The notes beneath the pieces are model-generated. The model ran no database searches. It was not told the origin of the DNA and saw only the letters and a list, made by a program, of their open reading frames with translations. The position numbers and the translations under genes are program-made. Below are positions 1-64,000 of a DNA stretch of 64,000 nt, in pieces. This DNA comes from Psychroflexus aestuariivivens. Its GTDB lineage: Bacteria > Bacteroidota > Bacteroidia > Flavobacteriales > Flavobacteriaceae. Positions within the stretch are counted from its first letter, which is position 1. Every line of letters begins with the position of its first letter. The stretch lies in contig NZ_RQVT01000050.1 of the NCBI RefSeq assembly GCF_004010055.1, positions 124,001 to 188,000 of the forward strand, in the 5' to 3' direction.

Positions 1-542
1 GTCAATTTTTTGTTAAGTTTTTTAGCTAAAAGAATTTTCAAAATATCGACTAACAAATAAGTGAGAATAATTGTAGTAAAAAAAACTGTTAGTCTAGAAC
101 CTTGCATTTCCATAGAAGGTCCAAAAATAATAAGCAAGCCCAGCCAAAACCCTAGGACGCCAATGTTGATAAAATTCAGTAGAAAACCTTTGGCAACAAT
201 TCCTAAATAATCTTTGCGTTTTAATTTCTGAACTTCAAAATCAGCTCTTGTATAAGTTGCTTTTTTTATTTTCAAATAAGAAATCACACCGTAAATAGTC
301 AAAACAGAACCGCCAAAAATAAATAAAGCAGGATCGTCTTTGATACTTCTCAATAACTGATTTGTACTGAAATAGGCGATAAGAATAAACACGATATCTG
401 CTAATATGACACCCATATCAAATGAAAAAGCAGCTTTAAAGCCACGCATAGCTGCAGTTTCTAGCAAGACAAAAAAAGCAGGACCAACCATGAAAGCCAA
501 AAATATACCTAATGGTATGGCTGAAAATATGTCTTCTAACAT
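1..542 (-). CDS. LysE/RhtB-family amino-acid exporter (3' end cut by window)
   Basis: I translated this minus-strand frame by hand from ATG at 542; it stays open for 180 codons and runs off the left edge, so the C-terminus is missing. The protein is strongly hydrophobic with several membrane helices. Its start (MLEDIFSAIPLGIFLAFMVG, then PAFFVLLETAAMRGF) has the layout of LysE-type translocators, which export amino acids or similar small molecules across the inner membrane. It lies 40 bases downstream of recJ on the same strand and is probably co-transcribed with it. The substrate cannot be deduced. Confidence 0.75.
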   Translation of the reverse strand, partial: MLEDIFSAIPLGIFLAFMVGPAFFVLLETAAMRGFKAAFSFDMGVILADIVFILIAYFSTNQLLRSIKDDPALFIFGGSVLTIYGVISYLKIKKATYTRADFEVQKLKRKDYLGIVAKGFLLNFINIGVLGFWLGLLIIFGPSMEMQGSRLTVFFTTIILTYLLVDILKILLAKKLNKKL

Positions 543-582
543 TTAGCGAATTTTATTTTTGGCGACCAAAGTTACTAAATTG

Positions 583-2280
583 TTACGAATCACTTTTTCT
601 CAGATCTTTAAGATTCAGCTGAAGGCTGACATTTCCGTTCCATTCGTTTTCTTCCAGATTGAAAATAATATCGAATTTAGCCATGTTTTGAACGACTTCG
701 TACTTTTCGCCAAGCCTAAAACCAATGCTTCCGAATACTAAATTTCCTGATTTAATATTACATTTCAAATGTTTTTCGTCTTCGCCAAGTTTTTTCACAT
801 ATCCAGAAGTAGTAACATTTTTTGCTACAAAAGTCGGTTTCATATTACCGGGTCCAAAAGGTGCAAATTGTTTCAAAATCCTAATGAATTTTGGTGTAAC
901 ATCTTCAAATTGAATTTCAGTATCGTATTTTATTTCAGGAATTAGTAATTCTGGATCTATTGTTTTTTGAACCACTTCTTCAAATTTAGCTTTGAAATTT
1001 TCAAAATTATCTTCAGTAAGCGTTAAACCCGCTGCATATTTGTGTCCCCCGAATTGTGTAATAAATTCTGACGAAGTTTCTAAAGCATTATAAACATCAA
1101 AACCTTTGACCGATCTGGCGGAAGCAGCTAAGTTATCGCCATTTTTTGTGAAAACCAAAGTTGGTCGATAGTAAGTTTCTGTCAATCTAGATGCAACTAT
1201 GCCAATCACTCCTTTGTGCCAATCTGGATGATAAACTACGGTTGTAAATCGGTTTTCTTCCTTATTTTCTGAAATCATTTCCAAAGCTTCAGATGTTATT
1301 TGGCGATCGGTATCTTTTCTGTCTGTATTGAAATCTTCAATGGAACTCGCCAGTAATTTAGCTTTTTCTACATCTTTTTCTGACAATAATTCAACTGCAA
1401 AAAGGCCGTGTTTCATTCGTCCAGCTGCGTTTATTCGAGGTCCAATCATAAAAACGACATCAGTTATAGACAAATGTTGTTTTTTTACATTGTCTAAAAT
1501 TGCTTTAAAACCGGCACGTTTTCTAGCATTAATAAGCTTCAAACCAAAATGTGCTAAAATTCGGTTTTCACCAGTAATCGGAACAATATCTGAACCTATA
1601 GCGGTCGCTACCAAATCTAAATATTGGTATATTTTCCGTTCACTTCTACCTAAAGTTTTTTGAATGGCTTGAATCAATTTAAAACCCACGCCGCAACCGC
1701 ATAATTCATCATAAGGATAGTTGCAATCGTCTTGTTTTGGGTCTAAAACAGCCACAGCTTCAGGGATTTTATCTCCTGGTCGGTGGTGATCACAGATTAC
1801 AAAATCAATCCCCAATTTTTGAGCATATTCAACTTTTTCGACGGCTTTAATACCGCAATCCAAAGCCACGATTAAACTTATATTTTGGCTTTTAGCATAA
1901 TCAATTCCTTGGTATGAAACGCCATAACCTTCTGAATATCTGTCTGGAATATAGCTAATTATATTTTCTGAAAGTTGACTAAGATAACTGCTCATCATAG
2001 CCACGCTGGTAGTGCCATCTACATCATAATCGCCGTAAACCATAATAGGTTCTTTGCTTTCTAAAGCTTTGACGATTCTTTCTGTAGCAGTCTGCATGTT
2101 TTTCATCAAAAATGGATCGTGCAAATGTTCCAATTTCGGTCTGAAAAATTGCTTGGCGTCTTCAAAATTTTCTATATTTCTTTGAACAAGCAATTCTGCA
2201 ATTTTAGCGTCCACGCCAAGTGCTGTCTGCAATTGTTCAACTTTTGAATAGTCTGGTATTTCGGTTTTTGTCCAACGCAT
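583..2280 (-). CDS. recJ: Single-stranded-DNA-specific exonuclease RecJ
   Basis: RecJ degrades single-stranded DNA 5' to 3' in recombination and mismatch or base-excision repair. At 565 residues the length is normal for the family. The DHH phosphoesterase core is complete: DYDVDG at residues 84-89, DCG at 141-143 and DHH at 164-166 supply the metal-binding acidic and histidine residues. A GGHKYAAG motif in the DHHA1 domain and the C-terminal OB-fold region follow. The ATG at 2280 lies 6 bases after the stop of the AddB-like gene, so the two repair nucleases look co-transcribed. I saw no anomalies. Confidence 0.95.
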   Translation of the reverse strand: MRWTKTEIPDYSKVEQLQTALGVDAKIAELLVQRNIENFEDAKQFFRPKLEHLHDPFLMKNMQTATERIVKALESKEPIMVYGDYDVDGTTSVAMMSSYLSQLSENIISYIPDRYSEGYGVSYQGIDYAKSQNISLIVALDCGIKAVEKVEYAQKLGIDFVICDHHRPGDKIPEAVAVLDPKQDDCNYPYDELCGCGVGFKLIQAIQKTLGRSERKIYQYLDLVATAIGSDIVPITGENRILAHFGLKLINARKRAGFKAILDNVKKQHLSITDVVFMIGPRINAAGRMKHGLFAVELLSEKDVEKAKLLASSIEDFNTDRKDTDRQITSEALEMISENKEENRFTTVVYHPDWHKGVIGIVASRLTETYYRPTLVFTKNGDNLAASARSVKGFDVYNALETSSEFITQFGGHKYAAGLTLTEDNFENFKAKFEEVVQKTIDPELLIPEIKYDTEIQFEDVTPKFIRILKQFAPFGPGNMKPTFVAKNVTTSGYVKKLGEDEKHLKCNIKSGNLVFGSIGFRLGEKYEVVQNMAKFDIIFNLEENEWNGNVSLQLNLKDLRKSDS

Positions 2281-2286
2281 AATGGC

Positions 2287-4986
2287 TTAAACTTGCTTTT
2301 CTTGAAACGGAATTTCTGGATTCATAATTTCTAAAATTAAACTTTTCAATTGCAAACTGAAAGCTTCCAAAATATCTTTATTGATGAATTTATTTTTTCC
2401 TTGTGTAAAACTTAAAAATCCTTGGTTTAAATTTTTGAATGAAATGATGCCTGCCTGGCTTTCTGCATCCAATTCACTTTCAAATAATTTGGCATAAAAC
2501 AAAACTTGAAAAGCTTTGCCGTATTTGTAGTCTGATGTAAAATCTGTCCAATCTTCTTTAATTCTCAGGTCTTTTGCTTCAACTTTTCCGGTTTTGTAAT
2601 CAATAATTCTCAATTGACCATCTAAGCGATCAATGCGGTCAACTTTGCCTTTCAGCGCCACTTTAAAATCTAAATCAGGAATTTCCATGGTTATTTTTCG
2701 GCTGGTTTCTAAATGAAGAATTTTCAGCTTATGGTGACGAAGGCTTTCTTTTTCTTGAAGCAAAAAACGTTTAGTTTGTTGCTTGGCAATTTCAAAATTA
2801 ATCAGATTTCGCCCAAATTTTATCGCTTCAGAATTAAAATGAATTTCAAATTGTCTTGTGATTTCTGCTGGATATTTTTTGAGAAGTTCATCTAAATTTT
2901 CTACTGTTAAATTTTTATCGACAAATTCACTATATAAATTCTCCAGCGTATCGTGAACTACGTTTCCATGAGTTCTATAAGATACTTCTTCCTCTACATC
3001 TTCAATTTCTCTGATGCCTAAAACATATTTTTGATAGAAATCGATTGGATTTCGAATATAAGTCGTTAACGCTGAAGGTGAAATTCCGTATTGAAATAAC
3101 TCCTTCAATTTATGAAGCATTTCGGGTGTTTTAGAAACACTTTTTAAGTCTACTTTGTTTTGTGTAACATCGGCGACAACAGTATAATTTTCAATTTCAT
3201 GCCTTTTGGCTTTGAAAATTTCCAATTGTGTCAAAAATCTGCTTTTTTCGGCTTTTTCGATGCCAGAAGTTTCATTATTATAAATAAAATGACAACGTTT
3301 TGCGCGTTGCATCAAACGAAAAAAGTGATAAGCATAAACATTGTCTTTTTCCTTGTATGTTGGCAAACCAAATGCCATTTTCAAATCGAATGGAATAAAG
3401 CTGTTTTGAGATTTTCCTGATGGCAGAACGCCTTCGTTCACGGAGGTGATAATGATATTTTCATAATCTAAAACACGAGTTTCCAACATTCCCATAATTT
3501 GCAAACCATCGTATGGAGAACCTTGAAAATCCAAAGTTTCTGAAGATAACAAATCTAAATAAATCTGGTAAAAGGCTTTGTAATTATCCACAAAACCATT
3601 CTTTAAAATCAGATTTTGAATTTTGATAAACAACTGTTTAAATGCAAATAAATATTCTAGTTGAAGTCTGTTATTTTCGAAACCCGGCTTCAGAATTTCG
3701 ATGAGTTTCAGGCAGTCTGAAATAAAATCATCAATTTTTTCTGGAGTCGAACCGAAGCAAATCTGCATTAATTCTTGAAAATCTGAACTAAATTTTTGAC
3801 AATATTCAAAGAAATCAGTTTTGGTTTGAAAGATTATATTCTCTGCTGTAATATGTTTTTTAATCTCGAAAAAAGGTGTTTGATAGGCTTGTTTGAACAT
3901 TGGATGACCGCAAATTTCCAAAATTGTTTTGAAATATAATTTGTCTTCTGGCTGGGTTTTGAATTTGATCATCGATTCGAAACAAGTCGCAAAAGTGGTT
4001 TGGTTTAGTGGCAAACCCATCGTGACATTGGCTTTGGAAATATTTTCTGGCAAAGCATTCAAAATTGGCTGAAGTAAAGCCTCATCGCCCAAGACAAGTG
4101 CGGTGTTTTGAATTTCTGTATCCGACAATTTAGAAAGCAAATCGCCAACTAATTTGGCTTGGCCAATTTTCTTAGCCACACCATAATTCTTTATTTGCTT
4201 TTCATTTAAAAAAGATTTTGTGGAAGCTTGAAGTGGCTGATTTTGGTAGTATTTCCAGTCTTTTTTATAATTTCGAATGAACTTTCCAGCTTGATTATTT
4301 TTAAGTAAATATTCATCGATATCCCAAAATACTTCACCACGCTTTTTTTTCAGAACAGTTTGGAAAATATGTTCTTCGCAAGTATTCAAAGCATTAAAAC
4401 CGATAAAAATTAAATTCTCTTCATTTTGCTGAAGAAAGGTTTCAATTTTGTTTGCAGCTTGATCGTAAGCCATACCTTGGTATGCTTTGTTTTGTGAGGA
4501 TAAAGCTGATTTCAGAGTCTCGTAGTATTTTGGAAGTTGGTGCCAAAAATCAAGATAATTTTCAACAATTTCAGTTTTTATAGGTGATTTGGACCAATGT
4601 TCTATGTCTTTGATATCTTTCAGGTTTCCAAAAAATTGTTCAGCATCAATCCGATGCCGATCTATTTCGTTGAAATCGTGAACTATGGTTTCTGCCCAAG
4701 TGTAAACATTGTCAAAACTTTCTTGATGACTCGGGTTCGTAATGTCTTTGTAAACTTTATAAAATTCAAAAACCGTCTCTAAATGATCTATAATTTGTGA
4801 ATTTGATAGTCGTTCTATAAATTCTTCAATACTTTCAATTTGTGGTAAAAAGAAGGTTTCGCTTTGTGATTGGCAAAGCGTTTTTTTAAACGCATTCGCA
4901 GCACGTCGACTAGGAAGTACGAAAATATGTTTGCTGAGGTCTTTTTCGTTAAGACTTTCAACCACTTGTTGGATAAAACTTTTCAT
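2287..4986 (-). CDS. AddB-like PD-(D/E)XK nuclease/inactivated-helicase protein
   Basis: This 899-residue protein resembles the AddB/RexB side of the helicase-nuclease that processes double-strand breaks for RecA. The N-terminal part is a degenerate helicase fold: near residue 25 it has PSRRAANAFKKTL, where active helicases carry a P-loop. The C-terminus holds a RecB-type nuclease, with KGKVDRID followed by IIDYKTGK at residues 794-801, the D and K being active-site residues. Cysteines for the AddB iron-sulfur cluster are not evident. The likely partner is the AddA-like protein at 7707-10847, separated from it by ompA and kbl. It has ATG at 4986, and recJ follows after 6 bases. Confidence 0.85.
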   Translation of the reverse strand: MKSFIQQVVESLNEKDLSKHIFVLPSRRAANAFKKTLCQSQSETFFLPQIESIEEFIERLSNSQIIDHLETVFEFYKVYKDITNPSHQESFDNVYTWAETIVHDFNEIDRHRIDAEQFFGNLKDIKDIEHWSKSPIKTEIVENYLDFWHQLPKYYETLKSALSSQNKAYQGMAYDQAANKIETFLQQNEENLIFIGFNALNTCEEHIFQTVLKKKRGEVFWDIDEYLLKNNQAGKFIRNYKKDWKYYQNQPLQASTKSFLNEKQIKNYGVAKKIGQAKLVGDLLSKLSDTEIQNTALVLGDEALLQPILNALPENISKANVTMGLPLNQTTFATCFESMIKFKTQPEDKLYFKTILEICGHPMFKQAYQTPFFEIKKHITAENIIFQTKTDFFEYCQKFSSDFQELMQICFGSTPEKIDDFISDCLKLIEILKPGFENNRLQLEYLFAFKQLFIKIQNLILKNGFVDNYKAFYQIYLDLLSSETLDFQGSPYDGLQIMGMLETRVLDYENIIITSVNEGVLPSGKSQNSFIPFDLKMAFGLPTYKEKDNVYAYHFFRLMQRAKRCHFIYNNETSGIEKAEKSRFLTQLEIFKAKRHEIENYTVVADVTQNKVDLKSVSKTPEMLHKLKELFQYGISPSALTTYIRNPIDFYQKYVLGIREIEDVEEEVSYRTHGNVVHDTLENLYSEFVDKNLTVENLDELLKKYPAEITRQFEIHFNSEAIKFGRNLINFEIAKQQTKRFLLQEKESLRHHKLKILHLETSRKITMEIPDLDFKVALKGKVDRIDRLDGQLRIIDYKTGKVEAKDLRIKEDWTDFTSDYKYGKAFQVLFYAKLFESELDAESQAGIISFKNLNQGFLSFTQGKNKFINKDILEAFSLQLKSLILEIMNPEIPFQEKQV

Positions 4987-4989
4987 ATA

Positions 4990-5028
4990 TTCAAAAATAA
5001 AAAAAGCACCCCAAATTGGAGTGCTTTT
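4990..5028 (-). terminator. Intrinsic terminator of ompA
   Basis: Read on the minus strand, AAAAGCAC and GTGCTTTT form a stem around a CCAATTTGGG-type core, followed by a T-rich run. It sits between the ompA stop and the AddB-like start, and should insulate the highly expressed ompA from the repair genes. Confidence 0.8.
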
Positions 5029-5050
5029 CAGATTTATATTTTAATCTGGA

Positions 5051-6424
5051 CTATTTCGCCAAATTAATTTCAACTCTTCGGTTTTCAGCTCTACCGCTAG
5101 CGGTTTTATTACTTGCTATTGGTTTAGTTTCGCCGTAACCTTTAGAAGAAAGTCTGAATTCTTCAACGCCGTTTTCAACTAAATAAGTTTTTACTGAAAG
5201 CGCTCTAGCTTCAGATAATTTCATGTTGTTACTTGCGCTACCAACACTATCTGTGTGGCCTTCTACAGTAAATTTAGCATTTGGGTATTCTTCAAGAATA
5301 GAGATAATTGCAGTTAAAGCCTCTTCAGAATCTTCAGTAATCGTTGTTTTTCCAGTATTGAAGTTAACTGTTTTAGCGTAGTCATTTAATTCACTTTGAA
5401 CTTCTTCAGTAACTTCTGGGCAACCGTTGTTGGATTTTGTTCCTTTTACATCAGGACACATATCGTCTTTATCCAAAACGCCATCGTTATCTGAATCAGG
5501 ATAAGGGCAACCGTTATTGGCTTCTGGACCAACTTCATTTGGACACTCATCATCTTTATCTGCAATGCCATCCTTATCAGAATCTGGACAACCATTCATC
5601 ATTTTAGATCCAGCCTCGTTTGGACAGTCATCGTTTTTATCAGCTACGCCATCGCCATCTGTATCTGGACATCCATTGAATTCTTCACTTCCAGCTTGGG
5701 TAGGACATTCATCATTTTTATCTGCAATTCCGTCGCCATCTGTATCAGGACATCCATTAAATTCTTCTAAGCCAGGCTCATTCGGACATTCATCATTTTT
5801 GTCATAAATACCATCGCCATCAGAATCTGTTCCTCCGAAAGAGATAGTAAAACCAGCTGAATGTTGAAAGTAGTCTAAACCAGACTCTTCGAATGCAGTT
5901 TTGTATGAGGTTTTAAGAGTTAGAGCAAAATTATCATTGAACCAAAAATTCAAACCTAAATCTGAATCAAAAGTTGCGTCACCACTATCATCTAGCCAAT
6001 AGTATCCTGCGCCTACGCCAAGAAAAGGATCTATAACTTTAGAATTCAATAAAGTTTTAAAATTATATTGAACACCTGCACCTAAGTTATAGAATGTTAA
6101 GTCGTCAGCTGAAACATCGCCTATTTTTTCAATCTCGTTCATAGAACCGCTCAATCTAGCGGAAAAACCATCACCAACGTATCTCATAGCTTCTAAGGAT
6201 GAGAATGCTGGCAAAATATTCCAATGATCTTCTACGTTTGTAAAGTCACTAAAAAGCGATCCACTAGAGTATTCACCAGGTACATTTCCGTTATCTGTAG
6301 GGTAGAAATCAACAGCATTTGTTCCTAGCGTAAATGCCCAAGGGTTATTTTCATCTTGAGCTTGCGCAGAAAACGCAGCAAATAACATACATGCTAAAAA
6401 AGTAATTTTACTTAAATGTTTCAT
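5051..6424 (-). CDS. OmpA-family outer-membrane protein with thrombospondin type 3 repeats
   Basis: This outer-membrane protein anchors the envelope to peptidoglycan. I chose ATG at 6424 because it begins a clean signal peptide ([20 protein letters not shown] then QAQ); an in-frame ATG 21 bases upstream only adds MTQKNKD. From the chosen start (457 residues) the order is signal peptide 1-23, an eight-strand-like beta barrel to about 198, five calcium-binding thrombospondin type 3 repeats at about 200-336, and an OmpA/MotB peptidoglycan-binding domain at about 350-457 with [11 protein letters not shown] and the closing [10 protein letters not shown] motif. Its own promoter and terminator suggest a separate transcript. 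Confidence 0.9.
5417..5827 (-). repeat. Five thrombospondin type 3 repeats inside ompA
   Basis: Five tandem units of about 27 codons carry the pattern D-x-D-x-D-G-(I/V)-x-D-K-x-D-x-C-P, ending in NGCP. The acidic residues are the known calcium ligands of this repeat and the cysteines pair within units. It forms a stiff linker between barrel and peptidoglycan-binding domain. Confidence 0.85.
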
Positions 6425-6452
6425 ATCTTTATTTTTTTGTGTCAATATTTAA

Positions 6453-6460
6453 CAAATGTA
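6453..6460 (-). promoter_or_regulatory. Candidate -7 element of ompA
   Basis: The minus strand reads TACATTTG, an exact match to TANNTTTG, 28 bases upstream of the chosen ompA ATG. No good TTG element was found at the usual distance. Confidence 0.4.
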
Positions 6461-6488
6461 TCATTAATATAAGTATTGAGACTAAATT

Positions 6489-7685
6489 TTAAATGATTTT
6501 TAAATCTTTACCTATCTTAATGAATGCAGAAATAGCTTTATCTAAGTGTGATTGCTCATGTGCAGCAGAAAGTTGAACTCGTATTCTAGCTTTCTCTTTT
6601 GGCACAACAGGATAGAAGAAACCAATGACGTAAATCCCTTCTTTTAAAAGTCTTGCGGACATTTCTTGAGCTAATTTAGCATCGTATAACATCACAGGTA
6701 CAATGGCAGATTCTCCATCAATAATATCAAATCCGGCATCTTGAATTTGCTTCTTAAAATATTTTGTGTTTTCTGTTAGTTTTTTTCTTAAAGTGTTATC
6801 ATTTTCTAAAATTTCAAAAACTTTTAAAGAAGCGCCAACAATCGATGGTGCTAGCGAATTTGAAAATAAATATGGTCTTGAACGCTGTCTCAGCAATTCT
6901 ATAATTTCTTTTTTACCAGTCGTATAACCACCCATAGCGCCACCTAAAGCTTTTCCTAAAGTTCCTGTAATAATGTCTACTCTGCCCATGACATTTTTCT
7001 CTTCTAAAGTGCCAATACCATTTTCTCCAATAAATCCAGTGGCATGACATTCGTCGATCATCACTAAAGCTTCATATTGTTCAGCTAAATCGCAAATTTC
7101 ATCTAATGGTGCGACTAAGCCATCCATTGAAAATACGCCGTCAGTCACAATTAAAATATTCCTTGCGCCGTTTTCTCTAGCGGATTTCAACTGGTTTTCT
7201 AAATCTGACATGTCACCATTTTGATAACGATATCTGGCTGCTTTACAAAGTCTCACACCATCGATAATTGAAGCGTGATTTAAAGAATCGGAAATAATCG
7301 CATCTTCTTTTGTAAGCAAAGGTTCAAAAATGCCACCATTTGCATCGAAACAAGCCGCATAAAGTATCGTATCTTCTGTGTTATAAAAATCGGCAATTTT
7401 GTGTTCAAGTTGCTTATGAATATCCTGTGTTCCACAAATGAATCTTACGCTTGACATTCCAAAACCATGTGAATCTAGAGTGTCTTTTGCTGCTTGAACA
7501 ACTTCAGGATGCGAAGACAAGCCTAAATAATTATTGGCACAAAAATTCAAAACTTTCTCGCCCGAATCTAAAGTAATTTCTGCTCCTTGGGGGGAAGTGA
7601 TAATGCGTTCTTTTTTGAACAAACCTTCGTCTTTGATATTTTGAATTTCTTCTTTGAGTTGATTTTTAAACTGATCTGAATACAT
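6489..7685 (-). CDS. kbl: Glycine C-acetyltransferase (2-amino-3-ketobutyrate CoA ligase)
   Basis: Kbl is a PLP enzyme that, with threonine dehydrogenase, converts threonine to glycine and acetyl-CoA. The 398-residue length and whole sequence fit the alpha-oxoamine synthase family. The PLP lysine is K245 in [10 protein letters not shown], with the cofactor-binding DECHATGF at 211-218 and [12 protein letters not shown] near 132-143. No threonine dehydrogenase gene is in the window. The gene starts 21 bases after the AddA-like gene and may share its transcript. Related synthases (BioF, HemA, serine palmitoyltransferase) are less likely because N-terminus and length fit Kbl best. Confidence 0.92.
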
Positions 7686-7706
7686 ATCTTTTATTTTTTT
7701 ACAAAT

Positions 7707-10700
7707 TTAAACAAACTTTACGTCTATATTTTCGTTGATGTAAACGAGTATTTTTTTCTCTACTTTATAGTCCAAATCTTCTAAAGCTTCAGCATATAAT
7801 TTTAATTGAGCTTGATGAAATTCTGAAATTTCACCTGTTTTATAATCAATAATTACCGCTTGTTTATCTTTTAAACAAACTCGGTCAGGACGGATAATAT
7901 CTCCCATAAAACTTATGTCTCTTTCATTGAAAATTTTCCAAACTGGACTGTAATAATTTTTCAATTCAGGATGACTAACAATCTTTTGAAGCATATTTTC
8001 AATAGTTTCTTTATCAGAAGATTCCAACAAACCTAAATCGATATGTTTCTGAATGCTATTTTGAATATCGTTTTCCGTATTAATTTCAGCTAAAATAGAG
8101 TGCATCATATTTCCCTTTTGAAGCGCATCTGAATTGTCGTCCTGCCAAATTTTTCCAGCTGTGGTAACCAAATCTACATTGAGATGTTCAGATTTGGTAT
8201 GAAAATGAATTTTTAAATTCTGACTTTCAGATATTTCTGTTTTATAATCTGGCACAGAACTTTTACCAAATTCATAATTTCTGTCGGTTTCTATCGGCAA
8301 ACCTTTATGCTCCAAGTACATCATTAATAATCCACTATAGGTTGTTGGTTTTATCTTTTTGTCTTTATTTCTGTCATCTTCGGAGATAATGTACATTTCT
8401 TCTGAAGCTCGCGTTAGTGCAACATAAAGCATGTTGATACTTTCCATTTCTAAATTTTCCAATAGCGAATCGTACTGAACTGTGTAATCATCAGTTTCAA
8501 TACTTTTGGAAGGTTTTGTTACCAATCCAAAAGGCAATTTAAATTCTAGCGGCAATTTCACCCAAAAATGACTGTTGTTTGTATAGTCGGTTTGCTCTTT
8601 AGCGTATGGAAAAATCACAACTGGAAACTGCAAGCCTTTACTTTTATGAATGGTCATAATTTGTACAGCGCTTTTGGTTTCTGGCGCAACAATGCTTTTT
8701 TTCTGAGATTGAATTTCCCAATATTTCAAAAATGAAGACAAATCGCCTTGCTTTTTTTGAGTAAATACAAATATTTCATCCAAGAAAAATTGCAAATATG
8801 CATTGGCTTTTTTACTGAATTTGAAAGTTGCCACAATATATTCTATGGCATCGTAAAGCGGTAAAGCATGAAAATATTCTGGTTGAAAATCATAACCTAA
8901 TTTATGAATCTCTTGCCAAAACCCTGAAGCCGAAGATTTCAAAATTTGTTGCAATTTTAAAAATCGTTTGTCTTCTGAAATCTCTTCCTCAGACAATAAA
9001 AAATCTACGATTCTGAACTTGGCTTCTTGGTCATCTTCAAAATCTAAAGCTTGCATAATATTCACCAAAAACTGAACTTTTCCATCCGATTGAATCAATA
9101 AGGTTTCTGATGAAATAATCGGAATATCATTTGCGTTCAAATATTCAGCAACAGCAACACCTTGATCTTTTTTCCGTACCAAAATACAAATGTCACCTAG
9201 CTGAAATCCTTGATTTTGTTTCTGCTGAATAATATTTAAAACTTCTTCTGGATAAGCTTCATCGCGTTCGTCATTATTCTCTACATCCAGAAATTTTATA
9301 TTGACAAAACCCTCACTTTCTCTAGCAATTTGTTGAGACACACTTTTGCCAGAAAACAATTGCTGTAGTTTATCGTAATTCAATTGTTCGCCAATAAAAT
9401 TGAAAAATGCATTATTGAATTCAACCACAGTGCGACTACTTCTGTAATTGGTTTCCAAGATTTCTAAATTCGACTGAATTGGGAACGGCGATTTTCCGTC
9501 CGATAAATCGATAAATTGTAAGGCATCTCCACCGCGCCAAGCATAAATAGATTGTTTGGCATCACCGACCAAAGTTAGTGTTCCCGGATTTTGGTCGTCA
9601 AACATGGAAGCTAGTGCATTTTCCAAAAGCGGAACTAAATTCTCCCATTGTCTTCGAGAAGTATCCTGAAATTCATCGATAAAATAATGTTGAAATTTTT
9701 CACCCAAACGTTCAAAAATAAATGGTGCTGGTTGTTTTTTTATTTCTTCACTAATTTTTTTATTGAAATCTGAAATCAACAGAATGTTTCGCTCGGTTTT
9801 AATCTCTTCAATTTCATCTTTCACTGCACTAATCAAAGATAATTGAGTGATGTTTTTATAAATTTTATTATAAAAATTATATTGTTGAATTAAGGCTTTA
9901 CTTTCAAAAAAACCAGTAATTACCACATCTTTTAGCGCAAAAATTTTAGACTTCTTGTCCTCATCCAATTTTTTAGTGACATGTGTACTTTCATCTTCAA
10001 TTTCAGCTTGCCATTTGGCATCAAATTTTATGTTGAAATCTTTTTTGGTTAGCTTTTTGAAATAATTCGGAATTGAACTTCTCGTATAATCGCTAGGTTT
10101 TAATTGTTGCTCTTCGAGTTTGTTTAAAAATCTGAGTCCGATTTTAGCCAACTCATTTTCAATAATTTGTGTGTGTTTCAGGATTTTAGTTTTTGCACTT
10201 TTGAAATCCTCCAAATCAAACTCCTGAAATGCAGCTAAATAACTTTCATCCTTTTCATTCAAAATCAATTTTGAAGCCTCCAAAATATCCAGGGAAATGT
10301 TTCCGTTTTTATCGTCGTTTACTTTTTCTAAAGCAAAGTCAATCAAGATTTCGGTAAGCAAATCATCAGTTCCAGCGCGATCAACGACGCGTTCTACAGC
10401 TAATTCCAAAATTTCTTCGGTATCCATTTCAATATCAAAATTCATAGACAAACCCAAATCTTTGGCAAATGTTCTGATAATTCGGTGAGTAAACGCATCG
10501 ATGGTTGACACTTCGAATGCTGCATAATTCACCAGAAGTTCGTGCAAAATTAATCTCGATTTCTGCTGAATTTTTTCAATACTAAGCCCAGTGTTGCTTT
10601 GAACTTCCGCCAACATCGGATTAGGTGCTGACGCTGAACTTGTTCTTGAAAAATCGACTAAATTATCTACAATTCTATGTTTCATTTCAGCAACAGCTTT

Positions 10701-10847
10701 GTTGGTAAAAGTGATTGCCAAAATATTTTGAAAAGCATTGTTTTTTGGTGATTTCAAAAGTAAACTCAAATATTTTTCAGTGAGTTTGAAGGTTTTACCC
10801 GAGCCAGCTGAAGCGTCGTAAATTGTAAATGTTGATGAAGCAGACAT
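7707..10847 (-). CDS. AddA-like UvrD helicase with C-terminal PD-(D/E)XK nuclease
   Basis: This superfamily 1 helicase-nuclease of 1046 residues is the probable motor subunit of an AddAB-type break-processing enzyme. Walker A is ASAGSGKT at residues 12-19 and the Walker B region is YFIDEFQDTSRRQW, followed by LVGDAKQSIYAWRGGD; a later motif (QIMTIHKSKGLQFPVVIF) couples ATP use to DNA translocation. The C-terminus has a RecB-type nuclease with IIDYKTGE at 999-1006 and a QLKLYA motif. As in AddAB, both subunits therefore appear to carry nuclease sites. It is divergent from the superoxide dismutase gene. Confidence 0.9.
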   Translation of the reverse strand: MSASSTFTIYDASAGSGKTFKLTEKYLSLLLKSPKNNAFQNILAITFTNKAVAEMKHRIVDNLVDFSRTSSASAPNPMLAEVQSNTGLSIEKIQQKSRLILHELLVNYAAFEVSTIDAFTHRIIRTFAKDLGLSMNFDIEMDTEEILELAVERVVDRAGTDDLLTEILIDFALEKVNDDKNGNISLDILEASKLILNEKDESYLAAFQEFDLEDFKSAKTKILKHTQIIENELAKIGLRFLNKLEEQQLKPSDYTRSSIPNYFKKLTKKDFNIKFDAKWQAEIEDESTHVTKKLDEDKKSKIFALKDVVITGFFESKALIQQYNFYNKIYKNITQLSLISAVKDEIEEIKTERNILLISDFNKKISEEIKKQPAPFIFERLGEKFQHYFIDEFQDTSRRQWENLVPLLENALASMFDDQNPGTLTLVGDAKQSIYAWRGGDALQFIDLSDGKSPFPIQSNLEILETNYRSSRTVVEFNNAFFNFIGEQLNYDKLQQLFSGKSVSQQIARESEGFVNIKFLDVENNDERDEAYPEEVLNIIQQKQNQGFQLGDICILVRKKDQGVAVAEYLNANDIPIISSETLLIQSDGKVQFLVNIMQALDFEDDQEAKFRIVDFLLSEEEISEDKRFLKLQQILKSSASGFWQEIHKLGYDFQPEYFHALPLYDAIEYIVATFKFSKKANAYLQFFLDEIFVFTQKKQGDLSSFLKYWEIQSQKKSIVAPETKSAVQIMTIHKSKGLQFPVVIFPYAKEQTDYTNNSHFWVKLPLEFKLPFGLVTKPSKSIETDDYTVQYDSLLENLEMESINMLYVALTRASEEMYIISEDDRNKDKKIKPTTYSGLLMMYLEHKGLPIETDRNYEFGKSSVPDYKTEISESQNLKIHFHTKSEHLNVDLVTTAGKIWQDDNSDALQKGNMMHSILAEINTENDIQNSIQKHIDLGLLESSDKETIENMLQKIVSHPELKNYYSPVWKIFNERDISFMGDIIRPDRVCLKDKQAVIIDYKTGEISEFHQAQLKLYAEALEDLDYKVEKKILVYINENIDVKFV

Positions 10848-11018
10848 GGAAAAATTTTAGGGAAAGATATTAAATTCAGAATAGAAAAAAGAGACTGAAA
10901 ACATTTTTAAATTCAAAACTACCAAATCTTTTTTTATTAGTAAATTAACTTAAATCTTAAATAAAACACCTTCACTTTAGAAAACTATCTGTTTTTAAGT
11001 AAATAATAACATGAAAAT

Positions 11019-11050
11019 GTTTCACTTGTGAAGCTTAATTTTTACATTTG
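11019..11050 (+). promoter_or_regulatory. Candidate promoter of sodA
   Basis: TACATTTG at 11043-11050 matches the Bacteroidetes -7 element TANNTTTG exactly. A weak TTTC lies about 19 bases upstream, in place of TTG. The leader to the ATG would be about 30 bases. Confidence 0.45.
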
Positions 11051-11088
11051 AGTTCAATTTAATAATAACAACTAAAATACATATAATT

Positions 11089-11697
11089 ATGGCTTTCGAA
11101 TTACCAGAATTAGATTACAAACACGATGCTTTAGAACCACATATTGATGCAAAAACAATGGAAATTCACCATGGCAAGCATCATGCTGGTTATACCAAAA
11201 AATTGAATGCTGCCATTGAAGGCACAGATTTAGAAGGTAAAACTATCGAAAATATTTTAATCAACCTTGATTTGTCTAATACCGCAGTTAGAAATAATGG
11301 TGGTGGCTTTTACAACCACAGCTTATTTTGGAAAGTGATGTCGCCAGATGGCGGCGGAGAGCCAAGTGGAGAATTGGCAAAAGCCATTGATGACTCTTTT
11401 GGTTCTTTTGAAGCTTTTAAAGATGCATTTTCTACAGCTGCTGCAGGACAATTTGGTTCTGGTTGGGCTTGGCTTTGTGTCCATAAAGACGGTAAATTAG
11501 AAGTTTGCTCAACAGCAAATCAAGATAACCCATTGATGCCAAACGTTGGTTGCGGTGGCATGCCAATTCTTGGATTAGATGTTTGGGAACACGCCTATTA
11601 TTTGAATTACCAAAACAGACGTCCAGATTATATCGATGCATTTTTTAATGTTATCGACTGGGAAGAAGTTTCAAAAAGATATTCTGAAAATAAATAA
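11089..11697 (+). CDS. sodA: Superoxide dismutase, Mn-type by sequence
   Basis: The enzyme converts superoxide to peroxide and oxygen in the cytoplasm (no signal peptide). The metal ligands are visible: a histidine in HHGKHHAGY, one in NHSLFW, and D and H in the DVWEHAYYL block. Two positions that separate Mn from Fe enzymes point to Mn: GGG before NHSLFW, where Fe enzymes have Gln, and Gln in [10 protein letters not shown]. Cambialistic metal use cannot be excluded. The 202-residue length is normal. It is a single-gene transcript with a candidate promoter upstream and a strong terminator downstream. Confidence 0.93.
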
Positions 11698-11718
11698 TTT
11701 CAGAACTTACTAAATTTT

Positions 11719-11754
11719 AAAAGCCGTTTCAATTAATTGAAACGGCTTTTTTTT
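11719..11754. terminator. Bidirectional terminator between sodA and the GT9 gene
   Basis: A near-perfect palindrome pairs AAAAGCCGTTTCAATT with AATTGAAACGGCTTTT, followed by T-rich sequence on the plus strand and also on the minus strand. It can end both convergent transcripts. Confidence 0.85.
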
Positions 11755-11800
11755 ATAAAAATGAAAAGTTTGAAATTCTGAAAAATTCTAAACAAAAACT

Positions 11801-12841
11801 TTACTTTATAAATTGATTCAAAGTTGCCAAAACCCGTTCTGGTGAAATATCTTTCATCACATGCTCATAAGATTTCACTTGCTTGTTGCCGTAAATAGAC
11901 GTTGGCAAAAGTGGGTATTTTTCTAAATCTGGAAGAATTTGTTGTGAATCTTTTTGTCCAAATGGTGCAAAACCAGCAAATGGATGGGTGGCGCCCCAAA
12001 TGGTCACAACTTCAACACCAAACATCGCAGCCAAATGTCCGTTGCCACTGTCCATAGCCAACATGACTTCTAGATTAGAAATCAACTGAAGTTCTTCTTT
12101 AAACGTGAATTTTCCAGCAACAGAAATAAAGTTAGAAAAATCTTTCGATAACTTTTTCAATTTTTTGACTTCTTTATTTCCGCCACCAAATAACAAGATT
12201 TGATAATCGTCATAAGTTGCCAAATTCCTTAAAACTTCCTTCATTGAAGCTAATGGATATTGCTTTGGTTTGTGTGCCGCAAAAGGTGCAATTCCGATCC
12301 ATTTTTTCTGAGTATTTAATGTGGAATCCTGACGTAAGTTTTCAGACAATTCTAGTTTTTGTGGTGAGATTTCTAAGCTAAGATCCACCGGTAAATTCAT
12401 TTTTCGAAACACATCCGCATAGCGTTGATGTGTAGATTTCAATGGTTTAAAAATTTTATTTTTTGGTCGAGTCAGCGCTTTTTTCTCACTTCGCCCTTTG
12501 TCTATTCTGTAGTATTCTTGACCTAAAATTTTTAAAAAACCACATAAAATTCTAGATCTTAGAACATTATGTAAGTCAGCAACACCTTCAAAATTATATT
12601 TCTGCAAACTTTTAGCTAATCGCCATAACCCAGAAATGCCTTTATGTTTCAGTTTGACATCGGCAACCACAACATCAACATTTTCTAAATGACCAAAAAA
12701 TTGGGCAAAGAAAGATTTGGTTAAAACAGTGATTTTCAAGTTTGGATAAGTAGCGCTCAATCGCTCCAACACCGGCACAGTCATCGCTACATCACCCATG
12801 GCGGACAAGCGAATCACTAGAATGTGAGTCGGCTGCCTCAT
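11801..12841 (-). CDS. Glycosyltransferase family 9 (heptosyltransferase-like)
   Basis: GT9 enzymes transfer heptose or related sugars in lipopolysaccharide core synthesis on the inner side of the inner membrane. At 346 residues, it has the N-terminal LVIRLSAMGDVAMTVPVLER motif typical of the family and the C-terminal nucleotide-sugar site (MDSGNGHLAAMFGVEVVTIWG). The start is ATG at 12841, 2 bases after the DUF4254 stop, so these two genes are almost certainly translated from one mRNA. The sugar cannot be named. Confidence 0.88.
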   Translation of the reverse strand: MRQPTHILVIRLSAMGDVAMTVPVLERLSATYPNLKITVLTKSFFAQFFGHLENVDVVVADVKLKHKGISGLWRLAKSLQKYNFEGVADLHNVLRSRILCGFLKILGQEYYRIDKGRSEKKALTRPKNKIFKPLKSTHQRYADVFRKMNLPVDLSLEISPQKLELSENLRQDSTLNTQKKWIGIAPFAAHKPKQYPLASMKEVLRNLATYDDYQILLFGGGNKEVKKLKKLSKDFSNFISVAGKFTFKEELQLISNLEVMLAMDSGNGHLAAMFGVEVVTIWGATHPFAGFAPFGQKDSQQILPDLEKYPLLPTSIYGNKQVKSYEHVMKDISPERVLATLNQFIK

Positions 12842-12843
12842 TG

Positions 12844-13452
12844 TTATTTTTTACTTCTCAATACTGGATTCATTTCGTCGTCATTGTACATTTTCATTTG
12901 TTTATAAACTTTCATGTACTTATCGCCAACTTTAATATCTTCCAACAATTGGTCGATCGCCAAAGACAAATCGGTGCGTTGTTCTAAAAGTACTTCCAAT
13001 TTTGCTTTGCAAGCCATTTGATGTTTTTGTGAAGCATTTGTTCTGTTAGCTTCTTCATTCATATGATAAATTTTCAAAGCTAAAATAGACAAGCGATCGA
13101 TGCCCCAAGCTGGACTTTCAGTATTGATTTTCGCTTTAGGTTTCGCTTCTATATTATTGAATAAATCTAAAAAATAACTATCTATAAATTCGACAGTATC
13201 GGTACGATCTTGGTTGGAAGCATCAATTTTTCGCTTCAACACTAAAGCATCTTCTGGCGAGATATTGGGATCGCGAATTAAATCCTCGTAATGCCATTGA
13301 ACAGTGTCTATCCAACATTTTCGATATAACAAATGTTCGATTAAAGTCTCCTTTTTGTCAAACGGATTTTTGAATTCCTGATCGACGCTGTCTTTAATAT
13401 GATAAGTTTCGATAACTTGATTGAAAATTCTATTGGCTTTTTCTGAAAACAT
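12844..13452 (-). CDS. DUF4254 family protein
   Basis: This 202-residue protein belongs to a conserved Bacteroidetes family of unknown function. Visible marks are EHLLYRKCWIDTVQWHYEDLIRDP near the N-terminus and a mostly helical, charged sequence without membrane segments. I chose ATG at 13452 because the family begins there (MFSEKANRIFNQVIETYH); the longer frame from 13557 uses TTG and would include the candidate promoter. The tight pairing with the GT9 gene suggests a role in envelope glycan work, which is inference from position only. Confidence 0.8.
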   Translation of the reverse strand: MFSEKANRIFNQVIETYHIKDSVDQEFKNPFDKKETLIEHLLYRKCWIDTVQWHYEDLIRDPNISPEDALVLKRKIDASNQDRTDTVEFIDSYFLDLFNNIEAKPKAKINTESPAWGIDRLSILALKIYHMNEEANRTNASQKHQMACKAKLEVLLEQRTDLSLAIDQLLEDIKVGDKYMKVYKQMKMYNDDEMNPVLRSKK

Positions 13453-13473
13453 AATCTTGGTTTTGAATTTTGA

Positions 13474-13481
13474 CAAATATA
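13474..13481 (-). promoter_or_regulatory. Candidate -7 element of the DUF4254-GT9 pair
   Basis: The minus strand reads TATATTTG, an exact TANNTTTG match 21 bases upstream of the ATG at 13452. It supports the short start and a transcript separate from the DUF6427 gene. Confidence 0.4.
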
Positions 13482-13553
13482 CCAAGTCCTTAGGTATTTT
13501 TGTAACAAGTATTAAGAAATAGAGAATTTTAGAGTGAAAAAGCTTTGCAGAAA

Positions 13554-14480
13554 TCAATACAAGGCTGATACCAAAATACCAATAATCATCAAAGCATAAA
13601 TGATTTCTTTCATATAAGTTTTTGTTGTTTTCAGCTGAAAATAATTTCCCATAAAAATTGAAATTGGCAGGACAAAATACAAAGCATCTTCGTAGAAACT
13701 TCGATGATTGAAAATTAAAATCACCAACGAAATCACCAATATCACATTGAAAACATTTAAACTTTTACGCTGATGAAGTTTAGCTTGACTGAATACTTTT
13801 GGCATTTGGAATAAGCTCCAAATCAAGAATAAAAGATTAAGAACTAACAAAAAACCGTATTTGAAATCAGCAAACATATGAGATTCTAATCTAATTTCTG
13901 GAAGGTATTCAATATAATTCACAAACTGATCTTCTGTAATTAACATATAAGTTGTATGCAAAACCAAACCAACTAAAAATCCAAGAATTGGTAGAATGAA
14001 ATATCTATAATTTTGGGACGCATAAAGTAAAATAGCATAATAAATTACAACTGCAAATAATAGATGGGAAGGCTCTAAAACACTAGCAAAAAAAAGACAA
14101 AATCCAGCGTCAAAAATTCTCTGCTTAAAAAATTTGTTATTTTTTAAACTTATAATTCTTCTTACCGCAAATAGTAAAAAAATATAACTAATTATAAGTT
14201 TTTCTGCTCTAAGAACTTCAGGAAAAGCAATAAGTAAAAGTACAAATATAGAAAGTGTATAGGTGTTTTGTTTCTGAATTTTATTGCGTTTCAGAATGAA
14301 ATTCAATACAAAAAGTAACAACAAAAACACTATGAAGATTCCTATTTTTCTAAGCACATATGCGCTATCAAATTCAAAATCTAAGCTGATGAAATTTTCA
14401 AAAAAAAACGCTATTCCAAAAATTAAACTTACTAAAATGTAAGCAATCGGTTTAGAATGATTAAAAAACCTTGTAATCAT
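13554..14480 (-). CDS. DUF6427 family integral membrane protein
   Basis: The 308-residue protein is almost entirely hydrophobic, with about nine or ten predicted membrane segments separated by short basic loops. The N-terminus (MITRFFNHSKPIAYILVSLI) is the usual start of this Flavobacteria-restricted family. Function is unknown; the overall look is that of an inner-membrane polytopic protein such as a polysaccharide or lipid-linked glycan enzyme, but I see no catalytic motif. It is divergent from DUF6341 and 101 bases upstream of DUF4254. Confidence 0.75.
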   Translation of the reverse strand: MITRFFNHSKPIAYILVSLIFGIAFFFENFISLDFEFDSAYVLRKIGIFIVFLLLLFVLNFILKRNKIQKQNTYTLSIFVLLLIAFPEVLRAEKLIISYIFLLFAVRRIISLKNNKFFKQRIFDAGFCLFFASVLEPSHLLFAVVIYYAILLYASQNYRYFILPILGFLVGLVLHTTYMLITEDQFVNYIEYLPEIRLESHMFADFKYGFLLVLNLLFLIWSLFQMPKVFSQAKLHQRKSLNVFNVILVISLVILIFNHRSFYEDALYFVLPISIFMGNYFQLKTTKTYMKEIIYALMIIGILVSALY

Positions 14481-14500
14481 AGCCTAATTTGTTATTTTTG
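14471..14500 (+). promoter_or_regulatory. Promoter of the DUF6341 gene
   Basis: TTG at 14471-14473, exactly 19 bases, then TATTTTTG at 14493-14500: a full match to the Bacteroidetes promoter pattern. The expected leader to ATG 14527 is about 20 bases. The site overlaps the start of the divergent DUF6427 gene. Confidence 0.6.
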
Positions 14501-14526
14501 CAAGGTAAATATAATTTATACTAGAT

Positions 14527-14775
14527 ATGAAAGATTTTTTTGAAGGCATTGCATCTCTTTTTGATGATTTATTATTCTTGCCATTAGACGCTTTGCGCGA
14601 ATTGCAAGACGAGTCTTGGTGGGCTGCAAATGGTCTGAACTGGATCTTCGTTTTAGTTGTTTTTGTCGCTTTTTTATACTGGATGAAAGAATTGAAAAAA
14701 TACAACGAGAACGACGAAGAAGACAGAAGCGTAAAAGCACATCCTTTTTTAGGTAAAAACGCAGAATTAGACTAA
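14527..14775 (+). CDS. Small membrane protein, DUF6341 family
   Basis: This 82-residue protein has an acidic amphipathic N-terminus (MKDFFEGIASLFDDLLFLPL), one transmembrane helix at about residues 38-56 (WIFVLVVFVAFLYWM) and a charged tail with EDDEED-like and KAHPFLG segments. The family is conserved in Flavobacteria beside the DUF6427/DUF4254 genes, with no known function. A good promoter lies upstream. Its last 9 bases overlap the 3' end of purD on the other strand. Confidence 0.8.
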   Translation: MKDFFEGIASLFDDLLFLPLDALRELQDESWWAANGLNWIFVLVVFVAFLYWMKELKKYNENDEEDRSVKAHPFLGKNAELD

Positions 14776-16050
14776 GTCTTTACCCAAGTCCGTTCTGAAA
14801 TATTTCTTATCAAAATCAATTTGATCCACAATTTTGTAGCCTTTTCTTAATGCGCTTTCAAAATTACTATCGAAAGTTGTCACGGCCAACACTCTGCCTC
14901 CATTGGTTAGAATTTGGTCGTTTTCTATTTTGGTACCAGCATGACAGATAAAGACATCATCAGTATTTTTAATTTTGTCCAAGCCATGAATTGTTTTGCC
15001 TTTTTCGTAAGCTTCTGGATAGCCGCCAGAAACCAACATTACTGTAGTTGCGCTTCTTTTATCTATGTTTAAATCTACTTCTGAAATTTTACCTTGCGCT
15101 GTTTTTATCAACACATCCAGAAAATCATTTTCGATTCTTGGAATTACAACTTCGGTTTCTGGATCGCCCATTCTTACATTATATTCTATCACATAAGGCT
15201 CGTCACCAACTTTCATCAAACCGATAAACAAAAAACCTGTATAATCAATATTTTCTTTGGTGAGACCATCTATACTTGGCTTTATGATTTTTTCATCAAC
15301 TTTTTTCATAAAAGTTTCATCTGCAAACGGCACTGGAGAAATTGCACCCATGCCACCAGTATTCAGTCCAGTATCGCCTTCACCGATACGTTTGTAGTCT
15401 TTAGCATTTGGTAGAGTTAAATAATTTTCGCCATCTGTAAGCACAAAAACACTCAATTCTATGCCACTCAAAAACTCCTCAATCACTACTTTTTCTGAAG
15501 CTTGACCAAATTTACTGTTAGTCAACATTTGTTCAAGTTCATCCTGAGCTTCTTGCAAATGTTTTAAAATTAAAACACCTTTCCCGCCTGCTAAACCATC
15601 GGCTTTTAGGACATAAGGTGGTCGAAGTGTTTCCAAAAATGACTTGCCTGCATCTAAAGTCTCTGCAGTGAAACTTTGGTAAGCTGCCGTCGGTACTTGG
15701 TGCGTTCGCATAAATTCTTTAGCGCGTTCTTTACTGCCTTCTAGCAATGCACCGCGTTTAGATGGACCGATGATTAATAGATCTGAAAATTCGTTTTTGT
15801 CATCAAAATAATCTTTTATTCCATCTACTAACGGGGCTTCCGGTCCGACAATTAACATCCCGATATTATGATTTGAAATACATTTGCCAACCGCTTCAAA
15901 ATCGCCAATATCTAGCGTTAGATTTTCAGCAATAGCAGAAGTTCCAGCATTTCCTGGTGCTACAAAAATCTGATCGCAATTAGGACTTTCATATATTTTT
16001 TGTGCAATGGTGTGTTCGCGACCGCCACTTCCAAGTATTAAAACCTTCAT
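14767..16050 (-). CDS. purD: Phosphoribosylamine-glycine ligase (GARS)
   Basis: PurD joins glycine to phosphoribosylamine using ATP, the second step of purine synthesis. The protein has the N-terminal MKVLILGSGGREHTIA motif, an ATP-grasp domain (KADGLAGGKGVLIL) and the family signature near EYNVRMGDPETEVV. I chose ATG at 16050 (427 residues, the normal length); the frame is open upstream to 16131, but those 27 residues are not family-like and contain a candidate promoter. The 3' end overlaps the convergent DUF6341 gene by 9 bases. The next purine step, purN, lies separately at 29.3 kb. Confidence 0.94.
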   Translation of the reverse strand: MKVLILGSGGREHTIAQKIYESPNCDQIFVAPGNAGTSAIAENLTLDIGDFEAVGKCISNHNIGMLIVGPEAPLVDGIKDYFDDKNEFSDLLIIGPSKRGALLEGSKERAKEFMRTHQVPTAAYQSFTAETLDAGKSFLETLRPPYVLKADGLAGGKGVLILKHLQEAQDELEQMLTNSKFGQASEKVVIEEFLSGIELSVFVLTDGENYLTLPNAKDYKRIGEGDTGLNTGGMGAISPVPFADETFMKKVDEKIIKPSIDGLTKENIDYTGFLFIGLMKVGDEPYVIEYNVRMGDPETEVVIPRIENDFLDVLIKTAQGKISEVDLNIDKRSATTVMLVSGGYPEAYEKGKTIHGLDKIKNTDDVFICHAGTKIENDQILTNGGRVLAVTTFDSNFESALRKGYKIVDQIDFDKKYFRTDLGKDLV

Positions 16051-16073
16051 TTTTACAGAATTTGATGTGGCTT

Positions 16074-16081
16074 CAAAAGTA
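16074..16081 (-). promoter_or_regulatory. Candidate -7 element of purD
   Basis: The minus strand reads TACTTTTG, matching TANNTTTG, 23 bases upstream of ATG 16050. It favours that start over the longer open frame. Confidence 0.4.
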
Positions 16082-16153
16082 AATCTTTGTAAATTGCTTG
16101 ACGAATTTTTTGTCAAAAAAATTCTATTCAAATTCTAAAACAAGGTTTCTAAA

Positions 16154-16783
16154 GTGAAAATTGAAATTCAGAACGATGAATTCATCCTGGATCCGTCTGG
16201 TGCGTTATATTGGACGTCCAAAAATGTGTTGCTTATCGCTGATTTACATTTAGGTAAAATTCACCACTTCAGAAAACATGGCCATCCAATTCCAGCAATT
16301 GTAAGTCTTCAGAACTTTTTGAAATTGGAACGTGTGATTTCAAAATTCAAGCCGAAAAAAGTTATTTTCTTAGGTGATTTGTTTCATTCTACGATGAATA
16401 AAGATTGGCATAAATTTCAAAACTGGATAGAGCAACGTTCAGAAAATTTCACATTGGTTGTCGGAAATCATGATATTTTAGCGCCAGAAGAATTTGAAAA
16501 AATCGATATCAGTCTTGAACAAAATATAGAAACAGAAAAATTTCTTTTGACACATCATCCTACAGAAACCGAAGATAAATTCAATATTTGTGGTCATCTT
16601 CATCCAGGATTTCGACTGAATGGTGAAGGCAAACAACAAATGAAATTGGCTTGTTTTTTCCGAAGTCAAAATCAATTAATCTTGCCAGCATTTGGTACTT
16701 TCACAGGAAAAGCACTCATGCTTCCAGAGCCTGAAGACCAAGTTTATGTTGTGGCTGATAACGAGGTTTTTCCTGTGTTTTAG
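16154..16783 (+). CDS. pdeM: Ligase-associated DNA damage response endonuclease PdeM-like
   Basis: A 209-residue calcineurin-type metallophosphoesterase. Metal-binding motifs are in order: IADLHLGK (D-x-H), FLGDLFHS (GD), VVGNHD (GNH) and CGHLHPG (GHxH). The compact form with MLPEPEDQ near the C-terminus matches PdeM, which in many bacteria is coded with an ATP-dependent ligase, Lhr-type helicase and exonuclease; none of those is in the window. The start codon is GTG at 16154, since no ATG precedes the conserved N-terminus. The stop directly abuts the stop of the convergent HD gene. Confidence 0.82.
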   Translation: MKIEIQNDEFILDPSGALYWTSKNVLLIADLHLGKIHHFRKHGHPIPAIVSLQNFLKLERVISKFKPKKVIFLGDLFHSTMNKDWHKFQNWIEQRSENFTLVVGNHDILAPEEFEKIDISLEQNIETEKFLLTHHPTETEDKFNICGHLHPGFRLNGEGKQQMKLACFFRSQNQLILPAFGTFTGKALMLPEPEDQVYVVADNEVFPVF

Positions 16784-17443
16784 TTATCGTTTCCCGTCCC
16801 ATTCAGCATAAAATTGCGCTAAAAAATTCTTCATAAATTCGTGTCGTTCTTCAGCAATTTTTCTGGCAGATGTCGTATGCATTTGGTCTTTGAGTAACAA
16901 TAATTTTTCATAAAAATGATTGATGGTAGGCGCATCTGAACGTCTATAAGCTTCGGTTGTTTCATAGGTTGTTGGTGAAACTTCAGGATCGTAAATTTTT
17001 CTATTTTTGAATCCACCATAATTGAAAGCACGCGCAATTCCTATGGCGCCAATGGCATCAAGTCGATCGGCATCCTGAACAACTTGCAATTCCGAAGAAT
17101 TGAATTTTAAATTATTGTGTCCACCTTTATAAGACACATGACGAACAATATTTACCACATGTGTTAGACTTTCAGAATCCAAATCTTGTTGTGCTAGAAA
17201 TTCTTCGGTTTTTTGTGCGCCTAGATTTTCATCACCATTGTGAAATTTCGCATCGGCAATATCGTGGAGCAAAGCGGCTAATTCCACCTCAAAATTATTT
17301 ACAGATTCGGTTTTAGCAATGTGTTGTGCATTTTTGTAAACACGCCAAATATGAAACCAATCATGTCCACCTTCTGCATTTTCCAAGGTTTTTTTGACAA
17401 AATCTATTGTATTAGAGATTATTCGGTTTTGGTTTGCGGTCAT
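16784..17443 (-). CDS. HD-domain metal-dependent phosphohydrolase
   Basis: This 219-residue protein has the HD metal-binding set: HDWFHIWRV near residue 28, then LAALLHDIADAK (the H-D pair) and VQDADRLDAIGAIG. That order matches the YedJ/YfbR-like group of soluble HD phosphohydrolases, for which nucleotides are likely substrates; the exact one is unknown. No signal or membrane segment is seen. The ATG at 17443 overlaps the plsC stop by one base, indicating translational coupling. Confidence 0.85.
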   Translation of the reverse strand: MTANQNRIISNTIDFVKKTLENAEGGHDWFHIWRVYKNAQHIAKTESVNNFEVELAALLHDIADAKFHNGDENLGAQKTEEFLAQQDLDSESLTHVVNIVRHVSYKGGHNNLKFNSSELQVVQDADRLDAIGAIGIARAFNYGGFKNRKIYDPEVSPTTYETTEAYRRSDAPTINHFYEKLLLLKDQMHTTSARKIAEERHEFMKNFLAQFYAEWDGKR

Positions 17444-18186
17444 TATTTTGGGTTTTGTCTGATGTCTTCAGAAATGATCTGCTCCAACTTTTGAATTAAA
17501 ACATCAGTCTGAAAATCTTTAATTTCTAAAGTTTCATGCACTTTCATTCGGAATTTGACTCCATGATTTATGGGAAACATCCCATATTTCTGAAGTTTCC
17601 ATGAATTATGAATACTAACTGGTACGATTACAGCATCTGGGCAAGCCTCAAAAAGCGTCATCAAACCTTTGTATGCAAATGCTTTTGGCTCGCCTGTGCG
17701 ACTTCTGGTGCCTTCGGGAAAAATTACTGCTGATCGGTTGAATTTACAAATATATTGTCCCAGTTTTTTGATTTGTCCTACTGCTTGATCGGGGTTTTTT
17801 CTGTCGATTAATACCGAACCACCGTGTCTTAAGTTGAAAGAAATGCCAGGAATGCCTTTAGCCAATTCAATTTTGCTGATGAACTTTGGATGCAATTGGC
17901 GCAAATACCAAATTATTGGTGGTATATCGAACATACTTTGGTGGTTGGCAACAATAATATGTGGGCGATTTCTGCGTAAATCATAAGATTTTTCAATTTG
18001 AAAAGTTGTCCCGACAATATTGAGACAGCGCATCAAGAAAAAATTAAAAATATCTACACTTTTCTTATGCGCTTGGTATCCGAAAAGCTGTAAAGAAAAC
18101 CATTGTAATACTTGAAAAACCACCAATGTCAAACCAAAACACAAGTAAAATACTATGGAAAGTGGATAGGTCAATATTTTTTTCAT
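17443..18186 (-). CDS. plsC: 1-acyl-sn-glycerol-3-phosphate acyltransferase
   Basis: PlsC makes phosphatidic acid by acylating lysophosphatidic acid at the inner membrane. The 247-residue protein opens with a membrane helix (YPLSIVFYLCFGLTLVVFQV) and carries the acyltransferase motifs: NHQSMFD (the H-x4-D catalytic pair) and FPEGTRSR for phosphate binding. VLIDRKN and VPVSIHNS fit the remaining two motifs. It is coupled to the HD gene by a one-base overlap. Confidence 0.92.
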   Translation of the reverse strand: MKKILTYPLSIVFYLCFGLTLVVFQVLQWFSLQLFGYQAHKKSVDIFNFFLMRCLNIVGTTFQIEKSYDLRRNRPHIIVANHQSMFDIPPIIWYLRQLHPKFISKIELAKGIPGISFNLRHGGSVLIDRKNPDQAVGQIKKLGQYICKFNRSAVIFPEGTRSRTGEPKAFAYKGLMTLFEACPDAVIVPVSIHNSWKLQKYGMFPINHGVKFRMKVHETLEIKDFQTDVLIQKLEQIISEDIRQNPK

Positions 18187-18334
18187 ACGTAAACAAAGTT
18201 CAGCTTAACAATTTTAAATGATGTTAATGATTTAAATTAAGTGCTCGAAATTTTATAGCTTCTAAATGTAAAATTACACCAAGTGAATATTTTGAGAGGA
18301 TTTGTCATTCAAATTTTAAGTGAGTTTTAAATAT

Positions 18335-18371
18335 TACAAAATAAAAGCCGCTTTCCATAAGAAAACGGCTT
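18335..18371 (-). terminator. Intrinsic terminator after the bacilliredoxin gene
   Basis: On the minus strand AAGCCGTTTTC pairs with GAAAGCGGCTT around a short loop (one G-T pair), followed by TTTATTTT. Confidence 0.75.
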
Positions 18372-18397
18372 GAATAAATTCTATAAAATCTTAGGTT

Positions 18398-18808
18398 TTA
18401 GCAATGCTCATTGTAAGCATCCATAAGATTGTCGGCAATCATTTCTGCGGGACGTCCTTCGATGTGGTGACGCTCTAACATGTGAACTAATTCGCCATCT
18501 TTGAATAATGCCATTGATGGAGAACTAGGTGGAAAAGGAATCATTTTGCCTCTAGCTTCGTCGGTCGCTTCTTTATCAACTCCGGCAAACACAGTAACCA
18601 AATGATCTGGTTTTTTGTTGTTTTCCAAAGATTTGATTGCGCCAGGTCTAGCATTAGCAGCAGCACATCCGCAAACGGAATTTACCACAACTAAAGTTGT
18701 GCCTTCTTTGGACAAAGCAACGTCAACATCGGCTTTGCTTTTCAATTCATCAAAACCTACAGCTGTAAGCTCCTGAGCCATTGGTTTTACTAATTCTGGT
18801 GGATACAT
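18398..18808 (-). CDS. Bacilliredoxin, BrxA/BrxB (YphP/YqiW) family
   Basis: Members reduce protein mixed disulfides with low-molecular-weight thiols or act as thiol-disulfide oxidoreductases. The protein is 136 residues from ATG at 18808, the family length, and has the active-site CGC motif (VVNSVCGCAAANARPG) and the conserved FPPSSPSMALF region. The frame is open to 18910, but the extra segment is not family-like and holds a candidate promoter. Bacteroidetes are not known to make bacillithiol uniformly, so the actual thiol partner is open. Confidence 0.9.
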   Translation of the reverse strand: MYPPELVKPMAQELTAVGFDELKSKADVDVALSKEGTTLVVVNSVCGCAAANARPGAIKSLENNKKPDHLVTVFAGVDKEATDEARGKMIPFPPSSPSMALFKDGELVHMLERHHIEGRPAEMIADNLMDAYNEHC

Positions 18809-18843
18809 ATCTTGTCTAGTTTTATTTATATTTAATTTGAATA

Positions 18844-18851
18844 CAAATGTA
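18844..18851 (-). promoter_or_regulatory. Candidate -7 element of the bacilliredoxin gene
   Basis: The minus strand reads TACATTTG, an exact TANNTTTG match 35 bases upstream of ATG 18808; it supports the short start. Confidence 0.4.
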
Positions 18852-18994
18852 TAAAAAATGGAATTTATCCACCTGAGTCTTAACACAATGATTATGATTG
18901 TTTGTGACACAAGGTTAATCTATCTTAAAATTCTGAAATTTAGCCCGAGATAAACCCCACAGGATTTTATATTTGCAGATATAATTTTATAGAT

Positions 18995-19750
18995 TTGAAG
19001 TGGATTGGTGCCATACTTGGCTTTATTTATTTTCGTTTTGGTGGAGCGATTTTAGGATTTATCTTAGGTTCTATTTTAGACCGCATTTTTCGTGGGTCTA
19101 GCGCCAAAAGTCGTCAAAACTCAGGTAGTTTTTTTGAACAAATTTTTCAAGAGCAGAAAGCCAGTGTTTCCCCTGGTGATTTTGAGTTGAATTTACTTTC
19201 ATTGTCATCGTTAGTTATCAAAGCAGATGGCAAAACTTCTCAGCGTGAACTGGATTATGTAAGGATGTATTTTGTACAAGCCTATGGAAAAGAACGCGCC
19301 AATGCAACTTTTAGAACTTTTAATGAAGTAATAAAAAATCGAGAGATTTCTGCTGAAAGGATTTGTGCTTTTTTGCGTCCACGCGTTCGTTATGAAGTTC
19401 GATTACAAATTTTACACTTTTTGTTCAACATTGCCATGGCCGACGGTCATGTTTCTGATTCCGAACTTAAAGTTTTGCTTCACATTTCTCAAAATTTGAG
19501 AATTGGTCATTCTGATTTTGAAAGCATCAAAGCTATGTTTTTCAAATCTGCCGATGATGCTTATAAAATTCTTGAAATTGAAAAATCAGCATCAGATTCT
19601 GAAATTAAAAAAGCTTATCGAAATATGGCAAAAAAATACCATCCAGACAAGTTGCAACATATGGATGAAGCCTACCAAAAAGGTGCTCAAGAGAAATTCA
19701 ACAAAGTTCAGGAGGCTTACGAGCAAATTCAGAAAGAACGTGGACTTTAG
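18995..19750 (+). CDS. DjlA-like co-chaperone with TerB and J domains
   Basis: This 251-residue protein has a glycine-rich N-terminal membrane segment (MKWIGAILGFIYFRFGGAIL), a TerB-like helical domain at about 55-165 and a C-terminal J domain at about 185-250 with the essential HPD in KKYHPDKLQ. The order matches DjlA, a membrane-anchored partner that stimulates DnaK. The start codon is TTG at 18995, chosen because the family N-terminus begins there and no ATG is nearby. It is convergent with recO, with one base between the stop codons. Confidence 0.82.
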   Translation: MKWIGAILGFIYFRFGGAILGFILGSILDRIFRGSSAKSRQNSGSFFEQIFQEQKASVSPGDFELNLLSLSSLVIKADGKTSQRELDYVRMYFVQAYGKERANATFRTFNEVIKNREISAERICAFLRPRVRYEVRLQILHFLFNIAMADGHVSDSELKVLLHISQNLRIGHSDFESIKAMFFKSADDAYKILEIEKSASDSEIKKAYRNMAKKYHPDKLQHMDEAYQKGAQEKFNKVQEAYEQIQKERGL

Positions 19751-19751
19751 T

Positions 19752-20474
19752 TTAAAATAATTGCTGTAGAATTTCCAAAGATTTTGGTTTTTTGAAACCT
19801 TGAAGTTGAAGTTCAAAATACAGCATCAGAAATTCTAAAAAAGCTTGACGTTTAGATTGATTCAGTTTTAAAGTTTCAACATTCGCATAAGATTTGTTTC
19901 CTTCAACCAAATATTTCAAAAGTTCTGAACTTTGGCTTTGAATACAGTATTTGTTCATCTCAATAGTTTCAAACCTGCCTTCCAAAAGATTGAAATAGGT
20001 TGCAATTTCATCTGATGCATCTGGATAAAATCCTAAAAAACGACTCAATTTCACTAAAAATAATAAGTGGAAATTTGCAAAATTAGGTGTTTCATCCAAT
20101 TCAATCATACTTTCTTCTAAAAATATAAATAAAGCCTCATTTTGTTCTTCTTCCTGAATAGCACTCTTCAAGATTTCTGACAAAAACATCAACATAGTAG
20201 ATTTATAAATATTACTATGCAAAGTTTTGTAAAGTTGGTAAACTTTGGCTTCCTTAATAAATTGAAGATTTTTCTGCTCTCGATGTGTGGCTTCCAACTC
20301 CAACAAACTGAGGTGTTGAAACATGGAAGTGCGCAATTTTCCTTTTTTAGATTTTCTGATACCACGAAGTAAGTACGAAGTCAAGCCTTGTTCTTTGGTA
20401 AAACATTTTGCAATCAAATCTGCTTCGCCAAACTTCAGCGTAGAAATGACAATAGCTTTGGTTTTGATTTGCAT
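19752..20474 (-). CDS. recO: DNA repair protein RecO
   Basis: RecO helps load RecA on gapped DNA with RecR. The 240-residue protein has the N-terminal OB fold (KAIVISTLKFGEADLIAKCF and YLLRGIRKSKKG) followed by a helical domain. I did not see the four-cysteine zinc site found in some RecO proteins. Its ATG overlaps the last base of the porZ-like gene upstream, an arrangement I recall from other Flavobacteria. Confidence 0.92.
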   Translation of the reverse strand: MQIKTKAIVISTLKFGEADLIAKCFTKEQGLTSYLLRGIRKSKKGKLRTSMFQHLSLLELEATHREQKNLQFIKEAKVYQLYKTLHSNIYKSTMLMFLSEILKSAIQEEEQNEALFIFLEESMIELDETPNFANFHLLFLVKLSRFLGFYPDASDEIATYFNLLEGRFETIEMNKYCIQSQSSELLKYLVEGNKSYANVETLKLNQSKRQAFLEFLMLYFELQLQGFKKPKSLEILQQLF

Positions 20475-22771
20475 CAGCGAATAATCATGATTTTACCAAC
20501 TTTGGTTTCTTCCTGGTCTTCACCTGTAACAATGATTAAATACACGCCAGAAGCCACTTTGTGTCGACCGAAAGCGCGTGTGTCCCATTCTAAAGTTCCG
20601 CCATCTACAAAATCTTCATAAACCAAATTGCCCGTAATATCGGTAATCTTTACATTCGCGTTGTCAATTAGCCCGTCAATAGTTACCAAGCCTGTGTAGT
20701 TCGGTCGAACCGGATTAGGATAAGCACGTAAATTGTCTAAGTTTTCGTTAGTTCCTGTTATTCTACTGGAATAGGACAACAAACCGCTTGTGGTGCCAAA
20801 ATACACACGACCAGAAACTTGATCTACGGCTACACTTCTAACGCTATTCGTTGGTAAAGGAGAATTGTTTTGATTGAAAATATTCAAAATATCTTGCCCA
20901 TTGGGAGACACTTGAAAAACTCCAGAATCTGCAGTAGCTATCCATTTATTGTTCGCACCATCAACCGCAATATCAGTTATGAATTGTTCAAAAAGTAATT
21001 CTTGTGGCAGCCCGTCAACATCTTCTATGATAATCGGGAAAACGTTTACGTTAGGTTCTTCATTGAAAATTCCAGAAGGATTGGACATCACGCGCAAACC
21101 TGCCTGTGTACCAATCCACAATCTAGAAGTTTGATCGAATACTAAAGCCGTAATATTTGGATTTTCGTTGAAGGTATCCGGAAAATCGACCCCTTGAACG
21201 CTACTTGCAATGGCAGCAGCAGAATTCGTACTACTGTTGTAAGCTATAATTCCTTTTTTCAATGTTCCTAAATAAACATTGTTATTTCTGTCTACAACGA
21301 GTTTAGCAGAAAGTGTTTGCGTAGGATTTGTCACGCCTTCAGAAGTATCTGGCGTAAAAAAACTACCGTCTGCATTCAGTCTTTTAATTTGGTGTTCTGT
21401 GAGTGAATTTGAAAAATACAAGTTGCCTTGACTATCAAAAGCACTGGCCCCAATTCTGTTGTCATTTTCGTTGCTTGGCACACCTTCTATATTACTATTT
21501 GAAGAGTCATATTGTTGAATTAAAGTATTATTTTCTATCTCCAATAAGCCATCAAAATAACTACTAACAAATACTCTAGACGGATTAGAAGAGTCGATAG
21601 CAACATCTGAAAGTTCACTAGCATTATTCAAGTCTTCTACAGGAATATTAATCCAATCTTCTCCTACCAAATGGCTTAAACCACGCTCATTAATTCCACC
21701 AGGATACGGATTTAAAAATTGCGAATACTCACCGTAAGTCACCCATAATTCATTGGGAATAGCGCTTAAACTAAACACACGATTGAATAATGGTCCATCT
21801 GGACTAAGAGGTATAAATTGATCTGATCCGTTATTTAGAAATTGTAATAAGCCTAAGTTTTTATGACCAAGATAAATTTGATTATTGTTAGAAATAGCTG
21901 TGTTTAACTCTAAGTCTTCATTCAGCAAATTATTCACAAAAGCTTCAAGATTGAGTTGCGAATTATAGGACTGAACTAAATTTGAAGATGAAATAACCAA
22001 CTGACCTCCACTTACATTGAAACCAGTAACTTCACTGCTAAAAGAAGTTAACTGCACAAGGTTTGAATTATTGATTCTAAAGATGCGATTGTCATTTCGT
22101 AAAGTAAAAATTTGATCATTAAAGTTCAAAATTCCTTTCCAGTTTCCAACAAAATCGGTTTGCCAAGATTGAAAGTTTATCAAATTTGGACTATTAACGT
22201 TTGCACTTCTTATACCATTTTGAGTAGTTGCCGCATAAATTCTTCCATTGGAAACCGTTGTTTGTTTCACTTCAATTTGACCACCATTTTCTCCAATAAA
22301 ATAAGAATCATTGAACTCTAAATTAGCCAAATCGTATTCAGAAATACCAAAATCTGTGGAAATAAACAATCGACCTTCATATTCATAAAAATGGTTGATG
22401 CGTTTTTGGTTCGGAGAAATCGATACTTTTTCTAAAATATCTACAACACTCAAAATATTTTGATTATTCTCCATTACAATTTGAACCAGACCATTTTCGT
22501 AACCGACACAAATTAAACCATAATCTTCAGAATAATGAATCTTAGAAATCTGTTCTCCAGAAATTCCTTGAATTGAAGATAAAATTTCTGTGGTTTGAGA
22601 AAATGGGTTGTAAATGAAAATTGCATTTTCAGCAGCGGCAAAAATTCTATCATCTCCTTCAGTAAGATCCGTAATGTTTAAATAAGAGAAATGACCTTTC
22701 CAGTTTTGTGAAAAGTCTTGCGCATTAATGCCAATGGTGAAAAAAAATAATAAAAAAATAATCTGTTTCAT
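20474..22771 (-). CDS. porZ: PorZ-like T9SS beta-propeller protein
   Basis: In Porphyromonas, PorZ is a surface component of the type IX secretion attachment complex that delivers anionic lipopolysaccharide to cargo. The protein (765 residues from ATG 22771) has a signal peptide (MKQIIFLLFFFTIGINAQ), two stretches of propeller repeats (for example RIFAAAENAIFIYNP and NNVYLGTLKKGIIAYN), and a C-terminal sorting-type domain (LRAYPNPVRPNYTG through GVYLIIVTG). I chose the second ATG because the signal peptide starts there. The overlap with recO is typical of the flavobacterial version, and the assignment rests partly on this synteny. Confidence 0.8.
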   Translation of the reverse strand: MKQIIFLLFFFTIGINAQDFSQNWKGHFSYLNITDLTEGDDRIFAAAENAIFIYNPFSQTTEILSSIQGISGEQISKIHYSEDYGLICVGYENGLVQIVMENNQNILSVVDILEKVSISPNQKRINHFYEYEGRLFISTDFGISEYDLANLEFNDSYFIGENGGQIEVKQTTVSNGRIYAATTQNGIRSANVNSPNLINFQSWQTDFVGNWKGILNFNDQIFTLRNDNRIFRINNSNLVQLTSFSSEVTGFNVSGGQLVISSSNLVQSYNSQLNLEAFVNNLLNEDLELNTAISNNNQIYLGHKNLGLLQFLNNGSDQFIPLSPDGPLFNRVFSLSAIPNELWVTYGEYSQFLNPYPGGINERGLSHLVGEDWINIPVEDLNNASELSDVAIDSSNPSRVFVSSYFDGLLEIENNTLIQQYDSSNSNIEGVPSNENDNRIGASAFDSQGNLYFSNSLTEHQIKRLNADGSFFTPDTSEGVTNPTQTLSAKLVVDRNNNVYLGTLKKGIIAYNSSTNSAAAIASSVQGVDFPDTFNENPNITALVFDQTSRLWIGTQAGLRVMSNPSGIFNEEPNVNVFPIIIEDVDGLPQELLFEQFITDIAVDGANNKWIATADSGVFQVSPNGQDILNIFNQNNSPLPTNSVRSVAVDQVSGRVYFGTTSGLLSYSSRITGTNENLDNLRAYPNPVRPNYTGLVTIDGLIDNANVKITDITGNLVYEDFVDGGTLEWDTRAFGRHKVASGVYLIIVTGEDQEETKVGKIMIIR

Positions 22772-22816
22772 AAGTAATTCATCATGGTTCAAAACTGATA
22801 AATGTTTGGTTTATTG

Positions 22817-22824
22817 CAAAAGTA
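22817..22824 (-). promoter_or_regulatory. Candidate -7 element of porZ-recO
   Basis: The minus strand reads TACTTTTG (TANNTTTG) 45 bases upstream of ATG 22771. There is no clear TTG upstream. Confidence 0.35.
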
Positions 22825-22835
22825 AGGCGAGTTTT

Positions 22836-22877
22836 CTAATAAAATAAAGCCTGTTAAAAATTAATTCAACAGGCTTT
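22836..22877 (-). terminator. Intrinsic terminator of gdhA
   Basis: On the minus strand AAAGCCTGTT pairs with AACAGGCTTT across a 12-base loop and is followed by ATTTTATT. It separates gdhA from porZ. Confidence 0.75.
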
Positions 22878-22902
22878 TAATATTAAAATTTCTTAGATAT
22901 AT

Positions 22903-24246
22903 TTATACAGCACCTTGTGCTATCATAGCATCTGCAACTTTTACGAATCCAGCGATATTAGCGCCTTTCACGTAATCAACATAACCGCTTTCATCTTTTC
23001 CAAAAGTGACACAAGCTTCATGAATATCGCCCATAATGGTTTTGAGTTTAGCATCCACTTCTTCTGCGGTCCAATTGTAACGCATAGAGTTTTGTGACAT
23101 TTCCAAACCTGAGACTGCTACACCGCCAGCATTTGAAGCTTTTCCTGGAGAAAATAATATTTTATTTTTGTGGAAAACTTCTATAGCTTCTGGTGTACAA
23201 GGCATATTTGCACCTTCACCGACTAAAATACAGCCGTTTTTGACCAATACTTTAGCATCTTCTTCTTTTAGTTCGTTTTGAGTTGCACATGGCAAAGCAA
23301 TATCTGCTATTTCATGCCAAGGCGTTTTGCCTTCTACATATTGGGCATTTGGATAAGCATTCAAATATTCTTTGATTCGACCTCGCTTTTCATTTTTCAA
23401 TGTCATAACGAAAGACAATTTATTCTGATCTATTCCTTCGGCGTCATAAATATAACCACTAGAATCTGACATCGTCAAGATTTTTGCACCCAACTCTATC
23501 GCTTTTTCAGCAGCATATTGCGCTACATTTCCTGAGCCAGAAATCAAAACAGTTTTATTTTCTAAAGTGTCATTTTGAGTCTCAAGCATGTGTTTTGTGA
23601 AATACACATTACCATAACCTGTGGCTTCTGGACGAATTAGAGAGCCACCAAAAGAATGACCTTTTCCTGTTAGAATTCCAGTAAATTCATTTTGAATTCT
23701 TTTGTATTGTCCAAACATATATCCGACTTCTCTGCCGCCAACACCAATATCTCCAGCAGGAACATCAGTATTATTACCGATATGTCGATAAAGTTCTGTG
23801 ATGAAACTTTGACAAAAACGCATCACTTCGTTGTCAGATTTTCCTTTAGGATCGAAGTCTGCTCCGCCTTTTCCACCGCCCATTGGCAAAGTGGTCAAAC
23901 TATTTTTGAAAACTTGCTCGAAAGCTAAAAATTTAAGAATACTCAAATTCACCGATGGGTGAAATCTCAAACCACCTTTGTATGGTCCAATTGCAGAATT
24001 CATTTGAATTCTATAACCGCGATTTACTTGAATTTCGCCATTATCGTCTAACCATGTGACACGAAACATTATGACACGTTCTGGTTCAACCATGCGCTCC
24101 AAAAGTTTGTGGTTTTGGTATTTTTTATTGTTTGCCATAAATGGAATAATTGCCTCAGCAACTTCCTCTACAGCTTGGATAAATTCTGGTTGATTTGGGT
24201 TTCTCTCGGAAACTTTATCTAAAAAGCCTTTGATTTCTGTATCCAT
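22903..24246 (-). CDS. gdhA: NADP-type glutamate dehydrogenase
   Basis: The enzyme makes glutamate from 2-oxoglutarate and ammonia. From ATG 24246 it has 447 residues, the length of the hexameric NADP-type class. The substrate-binding block YKGGLRFHPSVN and the catalytic-lysine motif PMGGGKGGADFDPKG are present, with DVPAGDIGVGGREVGYMFGQ following. A frame start six bases upstream is TTG and less likely. It forms a single-gene unit with a terminator downstream. Confidence 0.93.
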   Translation of the reverse strand: MDTEIKGFLDKVSERNPNQPEFIQAVEEVAEAIIPFMANNKKYQNHKLLERMVEPERVIMFRVTWLDDNGEIQVNRGYRIQMNSAIGPYKGGLRFHPSVNLSILKFLAFEQVFKNSLTTLPMGGGKGGADFDPKGKSDNEVMRFCQSFITELYRHIGNNTDVPAGDIGVGGREVGYMFGQYKRIQNEFTGILTGKGHSFGGSLIRPEATGYGNVYFTKHMLETQNDTLENKTVLISGSGNVAQYAAEKAIELGAKILTMSDSSGYIYDAEGIDQNKLSFVMTLKNEKRGRIKEYLNAYPNAQYVEGKTPWHEIADIALPCATQNELKEEDAKVLVKNGCILVGEGANMPCTPEAIEVFHKNKILFSPGKASNAGGVAVSGLEMSQNSMRYNWTAEEVDAKLKTIMGDIHEACVTFGKDESGYVDYVKGANIAGFVKVADAMIAQGAV

Positions 24247-24287
24247 TTTCAAATTCTTATTTATAGGTTGAATTATTAAAATTTTCG

Positions 24288-24295
24288 CAAAGATA
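24288..24295 (-). promoter_or_regulatory. Candidate -7 element of gdhA
   Basis: The minus strand reads TATCTTTG, an exact TANNTTTG match 41 bases upstream of ATG 24246. Confidence 0.35.
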
Positions 24296-24535
24296 ATATT
24301 TCATTATTAGAGATAGCTTAAAAATTCATTAATATTCTTGGTTTGAGATAGAAAATCTTTAACATAATGATGAAGTTACAAAAATATATTTATAACTCCT
24401 GATTCTACTCATTTTCGGTAGCCAAAAATTATATTTTGAGATTTTAAATTTAATAGGATTCTAATGAGCGATTCAAAATTCTTTTGCTCTTTTCAATTTG
24501 AGCAGCAATCTTCTATCTTAGCGAAAATAATTCTT

Positions 24536-25345
24536 ATGAAATCGCTTCGATTTTTATTATTAGTTTCAATTTTTTTCTTTGAAATCGCCTTTGCACAAGT
24601 CAGTTTGGCATCTTGGAATATTAAAGATTTTGGACAGTCGAAATCGGAGGAAGAAATAGCATTCATCTCCGAAACTCTCAAAGATTTTGATATCGTGGCA
24701 ATACAAGAAGTGGTTGCGGGTCCTGGCGGAGCAAAAGCTGTAGCACTTTTGGCCGATGCCTTGAACCGAAGTGGTGCCAAGTGGGATTATGCAATCAGTA
24801 ATCCTACGCAAAGTTCACCATATCGAAGTGAACGCTACGCTTTTCTCTGGAAACCTTCTGTTGTAAAATTGAAAAAGAAAGCGTTTTTGGAGCAAAACTA
24901 TGTTAAGGAAATCGATCGTGAACCTTTTGTGGCTGAATTTGAATACAACAAGCAATCATTTTTTGTGTTCAGTATGCATGCTTTACCCAAAAGTAAGCAG
25001 CCAGAAAAAGACTTGAAATATTTTAAATTTTTTCCAAAAATTTATTCTGAAGAACGGCTCATTTTTTTAGGAGATTTCAACTTGCCATCTTCACATTCAG
25101 TATTCAATCCTTTAAAATCCATGTTGTATTTACCAATAATGGAAAACCAAAAAACTTCTTTGCGCACCAAATGCATTCAAGGTGATTGCTTAGCTTCTGA
25201 ATACGACCACATCTTTTTGAAACCGTCTGAAATTCAAGTTTTAGATTGTGGCGTTATTCATTTTTATTTGAGCTTTGATGATCTTAAAACCGCACGTAAA
25301 ATTTCTGATCATATTCCAGTTTGGATGCGGTTTAGTTTGAATTAA
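24536..25345 (+). CDS. Exported endonuclease/exonuclease/phosphatase-fold protein
   Basis: The 269-residue protein starts with a signal peptide (MKSLRFLLLVSIFFFEIAFA) and then shows the EEP-fold motifs: ASWNIKDFG, DIVAIQEV (catalytic glutamate), FLGDFNLPS and a terminal SDHIPVW histidine. It could be a secreted DNase or a phosphoesterase; the fold does not decide. I chose ATG 24536 because the signal peptide begins there, although the frame is open from 24464. Small size and absence of a sorting domain suggest a periplasmic product. Confidence 0.8.
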   Translation: MKSLRFLLLVSIFFFEIAFAQVSLASWNIKDFGQSKSEEEIAFISETLKDFDIVAIQEVVAGPGGAKAVALLADALNRSGAKWDYAISNPTQSSPYRSERYAFLWKPSVVKLKKKAFLEQNYVKEIDREPFVAEFEYNKQSFFVFSMHALPKSKQPEKDLKYFKFFPKIYSEERLIFLGDFNLPSSHSVFNPLKSMLYLPIMENQKTSLRTKCIQGDCLASEYDHIFLKPSEIQVLDCGVIHFYLSFDDLKTARKISDHIPVWMRFSLN

Positions 25346-25447
25346 AATCTTTCTGTTTTGAAAAAAATTTAGTTAGTTAATATTAAAGTTGTTTTTTTTG
25401 AAAATACCAAAACCTTTATTTTCTAAAATCCTTTTCTGAATTCAAAT

Positions 25448-25472
25448 TTGTTCATAAAGTATATTATTTTTG
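25448..25472 (+). promoter_or_regulatory. Candidate promoter of the amino-acid permease
   Basis: TATTTTTG at 25465-25472 matches TANNTTTG exactly. A TTTG ends at 25450, only 14 bases upstream. It lies before ATG 25528 and argues against the TTG start at 25480. Confidence 0.4.
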
Positions 25473-25527
25473 AAGATGATTGGTTTTAAACTCAGATGAT
25501 TCCAAACAGATTATTCAAATCTTAGAT

Positions 25528-26766
25528 ATGGGTAAAAAAAAGCTTAAAAAGACTCTTGGTTTATTAGACATTTTGATGTTTGGTATAGGCGGTATTGTTG
25601 GAGCTGGCATTTACGCAATTATTGGAGAAGCCGCAGCGCTTAGCGGCAATATGCTTTGGCTTAGTTTTATCATCGCGGCTTGCATAGCTTTACTTACTGG
25701 ACTAAGTTATGCTGAATTTGTCAGCAGATTCCCTGATTCTGGCGGAAGCTTTGAATATATAAAGCAAAGTTTGGGGCAAAAATCAGCTTTATTCATGTCA
25801 ATTTTTATGATTTTTACTGGAGTTGTAGCAGCTGCCGCTATTGCTATTAGTTTTGCGAGTTACTTGACAAGACTTTGGGAATTTCCTTCATGGATTATCG
25901 TAATTGGTGTGATTGGCCTAATGGCTATATTTAATATTTTCGGAGCCAAATACAGTTCTTATTACAATTCCCTTGCTACAGTGATAACTATTGGTGGTCT
26001 GGCAGTAGTAATAGCTTTTTGCCTACCTGAAATTGGTAAAACTGATCTCACGAAACTCAATGATGCCGGATGGAACGGTGTTGTGGCTGCAAGTGCTTTA
26101 ATTTTCTTTAGTTTTATTGGTTTTGAAGACTTGGTCAAAATGGCTGAAGAAACGAAAAATCCTAAGAAAGTTATGCCTAAAGGTGTCTTGTTAAGCGGAT
26201 TGATTGTACTAGTTATTTATGTACTCATTGCCCTAAGTTCAGTTAGCGTTCTTGACTGGAAGGAACTTGCAAACGCAGAAGGACCACTTGCCGCAGTAAT
26301 TGAAACCAAATTGGGCTCAATCGGCGCAACAGGACTTGTTGTCGTCGCATTATTTGCAACCAGCAAAACCATTTTGAGTAATATTTTGGGGACTTCCCGG
26401 TTACTTTATGATGTTGCCAGAGATAGTGACATCGATTGGCTTAAAAAATTCACTACAATTTCTGGTATTGGAAATGCTCCAAATTATGCAATTATAGCAA
26501 TTACCATCGTCGCTATTGCGTTTGGATTGCTTGGTGATTTAAAATTGGTGGCTAGCATCAGTAATGTTTTTATTTTTATTGTCTTTGGAATTGTCAATTT
26601 TTCGTTAATCGTTTTTCGATATAAGAATAGAAAAAGTAAACAAAAAGCAGCTTTTCATATTCCATTGAATATATTGAACATACCGATACCAACTGTTTTA
26701 GCATTGGCAACTATTATAGTTCTTTTTGGGTATAATATTTATAACTTAGCTCAGGGCAATTTGTGA
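25528..26766 (+). CDS. APC-superfamily amino-acid permease
   Basis: A 412-residue inner-membrane transporter with about twelve helices. The first helix holds the family motif GIGGIVGAGIYAIIG, which binds the amino-acid backbone, and ALIFFSFIGFEDLVKMAEETKNP marks the helix 6 region. The substrate is unknown; the cationic amino-acid transporter branch of APC looks closest. I chose ATG 25528 (MGKKKLKKTLGLLD) over a TTG at 25480. The gene stands alone and shares a bidirectional terminator with the convergent dodecin. Confidence 0.88.
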   Translation: MGKKKLKKTLGLLDILMFGIGGIVGAGIYAIIGEAAALSGNMLWLSFIIAACIALLTGLSYAEFVSRFPDSGGSFEYIKQSLGQKSALFMSIFMIFTGVVAAAAIAISFASYLTRLWEFPSWIIVIGVIGLMAIFNIFGAKYSSYYNSLATVITIGGLAVVIAFCLPEIGKTDLTKLNDAGWNGVVAASALIFFSFIGFEDLVKMAEETKNPKKVMPKGVLLSGLIVLVIYVLIALSSVSVLDWKELANAEGPLAAVIETKLGSIGATGLVVVALFATSKTILSNILGTSRLLYDVARDSDIDWLKKFTTISGIGNAPNYAIIAITIVAIAFGLLGDLKLVASISNVFIFIVFGIVNFSLIVFRYKNRKSKQKAAFHIPLNILNIPIPTVLALATIIVLFGYNIYNLAQGNL

Positions 26767-26820
26767 AAATTACTAAGGTTTTGAATTAATATCATTGGAT
26801 GACTAAAACCTTTTAAACAA

Positions 26821-26867
26821 AAAATAGGGTAAATATTAATCAAATAATATTTACCCTATTTTTTATT
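26821..26867. terminator. Bidirectional terminator between permease and dodecin
   Basis: A perfect 17-base stem starting AAAATAGGGTAAATATT with an 8-base loop is flanked by T runs on both strands, suitable for ending both convergent genes. Confidence 0.85.
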
Positions 26868-26880
26868 AGACTCCTATTAT

Positions 26881-27084
26881 TTAACTTTCTAATTCGAAAG
26901 AGATTTTTGCATTTACTGCAAAGGAAACAATACGATCTCCCGTAACATTAGCATTCATTTCTTTCACATAAACTGATTTTATGTTTTTCACACTTTTGGA
27001 AGCCTCAATTACGGCATTTCTAGTTGCGTCATCGAAACTTTCATTAGAACTTGCAATTACTTCTATAACTTTTACAATACTCAT
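26881..27084 (-). CDS. Dodecin family protein
   Basis: Dodecins are about 67-residue proteins that assemble into dodecamers storing flavin or CoA. This one has 67 residues with the usual one-helix, three-strand pattern: VKVIEVIASSNESFDDA, helix AVIEASKSV, then VKEMNANV and INF-like strands ending in SFELES. The flavin-stacking tryptophan common in archaeal dodecins is absent, as in many bacterial ones. Confidence 0.9.
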   Translation of the reverse strand: MSIVKVIEVIASSNESFDDATRNAVIEASKSVKNIKSVYVKEMNANVTGDRIVSFAVNAKISFELES

Positions 27085-27616
27085 AATTTAATGTTTTAAT
27101 GGTTATAGCTCTAAATTAAATAAAGAATATAGTTTGCCGAAGAATTTAACAAAATATAACGAAAAGTGAAATCATTAATCTTAATAAAACATGAAAAATT
27201 ATTTTAAATCAACACCAGAGATGTTTGCAATTAAACTTTAATCGAATGAAAACCAAAGTGTTTCACCTTACATTGAAGTTATCACATCAATAATGACTGA
27301 AAAAACATTCGTTTAACCTGAATTTAATACAAAGAATTTAGGTTCAATAAGTTAATCAAGAAAAGAAAGTCTTCTGAAATCTATTAAACTGAAACAACTT
27401 TAAGTCCTTCTTACTCCAATTTAAAAGGTGTTTGTTTCAACTAAAAAAACAACAGATTTGGTGTTTATAAATTGAAGACAAATCAAAAAAACTCGAACTT
27501 TATTACTCAGTCTAGGCTTAATCTTATAATTTTACATAATAATTCTTTTATTGGTTTCGTGAATTATTTCAACACGAGGTCAGCCTTTAAATAGAGAATT
27601 TGTCCAAAATCATCTT
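27085..27616. other. Gene-poor stretch
   Basis: About 530 bases with no convincing gene on either strand. There is no tRNA-like fold, strong hairpin or long repeat that I could find by eye. Base composition is very AT-rich, and short stop-broken frames dominate. It could hold the dodecin promoter and an unrecognised small RNA, or be decayed sequence; I cannot tell. Confidence 0.5.
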
Positions 27617-27799
27617 ATGGAAATGACTTTACTAGCACTTTTACCGTTGTTTTTTTTAGTATTGAGCCATAGATTGAAATTTTTATCCAAAGCCATAAAA
27701 TCTCAAAAATCAAAAACAATCTTAGCTGAAATCCTACTCTCATCATGTCTTCTAGTAATAGCGGGGTTTATGCTTTATTTATTGACTTTTGAGTCCTAG
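27617..27799 (+). CDS. Possible small membrane protein
   Basis: A 60-residue frame with two hydrophobic segments (LLALLPLFFLVLS and LLSSCLLVIAGFMLYLLTF) joined by a basic loop rich in K and S. Nothing identifies a family. It lies alone in a gene-poor region, just before the broken DUF6090 gene and on its strand. The two-helix pattern with a positive loop supports a real protein, but a chance frame is also possible. Confidence 0.35.
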   Translation: MEMTLLALLPLFFLVLSHRLKFLSKAIKSQKSKTILAEILLSSCLLVIAGFMLYLLTFES

Positions 27800-27888
27800 G
27801 TTCTAAAAACGCCAAATCTTCATATCTGAGTTGGTTTTGCTTTACAAATTAGTTTAAGTACTTTTAATGAATATTAGAAACTTGATTT

Positions 27889-28661
27889 ATGAACTCCATT
27901 TTCAAAAAAGTACGAGAAAAACTAATAAAACAAAATAGATTGAAGCGTTATTTCATCTATGCTGTTGGAGAAATAATTTTAGTAGTCATTGGAATTTTAA
28001 TCGCACTACAAGTCAATAATAAAAATGAACTTCGCAAAAAACATGATTTAGAAATGAAGTTCATTTCCAACATAAAAAGCGATCTACAATCTGAAAGCAA
28101 TGATTTGAAAAATATAATCGAACGTAGAAAAAGTAAAGCATTATCAGCTCAAAACATGGCCAGTTATCATGCCAAAGGAGAAGTTGATACCTTAAAAAAC
28201 TATTACACTAATTTTGCAAACGTTTTGTATTGGGAAGTGCATCATCCAAACGATAAAACTTTTAGAGAATTGATCAATTCAGGGAATTTATCTTTGATTC
28301 AGAGCAAAGCAATCAAACGAAACTTACTTGAAATGGAAAGTCAGTACAACCAAATTCAAGAATTAAGAGAACATACAAAGCACGATTACGAAATGTTTTT
28401 TATAAGGAATATAAAAATATCTTCAATTTTTCAACTGCAATAAATGCATGGGCAAACCCAGATGGTAATCATAAATTTTCAAAATCTGAAGTTGAAACCT
28501 GTTTAAAAAATAATGCGATCAAAAACGGTTATACTTTAGCCGCTTTTAATAATACAGAAATGGGAAACAGAAGTGAAAAAGTCCTGGAAATAGTCGAAGA
28601 AACTATCATCCTAATCAACGAAGAGAGTCCTCCTGAATTAAGTCAACAAATCCTCAATTAA
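27889..28661 (+). pseudogene. DUF6090 family membrane protein, frameshifted
   Basis: The first frame runs 27889-28443. It has a basic N-terminus, one membrane helix (YAVGEIILVVIGILIALQVNN), typical of DUF6090, and then a long helical domain. At the six-T run 28396-28401 the frame breaks: the same strand continues in another frame from GAATAT at 28407 (EYKNIFNFSTAINAWANP) to a TAA ending at 28661. One extra T would restore an uninterrupted protein of about 257 residues. The cause is a real mutation, phase variation at the run, or a sequencing error. Function is unknown. Confidence 0.75.
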
Positions 28662-28727
28662 TAAATATAAATGAAACAAAATTGAAATTAATTGAACACT
28701 TCTGTCAAATTCAATACAATACTCAAA

Positions 28728-29345
28728 TTATTTCCTTCCAAAATCCGCAGGAATTTCTCCCCAAGATTTGGTTTCCCATTTCAAAATTTTGTTAGAATAG
28801 CTGGTTTTTCTCAACCAGTCTTCAGCACGAACAATGAGTTGAAACAATTTCTCATTTTTCGGTGAATGCTTCAACTTGGTTTTGCATTTTTTCTGTCGCA
28901 CCCAACTGATTGCAATCCTAGAATCAGAATAAATCGCAATGTCAGATTTTTTTTCTTTCAAAAAAGCCAGCGCGTGAACCAATGCTAAAAATTCGCCTAC
29001 ATTATTAGTGCCTTGCTGAAAAGGTCCCATTTTGAAAAGTAAGCGTTTACTTTTTGTCACCACACCCTGATACTCCATCAAGCCAGGATTTCCACTGCAA
29101 GCAGCATCCACAGCAATAGAATTCCAATCGATATCTTGAATATTTTTAGGCGTAGATTTTTTTTCTGATTTTTTATAAGAGAAATAGCCCAAACTGTAAG
29201 CATCTTTAGCTTCAGTTAAACTAGGAAAAGACTTGTATTTGGCATTTGGGTAATTCTGAATTTTTATTTTGCATTCATTCCAAGTATCATAAACACCAGG
29301 TTCTACGCCTTCCCAAACGACATAAAACTTCTTTTGTTTCGCCAT
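28728..29345 (-). CDS. rnhA: Ribonuclease H with N-terminal viroplasmin domain
   Basis: RNase H cuts the RNA strand of RNA-DNA hybrids. In 205 residues, a viroplasmin/hybrid-binding domain (FYVVWEGVEPGVYDTW, with FPSLTEAKDAY) is followed by the nuclease domain from about residue 75. Its acidic active-site residues are visible in AVDAACSGNPG, NNVGEFLALVHAL, AIYSDSRIAISW and the final IPADFG. The ATG is one base after the purN stop, so the two genes form an operon. Confidence 0.9.
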   Translation of the reverse strand: MAKQKKFYVVWEGVEPGVYDTWNECKIKIQNYPNAKYKSFPSLTEAKDAYSLGYFSYKKSEKKSTPKNIQDIDWNSIAVDAACSGNPGLMEYQGVVTKSKRLLFKMGPFQQGTNNVGEFLALVHALAFLKEKKSDIAIYSDSRIAISWVRQKKCKTKLKHSPKNEKLFQLIVRAEDWLRKTSYSNKILKWETKSWGEIPADFGRK

Positions 29346-29346
29346 A

Positions 29347-29934
29347 TTATTTCAATAAATCATGAATAACTTTTGGAAAATGTTCATACTCCAAAGCGTG
29401 TATTTTTTCTTCCAAAGAATTCAAATCTTCATTTTGATCAAGTTCACAGGTGAACTGCGCAATAATTTCACCTTCATCAAAATTTTCATTGACATGATGT
29501 ATTGTGATGCCACTTTTGGAATCATTATTTTTCAATACTTTTTTATGAATTCTTTCTCCATACATATCTTTACCTCCATATTTTGGAAGCAAAGACGGGT
29601 GAAGGTTTATTATTTTGTTAGGAAATGCCTGAAGGAAATGCTTAGGGATTTTGAGCAAAAATCCAGCTAAAACAATTAAACTCGGCTCAATATCTTTAAT
29701 TATATCAACCAAAGTTTCCTCTTCAAACAAATCTTCCTTGTCAAAATGAACCGCTTTTATTCCCAAATCATGGGCACGTCTCAAAACCTTTGCAGATTTT
29801 TTATTAGAAAACACATGCGTGACCTCATACTCATCCAAATCCCTGAAATAGTGATAGATATTGATTGCATTTGTCCCATTTCCAGAAGCAAAAATGATGA
29901 TTTTTTTTATATCTTTTTCCGATGTTTTGTTCAT
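29347..29934 (-). CDS. purN: Phosphoribosylglycinamide formyltransferase
   Basis: PurN transfers a formyl group from 10-formyl-tetrahydrofolate in purine synthesis. It has 195 residues with IIIFASGNGTNA near the N-terminus, the catalytic NLHPSLLPKYGGKDMYG (N and H) and the GITIHHVNENFDEGEII block; the catalytic aspartate position is filled. It is divergent from acpP and upstream of rnhA in the same transcript. Confidence 0.93.
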   Translation of the reverse strand: MNKTSEKDIKKIIIFASGNGTNAINIYHYFRDLDEYEVTHVFSNKKSAKVLRRAHDLGIKAVHFDKEDLFEEETLVDIIKDIEPSLIVLAGFLLKIPKHFLQAFPNKIINLHPSLLPKYGGKDMYGERIHKKVLKNNDSKSGITIHHVNENFDEGEIIAQFTCELDQNEDLNSLEEKIHALEYEHFPKVIHDLLK

Positions 29935-30027
29935 AATTAAAGCATTAAGAATTAGTTACCTAAAGAAATTAATTTTCAATTTTAAAATATAATTACGTAA
30001 ATTTAAACACATTTTTGACTTTAAAAC

Positions 30028-30056
30028 TTGTTTTATAGCAAAGTTTTTTATTTTTG
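30028..30056 (+). promoter_or_regulatory. Promoter of acpP-fabF
   Basis: TTG at 30028-30030, 18 bases, then TATTTTTG at 30049-30056: a near-ideal Bacteroidetes promoter, with a leader of about 25 bases to the acpP ATG. Confidence 0.6.
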
Positions 30057-30087
30057 CCAACTGAAATAAACATAAAAAAATATAATC

Positions 30088-30324
30088 ATGTCAGACATTG
30101 CATCAAGAGTAAAAGCGATCATCGTTGATAAGTTAGGCGTTGACGAAAATGAAGTAGTCACAGAAGCTAGCTTTACAAACGACTTAGGCGCGGATTCTTT
30201 GGATACCGTTGAACTTATTATGGAATTCGAAAAGGAGTTCGATATCCAAATACCAGACGATCAAGCTGAAAACATTTCTACAGTAGGTCAAGCAACTTCT
30301 TACATCGAAGAAGCTAAAAAATAA
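30088..30324 (+). CDS. acpP: Acyl carrier protein
   Basis: This 78-residue acidic protein carries growing fatty acids on a phosphopantetheine arm attached to Ser37 in the [15 protein letters not shown] motif. It is the usual size and helical pattern. It is followed by fabF after 18 bases, the common pairing, and preceded by a strong promoter. Confidence 0.97.
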
Positions 30325-30342
30325 AAAAAACAATTTTATTTC

Positions 30343-31593
30343 ATGGAATTAAAGCGAGTCGTAGTAACAGGACTTGGTGCTCTGACGCCAATCGGTAATA
30401 ACGTAAAAGAATATTGGGAAGGTTTGAAACACGGTAAAAGTGGTGCTGCCCCAATTACTTATTTTGATACCGAACTTTTCAAAACGAAATTCGCTTGTGA
30501 AATAAAAAACTTTGACGCTAAGGACTATTTCGATCGAAAGGAAATTAGACGTTTGGACAAATTTGCACAATATGCGCTCATCTCTTCAGACGAAGCTATC
30601 TTAGATTCTGGAATTGATCTTAACGTAGTCAACAAACATCGTGTTGGTGTAATTTGGGGTGCCGGAATCGGCGGCCTAGAAACCTTCCAAAACGAAGTTA
30701 TTGACTTTGCTAAAGGTGATGGTACGCCAAGGTTCAATCCATTTTTCATACCAAAAATGATTGCAGACATTGCTCCAGGCAATATTTCCATAAAACACGG
30801 TTTTATGGGTCCAAATTATGCTACAGTTTCTGCATGTGCATCTTCAGCTAACGCTATGATCGATGCATTAAATTATATCAGACTCGGCTATAGCGATGTC
30901 ATGGTCACTGGCGGTAGTGAAGCTGCCGTAACACAAGCAGGAATGGGCGGTTTCAACTCTATGCATGCACTTTCTACTAGAAATGATGATCCACAAAAAG
31001 CCTCACGACCATTTGACGCAAACCGAGATGGTTTCGTGCTTGGTGAAGGCTCTGGAGCGTTAATTTTAGAAGAATACGAACATGCTAAAGCTAGAGGCGC
31101 TAAAATTTATGCGGAAGTCATCGGTGGTGGAATGTCATCAGACGCTTACCATATGACCGCACCACATCCTGAAGGTACGGGCGTTATTGCAGTAATGAAA
31201 AATTGTCTTGAAAATTCAAATCTGAAACCAGAAGATGTAGATGCCATAAATACTCACGGTACTTCTACGCCACTTGGCGATGTTGCTGAGTTGAAAGCAA
31301 TAAAAAAGGTTTTTGGTGAACATGCAAAAAACATTAACATCAACTCTACAAAATCTATGACAGGTCATTTGCTCGGTGCTGCTGGTGCTGTAGAAGCTAT
31401 TGCATCTATTCTTGCAATGCAAAACAGCTTAGTCCCACCGACAATCAATCATGAAACTGCAGATGAAAATATAGATTCGGAGCTTAACCTTACATTGAAC
31501 AAACCACAAGAACGTAAATTGAAAGTCGTTATGAGTAACACTTTTGGATTTGGCGGTCACAATGCTTGCGTAGCATTTAAGTCTTTAGATTAG
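30343..31593 (+). CDS. fabF: Beta-ketoacyl-ACP synthase II
   Basis: FabF extends fatty acyl chains on ACP by decarboxylative condensation with malonyl-ACP. The 416-residue protein has the full catalytic triad: C165 in TVSACASSAN, H305 in NTHGTSTPLGD and H342 in KSMTGHLLGAAGA. The C-terminal NTFGFGGHNA loop is also present. It lies between acpP and rnc, with 10 bases to the rnc ATG. Confidence 0.96.
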   Translation: MELKRVVVTGLGALTPIGNNVKEYWEGLKHGKSGAAPITYFDTELFKTKFACEIKNFDAKDYFDRKEIRRLDKFAQYALISSDEAILDSGIDLNVVNKHRVGVIWGAGIGGLETFQNEVIDFAKGDGTPRFNPFFIPKMIADIAPGNISIKHGFMGPNYATVSACASSANAMIDALNYIRLGYSDVMVTGGSEAAVTQAGMGGFNSMHALSTRNDDPQKASRPFDANRDGFVLGEGSGALILEEYEHAKARGAKIYAEVIGGGMSSDAYHMTAPHPEGTGVIAVMKNCLENSNLKPEDVDAINTHGTSTPLGDVAELKAIKKVFGEHAKNININSTKSMTGHLLGAAGAVEAIASILAMQNSLVPPTINHETADENIDSELNLTLNKPQERKLKVVMSNTFGFGGHNACVAFKSLD

Positions 31594-31603
31594 CGTTTTT
31601 TCT

Positions 31604-32341
31604 ATGAAATTCTTTAAAAATATACTGAATGAATCCCGTTTTGAAGAAGACGGGATTTTTTTTGATAAGATTCAAAAGATCATTAAAGTTAAACCTAGTC
31701 ATCTTCAAATCTACCAACAAGCTTTTACGCACGCATCTACTCAGAAAAAAGACCAAAATGGCAATTCATTAAATTATGAACGTCTGGAATTTTTAGGCGA
31801 TTCCATTTTAAGCGCTGTTATTTCAACATATTTATTCAACAATGCTCCAGAAGGTGACGAAGGTTATCTCACAAAAATGCGTTCAAAAATAGTTAGTCGA
31901 AAACACCTGAATCAATTAGGAGAAGAACTGGCACTAACAGAACTTATGACATCTTATTTGCCCGTCAACAAACTTGGCAAAAACATCTCTGGCAATCTTT
32001 TTGAAGCTCTCATTGGTGCTATTTATATTGATAAAGGTTATAAAGCTTGCGAAAATTTTATTTATAAAAAGGTAATCAGCAAATATCCAGATATTGAAAA
32101 ACTGGAAAAAAGAATCGTAAGCTACAAAAGTCTTATGATAGAATGGTGTCAGAAAAATAAATTCGATTTTGAATATATTATTGAAGATGATTTAGGGAAA
32201 GATGTAGAAAAGCATTTTGCCGTTAAACTGATTATCAATAACGAGATTATTGCTAAAGCAAGAGCAACTTCCAAGAAAAGTGCGGAAGAAAAAGCATCGC
32301 AACGCGCATATTTCGTTTTTCAGAAAGAAATTCCGGTTTAG
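31604..32341 (+). CDS. rnc: Ribonuclease III
   Basis: RNase III cuts double-stranded RNA, including rRNA precursors. The 245-residue protein has the signature ERLEFLGDSIL at residues 59-69 (E62 and D66 among the metal ligands), the second acidic cluster in GNLFEALIGAIYID, and a C-terminal double-stranded-RNA-binding domain from about residue 170 (KSLMIEWCQKN to the KSAEEKAS region). Codons 10-20 encode an intrinsic terminator, so expression from the acpP-fabF transcript should depend on read-through. Confidence 0.95.
   Translation: MKFFKNILNESRFEEDGIFFDKIQKIIKVKPSHLQIYQQAFTHASTQKKDQNGNSLNYERLEFLGDSILSAVISTYLFNNAPEGDEGYLTKMRSKIVSRKHLNQLGEELALTELMTSYLPVNKLGKNISGNLFEALIGAIYIDKGYKACENFIYKKVISKYPDIEKLEKRIVSYKSLMIEWCQKNKFDFEYIIEDDLGKDVEKHFAVKLIINNEIIAKARATSKKSAEEKASQRAYFVFQKEIPV
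31632..31663 (+). terminator. Intrinsic terminator inside the start of rnc
   Basis: AATCCCGT (31632-31639) pairs perfectly with ACGGGATT (31650-31657) across a 10-base loop, and the stem runs into eight consecutive T. It lies 28 bases after the rnc ATG in the sense direction, so it could end acpP-fabF transcripts within rnc. Confidence 0.7.
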
Positions 32342-32468
32342 TTGCAAAAATTAAATTTAAAATCTGGTTATATTCAACCCCTTTTATTTCACTTCTAAGA
32401 TATAAATTGCTCTTATTTTTTTAAATCATCAAAATTAAATTTTACGAAAACGTTTTCCTTGTTAGTTT

Positions 32469-32514
32469 GTTAATAATTAACGTACCAACATTTGAAACGT
32501 CCTGTTTTGTTTCA
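32469..32514. promoter_or_regulatory. Palindrome and inverted repeat upstream of the IPExxxVDY-pyk pair
   Basis: GTTAATAATTAAC at 32469-32481 is a perfect 6+1+6 palindrome. TGAAAC (32493-32498) and GTTTCA (32509-32514) form a second inverted repeat. Both lie in the 253-base gap between rnc and the next gene. Operator or RNA structure is possible; AT-rich chance palindromes are also common. Confidence 0.35.
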
Positions 32515-32594
32515 TATATTTACGAGCCGTTTGAATTAAATTGGTGAGATTCTGCCGTAATTTTTAAAATTTATGCAGTAAAAATTTTAGACGC

Positions 32595-33083
32595 ATGGCA
32601 AAACATAAAACCTTGTTGATGAATGATTTTGAAACTAGCAATTTCAAACTTATAGGAATTCACGCAAGTATAGAAGCTTATAAGCTCGCCTTTTTAATCA
32701 ACAAACATTTGACTATTAATTTTGAAAGGATGAGTAATGATTTGGATTTCAAGTTTGGCGATATAAAGGCCAACTTTCCTATTTTTCATTATTATGATCA
32801 AGATTGGGATGCTAAATCTTACCTAATTTCAAATGTCTTCAGATATGAAGAACAAGAGTCAAGAACTGCCAATGGACTTTTCGATACCTACCGCGAGGAA
32901 CGTATCAAAAATCTTATTCCTGAATATCCAAAAGTTGATTTTCTAATGAAAATCAATGACGACTTAGATATTTTCGATATAAAAATCACTATTGATGATT
33001 TGCTGAAAATTAAACAAATCTCAACAGCATTTCAAATAGATCAAAACAAATTGAAACACCCAGAAAATCTAATTTTAGACTAA
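32595..33083 (+). CDS. IPExxxVDY family protein
   Basis: This 162-residue soluble protein has the motif that names the family: IPEYPKVDF at residues 108-116, with F in place of the final Y. It is found in Bacteroidetes directly upstream of pyruvate kinase, and here the stop codon overlaps the pyk ATG (TAATG), so the two are translationally coupled. Function is unknown; the position suggests involvement with pyruvate kinase, which is inference. Confidence 0.8.
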   Translation: MAKHKTLLMNDFETSNFKLIGIHASIEAYKLAFLINKHLTINFERMSNDLDFKFGDIKANFPIFHYYDQDWDAKSYLISNVFRYEEQESRTANGLFDTYREERIKNLIPEYPKVDFLMKINDDLDIFDIKITIDDLLKIKQISTAFQIDQNKLKHPENLILD

Positions 33084-34513
33084 TGAAAACATCAAAGAAA
33101 ACAAAAATAGTTTCGACACTAGGACCAGCAACTAGTAAAAAAGAAGTTTTGAAAGATATGCTTGAAGCCGGTGTCAATATTTTCAGAATCAATTTTTCAC
33201 ATGCCAATTACGATGATGTCAGAGAAAGGGTAAAAATGATTCGCGACCTCAACGACGAATATGGATTCAATGCCGGAATTTTAGGCGATTTACAAGGTCC
33301 TAAATTACGTGTTGGTATCATGAAAGATGAGGTTGTCGTAAATCTCGGCGATGAAATTACTTTCGCCACAGGAGAAGAATTTGAAGGCACAAAATCTCGT
33401 GTTTTCATGAATTATGAAACTTTTCCGCAGGATGTGAATCCAGGGGAACGCATCCTTTTAGATGATGGAAAACTTATTTTTGAAGTAGTTTCTACAGACA
33501 AAACTTCTGAAGTTAAAACTAAAGTTATCCAAGGTGGGCCTCTAAAATCAAGAAAAGGTGTCAACTTACCAAATACTAATATTTCTTTACCTGCTTTGAC
33601 AGATAAAGACGTAAAGGATGCCATTTTTGCTTGCGAACTTAAAGTCGATTGGATTGCCTTGTCTTTTGTAAGATTTGCTAGTGATCTAAAAGTGCTTCAA
33701 AAATTGATCAAAAAACACAGCGACCATAAAATTCCTATTATATCGAAAATCGAAAAGCCAGAAGGTGTCAAAAATATTGATAAAATTATCGCTTATTGTG
33801 ATGGACTGATGGTTGCTCGTGGTGATTTGGGTGTTGAAGTGCCTGCACACGAAGTCCCGTTGATTCAGAAGCAATTGGTGAGGAAAGCAAAACAAGCTAG
33901 AATTCCTGTAATTATTGCTACGCAAATGATGGAAACTATGATCGATAGTTTGACACCAACTCGTGCAGAGGTTAACGATGTAGCAAACTCTGTGATGGAC
34001 GGCGCAGATGCTGTGATGCTTTCTGGAGAAACTTCTGTCGGAAAATATCCAGTGCAAGTCATTGAAAAAATGTCTCAAATTATCAAAAGTGTAGAAAATT
34101 CTCCTTTGATTAAAGTCCCACACGAAGCACCACACATTAAAACTAAAAGATATATTACTAAATCAGTTTGCTTTCATGCAGCTTTGATGGCCAATGAAAT
34201 TAAAGCAACAGCTATTTGCACATTAACTAACAGTGGCTACACAGCATTTCAGATTTCTGCCTGGCGACCAGAATCGCATATTTTGGCTTTTACATCTAAC
34301 AAAAGAATTCTAACACAATTGAGTTTGCTTTGGGGTGTTCGCGCTTTTCATTACGACAAATTCAGCAGTACAGATGCTACAATTGAAGATATCAACATTC
34401 TAGCGAAAGAAGGTAAATATGTAGAAAAAGGCGACTTTACTATTAATCTTGCTGCTATGCCAATTGAAGATAAAGGTATGGTCAATACTCTACGTGTGTC
34501 CGAAATACAATAA
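33083..34513 (+). CDS. pyk: Pyruvate kinase
   Basis: It makes pyruvate and ATP from phosphoenolpyruvate at the end of glycolysis. The 476-residue protein begins KKTKIVSTLGPAT, contains the catalytic-site motif IPIISKIEKPEGVKNID and the MVARGDLGVEVP metal-binding block, and the ATQMMETMIDS region follows. The C-terminal allosteric domain is present. It is translated together with the IPExxxVDY gene and ends at a strong terminator. Confidence 0.96.
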   Translation: MKTSKKTKIVSTLGPATSKKEVLKDMLEAGVNIFRINFSHANYDDVRERVKMIRDLNDEYGFNAGILGDLQGPKLRVGIMKDEVVVNLGDEITFATGEEFEGTKSRVFMNYETFPQDVNPGERILLDDGKLIFEVVSTDKTSEVKTKVIQGGPLKSRKGVNLPNTNISLPALTDKDVKDAIFACELKVDWIALSFVRFASDLKVLQKLIKKHSDHKIPIISKIEKPEGVKNIDKIIAYCDGLMVARGDLGVEVPAHEVPLIQKQLVRKAKQARIPVIIATQMMETMIDSLTPTRAEVNDVANSVMDGADAVMLSGETSVGKYPVQVIEKMSQIIKSVENSPLIKVPHEAPHIKTKRYITKSVCFHAALMANEIKATAICTLTNSGYTAFQISAWRPESHILAFTSNKRILTQLSLLWGVRAFHYDKFSSTDATIEDINILAKEGKYVEKGDFTINLAAMPIEDKGMVNTLRVSEIQ

Positions 34514-34533
34514 TATTTCAATTCATTCAAAAA

Positions 34534-34568
34534 CTAAAAAACCATCCTGAAATAGGATGGTTTTTTAG
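34534..34568. terminator. Bidirectional terminator between pyk and rsmI
   Basis: CTAAAAAACCATCCT and AGGATGGTTTTTTAG form a perfect 15-base stem with a 5-base loop, giving T runs on both strands for the convergent genes. Confidence 0.88.
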
Positions 34569-34605
34569 TTTAAATATTTTTCACTTTAAATATTGTAGAT
34601 AGCGA

Positions 34606-35277
34606 CTAAGATTTTCCGGCAAGTACAAAAACAAATTCACCTTTAGGTTTATGATTTTCAAAACGTGAAATCACTTCCCCCAAACTACCGCGAATAGTTT
34701 CTTCGTAAATTTTAGAAATTTCCCGCGACACTGAAATTTGACGATCGCTGCCAAATTTTTCTTTCAACTGTTGAAGCGTTTTCAAAACTTTGTAAGGCGA
34801 TTCGTAAAAAATAATACTTCGATCTTCTTCTGCCAATGCGTCCAATCGTTTCTGTCTCCCTTTTTTAGGAGGTAAAAAACCTTCAAACACAAATTTATCG
34901 TTAGGCAAGCCACTATTAACCAAAGCTGGTACAAATGCCGTCGCACCTGGCAAACATTGAATTTCAACGCCTTCCGCGACACAAGCTCGCACCAATAGAA
35001 AGCCAGGGTCTGAAATACCTGGCGTTCCAGCGTCAGTAATTAAAGCCGTGTTTTGCCCATTTTGTATAGCTTTCACTATCCGTTCGGTAACTTTATGTTC
35101 ATTATGCTGATGATAACTTTGCATCGGTGTTTCAATGTTGAAATGTTTGAGTAAAATACCACTCACACGCGTATCTTCAGCTAAAATAACATCTGCAGAT
35201 TGTAATGTTTTGACGCCTCTAAATGTCATGTCGTCCAAATTGCCAATAGGCGTTGGCACCAAAAATAATGTTGCCAT
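34606..35277 (-). CDS. rsmI: 16S rRNA 2'-O-ribose C1402 methyltransferase
   Basis: RsmI methylates the ribose of C1402 in the decoding centre using S-adenosylmethionine. The 223-residue protein has the tetrapyrrole-methylase-like fold: VPTPIGNLDDMTFRG at the start, AEDTRVSGILLKHF, ITDAGTPGISDPG and FEGFLPPKKGRQ. It overlaps the end of the acidic low-complexity gene upstream by one base. Confidence 0.95.
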   Translation of the reverse strand: MATLFLVPTPIGNLDDMTFRGVKTLQSADVILAEDTRVSGILLKHFNIETPMQSYHQHNEHKVTERIVKAIQNGQNTALITDAGTPGISDPGFLLVRACVAEGVEIQCLPGATAFVPALVNSGLPNDKFVFEGFLPPKKGRQKRLDALAEEDRSIIFYESPYKVLKTLQQLKEKFGSDRQISVSREISKIYEETIRGSLGEVISRFENHKPKGEFVFVLAGKS

Positions 35278-36416
35278 TAATCAAATTTATTTTGTAAAAT
35301 TTCTAAAAATCGCTCTTCTGTTGCTTCTTTATCTTCCCAATTGTTATAATCTGGCTTGATTTGATGATCTAAAAATCTTTTAGCTTCGTCATAACTCGAC
35401 ATTGTATTGAGCTGTGAAAGCACGCGGTTATAATCATCCACATTACCATCGAATAAATGTTTGGTAAATGCAATCCTGTCGTTCAAACCTATTTTAATGC
35501 CTTTTTTCAACTGATCGTTCAAAGAGCGTTTGTCTGGACTAAGTGAATTAATTTTAGTTTGAATTTGTTCTGGTTCTTGCGGTTTTTGTTTAGTTTCTGA
35601 ATGTTGTTCTGGTGAAGACTTCTCTTCAGCAGAATCGGATGCTTGTGATTTCTTTTCAGATTCAGATTGCTGTGAAAAAATATCAGGCTGATTTTGAGTT
35701 GGTGGCGTTTCTGGAGACGAATTTTGTTCAGACTCAGTTTTGGAACTATCTTTATTTTCATCTTCAGGTTTTGGTTCAAAATCTGGTAAATCATCATAAT
35801 GAACGCCAAAACTATTGAAATCATCTTCTGTAGGATAATTGCCTTGTTCTTCTTTTTTCTTAGGTGAAGGTTTTTCAGACTCCTCAGTATTTTCAGTTTT
35901 ATGCTCGCTTAAAGTCGAAGGCTTTTCAGCTTTGTTTGCATCCTTGGATTCAGTTTCTGTTGAAGGTTTCTCAGTTAAGTTTTCAGAATCCTCGGTTTTT
36001 GGTGTTTGCTTTTTTTGTTCAGAATTGGCATTATTTTCATCTCGTAAACGTTGGAATTCAGCTAAAATCATATCAACTTGTTCAGATTCTACTGGCATCT
36101 GTGAGACAATATCTTTTATTTTTTCTGTGTTAGGTTCCGAAATAGGTTCAGGATTATATTCGGTGCCATCTGGACTTTTGAAATGTCCGCTATCTTCGTC
36201 AATATCATTAAATTGAGATGAATATGCTTTTGAAAATTCTTGTTTACTCACATCTGGCTGAATGCCACCAAAATGTTTTTCAGCAAAAGAAAGTATCGCC
36301 AATTTATCGTAAAGTAAAGCCGCTTCTTTCTTTAACTGGTGAATATCACTGCGATTTTTCATTTTCAGAATTCGCTGTGCCAGACTTATTATTTCATCTT
36401 CCAAAACTCTCTTCAT
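35277..36416 (-). CDS. Hypothetical protein with long acidic low-complexity middle
   Basis: The 379-residue protein has three parts. The N-terminal 50 residues are structured and helical (DEIISLAQRILKMKNRSDIHQ). Residues about 105-300 are rich in E, K, S, P and Q with no long hydrophobic run, so probably disordered. The last 75 residues are again structured (IGLNDRIAFTKHLFDGNVDDYNRV, ending ERFLEIL). No signal peptide or membrane helix is present, so it is likely cytoplasmic. I do not recognise a function; the ends look conserved while the middle looks free to drift. It is coupled to rsmI by a one-base overlap. Confidence 0.7.
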   Translation of the reverse strand: MKRVLEDEIISLAQRILKMKNRSDIHQLKKEAALLYDKLAILSFAEKHFGGIQPDVSKQEFSKAYSSQFNDIDEDSGHFKSPDGTEYNPEPISEPNTEKIKDIVSQMPVESEQVDMILAEFQRLRDENNANSEQKKQTPKTEDSENLTEKPSTETESKDANKAEKPSTLSEHKTENTEESEKPSPKKKEEQGNYPTEDDFNSFGVHYDDLPDFEPKPEDENKDSSKTESEQNSSPETPPTQNQPDIFSQQSESEKKSQASDSAEEKSSPEQHSETKQKPQEPEQIQTKINSLSPDKRSLNDQLKKGIKIGLNDRIAFTKHLFDGNVDDYNRVLSQLNTMSSYDEAKRFLDHQIKPDYNNWEDKEATEERFLEILQNKFD

Positions 36417-36449
36417 AATATTTGTGATTTTCTTTTTTAAAGACCCTTT

Positions 36450-36457
36450 TATTTTTG
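36450..36457 (+). promoter_or_regulatory. Candidate -7 element of tdk-alr
   Basis: TATTTTTG matches TANNTTTG, 60 bases upstream of the tdk ATG. The TTG spacing is not ideal. Confidence 0.4.
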
Positions 36458-36517
36458 CTAATTTTATCCTGAAGAATCAGAATTCAAGTTTTATTTATTA
36501 ACGCCCTAAATTACAAA

Positions 36518-37156
36518 ATGTTTCTCGAAAACACAGTCAATCACGAAGAGCAATTTGGATGGATCGAAGTCATTTGCGGAAGTATGTTTTCCGGAAAAAC
36601 TGAAGAATTGATTCGCCGACTAAAGCGCGCGAAATTCGCCAAACAAAAAGTTGAAATTTTTAAACCAGAAATAGATAAACGTTATGATGATCAAGAAGTG
36701 GTTTCGCATGACGATAACGCTATCCGTTCTACACCGGTTCCTGCGGCTGCAAATATAAGATTGTTAGCAGATAGTTGCGATGTGGTTGGTATTGATGAGG
36801 CACAGTTTTTTGATGACGAAATTATTAGTGTTTGCAACGATTTGGCAAATCGTGGCGTCCGTGTTATTGTAGCTGGATTAGATATGGATTTCAAAGGCAA
36901 TCCTTTTGGACCAATGCCTAACTTAATGGCGACAGCGGAATACGTAACCAAAGTTCACGCAGTTTGCACAAGAACAGGGAATTTAGCACAATATAGTTTT
37001 AGGAAATCCACCAAAGAAGATCTCGTGCTTTTGGGTGAAACTGACGAATACGAACCTTTGAGTCGTGCTGCCTATTTTAGAGCAATGCTCAAAGAAAAAG
37101 TGAAACAAATTGAAGTGAAAGATGCACAGGAAATGACTTCAAAAAAAGCCCAATAA
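36518..37156 (+). CDS. tdk: Thymidine kinase
   Basis: It phosphorylates thymidine for nucleotide salvage. The 212-residue type II enzyme has the P-loop GSMFSGKT at 21-28, the catalytic glutamate E94 in [10 protein letters not shown] and the lasso region with [10 protein letters not shown]. The zinc-binding pair is incomplete: VCTRTGN has threonine where many relatives have a second cysteine. The alr ATG directly follows the stop. Confidence 0.94.
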
Positions 37157-38260
37157 ATGTCTGGAATTCAAGAAACTCGCCTCGAAATTGATTTGAATGC
37201 TTTGGCTGAAAATTACGCATTGCTCTCCAAAAATTTAAGCCCCAAAACTAAGATGATGGGCGTCGTAAAAGCCTTTGCATACGGTACGGATCCAATCGTT
37301 ATTGGGAAAAAATTGGTAGAACTCGGCGCTGAATTTCTAGCTGTGGCTTATATTGAAGAAGGCGTAAGCCTTCGAAAAGCAGGGATTAAAGTTCCTATTT
37401 TGGTTTTCTATCCTCAACTGAAAGAATTAAATAAATTAGTAGAGTTCAACTTAACTCCTAGTGTGTATAATATTCACTTTTTAGATGGTTTGCGTTGTGA
37501 GCTTAAGTCTTCTGAGATCTTAAATTTCCCTATTCATCTGAAAATTAATACCGGTTTAAATCGACTGGGGTTTGAATTTGATCAACTTCAGGAAATTTCA
37601 GAAATTATTAAAGATGCGGAAACTATAAAACTGTCTGGTCTATTTTCACATTTGGCAGCTTCAGGAAATCTTGATGAAGTTGAATTCACTAAAACGCAAA
37701 TTTCAAAATTCAAAGAAGCCAAAACTTTTTTTGAAGATAGATTTCCTAATCAATTTATTAGTCACATTTGTAATTCTAGTGGCATTATAAATTATCCGGA
37801 AGCAGAATTCGACATGGTTAGGGCTGGAATAGCACTTTACGGATATGGAAACAATCCAAAAGAACACCAAATGCTAAAACCTGTGGCGAGTCTGAAAACG
37901 ATTATTGCACAACTTCGACATATTCAAATCGGTGATAGCGTTGGATACGAAAGGAAATTTAAAGCGACAACAGCTTCAAAAATAGCAACTTTACCACTAG
38001 GTTATGCCGATGGTATTTCAAGAATATTTGGCAATGGCAATTCAGAAGTTCTCATCAATGGTAAAACAGCACCGATTGTTGGCAATGTTTGTATGGATAC
38101 TTTAATGGTAGATGTTACTGGTATCGATTGTGACGAAGGTGATGAAGTTGAAATCTTTGGAAAAAATCATTCTGTATTAAAATTCGATAAAGCTAAACAA
38201 ACCATCCCTTATGAAATTATTACAAGAATTTCTCAACGCGTCACTCGTTACTTCATTTAA
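37157..38260 (+). CDS. alr: Alanine racemase
   Basis: It makes D-alanine for peptidoglycan. In 367 residues the PLP lysine is K38 in MGVVKAFAYG, where most homologs have KANAYG, and the second catalytic base is Y264 in SVGYERKF. The substrate-facing MVRAGIALYG block is present. It starts directly after the tdk stop, so the two are one transcript. Confidence 0.93.
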   Translation: MSGIQETRLEIDLNALAENYALLSKNLSPKTKMMGVVKAFAYGTDPIVIGKKLVELGAEFLAVAYIEEGVSLRKAGIKVPILVFYPQLKELNKLVEFNLTPSVYNIHFLDGLRCELKSSEILNFPIHLKINTGLNRLGFEFDQLQEISEIIKDAETIKLSGLFSHLAASGNLDEVEFTKTQISKFKEAKTFFEDRFPNQFISHICNSSGIINYPEAEFDMVRAGIALYGYGNNPKEHQMLKPVASLKTIIAQLRHIQIGDSVGYERKFKATTASKIATLPLGYADGISRIFGNGNSEVLINGKTAPIVGNVCMDTLMVDVTGIDCDEGDEVEIFGKNHSVLKFDKAKQTIPYEIITRISQRVTRYFI

Positions 38261-38425
38261 CTGGGTTTCTTTTGAAAAAAAACTACTGTTTAAGATTTTC
38301 AAATAATTTTTCCTGGATTTAGAGAAAACATTTCCTTCAATATTATTCTAAATTTTAAAAAAAAATTCGCAATAAATATAATCAGTTTAGGTTAGTAGTT
38401 TTAAAACCTTGTCATCTGAAAACAT

Positions 38426-38433
38426 TAAATTTG
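38426..38433 (+). promoter_or_regulatory. Candidate -7 element of uvrC
   Basis: TAAATTTG matches TANNTTTG, 15 bases before the ATG, which would give a very short leader. Confidence 0.3.
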
Positions 38434-38448
38434 TGAGTGACATAATTT

Positions 38449-40245
38449 ATGGAATCTACAGATTTAGACATACAAGTAAAAACCCTTCCCGAAAGTCCGG
38501 GCGTTTATCAATATTACGATAAAGACGACCGCATTTTGTATGTCGGAAAAGCTAAAAACTTAAAAAAAAGGGTTTCATCTTATTTCAACAAGCAGCACGA
38601 CAGTCATAGAATTGCTGTGATGGTCAAAAAAATCAGAAACATTAAACACATTGTGGTGGATTCTGAAATGGATGCTCTATTGTTGGAAAATAATCTGATC
38701 AAAAAACATCAGCCAAGATTCAATGTGATGCTGCGCGATGACAAAACTTATCCTTGGCTTTGCATAAAAAATGAACGTTTCCCTCGCGTATTTTTGACAC
38801 GACAAGTCATCAAAGACGGTAGTGAATATTTTGGCCCTTACCCCAGCGTAAGAACCGTCAAAACTTTGTTAGGACTCATCAAAGGTTTGTATCAATTGCG
38901 TACTTGCAACTATGATTTGTCCGAAACCAAAATCCAAAATGGAAAATATAAAGTTTGCCTAGAATACCACTTGGGCAACTGCCAAGGCCCATGTGAAGAT
39001 TTGCAGGATGAAGAAGAATATCTCAAGCAAATTGAAGCAATTCGTAATATCGTGAAGGGAAATTTAAAAGATTCTCTAAGGAATTTCAAAGTGCAAATGA
39101 TGGCTTTAGCAGATGATATGCGCTTTGAAGAAGCTGAAAAAGTCAAGCGAAAAATTAAGGTTTTAGAAAATTATCAAGCGAAATCTACAGTTGTCAATCC
39201 AAAAATAAATAATGTAGATGTGTTTTCAATCGTCAGTGACGAAGGTTACGGATATGTGAATTTCCTTCAGATTTCTCATGGTGCCATCATCCGATCTCAC
39301 ACCATAGAAATGAAAAAAAAGTTAGATGAATCTGACAAAGAATTGCTAGAACTCGGCATTACAGAAATCAGACAGCGATTCGAATCGAAATCACCGATGA
39401 TTTATGTTCCTTTTGAAGTAGAAGCTGGTGAAAACGTAAGCGTTGTTGCACCAAAACTCGGCGATAAAAAAGCTATTGTAGATTTATCGACCAGAAATGC
39501 AAAATATTTCAGAATGGAGCGTTTCAAACAAATGAAAATTGTAGATCCGGACAGACACACCAATCGTTTGATGGCACAAATGAAAGAAGATCTACGTCTT
39601 CATGAAGAACCTAGACACATAGAATGTTTTGACAATTCAAATATACAAGGCTCCAATCCTGTCGCTGCCTGTGTAGTTTTCAAAAATGGAAAACCCAGCA
39701 AGAAAGATTATAGAAAATTCAATATAAAAACGGTTGAAGGTCCGGATGATTTCGCCTCTATGGAGGAAGTTGTTTACAGACGCTACCGCAGATTATTAGA
39801 AGAAGACGAACCGCTACCACAACTTGTAATAGTTGATGGCGGTAAAGGCCAACTTTCGTCTGGTGTAAAAGCACTTGAAAGGCTTGGTCTAAGAGGAAAA
39901 CTACCAATTATTGGAATTGCCAAGCGTCTAGAAGAATTATTCTACCCTGGAGACCAATATCCTCTATATTTGGATAAAAAAACCGAAACACTTAAAATCA
40001 TCCAACAACTTAGAAATGAAGCCCACAGGTTTGGAATTACTTTTCACAGAAACAAACGTAGTAAAAATGCCATTGGTACAGAACTTGAAGAAATACCAGG
40101 CATTGGCGAAAAAACAGCGGTAGAATTATTACAACATTTTCGGTCGATTTCTAAAGTGAAAAAAGCCAGTAGAGAAGACTTAGAATCTGTAGTAGGGGTT
40201 TCTAGAGCAGCAATTATTTACAATCATTACCAAGATCAATTATGA
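38449..40245 (+). CDS. uvrC: UvrABC excinuclease subunit C
   Basis: UvrC makes both cuts in nucleotide excision repair. The 598-residue protein has the GIY-YIG nuclease at the N-terminus (GVYQYYDKDD and ILYVGKAKNLKKRV), a UVR motif in the middle (DDMRFEEAEKVKRKI), the RNase H-like C-terminal nuclease (ECFDNSNIQGS and VIVDGGKGQLS) and closing helix-hairpin-helix repeats (IPGIGEKTAVELL). Its stop overlaps the patatin gene start by 4 bases. Confidence 0.96.
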   Translation: MESTDLDIQVKTLPESPGVYQYYDKDDRILYVGKAKNLKKRVSSYFNKQHDSHRIAVMVKKIRNIKHIVVDSEMDALLLENNLIKKHQPRFNVMLRDDKTYPWLCIKNERFPRVFLTRQVIKDGSEYFGPYPSVRTVKTLLGLIKGLYQLRTCNYDLSETKIQNGKYKVCLEYHLGNCQGPCEDLQDEEEYLKQIEAIRNIVKGNLKDSLRNFKVQMMALADDMRFEEAEKVKRKIKVLENYQAKSTVVNPKINNVDVFSIVSDEGYGYVNFLQISHGAIIRSHTIEMKKKLDESDKELLELGITEIRQRFESKSPMIYVPFEVEAGENVSVVAPKLGDKKAIVDLSTRNAKYFRMERFKQMKIVDPDRHTNRLMAQMKEDLRLHEEPRHIECFDNSNIQGSNPVAACVVFKNGKPSKKDYRKFNIKTVEGPDDFASMEEVVYRRYRRLLEEDEPLPQLVIVDGGKGQLSSGVKALERLGLRGKLPIIGIAKRLEELFYPGDQYPLYLDKKTETLKIIQQLRNEAHRFGITFHRNKRSKNAIGTELEEIPGIGEKTAVELLQHFRSISKVKKASREDLESVVGVSRAAIIYNHYQDQL

Positions 40246-42485
40246 AAGCTAAATTTATTTTTTTCTTATTTCCTGTTTTCGTTTTTGGCCAGTTTTTAGA
40301 AAATCCCAAACTAAAATCTTTAGCACAAAGCGGAAAAGACGTTAAAGTCGGTTTAGTCTTAAGTGGCGGTGGAGCTAAAGGTTTAGCCCATATTGGAGCT
40401 ATTAAAGTAATTGAAGAAGCTGGTGTAAAAATTGATTATATTGCTGGGACTAGCATGGGCGCCGTTATTGGCGGTTTATATGCGGCAGGCTATACTTCCA
40501 AACAATTAGATTCCATTTTCAGGACAACGAACTTTGAAAGTTTAATTCAGGATGACTTGCCACGAGACGCCAAAAGTTTTTATGAAAAGAGAGAATCTGA
40601 ACGTTATGTTTTGAAATTGCCGTTTGATAATTTCAAACTCAGTTTGCCGTCGGGCTTATCCAAAGGGCAGAATGTTTACAACTTATATGCTCAACTTTTG
40701 GCTCACATCAACATTGAAGATTTCAGTAAATTACCGATTCCTTTTTTTTGCATAGCAACCAATGTAGAAACCGGAAGCCAAATTATTTTGGATCATGGCA
40801 ATTTGGCTAATTCTATTTCTGCGAGTGGTGCTATTCCTACGCTTTTTAGCCCCGTTTACATCGATGGAATGATGTTGACAGATGGCGGTGTGATTAATAA
40901 TTATCCAATAGATGAGCTAAGGTCTAAAGATGTAGACATTATTATTGGTGTCGATGTTCAAGACAATTTAAGAGATAAGGAAGAGTTGGTCAGTGGTTTT
41001 GATATTCTTACACAAGTGAATAATTTCCGAACCATAAAAGCGATGAATGAAAAAAGTAAACAAACTGATGTTTATATAAGACCTGATATCGATGATTTTA
41101 ACGTGTTATCTTTTGATGAAGGTGAACAAATTATAGAAAATGGAAAAGAAGCTGCAAAAGATGTTATCGAAGAATTGAAAAAAATAAGTAGTCTTCAGAA
41201 TCGAAAAACTCAAAGAAAACCTGTTAAGTTGATAGATTCACTTCAAATTAAAAAAATAAGAATTAAAGGAAATACAGACTATCCAAGAAATTACATTCGT
41301 GGTAAATTGAAAATAAATCTAAACGAAAAGATTCCCTATAATTTATTGAATGAAGGTCTGAACAATTTAGCTGCCACAGGAAATTTCAATAAAATCAATT
41401 ATAATATAGTTTACGAAGATGGTGAACAAGTTTTGAATCTGGAAGTTTTTGAAAGTGAACAAAATACCTTATTGAAGTTTGGTGTTCACTACGACCAACT
41501 TTACAAAACCAGTTTTTTAACCAATCTAACCCAAAAAAGCCTATTTCTAACCAATGATGTAGCTTCACTCGATCTTATTTTGGGCGATAATGTTAGATAC
41601 AGGTTTGATTATTATATCGACAAAGGTCGGTATTGGAGTATCGGTGTTACTTCCAGATACAACAGGTTTGAGGATAATGTGAATTTTGAATTTATTCAGC
41701 AAAATATTGGTAATTTAGATCCAAGTGAACTCAATCAAGTTCAGCTTCAAAATGAAGATTTTACCAACAGAATTTATGCTGAAACTTTTCTATCACAAGA
41801 TTTCAAATTTGGACTTGGAGCAGAATACAAGTTTTTAAAAGCTTCTACAGAAACATTTATCAATAATCCAGATGAGAATGAATTTGAAACAGTCATTGAA
41901 CGGGACAAACTGGCAAGTGTTTATGGCTATTTGCGGGTGGACACAATGGACGATAAATTTTTTCCAAGTTCAGGGTATTACTTTTCTGGCGATTTGAATA
42001 TATATTTCCCCGTTTTCAGCGATTATTCTGAATTTGCCATTGCTAAAGGTGAGATTGCGTATGCAAAAAATTTGCTTCCTAATTTTTCTGCTTTCATTTC
42101 TTCTGAATTAGGTTTCAGAACTGGCAACGAAAACTTAGCTGGATTGAATTTCTTTTTAGGTGGTTTTGGCAACCAAACTATAAATAATTTCAGTCACTTT
42201 TTGGGATACGATTTTTTTGCTTTAACCGCCAATTCTTATATCAAAGGTAAGTTACAATTGGATTATAATTTCTACAACAAAACCCATTTACTGCTTTCTG
42301 CAAATTATGCCAATGTGGAAGACGACTTATTATCTACAGGAAACTGGCTAAGCACACCTGAATTTTCTGGCTATTCTATAGGTTTAGGTAGCAAAACTAT
42401 TTTAGGCCCTATTGATTTAAAATATGCGTATTCTCCAGAAACCAAAGAAAGCATTTGGTATATTAGTATTGGGTATTGGTTTTAA
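40242..42485 (+). CDS. Patatin-like phospholipase with POTRA and outer-membrane beta barrel
   Basis: The 747-residue protein has a signal peptide (MKAKFIFFLFPVFVFG), a patatin lipase domain at about 34-320 with the GGGAKG oxyanion motif, S71 in GTSMG and D214 in the TDGG motif, a POTRA-like domain at about 330-410, and a C-terminal BamA/Omp85-like barrel ending in YWF. This is the PlpD-type (type Vd) layout, in which the barrel carries the lipase domain outward or anchors it. Likely substrates are phospholipids, which is family knowledge. It overlaps uvrC by ATGA, so the two may be co-translated. Confidence 0.88.
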   Translation: MKAKFIFFLFPVFVFGQFLENPKLKSLAQSGKDVKVGLVLSGGGAKGLAHIGAIKVIEEAGVKIDYIAGTSMGAVIGGLYAAGYTSKQLDSIFRTTNFESLIQDDLPRDAKSFYEKRESERYVLKLPFDNFKLSLPSGLSKGQNVYNLYAQLLAHINIEDFSKLPIPFFCIATNVETGSQIILDHGNLANSISASGAIPTLFSPVYIDGMMLTDGGVINNYPIDELRSKDVDIIIGVDVQDNLRDKEELVSGFDILTQVNNFRTIKAMNEKSKQTDVYIRPDIDDFNVLSFDEGEQIIENGKEAAKDVIEELKKISSLQNRKTQRKPVKLIDSLQIKKIRIKGNTDYPRNYIRGKLKINLNEKIPYNLLNEGLNNLAATGNFNKINYNIVYEDGEQVLNLEVFESEQNTLLKFGVHYDQLYKTSFLTNLTQKSLFLTNDVASLDLILGDNVRYRFDYYIDKGRYWSIGVTSRYNRFEDNVNFEFIQQNIGNLDPSELNQVQLQNEDFTNRIYAETFLSQDFKFGLGAEYKFLKASTETFINNPDENEFETVIERDKLASVYGYLRVDTMDDKFFPSSGYYFSGDLNIYFPVFSDYSEFAIAKGEIAYAKNLLPNFSAFISSELGFRTGNENLAGLNFFLGGFGNQTINNFSHFLGYDFFALTANSYIKGKLQLDYNFYNKTHLLLSANYANVEDDLLSTGNWLSTPEFSGYSIGLGSKTILGPIDLKYAYSPETKESIWYISIGYWF

Positions 42486-42525
42486 AAAAAAAGATCCAGT
42501 TTCAAAATTCTGAAACTAGACCTTT
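42484..42525 (-). terminator. Intrinsic terminator of hppD
   Basis: On the minus strand AAAGGTCTAGTTTC pairs fully with GAAACTGGATCTTT using two G-T pairs, then nine T. It also has a weaker plus-strand form (two mismatches) for the patatin gene. Confidence 0.75.
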
Positions 42526-42545
42526 TTATATTAAATTGAAATTCC

Positions 42546-43706
42546 TTACAAAGTTCCTCTCAAACCTTGTTCTCTTTCGATAGATTCAAATAAAGCTTTG
42601 AAATTTCCTGCACCAAATCCACGTGCGCCCATTCTTTGAATAATTTCGAAAAATAATGTTGGACGATCTTGGATAGGTTTTGTGAAAATTTGTAGCAAGT
42701 AGCCTTCATCATCTGCATCGACCATGATACCTAAACTTTGCAAAGTTTTCAAATCTTCACTAAGTTCATGGTCAAATTCTTCTAATCTTAATGGAATTGC
42801 GTCATAATACGTTTCTGGCGGCGTAGACAAAAACTCTACACCACGTGAACGCAAGTCAGATACTGTTTGAATTATATCATCCGTGGCAACTGCGATGTGT
42901 TGCACACCAGCGCCTTCATAAAAGTCTAAGTATTCTTCAATTTGAGATTTTTTCTTGCCTTCAGCAGGTTCGTTAATAGGGAACTTAATTCGACCGTTGC
43001 CATTACTCATTACTTTACTCATCAAGGCAGAATATTCCGTGTGGATTTGTTTGTCATCAAAAGATAAGAAATTGACAAATCCCATGACATCTTCGTACCA
43101 TTTCACCCAGGTATTCATTTCGTTCCATCCGACATTGCCAACCATGTGATCTATGTATTTCAAACCAACTGGCTCTGGTTTATAATCTGAATCCCAAGCC
43201 ACAAATCCAGGCATAAATTTGCCTTTGTAATTTTTACGTTCAACAAATAGGTGAACAGTTTCGCCATAAGTATAAATTCCAGATTTTACAATTTCACCGT
43301 GTTCGTCTTTTTCTACCGTTGGTTCCATAAAGGATTTAGCACCGCGTTTGGTGGTTTCTTCCCAAGACAATTTAGCGTCTTCCACCCAAAGTGCAATTAC
43401 TTTCACACCGTCACCATGTTTTACAATATGATCATTAATCGGGTTCTTCGAACTTAAAGGTGAAGTTAAAACTAATCTGATTTTGTCTTGTTTCAACACA
43501 TAGGAAACACTGTCTTTACTTCCTGTTTCTAAACCTTTATAAGCGTAAGATTGAAACCCAAAAGCTGTTTTATAAAAATGGGCGGCTTGTTTTGCATTCC
43601 CTACGAAAAGTTCAACGTGGTCGGTTCCTAGAAGTGGCAAAAAGTCTTGCGCACCGTCAAATATTTTTTCTAAACCGTAGTTTACTGATTTTACTTCTTT
43701 TTTCAT
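42546..43706 (-). CDS. hppD: 4-hydroxyphenylpyruvate dioxygenase
   Basis: It converts 4-hydroxyphenylpyruvate to homogentisate in tyrosine breakdown. The 386-residue protein has two vicinal-oxygen-chelate halves. The iron triad reads as H187 (IDHMVG), H270 (GVQHIAVATDDI) and E354 (LFFEIIQRMG). The product is the substrate of the neighbouring HmgA, 120 bases upstream on the same strand, so the two form a catabolic operon. Later steps, maleylacetoacetate isomerase and fumarylacetoacetase, are not in the window. Confidence 0.95.
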   Translation of the reverse strand: MKKEVKSVNYGLEKIFDGAQDFLPLLGTDHVELFVGNAKQAAHFYKTAFGFQSYAYKGLETGSKDSVSYVLKQDKIRLVLTSPLSSKNPINDHIVKHGDGVKVIALWVEDAKLSWEETTKRGAKSFMEPTVEKDEHGEIVKSGIYTYGETVHLFVERKNYKGKFMPGFVAWDSDYKPEPVGLKYIDHMVGNVGWNEMNTWVKWYEDVMGFVNFLSFDDKQIHTEYSALMSKVMSNGNGRIKFPINEPAEGKKKSQIEEYLDFYEGAGVQHIAVATDDIIQTVSDLRSRGVEFLSTPPETYYDAIPLRLEEFDHELSEDLKTLQSLGIMVDADDEGYLLQIFTKPIQDRPTLFFEIIQRMGARGFGAGNFKALFESIEREQGLRGTL

Positions 43707-43826
43707 TTTAAAATATTTTATTTGGAAATTTGCTAATTGTAGAATTCAAAATTTATATTTTTTTCTTCCACCAATTAACAAATTCTCATTTATACTTTAT
43801 TATTATAAATTAAATTATTCCGATTT

Positions 43827-44993
43827 TCAATGATTCTCTTTTAACCAGGATTTGTGGTAAGAATCATCGACGATTTCCATGCCTTCTTCAGTAATCTGAA
43901 GCGGCTTAAAAGTATCTACCATCACGGCCAATTCTTCTGTTTTTGTTTGTCCAATACTTCGCTCTACAGCGCCAGGATGTGGTCCATGAGGAATTCCAGC
44001 TGGGTGAAGCGAAATATGTCCTGCTTCAATGTCATTTCGACTCATAAAATCACCGTCGACATAATACAATACTTCGTCACTGTCAATATTACTGTGATTG
44101 TATGGTGCTGGAATACTTTCTGGATGATAATCGTACAATCGCGGACAGAAAGAACAAACTACAAACGCATCGGTTTCAAAAGTTTGATGCACCGGTGGTG
44201 GTTGGTGAATTCGCCCCGTAATTGGTTCAAAATCGTGAATGGAAAATGCATAAGGATAATTGAAACCGTCGTAGCCAACTACATCAAACGGATGTGAAGC
44301 ATAAACCGTATCAAATAATTCATTTTCCTTTTTTATTTTAATTAAAAAATCCCCTTTTTCATCATTCGTTTCCAGTTCATAAGGTTGTCTAAGGTCTCGT
44401 TCACAAAATGGAGCATGTTCCAAAAGTTGTCCAAAATGATTTCGATAGCGTTTTGGCGTATAAATTGGTCTTCGAGATTCTACAATAAACAAGCGATTAT
44501 CTTCGGTTTCAAAATCGATTTTGTAAATAATTCCGCGCGGAATCAACAAATAATCGCCGTATTCAAAATCGAGGTTACCAAGATGAGTACGCAATTTTCC
44601 TTTGCCCTTATGAATAAATAAAAGTTCATCGGCATCGGCATTTTTATAAAAATAATCTTGACTAGGAGCGGTCGGTGCTGCCAAAATAATACTGACATCG
44701 GAATTGTGCATTACAGTTGTGCGGCTGTCCAAATAATCTGGTTGTGGCACTGTTTTGAAACCATGAAATTTATAAGATTTCAAATTGGTTTCCACAGCAA
44801 TTTTTGGCGCAACATTTTTGTGACCCAAAATTTCTTTCACCTGTGTTGGTGGATATTCGTGGTAACTGTTGGATGACATACCGTCAAATCCAATCGTTCC
44901 GAACAATTGTTCATGATATAAAGACCCATCGGGTTTTTTGAAAATCGTGTGTCTTTTGTGTGGTATTTTACCGAGTTTATGATAAAAAGGCAT
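43827..44993 (-). CDS. hmgA: Homogentisate 1,2-dioxygenase
   Basis: It opens the homogentisate ring using Fe(II). The protein is 388 residues from ATG 44993 (MPFYHKLGKIPHKRHTIF); the upstream 16 residues in frame are not family-like. Cupin and iron-site segments are visible: IHQPPPVHQTFE, YNHSNIDSDEVLYYVDG and HPAGIPHGPHPGAVE, giving the expected histidines and glutamate. It is the shorter bacterial type. It lies upstream of hppD; a perfect inverted repeat sits 11 bases before the start. Confidence 0.93.
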   Translation of the reverse strand: MPFYHKLGKIPHKRHTIFKKPDGSLYHEQLFGTIGFDGMSSNSYHEYPPTQVKEILGHKNVAPKIAVETNLKSYKFHGFKTVPQPDYLDSRTTVMHNSDVSIILAAPTAPSQDYFYKNADADELLFIHKGKGKLRTHLGNLDFEYGDYLLIPRGIIYKIDFETEDNRLFIVESRRPIYTPKRYRNHFGQLLEHAPFCERDLRQPYELETNDEKGDFLIKIKKENELFDTVYASHPFDVVGYDGFNYPYAFSIHDFEPITGRIHQPPPVHQTFETDAFVVCSFCPRLYDYHPESIPAPYNHSNIDSDEVLYYVDGDFMSRNDIEAGHISLHPAGIPHGPHPGAVERSIGQTKTEELAVMVDTFKPLQITEEGMEIVDDSYHKSWLKENH

Positions 44994-45004
44994 AATTTTT
45001 AGCG

Positions 45005-45025
45005 TTTTCACAAATATCGTGAAAA
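45005..45025. promoter_or_regulatory. Inverted repeat before hmgA-hppD
   Basis: TTTTCAC (45005-45011) and GTGAAAA (45019-45025) form a perfect 7-base inverted repeat with a 7-base gap, directly upstream of the hmgA ATG. The position fits a repressor operator for tyrosine catabolism or an mRNA leader hairpin. Confidence 0.4.
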
Positions 45026-45082
45026 TAGACGAAAAACCCATCTTTAAGATAGGTTTATTATTTGATTAACGTCTCCAAAAAA

Positions 45083-45796
45083 CTAAACCAAGAGCATCCA
45101 AACTGCCATAACAAGCATGATGCTGTTTTCTATAAAAGTAGCTTCAGTCATTGGTAAATTCAGAGCTGTGCCAAGACAAGCGCATTTTATAGTTTTCTTG
45201 GAAAACAAAGATCTTGTCACGCCAATAGTCGTGATACCAAGTACGATAATCGTTGCGACCAAAGCCACGTCAATTTCAAACCTAAACAAAAACATTAAGC
45301 CCAAAGCAGTTTCTATAAATGGGTAAATCCAGCCGTAGGCCGGAATGGTTTTCGCCAATGGATCGTACATTCTAAAAGAGTTTGGAAAACCCTTGTAATC
45401 TAGAAATTTGAAAAAGCTGAAGACAATGTAAAACAAGCCCATGAAGTCGAACATGAACTGACTGGTTTCCCATGAACTGTAGTTCAGTAAAACTGATGCA
45501 ATACTGATATAAGCAAAAATTAAAAATAATGGGAATAATTGCTGAAATTTGGTTTTTTCATCAATATTTTCTCCTGAAGAATCCTGAAAATCGGATTTTT
45601 TAGAAATTTTATATTTATCAGAAAGTGCATTTTGAAGCGTCTCCAAATTCACGTGTTTCTGCATTTCTAATTTAGCTTCACCTTGATCCAAGTCCACTTC
45701 TACTGAAGTGATATTTTCCAAATCGCTAAGACTATCTTCAACGCTGGCTTTGCAGTTTTGACAAGTCATTCCTGAAACTTTATAAGTGTGTGTCAT
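45083..45796 (-). CDS. Heavy-metal-associated domain fused to MauE/DoxX-like membrane protein
   Basis: From ATG 45796 there are 237 residues. The first 70 are a heavy-metal-associated domain with the metal-binding GMTCQNC motif (CxxC). After a linker come four to five membrane helices from about residue 90 and CACLGTALNLPMTEATF, a two-cysteine motif typical of MauE/DoxX-type redox membrane proteins. It may handle copper or membrane thiol redox; function is inferred. The frame is open to 45850, but the added residues are not HMA-like and a candidate promoter lies there. Confidence 0.82.
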   Translation of the reverse strand: MTHTYKVSGMTCQNCKASVEDSLSDLENITSVEVDLDQGEAKLEMQKHVNLETLQNALSDKYKISKKSDFQDSSGENIDEKTKFQQLFPLFLIFAYISIASVLLNYSSWETSQFMFDFMGLFYIVFSFFKFLDYKGFPNSFRMYDPLAKTIPAYGWIYPFIETALGLMFLFRFEIDVALVATIIVLGITTIGVTRSLFSKKTIKCACLGTALNLPMTEATFIENSIMLVMAVWMLLV

Positions 45797-45817
45797 GATT
45801 TTATATTTTGAATAATA

Positions 45818-45825
45818 CAAAGTTA
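45818..45825 (-). promoter_or_regulatory. Candidate -7 element of the HMA-MauE gene
   Basis: The minus strand reads TAACTTTG, matching TANNTTTG, 21 bases upstream of ATG 45796, which supports that start. Confidence 0.35.
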
Positions 45826-45877
45826 AAACTTCAAAAATTGAAGTCTTCATTTTTCAAAATATAAACAAAAAATTTGT

Positions 45878-46270
45878 CTAGTTTTTCTGGCTTTTTTCTA
45901 GAGAATTTAAAAGTGAAGTATCCGTATTTAGGACATCAATACTGTCGTAATTATTGTATTCTATAATTAAATATTTTTTGGGATATCCAATAATAAGTTG
46001 CTTCAGAAAGCTAGATGTTTTAACTTTGAAAGACTTGATGGCACAAAACCTAACTTTAGTATGAATGAACGGAGAGTCAATATTGAGCTCTTCATCAGAA
46101 ACCTTATAAGTTATAGTTTTTCTTGATAAACTTAAAATCAAGAACCAAAAAGGAATGAAACCAACAAAATAATGTGAAAGATTGCTGTAGAAAATAATTA
46201 AAAAAAACGCCACAATAATCAATAGCCAAAACACGATGGAAATCACAGATAGTTCCGGTTTAAATTTCAT
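45878..46270 (-). CDS. Membrane protein with a bacterial PH-like domain
   Basis: The 130-residue protein has two adjacent membrane helices at the N-terminus (VFWLLIIVAFFLIIFYSN and VGFIPFWFLILSL) followed by a beta-rich soluble part (TITYKVSDEELNIDSPF, ending near LLNSLEKSQKN). This resembles small bacterial PH-domain or YcxB-like proteins, but I am not certain. I chose ATG 46270; a TTG lies six bases upstream. Function is unknown. Confidence 0.6.
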   Translation of the reverse strand: MKFKPELSVISIVFWLLIIVAFFLIIFYSNLSHYFVGFIPFWFLILSLSRKTITYKVSDEELNIDSPFIHTKVRFCAIKSFKVKTSSFLKQLIIGYPKKYLIIEYNNYDSIDVLNTDTSLLNSLEKSQKN

Positions 46271-46397
46271 GTACAAAAAATTATTTAATTCAAAAATAAT
46301 GAATATTTAAAGGATATTCGAGTTCTAAAATAAAGATTTATAAAAAAACTAGCTTTAAAATGTGAAATCTGTAAACTGAAATCAAAAACCAATTCTT

Positions 46398-47111
46398 ATG
46401 ATATTAAAACTCAACCTAGAAAACATCCTTTTTCTTGACATCGAAACTGTTCCTGAATTAGAGCGTTTTGAAGATTTGTCAGAAAACAAACAAAAGCTCT
46501 TTGCTGACAAAACTCAATACCAACGTCATGATGACTATTCTGCTAGTGAATTTTACAATCGGGCAGGCATTTGGGCTGAATTTGGTAAAATTGTCTGTAT
46601 TTCTGTAGGCTTTTTCAATTCTAAAGACAACACACGAAACTTCAGAACCAAGAGTTTTTATGGTGATGAAGCCGATTTACTTCAGGAATTCAAAACACTT
46701 TTGGAGGAATATTTTAGCTTACCTCAACATTTGCTTTGCGGTCATAATGCCAAAGAATTCGATTTCCCTTACATTGCCAGACGAATGTTGATTCACGGCA
46801 TTGCTCTGCCAGAAAAATTGCAGTTATTTGGCAAAAAACCTTGGGAAATTCCGCATTTGGACACATTAGAATTATGGAAATTTGGAGATTATAAGCATTA
46901 CACATCACTGAAATTGCTCACCGAGATTTTCGATATTCCGTCTCCAAAAGACGACATTGATGGCAGCCAAGTCAGAGAAGTTTATTATGAAGACAAAAAT
47001 ATTGATAGAATTGTAGTGTACTGCGAAAAAGATGTGGTTGCCGTAGCACAACTTATTTTGAAAATGCGACAAGAACCACTTTTGAAAAACGAAGAAATTA
47101 TTTCTGTATAA
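46398..47111 (+). CDS. DEDDy 3'-5' exonuclease-fold protein
   Basis: The 237-residue protein has an RNase H-like exonuclease fold. The motifs are LFLDIETVPE (D and E), CGHNAKEFDFPYIARR (D) and VYCEKDVVAVAQL (Y-x3-D), the DEDDy order of proofreading exonucleases and relatives. It is predicted to trim 3' ends of DNA or RNA; the substrate is unknown. It is followed 2 bases later by the ABC ATPase gene, so likely the same transcript. Confidence 0.85.
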   Translation: MILKLNLENILFLDIETVPELERFEDLSENKQKLFADKTQYQRHDDYSASEFYNRAGIWAEFGKIVCISVGFFNSKDNTRNFRTKSFYGDEADLLQEFKTLLEEYFSLPQHLLCGHNAKEFDFPYIARRMLIHGIALPEKLQLFGKKPWEIPHLDTLELWKFGDYKHYTSLKLLTEIFDIPSPKDDIDGSQVREVYYEDKNIDRIVVYCEKDVVAVAQLILKMRQEPLLKNEEIISV

Positions 47112-47113
47112 AT

Positions 47114-48772
47114 ATGCTGAACATAAAAAATCTGAACATAAAATTTGGAGATGAACACGTCATCGAGAATTTGAATTTCGAGCTTCAACCCAATGAAATT
47201 CTCGGTATTGTTGGCGAATCGGGTTCGGGAAAATCAGTATCTACATTAGCAATTTTAGGTTTGTTAAGCAAAAAAGCGAAAGTTGAAGGTGAAATTTTAT
47301 TTGAATCAAAAGATTTGAATCTGTATTCTGAAAAACAATTTCAAAATATTCGAGGCAACGATATTTCGATGATTTTTCAAGAACCAATGAGCTCACTGAA
47401 TCCGTCAATGATTTGCGGCAAGCAGGTTGCAGAAATTCTAATTCGCCACAAAAAATTATCTTCAAAGCAAGCTAAAACCGAAGTTTTAAGCCTGTTTGAC
47501 AAAGTAAAACTTCCACGCCCAGAAGCCATTTTCAAAAGTTACCCACACCAAATCAGCGGCGGACAAAAACAACGTGTCATGATTGCCATGGCAATTGCTT
47601 GCAAACCCAAAATACTCATCGCCGATGAACCAACAACAGCACTAGATGTTACTGTTCAAAAAGAAATTTTAGAACTGTTGAAAAGCATTCAGTTAGAAAC
47701 CAATATGAGCATTATTTTCATCTCTCACGATTTGTCTTTGGTCTCAGAAATTGCCAATCGGGTTGCAGTAATGTTTCGTGGAAAAATTGTAGAGCAAAAT
47801 GATGTAGTTTCAATTTTCAAACATCCACAACACAATTATACAAAAGCGCTTTTAGCTTCAAAACCCACGACACAGCAGCGTTTGAAGCGATTGCCGACTG
47901 TCAGAGATTTTTTGGAAGATTTACCTAATGCTGAATTTGAAACTTCAGCAGAACGCCAAAACAGACACGATAAAATTTATGCAAATCAGCCACTTTTGGA
48001 AGTCAAAAATATTCATAAAGAGTTTATTAGCAACGCAGGATGGTTTCAAAGTAAGGAAATAGTAAAAGCTGTCAATGACGTCAGTTTCAAAATTTATGAA
48101 GGTGAAACACTAGGTTTAGTGGGCGAATCCGGTTGTGGTAAATCTACTTTAGGCAATGTTATTTTACGTCTAGATGACGCCACTTCAGGTGAAATTTTCT
48201 ATAAAAATCAAAATATCACAAATCTTAAAGGTGATCAATTGCGCGAATTACGAAAAGATATTCAGCTAATTTTTCAAGATCCATTTTCTAGTTTGAATCC
48301 AAGAATTTCTGTTGGCAAAGCCATTATGGAACCGATGAAAGTTCATAAACTTTATGAAAACGACAAGCTGAGAAAAGAAAAAACCATCGCACTTTTGGAG
48401 CGAGTAGGTTTGTCTGAAGCGCATTTCAATCGTTATCCACACGAATTTAGTGGAGGACAACGCCAACGCATCGGCATTGCCAGAACGATTGCTGTGCAAC
48501 CCAAACTGATTGTTTGCGACGAATCTGTGTCTGCTTTAGACATTTCTGTACAAGCCCAAGTTCTGAATTTACTCAACGAGTTGAAAACCGATTTCGGCTT
48601 TACTTATATTTTTATTTCACATGATTTGGCAGTTGTAAAATATATGGCAGACCAATTGTTGGTTATGCATCAAGGTGAAATTGTAGAACATGGCGAAGCA
48701 GACAATATTTATGCAAACCCTCAAAAAACCTACACCCAAAACTTGATTGCCGCCATTCCAAAAGGGATTTAA
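47114..48772 (+). CDS. Peptide-type ABC transporter ATPase, two nucleotide-binding domains
   Basis: This 552-residue protein is a fusion of two ABC ATPases as in YejF/GsiA. Domain 1 has Walker A GESGSGKS at 34-41, signature ISGGQKQ at 147-153 and Walker B ILIADEP. Domain 2 has GESGCGKS at 337-344, FSGGQRQ near 445-451 and LIVCDES. Each domain ends in the oligopeptide-type C-terminal extension. It would energise uptake of peptides or similar small molecules. No permease or binding-protein gene is adjacent. Confidence 0.92.
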
Positions 48773-48785
48773 ATATTCTGAAATT

Positions 48786-49883
48786 ATGGATTTTCGTGAA
48801 CATATCCGCAAAATCATTCATGTCGATATGGATGCTTTTTATGCATCGGTAGAGCAATTAGACAATCCCGAGTTGGCAGGCAAAGCCATTGCTGTTGGCG
48901 GAAGTTCCAAAAGAGGCGTTGTCGCAGCGGCAAGTTACGAAGCAAGAAAATTTGGTGTGAGAAGTGCCATTAGTGGAAGACAAGCCGCCAGATTATGTCC
49001 AGATTTGATTTTTGTAAAACCGCGTTTCGACCGTTATAAATCCTTTTCTCAAGACATCAGAAAAATATTTTTTGAATACACCGATTTGGTTGAGCCGCTT
49101 TCTTTGGATGAAGCTTATCTGGACGTAAGTGTCAACAAAATCAACTTTCCTAGTGCGACTTTAATTGCGAAAGAAATTCGTAAAAAAATTAAATTAAAAA
49201 CTGGTTTGAATGCTTCTGCAGGGATTTCTATTAATAAATTTATCGCCAAAGTTGCCAGTGACATCAACAAACCAAATGGACAAAAAACCATTCCACCTGA
49301 TGAAGTGATTTCATTTTTAGAAAACTTGGATATCAGGAAATTTTACGGTGTTGGAAAAGTAACACAAGACAAAATGTACCGGCTTGGGATTTTCACTGGA
49401 GCAGATTTAAAATCAAAATCATTGGAATTTCTAGAATCAACTTTTGGTAAAAGTGGTTTGCATTATTACAATGTCGTGCGCGGCATTCATCTTAGTGAAG
49501 TAAAACCAACAAGAATTAGAAAATCACTTGGCGCAGAGCGCACATTTTCTGAAAACATTTCCTCTGAAATCTACATGTTGGAAAAGCTAGAAGCAATTGC
49601 AGAAGAAGTGGAACGACGTCTGAAAAACAACAAAGTTGCTGGCAAAACCATTACTTTGAAAATAAAATACAGCGATTTCAGCATTCAAACCAGGAGTAAA
49701 ACTTTATCGCTTTATATTTCATCCAAAGCTTTGATTATGGAAGAAACCAAAACTTTACTTTTTCAAGAATCACTAAAAGATTCTGTGCGTTTGTTGGGCG
49801 TTTCTTTGTCAAATTTGAATACAGACAAAACGCAAAAACTGCAAGCAAAACCTAAAGATGAACAATTGAAATTACCATTTTAG
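48786..49883 (+). CDS. dinB: DNA polymerase IV (Y family)
   Basis: DinB copies damaged DNA with low fidelity. The protein is 365 residues from ATG 48786 (MDFREHIRKI). The catalytic residues sit in HVDMDAFYASVEQ and SLDEAYLDVS; little-finger domain motifs follow, and the C-terminus ends KLPF, a probable beta-clamp-binding peptide with QLKLPF. The frame is open to 48747, but that part overlaps the ABC gene and starts with TTG. Confidence 0.94.
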   Translation: MDFREHIRKIIHVDMDAFYASVEQLDNPELAGKAIAVGGSSKRGVVAAASYEARKFGVRSAISGRQAARLCPDLIFVKPRFDRYKSFSQDIRKIFFEYTDLVEPLSLDEAYLDVSVNKINFPSATLIAKEIRKKIKLKTGLNASAGISINKFIAKVASDINKPNGQKTIPPDEVISFLENLDIRKFYGVGKVTQDKMYRLGIFTGADLKSKSLEFLESTFGKSGLHYYNVVRGIHLSEVKPTRIRKSLGAERTFSENISSEIYMLEKLEAIAEEVERRLKNNKVAGKTITLKIKYSDFSIQTRSKTLSLYISSKALIMEETKTLLFQESLKDSVRLLGVSLSNLNTDKTQKLQAKPKDEQLKLPF

Positions 49884-49977
49884 TTCTAAAAAAACCATTC
49901 TTACAAAACTGACTTTTATCATAGTTGAACTTTAGAAATTTGATGAAATTTACGGTATAATTTTAAAATAAAATGCC

Positions 49978-50394
49978 ATGAAAGCAAATGCAACAGTTTC
50001 TAAAATAATGACCAAGAACTTAGTAAAATTGAATATTGAAGATAGTTTAACCAAAGCTGAATCTTTATTCAAAAAACACAAAATAAGACACTTGCCTGTT
50101 GTAGAAGGTGAGAAAATAACTGGCATACTTAGCTATACGGATTTGATGCGAATTTCGTTTGCAGATGCGACTGACGATAATGGCGAAGAAGTAGAATCTA
50201 TGGTTTATGACATGTTCACACTAGAGCAAGTGATGACTAAAAATGTGGAAAGCATTGAAGATTCCGCAGATATCAAAACCGCTGCTGAAATTATCACTAA
50301 AAAAGAATTTCATGCGCTTCCTGTAGTTAAAGGTGACAAATTAGTCGGAATTGTAACCACTACAGATATCATCAAACATTTGATTGAAGACTAA
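49978..50394 (+). CDS. CBS-domain pair protein
   Basis: The 138-residue protein is two CBS domains in tandem, with motifs VSKIMTKNLVKL and LPVVEGEKITGILSYTDLMR in the first and LEQVMTKNVESI and LPVVKGDKLVGIVTTTDIIKHL in the second. CBS pairs bind adenosine nucleotides or similar ligands as energy sensors. The partner is unknown. It has a strong terminator downstream. Confidence 0.9.
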   Translation: MKANATVSKIMTKNLVKLNIEDSLTKAESLFKKHKIRHLPVVEGEKITGILSYTDLMRISFADATDDNGEEVESMVYDMFTLEQVMTKNVESIEDSADIKTAAEIITKKEFHALPVVKGDKLVGIVTTTDIIKHLIED

Positions 50395-50398
50395 AACC

Positions 50399-50435
50399 AA
50401 AAGCAGTTGAAACTTTTATTTCAACTGCTTTTTTA
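50399..50435. terminator. Terminator after the CBS gene
   Basis: AAAAGCAGTTGAAA and TTTCAACTGCTTTT form a perfect 14-base stem, then T-rich sequence on the plus strand. It can also serve the convergent T9SS gene. Confidence 0.85.
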
Positions 50436-50447
50436 TTTTGGGGCTTT

Positions 50448-53400
50448 CTACTGAACAATTAGTTTTTGTGTAAAGCTTTTTGAAGCGTTGCTGACTTTCA
50501 AAATATAAACTCCTGAATTCAGTTGGTCTTCAACTTGAATTTCTATAGGGTTTTGTGCCTTTGAATGCTTTTCAAAAACGCTTCGCCCTTGTAAGTCGTA
50601 AAGTTCAACAGTTATTTCAGAATCTGTAAAACTTTCATTCAGATTGATTCTGAAAAAATTTTCAGTTAAAGGGTTCGGCGTCACGCTGAATTTTTCGGAA
50701 TTAAATTCCTGCTGATCTAGTGTTATGTTGTCGAATTTCAATTTAAAACGATCGCTTTCTATACTTTCTGGAATGCTTTCATCTGTAACAAATGCAATCA
50801 CGTTGACTTGTGTATTGGTCAAATTGTAATTTCCACCAGTATAAGCATCGTAAAGTGAAACCTCAGCAGCTTCAAATTCTTCTAGATTTACACGAAATGC
50901 ATATTCATTTGTTTGAAAATTATCTAAATACAGTTGAATTTCATCATTGTTTTCAGAAATACTGGTAGATTCAACAGATAAAAAATCTGGAGATTTATCA
51001 ATTGCAAACCATTCTGCCTCGTTCCAAAATTTCGGAGCGTCAGAAAAATTGACAGTTTCACTAAAATCTGAACTGATATTTATCTTCACACCATCAACGA
51101 TTTTATCAAGTTCAGCGTTTTTCAAGTCGATTTTTATACTTTCTAAATTTGAAGTCTCATCGCTAAAAGTTCCGTTATTTGTCGATGTTTCAACTTTACT
51201 GTTTTCTGTAAAGGTTAAGCTAGGGTTTGAAGATATATTCTGAACAAAAAAAGCCTGATTAACTTGCAGATTCTTGTTGACAGTCGATCCCACAGGCGTA
51301 ACTGTGGCGTTACCATTTTGGAATTCTACGGTGACATAACCGCCACGATTGCCTAAAGTTGGATCGTAAATATAACTGAATTGTGAACTTAAGCCTTCGG
51401 CATTACTCAGTAAAACATCCATATCAACTTTAGCTTGATAAGGATTTCCAACTAAACTAAATTCGCCTTCATTTTGTGCTAAATTGGGTACAATTTGATT
51501 GCCATGTAGTAAATCTCCTCTAGTTCTTAAAACTGTAGAATTTCCTATAGCATCATTAGAAGTCAGGGAAATACTGCGATCACCACGCATCAAAATACCG
51601 TAAGCTTCATTAGCTTGTAAGGTTTCTGTGTCGGTATTTGGAACAGCGTTCCATTCTTGCGTATTTGCATTCCATTGAAATAATGACGGGTTTCCTGTTG
51701 CTGTAGCATCGAAACCATCTGCACCGCTTTGTGAACCTGTAATGTGCGTTCCGTAGCCTGGATTTGGATTTTCACTAACATCATTGGCGCCTTCTTGCCA
51801 ATTTTCATTGATGCTTCCTGTTGAATTTATGGAAGGTGAAATATACCGAAACGCTCGATTTGAATTGCTGAAAAATCTTTCGGACACAAAATTATTTCCT
51901 ATTATTTCTGAATTGGGATTCACTTGTCCAAGTACGGCTGTTCTTGCATTTGAACTTTTAAAAATCACTTCACCTTCGTTGATGAAATCGCCAGAAATAT
52001 TGAGCCTGCGTTCTATTAAAAGTGTAGCATTTTCTCTGACTACCACATCGTTAATATCAATATCGCTAGTCAAGGTTGCTGTTCCAGATTTTACAAAGAT
52101 ATTTTGTGCATCAGAACTCTGCATGTTTGGCGCATTTCCAAGCCCTTCAGCTGTCCAAGAATTATTATAAATATAATCGTTGTCGCCCTCGTTTGGCGTC
52201 ATGTCTGAAACGTTAGCGGTAGAAAAACTCCATTCATTTAGGTTGAAAGAGCTACTTGGTGCATCTACGGTTGGGATATTTCTAGTTGCTTTTGCATCTT
52301 CGTAACTCCAAGAAATTCCGGACTGATTGGTTTCTGAAATTACACCAAAAACATCCACCAATGTTGCTTGTGAATCGTTAGTAGACAAGAAATAAGCATC
52401 GTCACCATTTCCGGAAATTACACCGCTAACCAAGTCTGAAATTGTGCCGTAATTCACGGTAAAATTGAAAGTGGCATCGTCGCTTAAACTGACAATATAA
52501 TGTGATTTTGCAGGTAAGTTTCCTGTAAGTTGAACACTGCTATTGTTTGTTGCATTGTGAAGAAAATAAGTGTTTTCTGAAAAGTTTATCGCCTCAGTTC
52601 CGGTATTATAAAGTTCTACAAATCGACCATTGAAATCATCTCCAGGATCGGCGACTTCAGAAATTAGCAAGCTTGGCGTTTCAATAATATTGAAATTTTG
52701 GCTGTTTACAGAAGTATAACCATTTGCATTTGCCGTAAGTTGAATACCCGAATCTAACTCGGTATGAATAAGATTGTCAAAGGTAGCAATTCCGCTTTCT
52801 GGTGATGCGGTTACTGGAGAATTCTGTAAGACTCCTGTGGATGTTATGCTAATGGTTTCTGTAAGACTCAAATCAATATTGCCTTCTGTATCAGTGTTGG
52901 CAATTTGAACCGGAAACATTGCTTCGCCTAAAATTGTGCTTGAAGCTTCAGTAATAAATTCCAAACCATCACCTTGCACATCAATATTGAAAATATTCCC
53001 TTCAAAACCTGAAATATTTCTAGAAAATGAAGATCCAGATGAATTCACAAATTGATTTGAATTTCCATCTTCAATTGCCATTTGGATAACTTCTTGATCC
53101 GTTATGTCACTTGACTTTATAAAAATACTTAACTCAAATGTTTTAGTTGAGCCATCGTTTACTGTCATTAAGCCACCACTATTATTTGTAATTTCCAAAA
53201 TCAATTCTTGGTCTGTAATTGTTAGATTTTGGTTGGATTGGGCGAGAAAGCTTCCAGACTCAATCCGAACACCTTCAATAATTTCAGACCAATTGGCAGT
53301 GTTGGCATTTCCGGGAACAAATCTTAAAGTATTGATTTCGGTGGAAACTCCATCCAAACTTCCAGAATCAGTAACATCAAAGCGCAAAACTTTGACGGAA

Positions 53401-55391
53401 TTTGACACATTGATTGCCTCATCTGCAACGATTGTTCCTGAAGGAATTGGCGTGCTTGGTGCTACAATTTGAGAATCTGTATCGTTGGAGGTTCCACTCA
53501 ATTCAATATTATCCAAACCAGAATAACCTGTAGCACCGTTACTGCTAATTATGTATCTGAGCCCAACTTGATTTACTGAATTTGGCACATTTACAGAAAT
53601 TGTTCCTGAACCATTTTCACCAGTTTGACCACCATCAAACACAAAAACTTCACCTTGATTTTCACCATCGTAAATCAATTCGTATTTTAAAAAATCCGAT
53701 CCAGTGTTGTAACCAACCGCCTGCCAATCCAATGATAAGTTCACATTTTCATATCCTGAAATATTGATATTTTCAAATTCCAGTTCAGCAAAATTTGATG
53801 TGCCATTAGGTGAATCTAAATCGTTTTCTCCTAAAATATTATTATCAAATTCAGAAAAGTTTAGAGGTGAAGCATTACTTATATTTATTATGCCAAAATA
53901 AGCAGAACCCCAAGAATCGTCAAAAAAGTTGATATTTTTAGAATAATTCCAATTTGGCGTTGCATTATCAAAATTTTGAACCGCGATGAACATTGTGCCG
54001 ATATTAAAGCTTTGACTAGTAATATTTGAAAACCCTACAGACGATGCCGTTAATGTTAAATTATTCCCCAGGCTGGTGTGGGTGATGTTATTGAAAACAG
54101 CTCTGCCATCAACAGCATTTTCAGTAGCTGGAGAATTGGCTAAACTTCCTGAAGAAGTTATGGTAACTTCTTCTGAAGCAGATGTATCTAAATTGCCATT
54201 AGTATCTACAAAGCTGACTTCTACAGCAGGTGTCATTGCTGAATTTAGTGGCGTATCTACTGGTTGTTGAGAAAATTGAATATTAGAGGCTTGAACATCA
54301 ATTGTAAACTGATTTCCAGTAACATCTCCACCAGAAAAAGCATTAGAAAAATCTGAACCAGAAGAAAAATCAGCTTCAAAACCACTGTTATTTCCTTCAA
54401 CTTCAAACTGAATGGTTTCACCATCTTGAATGTTTGTTTCACTTAGAAAAACTGCAAGTGTAAATTCTGTTGAAGTTCCGTCTGGTATGGAAATTGGGTT
54501 TACAAATTCTAAAATCAATTCATTCTCTGAAATAGAGACTGTAGGTGAAAAAATATTTTCATTTTCATCTATTAAATTGATGCCTTGAAGTTGTGTTGCC
54601 CAATTTGATGTATTATTCACACCGGAAACAAAGCGCATTCTTGTAATTTCAGTTGGCAAGTTATCCCCACTACTCAAATCGTCTACACTAAAGCTAAAAA
54701 CGTCTTGCGCATTGGCTGATGTTGTAGTTGCATCTGCAACAATTGAAGCGCTAGCAACTTGGTTTTGCGGAGCTGAAACTTCGGTTGTGGTGTTATTTTC
54801 AATCGGTGAACCAGCGAGTTTAATATTATCATATCGATTGTTTCCTGTACCAGATGTTGCGCCATCTATAATGATTCTGATGACTAAATTCTCCACATCA
54901 TTGACTTCAGTTATTGAAGAAAAATCAAAAGAGTGAACGCTTCCTGCTGTAGAATTTATTGGAGAAAAACTACCTGAAGCTAAGTTTGAAAAATTCGAAC
55001 CACCATCTGTTGAATACTGAATTTGGTTATTGTTAAATCCAGTTCCTGTTCGTCTTACCCAAAAAGATAAAATTAAATCTTGATAACCTGAGGAAGGAAA
55101 ATTCAAATCAAAATAATTTCCATTATTCTCAGAGTTTCTTGGGCTAAAAGCGTTACCGATATTACTTCCTGAACATGCGTTGGAAGCGTTTCCGCCAAAG
55201 TCCTCAGCGTTAGTAAGGTTGTGCGTAATGCTTCCATTGCCGCTAACTCTATTATCTAATTCTAAAGGTGAAGTGTTGAAGTTTCCTCCGGGTGCTGAAC
55301 CATTGAAATCCCAGCAGTGAATGATCTCTTGTGCGTTTGCGTTTAGACTCAATACAAACACAAAAAGCATCAATAAATTGAAGCGTTTCAT
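50448..55391 (-). CDS. Large T9SS-sorted surface protein with lamin-tail domain and internal duplication
   Basis: The 1647-residue protein starts with a signal peptide (MKRFNLLMLFVFVLSLNANA) and ends with a T9SS sorting domain (SVTPNPLTENFFRINLN, later SGVYILKVSN). In between are a beta-rich N-terminal domain with a DNIKL-type motif, a first copy of a 259-residue unit at about 205-463, a second beta-sandwich domain (DNATPNWNYSKNINFF), a second copy of the unit at about 643-901, a lamin-tail domain at about 908-1065 (LLISEVADPGDDFNGRFVEL) and a further beta region. I see no catalytic motif. It is probably a surface adhesin or scaffold; position next to the PUL suggests a link, not proof. Confidence 0.85.
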   Translation of the reverse strand: MKRFNLLMLFVFVLSLNANAQEIIHCWDFNGSAPGGNFNTSPLELDNRVSGNGSITHNLTNAEDFGGNASNACSGSNIGNAFSPRNSENNGNYFDLNFPSSGYQDLILSFWVRRTGTGFNNNQIQYSTDGGSNFSNLASGSFSPINSTAGSVHSFDFSSITEVNDVENLVIRIIIDGATSGTGNNRYDNIKLAGSPIENNTTTEVSAPQNQVASASIVADATTTSANAQDVFSFSVDDLSSGDNLPTEITRMRFVSGVNNTSNWATQLQGINLIDENENIFSPTVSISENELILEFVNPISIPDGTSTEFTLAVFLSETNIQDGETIQFEVEGNNSGFEADFSSGSDFSNAFSGGDVTGNQFTIDVQASNIQFSQQPVDTPLNSAMTPAVEVSFVDTNGNLDTSASEEVTITSSGSLANSPATENAVDGRAVFNNITHTSLGNNLTLTASSVGFSNITSQSFNIGTMFIAVQNFDNATPNWNYSKNINFFDDSWGSAYFGIINISNASPLNFSEFDNNILGENDLDSPNGTSNFAELEFENINISGYENVNLSLDWQAVGYNTGSDFLKYELIYDGENQGEVFVFDGGQTGENGSGTISVNVPNSVNQVGLRYIISSNGATGYSGLDNIELSGTSNDTDSQIVAPSTPIPSGTIVADEAINVSNSVKVLRFDVTDSGSLDGVSTEINTLRFVPGNANTANWSEIIEGVRIESGSFLAQSNQNLTITDQELILEITNNSGGLMTVNDGSTKTFELSIFIKSSDITDQEVIQMAIEDGNSNQFVNSSGSSFSRNISGFEGNIFNIDVQGDGLEFITEASSTILGEAMFPVQIANTDTEGNIDLSLTETISITSTGVLQNSPVTASPESGIATFDNLIHTELDSGIQLTANANGYTSVNSQNFNIIETPSLLISEVADPGDDFNGRFVELYNTGTEAINFSENTYFLHNATNNSSVQLTGNLPAKSHYIVSLSDDATFNFTVNYGTISDLVSGVISGNGDDAYFLSTNDSQATLVDVFGVISETNQSGISWSYEDAKATRNIPTVDAPSSSFNLNEWSFSTANVSDMTPNEGDNDYIYNNSWTAEGLGNAPNMQSSDAQNIFVKSGTATLTSDIDINDVVVRENATLLIERRLNISGDFINEGEVIFKSSNARTAVLGQVNPNSEIIGNNFVSERFFSNSNRAFRYISPSINSTGSINENWQEGANDVSENPNPGYGTHITGSQSGADGFDATATGNPSLFQWNANTQEWNAVPNTDTETLQANEAYGILMRGDRSISLTSNDAIGNSTVLRTRGDLLHGNQIVPNLAQNEGEFSLVGNPYQAKVDMDVLLSNAEGLSSQFSYIYDPTLGNRGGYVTVEFQNGNATVTPVGSTVNKNLQVNQAFFVQNISSNPSLTFTENSKVETSTNNGTFSDETSNLESIKIDLKNAELDKIVDGVKINISSDFSETVNFSDAPKFWNEAEWFAIDKSPDFLSVESTSISENNDEIQLYLDNFQTNEYAFRVNLEEFEAAEVSLYDAYTGGNYNLTNTQVNVIAFVTDESIPESIESDRFKLKFDNITLDQQEFNSEKFSVTPNPLTENFFRINLNESFTDSEITVELYDLQGRSVFEKHSKAQNPIEIQVEDQLNSGVYILKVSNASKSFTQKLIVQ
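52688..53465 (-). repeat. Second copy of duplicated unit in the T9SS protein
   Basis: It encodes about 259 residues and aligns by eye with 54001-54779: both contain a VADxA segment, ST-EI-xLRFVxG, an NW...I/LxGxxI patch, a TFELSIFIKSSDITD/TLAVFLSETNIQD segment, and both finish with NSPxT, a T-L-x-H-T stretch and SQ(S/N)FNI. Confidence 0.75.
54001..54779 (-). repeat. First copy of duplicated unit in the T9SS protein
   Basis: It encodes about 259 residues starting VSAPQNQVAS and ending SQSFNIG. The pairing with 52688-53465 covers the whole unit at nearly equal length, so the pair is a domain-level duplication, not a short tandem repeat. Confidence 0.75.
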
Positions 55392-55498
55392 ATAAGGTAA
55401 TTTAGTTAGTTGATGCTAAGTTAGTTAAAACAAGGCAAACATGTATTAATTTAACATTAAGACTTTTAACCTAACTAAAATTTGATTTGGTAAGAAAA

Positions 55499-56491
55499 CT
55501 ATGATCTTATATTGATATTGAATGGCATCTCAAAACGAATATCTGTTTTGGTTTTAGATTCAAGCTTATTGATTAACAATTCTGCTGACTTCTCACCGAT
55601 TTTCATTGCATTTTGATCGATGTAACCCATAGGTGGATAACTGAGTTGAGCAGTTTTTTCATCTGAAAATCCAATAATGGTAATCTTTGAACTTACTTTT
55701 GGCATTTCTTTATTTACGATGCTTTGAAACATTAGGCCTGATGTATTGTCCGCTGAGATGACTGCGTCAATTTTGTTTGCTTTCAGAAAGTTGATTATTA
55801 TTTCGTGTGGGTTTTCCTTATTGGTCAAATCGACTTCCAATTGGTTATTTACTTCTATATTATTAGCTTTTAAGGCATTTCTATAGCCTTCTTTTCGCAT
55901 TTGCCCAATTCCTAAATCTTCAATATTACTAACAAAAGCAATTTTCCGATTTCCACTATCAATCAATACTTTTGTAGCATCGAAAATAGATTTTTCATCA
56001 TTGATAATTACTTTATCGCAGTTTACTTTTTCTGTTGTTCTATCAAATAATACTAATTTTTTTTTGTTCTTTTGAATGCTTTCAATATGAGAAAATTCTT
56101 GATTCAAAAGAGTTTCTAGAGCTAACGAAATAATGAACCCATCTACTCTGCCTTGTGTAAGTAAGTCTACACTTTTAGCTTCTTTGCCCATTTGGTCATG
56201 ACTAACACAAACTATGGTATCATAATTATGCGTTGTAGCATATTCTTCTATTCCATGCAAAACTTTTGCAAAAAATTGATTGAGAACATCAGGAATTATT
56301 ACACCAATGGTTTGGGTTTTATTGGCTTTTAGAGCTAAAGCAGTACGGTTGGGTTTATAATTATAGAGTTCTGCTGCTTCTTTGATACGTTTTTTTGTAT
56401 CTGGTCCAATATCTTTGGCGTCATGCAGGGCTTTAGAAACTGTTGATACAGAAACATTCAGTTGTTTTGCAAGTTCTTTTAGTGTAATCAT
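55499..56491 (-). CDS. LacI-family transcriptional regulator
   Basis: From ATG 56491 it has 330 residues. The N-terminal helix-turn-helix is LKELAKQLNVSVSTVSKALH, followed by the hinge helix region (NYKPNRTALALKANKT), which inserts in the minor groove at a central CpG. The C-terminal half is a periplasmic-sugar-binding-like domain (TIGVIIPDVLNQFF and VDGFIISLA). It lies between two T9SS genes and the glycoside hydrolases, so it probably controls the locus in response to a glucan-derived sugar. A TANNTTTG element and a palindrome upstream suggest autoregulation. Confidence 0.9.
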   Translation of the reverse strand: MITLKELAKQLNVSVSTVSKALHDAKDIGPDTKKRIKEAAELYNYKPNRTALALKANKTQTIGVIIPDVLNQFFAKVLHGIEEYATTHNYDTIVCVSHDQMGKEAKSVDLLTQGRVDGFIISLALETLLNQEFSHIESIQKNKKKLVLFDRTTEKVNCDKVIINDEKSIFDATKVLIDSGNRKIAFVSNIEDLGIGQMRKEGYRNALKANNIEVNNQLEVDLTNKENPHEIIINFLKANKIDAVISADNTSGLMFQSIVNKEMPKVSSKITIIGFSDEKTAQLSYPPMGYIDQNAMKIGEKSAELLINKLESKTKTDIRFEMPFNINIRS

Positions 56492-56515
56492 AGTGGAAAA
56501 GCTTAACTTAAAGTC

Positions 56516-56539
56516 TATCAAACATACGTTAATTTGATA
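56516..56539. promoter_or_regulatory. Candidate LacI-type operator over the lacI promoter
   Basis: A 24-base near-palindrome has perfect 7-base arms TATCAAA (56516-56522) and TTTGATA (56533-56539) and a central CG at 56527-56528; 9 of 12 positions match across the axis. A central CpG is the hallmark of LacI-family operators. It overlaps TATGTTTG (minus strand, 56526-56519), a TANNTTTG -7 element, so binding would block the regulator's own promoter. Confidence 0.55.
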
Positions 56540-56581
56540 AATCTAAGATATGTATTTATTGTAAAACTTTTAAATTCAGTT

Positions 56582-56614
56582 AATAAAAAAGGCCTGTACA
56601 TAGTACAAGCCTTT
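56582..56614 (-). terminator. Intrinsic terminator of the T9SS glycan-binding gene
   Basis: On the minus strand AAAGGCTTGTAC pairs with GTACAGGCCTTT (one G-T pair), followed by TTTATTA. It separates that gene from lacI. Confidence 0.75.
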
Positions 56615-56635
56615 ACAAAATTTATAATAAAACTT

Positions 56636-58243
56636 TTATTTTTTAATTAATCTAATTGTTTGCAAACTCTTAGTATCACTTTCAATCTTAGCAAAATAAA
56701 CTCCCGACGACAATCCTTCAGAAGAAATTGTAGCTTGATTTGCGTCAACCTTCTGTTCAGATACTAGCTTACCCATTACATTATAAACTTGAATTTTAGA
56801 AATATTTACATTTGTTTCTATATTCCAAACATCAGTTGTAGGGTTTGGGTATGTAGTAAGCTCAGCTTTTGTAAAAGTTGCATTACTTAAAGTACCACCT
56901 GATAAAAAGAAGTTGTCATAGTATGTATTGTTTTTCATTGGACCCGTAGGAATAGTAACTACCAATTCATCTAAGTTATCAAAGGCTGATAAGTCTACAG
57001 GAATTTCAGCTGAAACCCATTGTCCTGTAACTATGGCAGGAGTTGATCCTCCTGTTAGAGTAATACTTAAAAAAGTGTCATCTGCCGGGTCTCCATTCCC
57101 TTGTGTTTCATTAAATTTTAGGTCAATTACAGCACCTGTTAAATCTGTACCATCATTTACCCAAAAGTCAAAATGTAAAGTCGTAAAACTTGTAACGTCT
57201 AAAGTATTTTGTAATAGAATACCTTGACATGCATTGTTATTCCATTGTAACAAGTTATCTCCGTTAATATCTAATTCAGTAAACGAGTTGGGGCCACAAA
57301 ATTCAGCATCAAAATTTGTAAAAGGTTCTTGGGAATAAGCGTCGCTATAAAAGTTAACTACATTTTCATCATCTCTTTCTGCTGGTGTTGGAGCAGCTGA
57401 TGTAGGACCAACAAATTCATAAGAAATAGTGTACGTTTCAGTAGTCACGCCATCTTCTGCAGTAACTACGATTGTTGCGTTACCTGGCACAGCAGCAGCA
57501 TCTGTAATAACTGTTGTTGCATTTGTATTAGTAGGCACAGCAAGGGTAATTTCAGGTACAGAAGTAGAAGTTGAAGGTACGCCAAAATCATACTCAGTAG
57601 TTCCTGGCGCAAAACCTGGTAAAGCTGCATTATCAATTTCAATTGAAGATAAGGTAGCATCAGTCGTAGGATCTACAGCTTCTTTCCAGAAGTATAGATT
57701 ATCGATGTAAAAATCGCCTCTTGGACCATCTGCACCCCAACCTTGCTTTTCTGATTTAAATTGGAAAACATTATCCCAAGTCATCCCTGTAAAATTAGCT
57801 TTGGGGATGTCTATACTCGTCCATTGGCCACCTGTTACTGGAACATTAACTAAGGCCTCAGTAACTCCACCACCATTAATTGGGGTAATTTGAAAGACAT
57901 CATCTATTGGTGACCATACATCGACGTGTAAAAACTCCATCGCAGCAGCATTTTGGTTAGAGCCTAACACCATTCCTTGGTATGATAAATCTTCGTAAAA
58001 AAGAACTTCATTTCCACTTACATCAACAAACACAGGTGCGACATAAGCACCTGGTTGACCCCAGAAAGGAGCATAATCAGTACCTGCTACATCTGTATAA
58101 GGATTACCATCGTTTCCTCCACCGTAAATTGAAATGACATCACTTGCATCTCTAGCAGGAGGTGTGCCTGGGTTTGTTGTTGGTTGTGCATAAGTTAATG
58201 CGACAAGAAACATCATTAAAAAAGTTGTAATTTTTTTCATCAT
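56636..58243 (-). CDS. T9SS-sorted putative glycan-binding protein with duplicated module
   Basis: The 535-residue protein has a signal peptide (1-19), module A at 24-188, a cadherin-like beta-sandwich at about 192-278 (LSSIEIDN and FAPGTTEYDF), module B at 283-448 and a T9SS sorting domain at 462-535 (TTYPNPTTDVWNIE). Modules A and B share an aPTP-AxRD start, a V(I/N)xxY/FxDAY-like patch, SYQGMVLG/ACQGILLQ, an HxDxWSP/HFDFWVND segment, a GQW-S-(D/E)IP strand and a final YxDN(L/F)(Y/F)F. This is the look of a non-catalytic carbohydrate-binding module. With GH17 and GH30 genes beside it, beta-glucan capture at the surface is the likely role; this is inference. Confidence 0.75.
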   Translation of the reverse strand: MMKKITTFLMMFLVALTYAQPTTNPGTPPARDASDVISIYGGGNDGNPYTDVAGTDYAPFWGQPGAYVAPVFVDVSGNEVLFYEDLSYQGMVLGSNQNAAAMEFLHVDVWSPIDDVFQITPINGGGVTEALVNVPVTGGQWTSIDIPKANFTGMTWDNVFQFKSEKQGWGADGPRGDFYIDNLYFWKEAVDPTTDATLSSIEIDNAALPGFAPGTTEYDFGVPSTSTSVPEITLAVPTNTNATTVITDAAAVPGNATIVVTAEDGVTTETYTISYEFVGPTSAAPTPAERDDENVVNFYSDAYSQEPFTNFDAEFCGPNSFTELDINGDNLLQWNNNACQGILLQNTLDVTSFTTLHFDFWVNDGTDLTGAVIDLKFNETQGNGDPADDTFLSITLTGGSTPAIVTGQWVSAEIPVDLSAFDNLDELVVTIPTGPMKNNTYYDNFFLSGGTLSNATFTKAELTTYPNPTTDVWNIETNVNISKIQVYNVMGKLVSEQKVDANQATISSEGLSSGVYFAKIESDTKSLQTIRLIKK

Positions 58244-58456
58244 ATTAAATTTTTAGTTATTAAATTATTAATTATATAAATATAAGTATATTTTTTGACG
58301 ATTTAATAATTCCATACACAACAAAAATCATACAAGTTTTATTAAACTTTACTTTTTATTTGTAGTAAAGAAACCTTGTCATTTGAAGGGTTTAAAAGCT
58401 TAATTTTTAAGATTGTATGGCTGATGTATAGTTTCTTAGTCGTCCTGTATAAATAT

Positions 58457-59374
58457 TTAGTATTTTATTTTTTCATGTTTATCCCAAATTCCCCAATAAG
58501 CACCAACAATTCCTTCGTCTCCTACTTTCCAAGATTCATCAAAAGAAGAGAAATAGAAACTTTCGATTCCTGCTTTTTCACACCACAATTGAGTATTGAT
58601 AAAATATTTGAGTGCATTTTCATAAGATGGCTTGGCAGCACCCAAATTTTCTCCTTTACTCGGCCAACCCGTTTCAGTAATTATTACTTTCTTTCCTTTT
58701 GCTGCAGATAAGACTTGACCATACATCTGCTGCATATGTGTGAGAGAATAGTCGTGATGACAACTTTCCCAAAATGGATAGCAATTGGTTAAAATCACAT
58801 CACACATTTCTGTTAAATCAGGATGAACAGTAAATTCATAATAAGCATCAACATAGCTTACAGGAATATTCGATGGAATTGAACTTTTCACCTCAAGTAG
58901 ATGTTCTTTCAATTCTTCTAATGGAATGTCATTTCTGTAAAGAACTTCATTTCCAACAGCGGCAATATCAACTAAGCCCTTATTTGATAGGTCTATCAAG
59001 GCGTCTAGTTCTTGACGGTTTTTTTCTTTATCATCGCTAATCCAAGCACCTACTAGTGTCTTGATACCTAATTCTTTGGCAACTTTGGGTACAAATTCAT
59101 TACCTTCAATACAGGAAAAAGAACGCACCCACTTAACGTGAGGCTTCAAAATAGTCAGTCGTCTTCTAACTTGTTCCTCAGTAATATTATCTCCAGGCTC
59201 TTGACCGTCCTCGTACATACTAAAACAGATACCATGTATCCCTTTCTTCATAATTGAATTGAACAAATCATGGAGTTCTTCAGAAGAAACTTCTGGCACA
59301 AAATCTAAATTTTGAATTGAAGCCAGAAATTGTTCTTGCTGTTTCGTTAATTCGTGTTCTTTTCTATAAGTCAT
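58457..59374 (-). CDS. Cytoplasmic GH17 glucan hydrolase
   Basis: The 305-residue protein is a single GH17 (beta-1,3-glucanase fold) domain without signal peptide. The family acid/base glutamate is E143 in AAVGNEVL and the nucleophile E234 in IITETGWPS; the conserved C-terminal SSFDESWK and YWGIWDKHEK are present. GH17 enzymes cut or transfer beta-1,3-glucans. Lacking an export signal, it should act on imported oligosaccharides. It starts 2 bases after the fused transporter-GH17 gene and looks like a paralog of its GH17 half. The 213-base gap downstream has no clear terminator. Confidence 0.88.
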   Translation of the reverse strand: MTYRKEHELTKQQEQFLASIQNLDFVPEVSSEELHDLFNSIMKKGIHGICFSMYEDGQEPGDNITEEQVRRRLTILKPHVKWVRSFSCIEGNEFVPKVAKELGIKTLVGAWISDDKEKNRQELDALIDLSNKGLVDIAAVGNEVLYRNDIPLEELKEHLLEVKSSIPSNIPVSYVDAYYEFTVHPDLTEMCDVILTNCYPFWESCHHDYSLTHMQQMYGQVLSAAKGKKVIITETGWPSKGENLGAAKPSYENALKYFINTQLWCEKAGIESFYFSSFDESWKVGDEGIVGAYWGIWDKHEKIKY

Positions 59375-59376
59375 AG

Positions 59377-61869
59377 TTAGTTATATTTAAGTTTTTCATG
59401 TTTATCCCATATTCCCCAGCGTTGGCCTACATCACCTTCGTGACGTGCTTTCCAAGATTCATCGAATGATGAGAAATAAAATAATTTTATGTTTTCTTGT
59501 TGAATCCAATTGCTTACATTGATAAAGTATTTCATAGCATTGATATTGCTTGGAACTGCTTTCTCATTGACTTCTCCCTGACTAGGCCATCCAGTCTCAG
59601 CAATTATGATTTGTTTACCTTTTGCTTTAGATTCAATTAAAGCATACATTTCGCGTAAATAGGCTGTTGAAATTTCTATATCTGCACCCTCCCAAAACGG
59701 ATAGCAATTGATTAAAATTACATCACAAGCATCTATTAGTAATGGATGTTCGTTATACAAATAGTAGGCGTCGACATAGCCTATTTGAATATTTGGTAAA
59801 GCCTTTTTAACTTCCTGAATATAATCTAGTAAATCTTTTTCTGAAAGCTCCTCTCTAAGTAGAACCTCATTCCCTACCACGGCAATATCCACATGACCTG
59901 CTTTACCTAGTTCTATTAATTTATTAATTTCTTTACGGTTCTGGGTTTTATCCTCGCTTATCCATGCGCCAACCATAGTTTTCAACCCATTTTGTTTCGC
60001 TATTTTAGGAATGTGCTCATTTCCTCCTGTACACGAAAAAGATCGTAGCCATTTTGTGTAAGGTTTTATTATTTCGATACGTCTTATGATTTGTTCTTTG
60101 GTGAGAATGTCATCTATATCCTGTTCGTCTGTATAAGGGCTAAAACATAGTCCATGCATTCCTTTATTAAGATTTGAAGAGAAAAGTTCCTGAATGTTAT
60201 CCATTGTTTTTGATGAATAATCTAAATCGTACTTATAATCTGGAACTATTTCAGAAGAAATTAAAGAATGTAAACTTTTAGTACCAAAAGAAGAACTCGT
60301 TCCTTTAGGCAAAGCTTTTCTTTTCTTTAGCTCATTACCAATTTCTCTCACTCTTTTTTCATCTAACCTATAACCCCACATAACTAAAAAAGCAATGGCA
60401 GCTGTTGATGCTGGCACAATAATATCAGCAATCCTAAGGTTATTCATGGTTTCTATGGTTTGAATGTCAGAATCGGGATTGAATCCCACTATACTTAGAA
60501 TAACACCGCCAAGGACAAGCGCAATAGATTGACCAAGTTTGACCATTAGCCAGTATATCGCACCAAAGGTTCCTTCTTTTCGAGGTGAGCCATTTTCTAA
60601 TTCATCTAAATCACAAACATCTGCAGTCATCGACATCATTAGAGTAAATAAGCCACCCATTCCGAATGCAAATAAAGGTATCGGTAAGAAAATTAGCCAT
60701 GGAACTCCATTTTCTACATTAATAGTAAACCACGATGCACCAATACTGTCTAAGTATGGGTTAAGAAAGTTAAAAACTGCTCCAAGTCCTTCTGTTAAAC
60801 CTTCACCTAAAGCGGTTTCGTTAAATTTTGCATTTAATTCTACATCAAAACCCCACCATTTGAGAATATAGCCTACTATAGATAAAAATGTAGAAAGTAA
60901 AAACGCATTTCGTTTGCCAATTTTAGTTGCAATTTTTGATATGATAGGAATTACAATAAAAGCGGTTATAATAGCATTGATGGTATTAAACCAAGCTGGC
61001 CAAGTTCCTGCCAAATCATAACTACCATTATACATATAAAACACGATGATGAATACTCCAAAAGCAGCTACCAACTGAAAGCCATTGAAGACTAAAAATG
61101 TAGCACCACAGAGCTTCATAAATGGCTTATTTTTGGAAACTTGTACAATTCCTTCAATAAGTTTTTTTATGTTTTTAGCCAATGTTTTAAAACTAATCCT
61201 CTCCCGATCTTCCATATTGCCAGCATCCATTCCTTTGCAAAATAGAGCAGGCAATAGCCCAAAAACAATAGTCATGGCTCCTACGATAAAGGCCATAGTC
61301 CTGACACCTTCAGGTTTTGTACTAAAGGTTTCTGAGTCTGGAATTATAACATAAAGCCAAGGCACTATCATCCAAGCGATTTGCCCCATGGTATTTGAAA
61401 AGGCCATCAATCTAGTGCGTTCATGATAATCCGGAGTCATTTCATAACCCAAACCGACAAGCGGGGTAGCAAACATTGTATTACCTATCAGAAATAAAAG
61501 CTGAAGAATCATAACATGCCAAATGATATAAGACTGAGAAGCATTATCATCGATTTGCCACATCAAGAAGAAAAGTATACCACTTAAAATAGAACCAAAG
61601 AATATATAAGGTCTCCTTCTTCCCCACCTGGATTTAGTATTATCTGTAATAAAACCCATGATTGGGTCAGTAAATGCATCAAAAATTCTTGGCAACCCTC
61701 CTAACAACCCAGCCCATAAAGGATCCACTCCCCAAGCAGTTAATAAGAAAAACTGAATAAAGACTCCTAAAGTACCAGGTAATACATTTAGAATAAAATG
61801 TCCAGCTCCAAAAGCTGCTTTTTGACCTACAGGTACTTTAAAATCTTCGGGAGTTTTAATTTCAGACAT
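59377..61869 (-). CDS. MFS (GPH-type) sugar symporter fused to a GH17 domain
   Basis: An 830-residue two-part protein. Residues about 15-505 form a twelve-helix glycoside-pentoside-hexuronide symporter, with the loop motif DNTKSRWGRRRPYIF and ADVCDLDELENG region typical of GPH carriers. A linker of about 40 residues (EKRVREIGNELKKRK, serine-rich) leads to a GH17 domain at about 545-830, with E668 in VVGNEVL and E758 in IIAETGWPS and the closing GIWDKHEK. GPH carriers keep both ends in the cytoplasm, so the hydrolase would sit at the cytoplasmic mouth of the importer. The reading frame is continuous with no stop. It is 11 bases after the GH30 gene and 2 before the free GH17 gene. Confidence 0.85.
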   Translation of the reverse strand: MSEIKTPEDFKVPVGQKAAFGAGHFILNVLPGTLGVFIQFFLLTAWGVDPLWAGLLGGLPRIFDAFTDPIMGFITDNTKSRWGRRRPYIFFGSILSGILFFLMWQIDDNASQSYIIWHVMILQLLFLIGNTMFATPLVGLGYEMTPDYHERTRLMAFSNTMGQIAWMIVPWLYVIIPDSETFSTKPEGVRTMAFIVGAMTIVFGLLPALFCKGMDAGNMEDRERISFKTLAKNIKKLIEGIVQVSKNKPFMKLCGATFLVFNGFQLVAAFGVFIIVFYMYNGSYDLAGTWPAWFNTINAIITAFIVIPIISKIATKIGKRNAFLLSTFLSIVGYILKWWGFDVELNAKFNETALGEGLTEGLGAVFNFLNPYLDSIGASWFTINVENGVPWLIFLPIPLFAFGMGGLFTLMMSMTADVCDLDELENGSPRKEGTFGAIYWLMVKLGQSIALVLGGVILSIVGFNPDSDIQTIETMNNLRIADIIVPASTAAIAFLVMWGYRLDEKRVREIGNELKKRKALPKGTSSSFGTKSLHSLISSEIVPDYKYDLDYSSKTMDNIQELFSSNLNKGMHGLCFSPYTDEQDIDDILTKEQIIRRIEIIKPYTKWLRSFSCTGGNEHIPKIAKQNGLKTMVGAWISEDKTQNRKEINKLIELGKAGHVDIAVVGNEVLLREELSEKDLLDYIQEVKKALPNIQIGYVDAYYLYNEHPLLIDACDVILINCYPFWEGADIEISTAYLREMYALIESKAKGKQIIIAETGWPSQGEVNEKAVPSNINAMKYFINVSNWIQQENIKLFYFSSFDESWKARHEGDVGQRWGIWDKHEKLKYN

Positions 61870-61880
61870 GGGAGTAAGAA

Positions 61881-63380
61881 TTAGTTAGTGATTGTAATAC
61901 TTTGAATAGCTTGTGGGCTAATTGAAATTGTTTCTTTAGCACCATTCAAATTAAGATCGAATATTTTTTCTTCTTCTGAAGGATTAAATACAATCACAAC
62001 ATGACTTCCGTCCGGATTGGTTGCTGCACTTACTTGTAAATCTTTATCTGTTGATTCAAAATCTATGCGTTTTGCTCCTGGTCTAATGTATTTACTAAAA
62101 TGTGCCATGGTGTAATATAATGGTGTAAAGTAAACTTCATCCTGGTCCGGATCTACGATAACAGGTGCAACACACCAGTTTTCGAACCAGTTTGGTCCAC
62201 CTTGACGGTTCAGAACCATGTTCCAATCTACCCAACCGTCTACCCAGTTGTTCATACAGCCGATAATATCTCTGGCATAGCGATAAACTGGACGGTATTT
62301 TGGATGTAAGTGTTTTTGATCTTCTGGAGCCCAATCCCAACCCCAGTCAGTGGCTTCTTTTTGCCAGTACCAATCATCATTTTGCCATTTAGGGACTTCA
62401 GCATCTACACATGCTTCTGTCTGAATCAAATATTTGTCTGGTGCTTTTTGGTGAGCATACTGCAGGGCTTCTTCAAAAACCTTAAAAGTACTTTCATACC
62501 AATGTATTGCAGTACCATCGTAATATTTTGCATTTGCCTCATTTTTATACATTACATCTACCCATTCCTTTATGCCTTCTCTGTTCTGATCATAGCCAAG
62601 TATTTTCAAATCTCCTTTCCCGTCTTTTTCCAGTTGAGGACCGAGATGCTCTCTCACAAATTCAGTCATTTCTTCTGGTGTATAATGCATGCTTTCCCAG
62701 TTATTACCATTTCCGTGTGGCTCATTTTCTACCGTAAAGCCCCATATATCAATACCTTCAGATTTGTATGCATCAGCATATTTTGAAAAGAAAAGTGCCC
62801 AAGTATCGTAATATTCTGGCTTTAACTTTCCTCCAACCCAATCGTTATTGGTTTTCATCCATGGCGGAGCTGTCCAAGGTGAAGCTATAATATTGAAGCC
62901 TTCAGACGAAGTCGACATAGCATCTTTAATCATAGGAATAATGTCATCTTTATCCTCTTCAATTGAAAAATTATTTAATAAAGTATCTCCTTCTACTGGA
63001 GCGTATGAATATTGACTTAAAGAAAAATCACTAGAATTCATATGAGTTCTAGTTAATGAATATCTAGCTCCACTATCAGCAAAATAAGCATCAATAATTT
63101 TCTTACGATTTTCCGTACCCAATTGGTTTAACAAATAAGCTGAAGATTCAGTAAAAGAGCCACCAAAACCAGTAAAAGTTTGAAAGGTTTTCTTAGGATT
63201 TAGTGTAATTTTCGAAGTTGCTTCCTCCTTACTGAGTGAATCTAGCTTTGTAAGTTTATGACCACTTCTTGAAGTTTCTACAACTTCTAAATCTAAACTT
63301 TTTTCTTCTTTTATCTCTGCACAAGAACTAACCAGCATAAGCGCAAATAAATTTATAGATAAAATTTTCAAATTTTTCAT
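61881..63380 (-). CDS. GH30 glucosidase lipoprotein
   Basis: The 499-residue protein is a predicted lipoprotein: MKNLKILSINLFALMLVSSC with the lipobox cysteine C20, followed by acidic AEIKEE, a pattern that in Bacteroidetes can send lipoproteins to the cell surface. The GH30 TIM barrel has acid/base E220 in TVENEPHG and nucleophile E322 in QTEACVD, followed by a beta-sandwich domain. GH30 includes beta-glucosylceramidase and beta-1,6-glucanase activities; beside GH17 genes a beta-1,6 debranching role on laminarin is likely, as shown for some Formosa GH30 enzymes. It precedes the fused transporter gene by 11 bases. Confidence 0.88.
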   Translation of the reverse strand: MKNLKILSINLFALMLVSSCAEIKEEKSLDLEVVETSRSGHKLTKLDSLSKEEATSKITLNPKKTFQTFTGFGGSFTESSAYLLNQLGTENRKKIIDAYFADSGARYSLTRTHMNSSDFSLSQYSYAPVEGDTLLNNFSIEEDKDDIIPMIKDAMSTSSEGFNIIASPWTAPPWMKTNNDWVGGKLKPEYYDTWALFFSKYADAYKSEGIDIWGFTVENEPHGNGNNWESMHYTPEEMTEFVREHLGPQLEKDGKGDLKILGYDQNREGIKEWVDVMYKNEANAKYYDGTAIHWYESTFKVFEEALQYAHQKAPDKYLIQTEACVDAEVPKWQNDDWYWQKEATDWGWDWAPEDQKHLHPKYRPVYRYARDIIGCMNNWVDGWVDWNMVLNRQGGPNWFENWCVAPVIVDPDQDEVYFTPLYYTMAHFSKYIRPGAKRIDFESTDKDLQVSAATNPDGSHVVIVFNPSEEEKIFDLNLNGAKETISISPQAIQSITITN

Positions 63381-63402
63381 AAAATCGGTATTTCATAGTT
63401 AA

Positions 63403-64000
63403 CTAATGATTGAGCATTATTTCATTTTTAACTGGAGGAATATGCACATCCAGAAGTAGGTCTTCTAATTTTCCATCGTAGGTTTTTGTAATTTCATTTT
63501 TGTCACGCTTTAGATTTTCAAAGGTTTTTTTATCTACAGCATCCCATAATGCATATTTTGCTTTTCCATCTACGGTGAATAATCCAAAGTAATTTTCTGA
63601 TCCATTAGGATATTCAGCGTCTTTCCAAGGCTCATCAAAAGCTTCGAAATAGAAACATTTTGTTTTATTTTTTGTAGCCCATTCTCTCATTTTGTGATAG
63701 TATAAGGCTTGTTTGTATTCGTCTGTGGCTTTAGATCCTGCTGGACCATAATGCCTGTCGGAAAAACTGGCCCATCCGGTTTCACCTATATGAATTGGTT
63801 TTTTAATCCCTAAAGATTTCACATAGCTCGCCACACTATCATATTGTGATACTGCATAAGTTAATGATCTATTCATAACTTTATCGAGTTTTTCTGTATT
63901 GCTGAGCTTTTTTTCTTTTGGAAGAACTCCCCAAAATACAGGGTTATAATGCGTATCATGCATTGGATAAGTATGAATAGAAAGATAATCAACTGTTTCA
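63403..64000 (-). CDS. GH17 glucanase (5' end beyond window)
   Basis: The C-terminal 199 codons of a GH17 protein; the frame stays open to the right edge and reads YLSIHTYPMHDTHYNPVFW there, so the true start lies outside. The nucleophile is in HIGETGWASFSD, and the family block EAFDEPWKDA follows. It differs from the two paralogs further on: the motif is GETGWAS and the end continues with a charged tail (HIPPVKNEIMLNH). A signal peptide cannot be checked. It is 22 bases from the GH30 start, so first of the visible operon genes. It is plausibly the extracellular endo-glucanase of the locus. Confidence 0.85.
   Translation of the reverse strand, partial: ETVDYLSIHTYPMHDTHYNPVFWGVLPKEKKLSNTEKLDKVMNRSLTYAVSQYDSVASYVKSLGIKKPIHIGETGWASFSDRHYGPAGSKATDEYKQALYYHKMREWATKNKTKCFYFEAFDEPWKDAEYPNGSENYFGLFTVDGKAKYALWDAVDKKTFENLKRDKNEITKTYDGKLEDLLLDVHIPPVKNEIMLNH

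Follow-up and report, generated by a model that had tools for sequence, protein, structure and literature searches.

The fusion of a sugar carrier to a GH17 domain has a described representative in FbGH17B (FORMB_24740, AOR29491.1) of Formosa sp. Hel1_33_131, published by Unfried et al. in 2018 (PMC6246565). In the sections of that paper drawn on here, assays of the hydrolase with debranched laminarin showed exo-beta-1,3-glucosidase activity, coupling of cleavage to uptake was proposed, and fusions of the FbGH17B type were called common among marine Flavobacteriia. GH17-MFS fusions were reported again in 2023 for a North Sea bloom, where, in the sections consulted, most of the variant-1 laminarin PULs that were expressed held at least one such fusion, and SAR92, Luminiphilus and SAR86 were named among those carrying variant-1 laminarin loci (PMC10108472). 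FbGH17B has been discussed beside the unfused MlGH17B of Muricauda lutaonensis (PMC11005184, PMC13188888). In the relevant sections, MlGH17B is a transglycosylase whose aglycone residues Tyr136, Trp191 and Glu192 are needed for transglycosylation, FbGH17B has Met in place of that Tyr, and hidden transfer activity of FbGH17B is left possible by the authors (PMC11005184); in 2026 the two enzymes were treated as occupying corresponding positions, their activities being noted as different (PMC13188888). More distant comparisons are provided by MelB, the melibiose carrier (7l16, 9old), which has no hydrolase, and by RmBgt17A (4wtp/4wtr) of Rhizomucor miehei, a fungal transglycosylase which, unlike the fusion, has no carrier.

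The protein considered here is encoded by Psychroflexus aestuariivivens within a stretch of 64,000 nucleotides, here called the window (Table 1). The initial annotation had joined a complete carrier and a complete GH17 domain in one protein, and had taken that fusion for an undescribed one. The first claim holds: an ORF scan reads the 830 codons as a single intact frame without internal stop, and a Pfam profile search places MFS_2 (PF13347) at residues 20-504 (204.5 bits against a cut-off of 27, spanning profile positions 2-427 of 427) and GH17 near the C-terminal end (52.5 bits against 28.2), with the two catalytic glutamates, E668 and E758, at the positions first given. The second was wrong, in light of the 2018 and 2023 reports. 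Like FbGH17B as its published description has it, the window protein joins, in a single ORF, an N-terminal 12-helix MFS to a C-terminal GH17; its gene likewise stands in a laminarin PUL that also encodes GH17A and GH30, and the protein is a Psychroflexus version of the FbGH17B kind. The two differ, on that description, in genus and in the residue at the tyrosine site (Leu in the window, Met in FbGH17B); moreover, the window carrier adjoins mostly unfused carriers, whereas most non-Psychroflexus fusions examined belong to a distant carrier lineage. MlGH17B, in the sections cited, resembles the window arrangement in being a GH17 directly after an MFS carrier, with the same catalytic pair, and differs in being unfused and a transglycosylase (PMC11005184). 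The present analysis adds a separate lineage of fused hydrolases, the exchange of carriers, and a hint, at the level of single residues, that the two GH17 types divide the work between them, points that do not appear in the consulted sections of PMC6246565, PMC10108472, PMC11005184 and PMC13188888. Overall, the window protein is quite probably an importer that serves a laminarin locus and resembles FbGH17B, its fused hydrolase lineage being distinct from the neighbouring GH17B and its gain lying in ratio and placement.

Table 1. Features of the fusion gene and of its immediate neighbours (window coordinates)
Feature	Position	Strand	Details
MFS_2=GH17 fusion gene	59377..61869	-	830 aa
Carrier half	60376..61830	-	residues 14-498; 12 predicted membrane helices
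Carrier tail helix	60313..60360	-	residues 504-519; predicted cytoplasmic
Linker	60235..60315	-	residues 519-545; pLDDT <50 at 519-532
GH17 domain	59380..60234	-	residues 546-830
Catalytic E668	59866-59868	-	alignment
L671 at tyrosine site	59857-59859	-	alignment
Catalytic E758	59596-59598	-	alignment
Standalone GH17B-type gene	58457..59374	-	305 aa; 53% identity to fused domain
GH30	61881..63380	-	499 aa; lipoprotein-like start by eye
GH17A, 3' part	63403..64000	-	continues beyond window (L076:1403-2686); lipoprotein-like start by eye

The surrounding genes form a laminarin locus, in which GH149, GH16, GH3, GH17A and GH30 are co-encoded. The minus-strand row runs from GH17A, which passes the window edge, through GH30 and the fusion to a standalone GH17 that starts two bases past the fusion's stop. 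The GH30 is likely a beta-1,6-glucosidase, judged by family; the Muricauda GH30 is predicted to be cytoplasmic in the relevant section of PMC13188888, so that the location of GH30 may vary from one locus to another. Upstream of the window lie a GH149 1,3-beta-glucan phosphorylase, a PKD-domain protein, a GH16 and an Ig-like protein, followed further out by a 1056-residue protein, a GH3, a Y_Y_Y-domain protein and a second sugar transporter. The 1056-residue protein (L076:9392-12562) has a secretion-like start and no Pfam match at E 0.001, and is possibly an unmodelled glycan enzyme. A profile scan of 9 upstream and 10 window proteins found neither SusC nor SusD. On the other side, about 210 bases past the standalone GH17, is a 535-aa protein with a type IX secretion tail and a cadherin-like domain (56636-58243, minus strand); a LacI-type regulator (55499-56521) is also near the laminarin genes, and a 1647-aa protein (50448-55391) has a type IX secretion tail, together with a lamin tail-like match that falls under the curated cut-off.

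The same domain order recurs in many genera. Among 72 related loci from genome contigs, carrier and GH17 share one ORF in 24, are neighbouring genes in 45, and in 3 the carrier is absent from the examined stretch; the loci were found with patterns built from the window protein, so that the sample leans to close relatives, and a locus was counted as fused only when the ORF scan showed one ORF. A further standalone GH17 lies downstream in all 24 fused loci, and 12 of the 13 Psychroflexus-titled loci are fused, P. maritimus (L052) being the exception. At least 194 of 299 genomes in a family sample match the whole-protein query in some way, frequently through the carrier only. In a phylum sample, 37 of 395 genomes gave a close match to GH17; in 15 of the 37, the window genome included, the matching GH17 shares its ORF with a carrier. 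Candidates for larger fusions (frames of 1025-1045 and 1121 aa) proved to be separate genes with many stops between. Plasmids yielded 187 matching records, none covering 80% of the query; one, from Vibrio fortis, encodes an unfused carrier (L127:3018-4538) whose identity to the carrier half of the window protein is 45%, beside a 324-codon hypothetical gene. Six laminarin loci (L108, L109, L110, L111, L123 and L124) have two carrier-plus-GH17 units per row, with about 700 bases separating the first carrier from its GH17, and the single-unit locus L107 has a similar gap holding an ORF of 211 aa. A contig titled as a Bifidobacterium breve MAG (L069) carries a typical Bacteroidota laminarin locus and looks mislabelled or foreign.

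Trees of the two halves tell conflicting stories. In the GH17 tree of 127 rows (35 fused and 92 standalone; 125 different), all fused rows fall on one side of a branch with 98% support, whereas in the carrier tree of 87 rows the fused state takes 7 changes, at least 5 of them forced by well supported branches. The 16 fused rows of a 40-row carrier tree fall in four places: a distant carrier clade with 8 fused and 3 unfused members, L119 beside Chryseobacterium echinoideorum, the pair L013/L028, and the main Psychroflexus group, which adjoins ordinary unfused carriers. A single clade of fused carriers was rejected on these 40 rows (924.7 log units worse, p-AU 5.4e-43). The conflict extends into Psychroflexus. 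The window shares 95% identity with L006 in the carrier and 66% in GH17, while the figures for L013 are 68% and 81%; in such pairwise comparisons the level of identity shifts, down or up, around the linker. For GH17, a tree joining the window protein to L004-L007 was rejected (p-AU 4e-5), as was, for the carrier, a tree joining it to L009, L013 and L014 (p-AU 2e-5). Also rejected were independent origins of the Psychroflexus fusion from its own neighbouring GH17 gene (p-AU 0.0004) and from local unfused stock (p-AU 5e-5). In light of the conflicting histories, the hydrolase module and its carriers seem to have changed partners, in a direction that is not readable from the trees.

These trees came from quick searches, except for the within-Psychroflexus trees (16 and 17 rows), for which careful searches were run. 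The AU-test and 45-row trees are chosen subsets (40; 46; 16 and 17; 45 rows), and the AU-tested groups were defined once first trees or identities were known. An added sample of 20 regions was chosen by eye for long frames among the matches of the family sample; 16 of these entered the 127- and 87-row trees, which exclude L109, L110, L111 and L123, whose layout repeats that of L108, as well as the smaller loci L078-L106. The last 250 residues are identical between L120 and L013, L130 and L048, and L131 and L012.

Two fused rows stand apart. L119_F has a long branch and its membership in the fused GH17 group is not secured (p-AU 0.254); it may belong with the standalone group. L147_F (G338) scores higher against the standalone-type profile, its five nearest rows are standalone (71% to L138_N), its linker opens with an SFREE stretch like that of standalone genes, and no second GH17 match at E 1e-40 was found in its genome. 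This is likely a separate fusion of a carrier with a standalone-type GH17 gene, an exception named from the profile scores and nearest rows. A 45-row GH17 tree that includes L147 gives the fused label 3 changes, 2 of them forced, and holding all fused rows together there was not rejected (p-AU 0.312).

On balance, we lean towards the view that the fused GH17 is a dedicated paralogous hydrolase lineage, a portable cytoplasmic module swapped between distant carriers at the linker, with a standalone transglycosylase-type gene kept beside it. Alignment carries the suggestion that the linker is an old standalone start, MSYREG..SL, that came to be read through; 13 of 33 fused rows fit the motif-spacing pattern, with scattered distances. 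Unfused Allomuricauda relatives, standing in for the MlGH17B sequence, group with the standalone type. Fused loci as a rule hold both GH17 types, and the present trees suggest that the hydrolase FbGH17B and the transglycosylase MlGH17B are probably paralogues. The portable-module reading, if true, would account for the different activities of FbGH17B (hydrolysis) and MlGH17B (transglycosylation) despite their treatment as counterparts.

The exchange of carriers bears on the possibility of true functional coupling, wherein the hydrolase at the carrier exit would cut the emerging sugar, keep the inner oligosaccharide concentration low and raise net uptake, as put forward both in the initial annotation and by Unfried et al. 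Such coupling would be in keeping with a single polypeptide whose C-terminus is predicted to be cytoplasmic, with retention of the fusion across many genera, and with its presence in most of the variant-1 loci expressed in one bloom, as the cited sections have it (PMC10108472). It is nonetheless doubtful, though the most plausible of the alternatives, given that among distant full-length fusions the carrier bearing the fused domain shares no more than 42-46% identity with that of the window protein (GH17, 46-61%) and that the halves conflict even within Psychroflexus, exchanges that a matched surface would resist, that the linker is predicted to be disordered, and that the two genes stay separate in most of the related loci (45/72). 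Carrier exchange together with a flexible linker favours simple tethering over a carrier-specific channel.

A different activity for the fused domain, remodelling of imported chains in the cytoplasm by an MlGH17B-like transglycosylase, has to be weighed against the residues that line the aglycone site. Both catalytic glutamates are kept in 35/35 fused and 92/92 standalone rows of the GH17 alignment, and so are the aglycone Trp and Glu that transfer requires; in addition, the nearest solved GH17 is the transglycosylase RmBgt17A. The window's fused domain, however, has L671, W726 and E727 in place of the Tyr/Trp/Glu triad of MlGH17B. Of the 35 fused rows, 34 of which are distinct, 32 have another residue in place of the Tyr (L 21, H 4, F 4, M 3; Tyr retained in L118, L119 and L125), versus 6 of 92 standalone rows. 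The phylum sample, repeats included and with 11 of its 13 fused rows new, shows the replacement in 11 of 13 fused and 3 of 26 standalone rows. The split is seen within the locus itself, the standalone GH17 having Tyr and the fused domain Leu. In L116 (genome G123), where a fusion lies in the same order of genes, the residue is Met. Since FbGH17B also released glucose, according to the assay section of PMC6246565, transglycosylation by the fused domain is unlikely. Read from the alignment, the functional difference between fused and standalone types would be a tendency, and the standalone GH17B next to the fusion is probably a transglycosylase like MlGH17B.

Where the domain acts depends on the topology of the carrier. 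The initial annotation called it a GPH-type symporter, and this stands in part. MelB is the closest solved fold (17-18% identity), the fold match spans residues 11-522, and carrier residues D64/D68 align to the cation-site pair D55/D59 of MelB, so that the carrier has both the 12-helix MelB fold and the Asp pair of MelB-like symporters. It scores 184.3 bits against the NCBIfam GPH symporter model 'gph' (TIGR00792), below the curated cut-off of 231.35, and is therefore filed only as MFS_2 with a MelB fold, not in the GPH subfamily. At the sugar-site Asp residues of MelB, which we take to be D19 and D124, the fusion has N28 and A134. From the fold and the conserved Asp pair, we infer that the carrier would be a cation-coupled sugar importer. 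Its C-terminus, placed inside the cell at the outset, is predicted to lie there from the 12-helix reading, the charge bias and the MelB fold, the helices having been assigned by hand from the DSSP string of the predicted structure; unfused carriers end, in the alignment, shortly past the stretch matching the fusion's tail helix. An extra helical insert at residues 343-375 is read as periplasmic; as a true membrane helix it would flip the C-terminus to the other side. Then the GH17 domain would trim oligosaccharides in the periplasm before import, and Unfried et al., in the section concerned, do mention a likely periplasmic residence for two enzymes, without naming which (PMC6246565). Against this stand the length of the MelB fold match, a count of 26 positive charges versus 1 between the two sides under the 12-helix reading, the lack of residues matching 360-400 in the two distant carriers that were displayed (L069, L051), and the standalone GH17 paralogue, in which inspection by eye found no signal peptide; a periplasmic domain is thus improbable. 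That an assembly or annotation error merged two genes, which do lie separately in 45 of 72 loci with a median gap of 23 bases, is hardly credible and was dropped, the same fusion recurring in 24 of the 72 loci, from many independent assemblies, 12 of the 13 Psychroflexus among them, and the fused domain being of another lineage than the separate GH17 gene still present downstream.

For a tethered importer of the FbGH17B kind, the following pathway can be proposed. GH30 and GH17A, judged by family and by the Formosa enzymes, would remove the branches of laminarin and cleave it on the outer side of the inner membrane, and the MFS_2 carrier would import the linear oligosaccharides, driven by a cation gradient as its fold and Asp pair suggest. 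The GH17 domain, hanging from the predicted cytoplasmic C-terminus by about 25 residues of linker that are predicted to be disordered, would hydrolyse incoming beta-1,3-oligosaccharides in the cytoplasm, hydrolysis being known only for the Formosa relative, while free GH17B and the GH149 phosphorylase would draw on the same imported pool. What the fusion chiefly brings is most likely that enzyme and carrier stay at a fixed 1:1 ratio, with the enzyme placed at the carrier exit, rather than a tunnel specific to one carrier.

Much marine carbon is stored as laminarin, and bloom bacteria express loci with such fusions, as recorded in the cited sections of PMC10108472. With a separate fused lineage, conflicting activities would become a testable division of labour, hydrolysis at the carrier versus transglycosylation in the cytosol, and the natural carrier swaps would provide ready-made pairs for asking whether enzyme-transporter tethering aids uptake.
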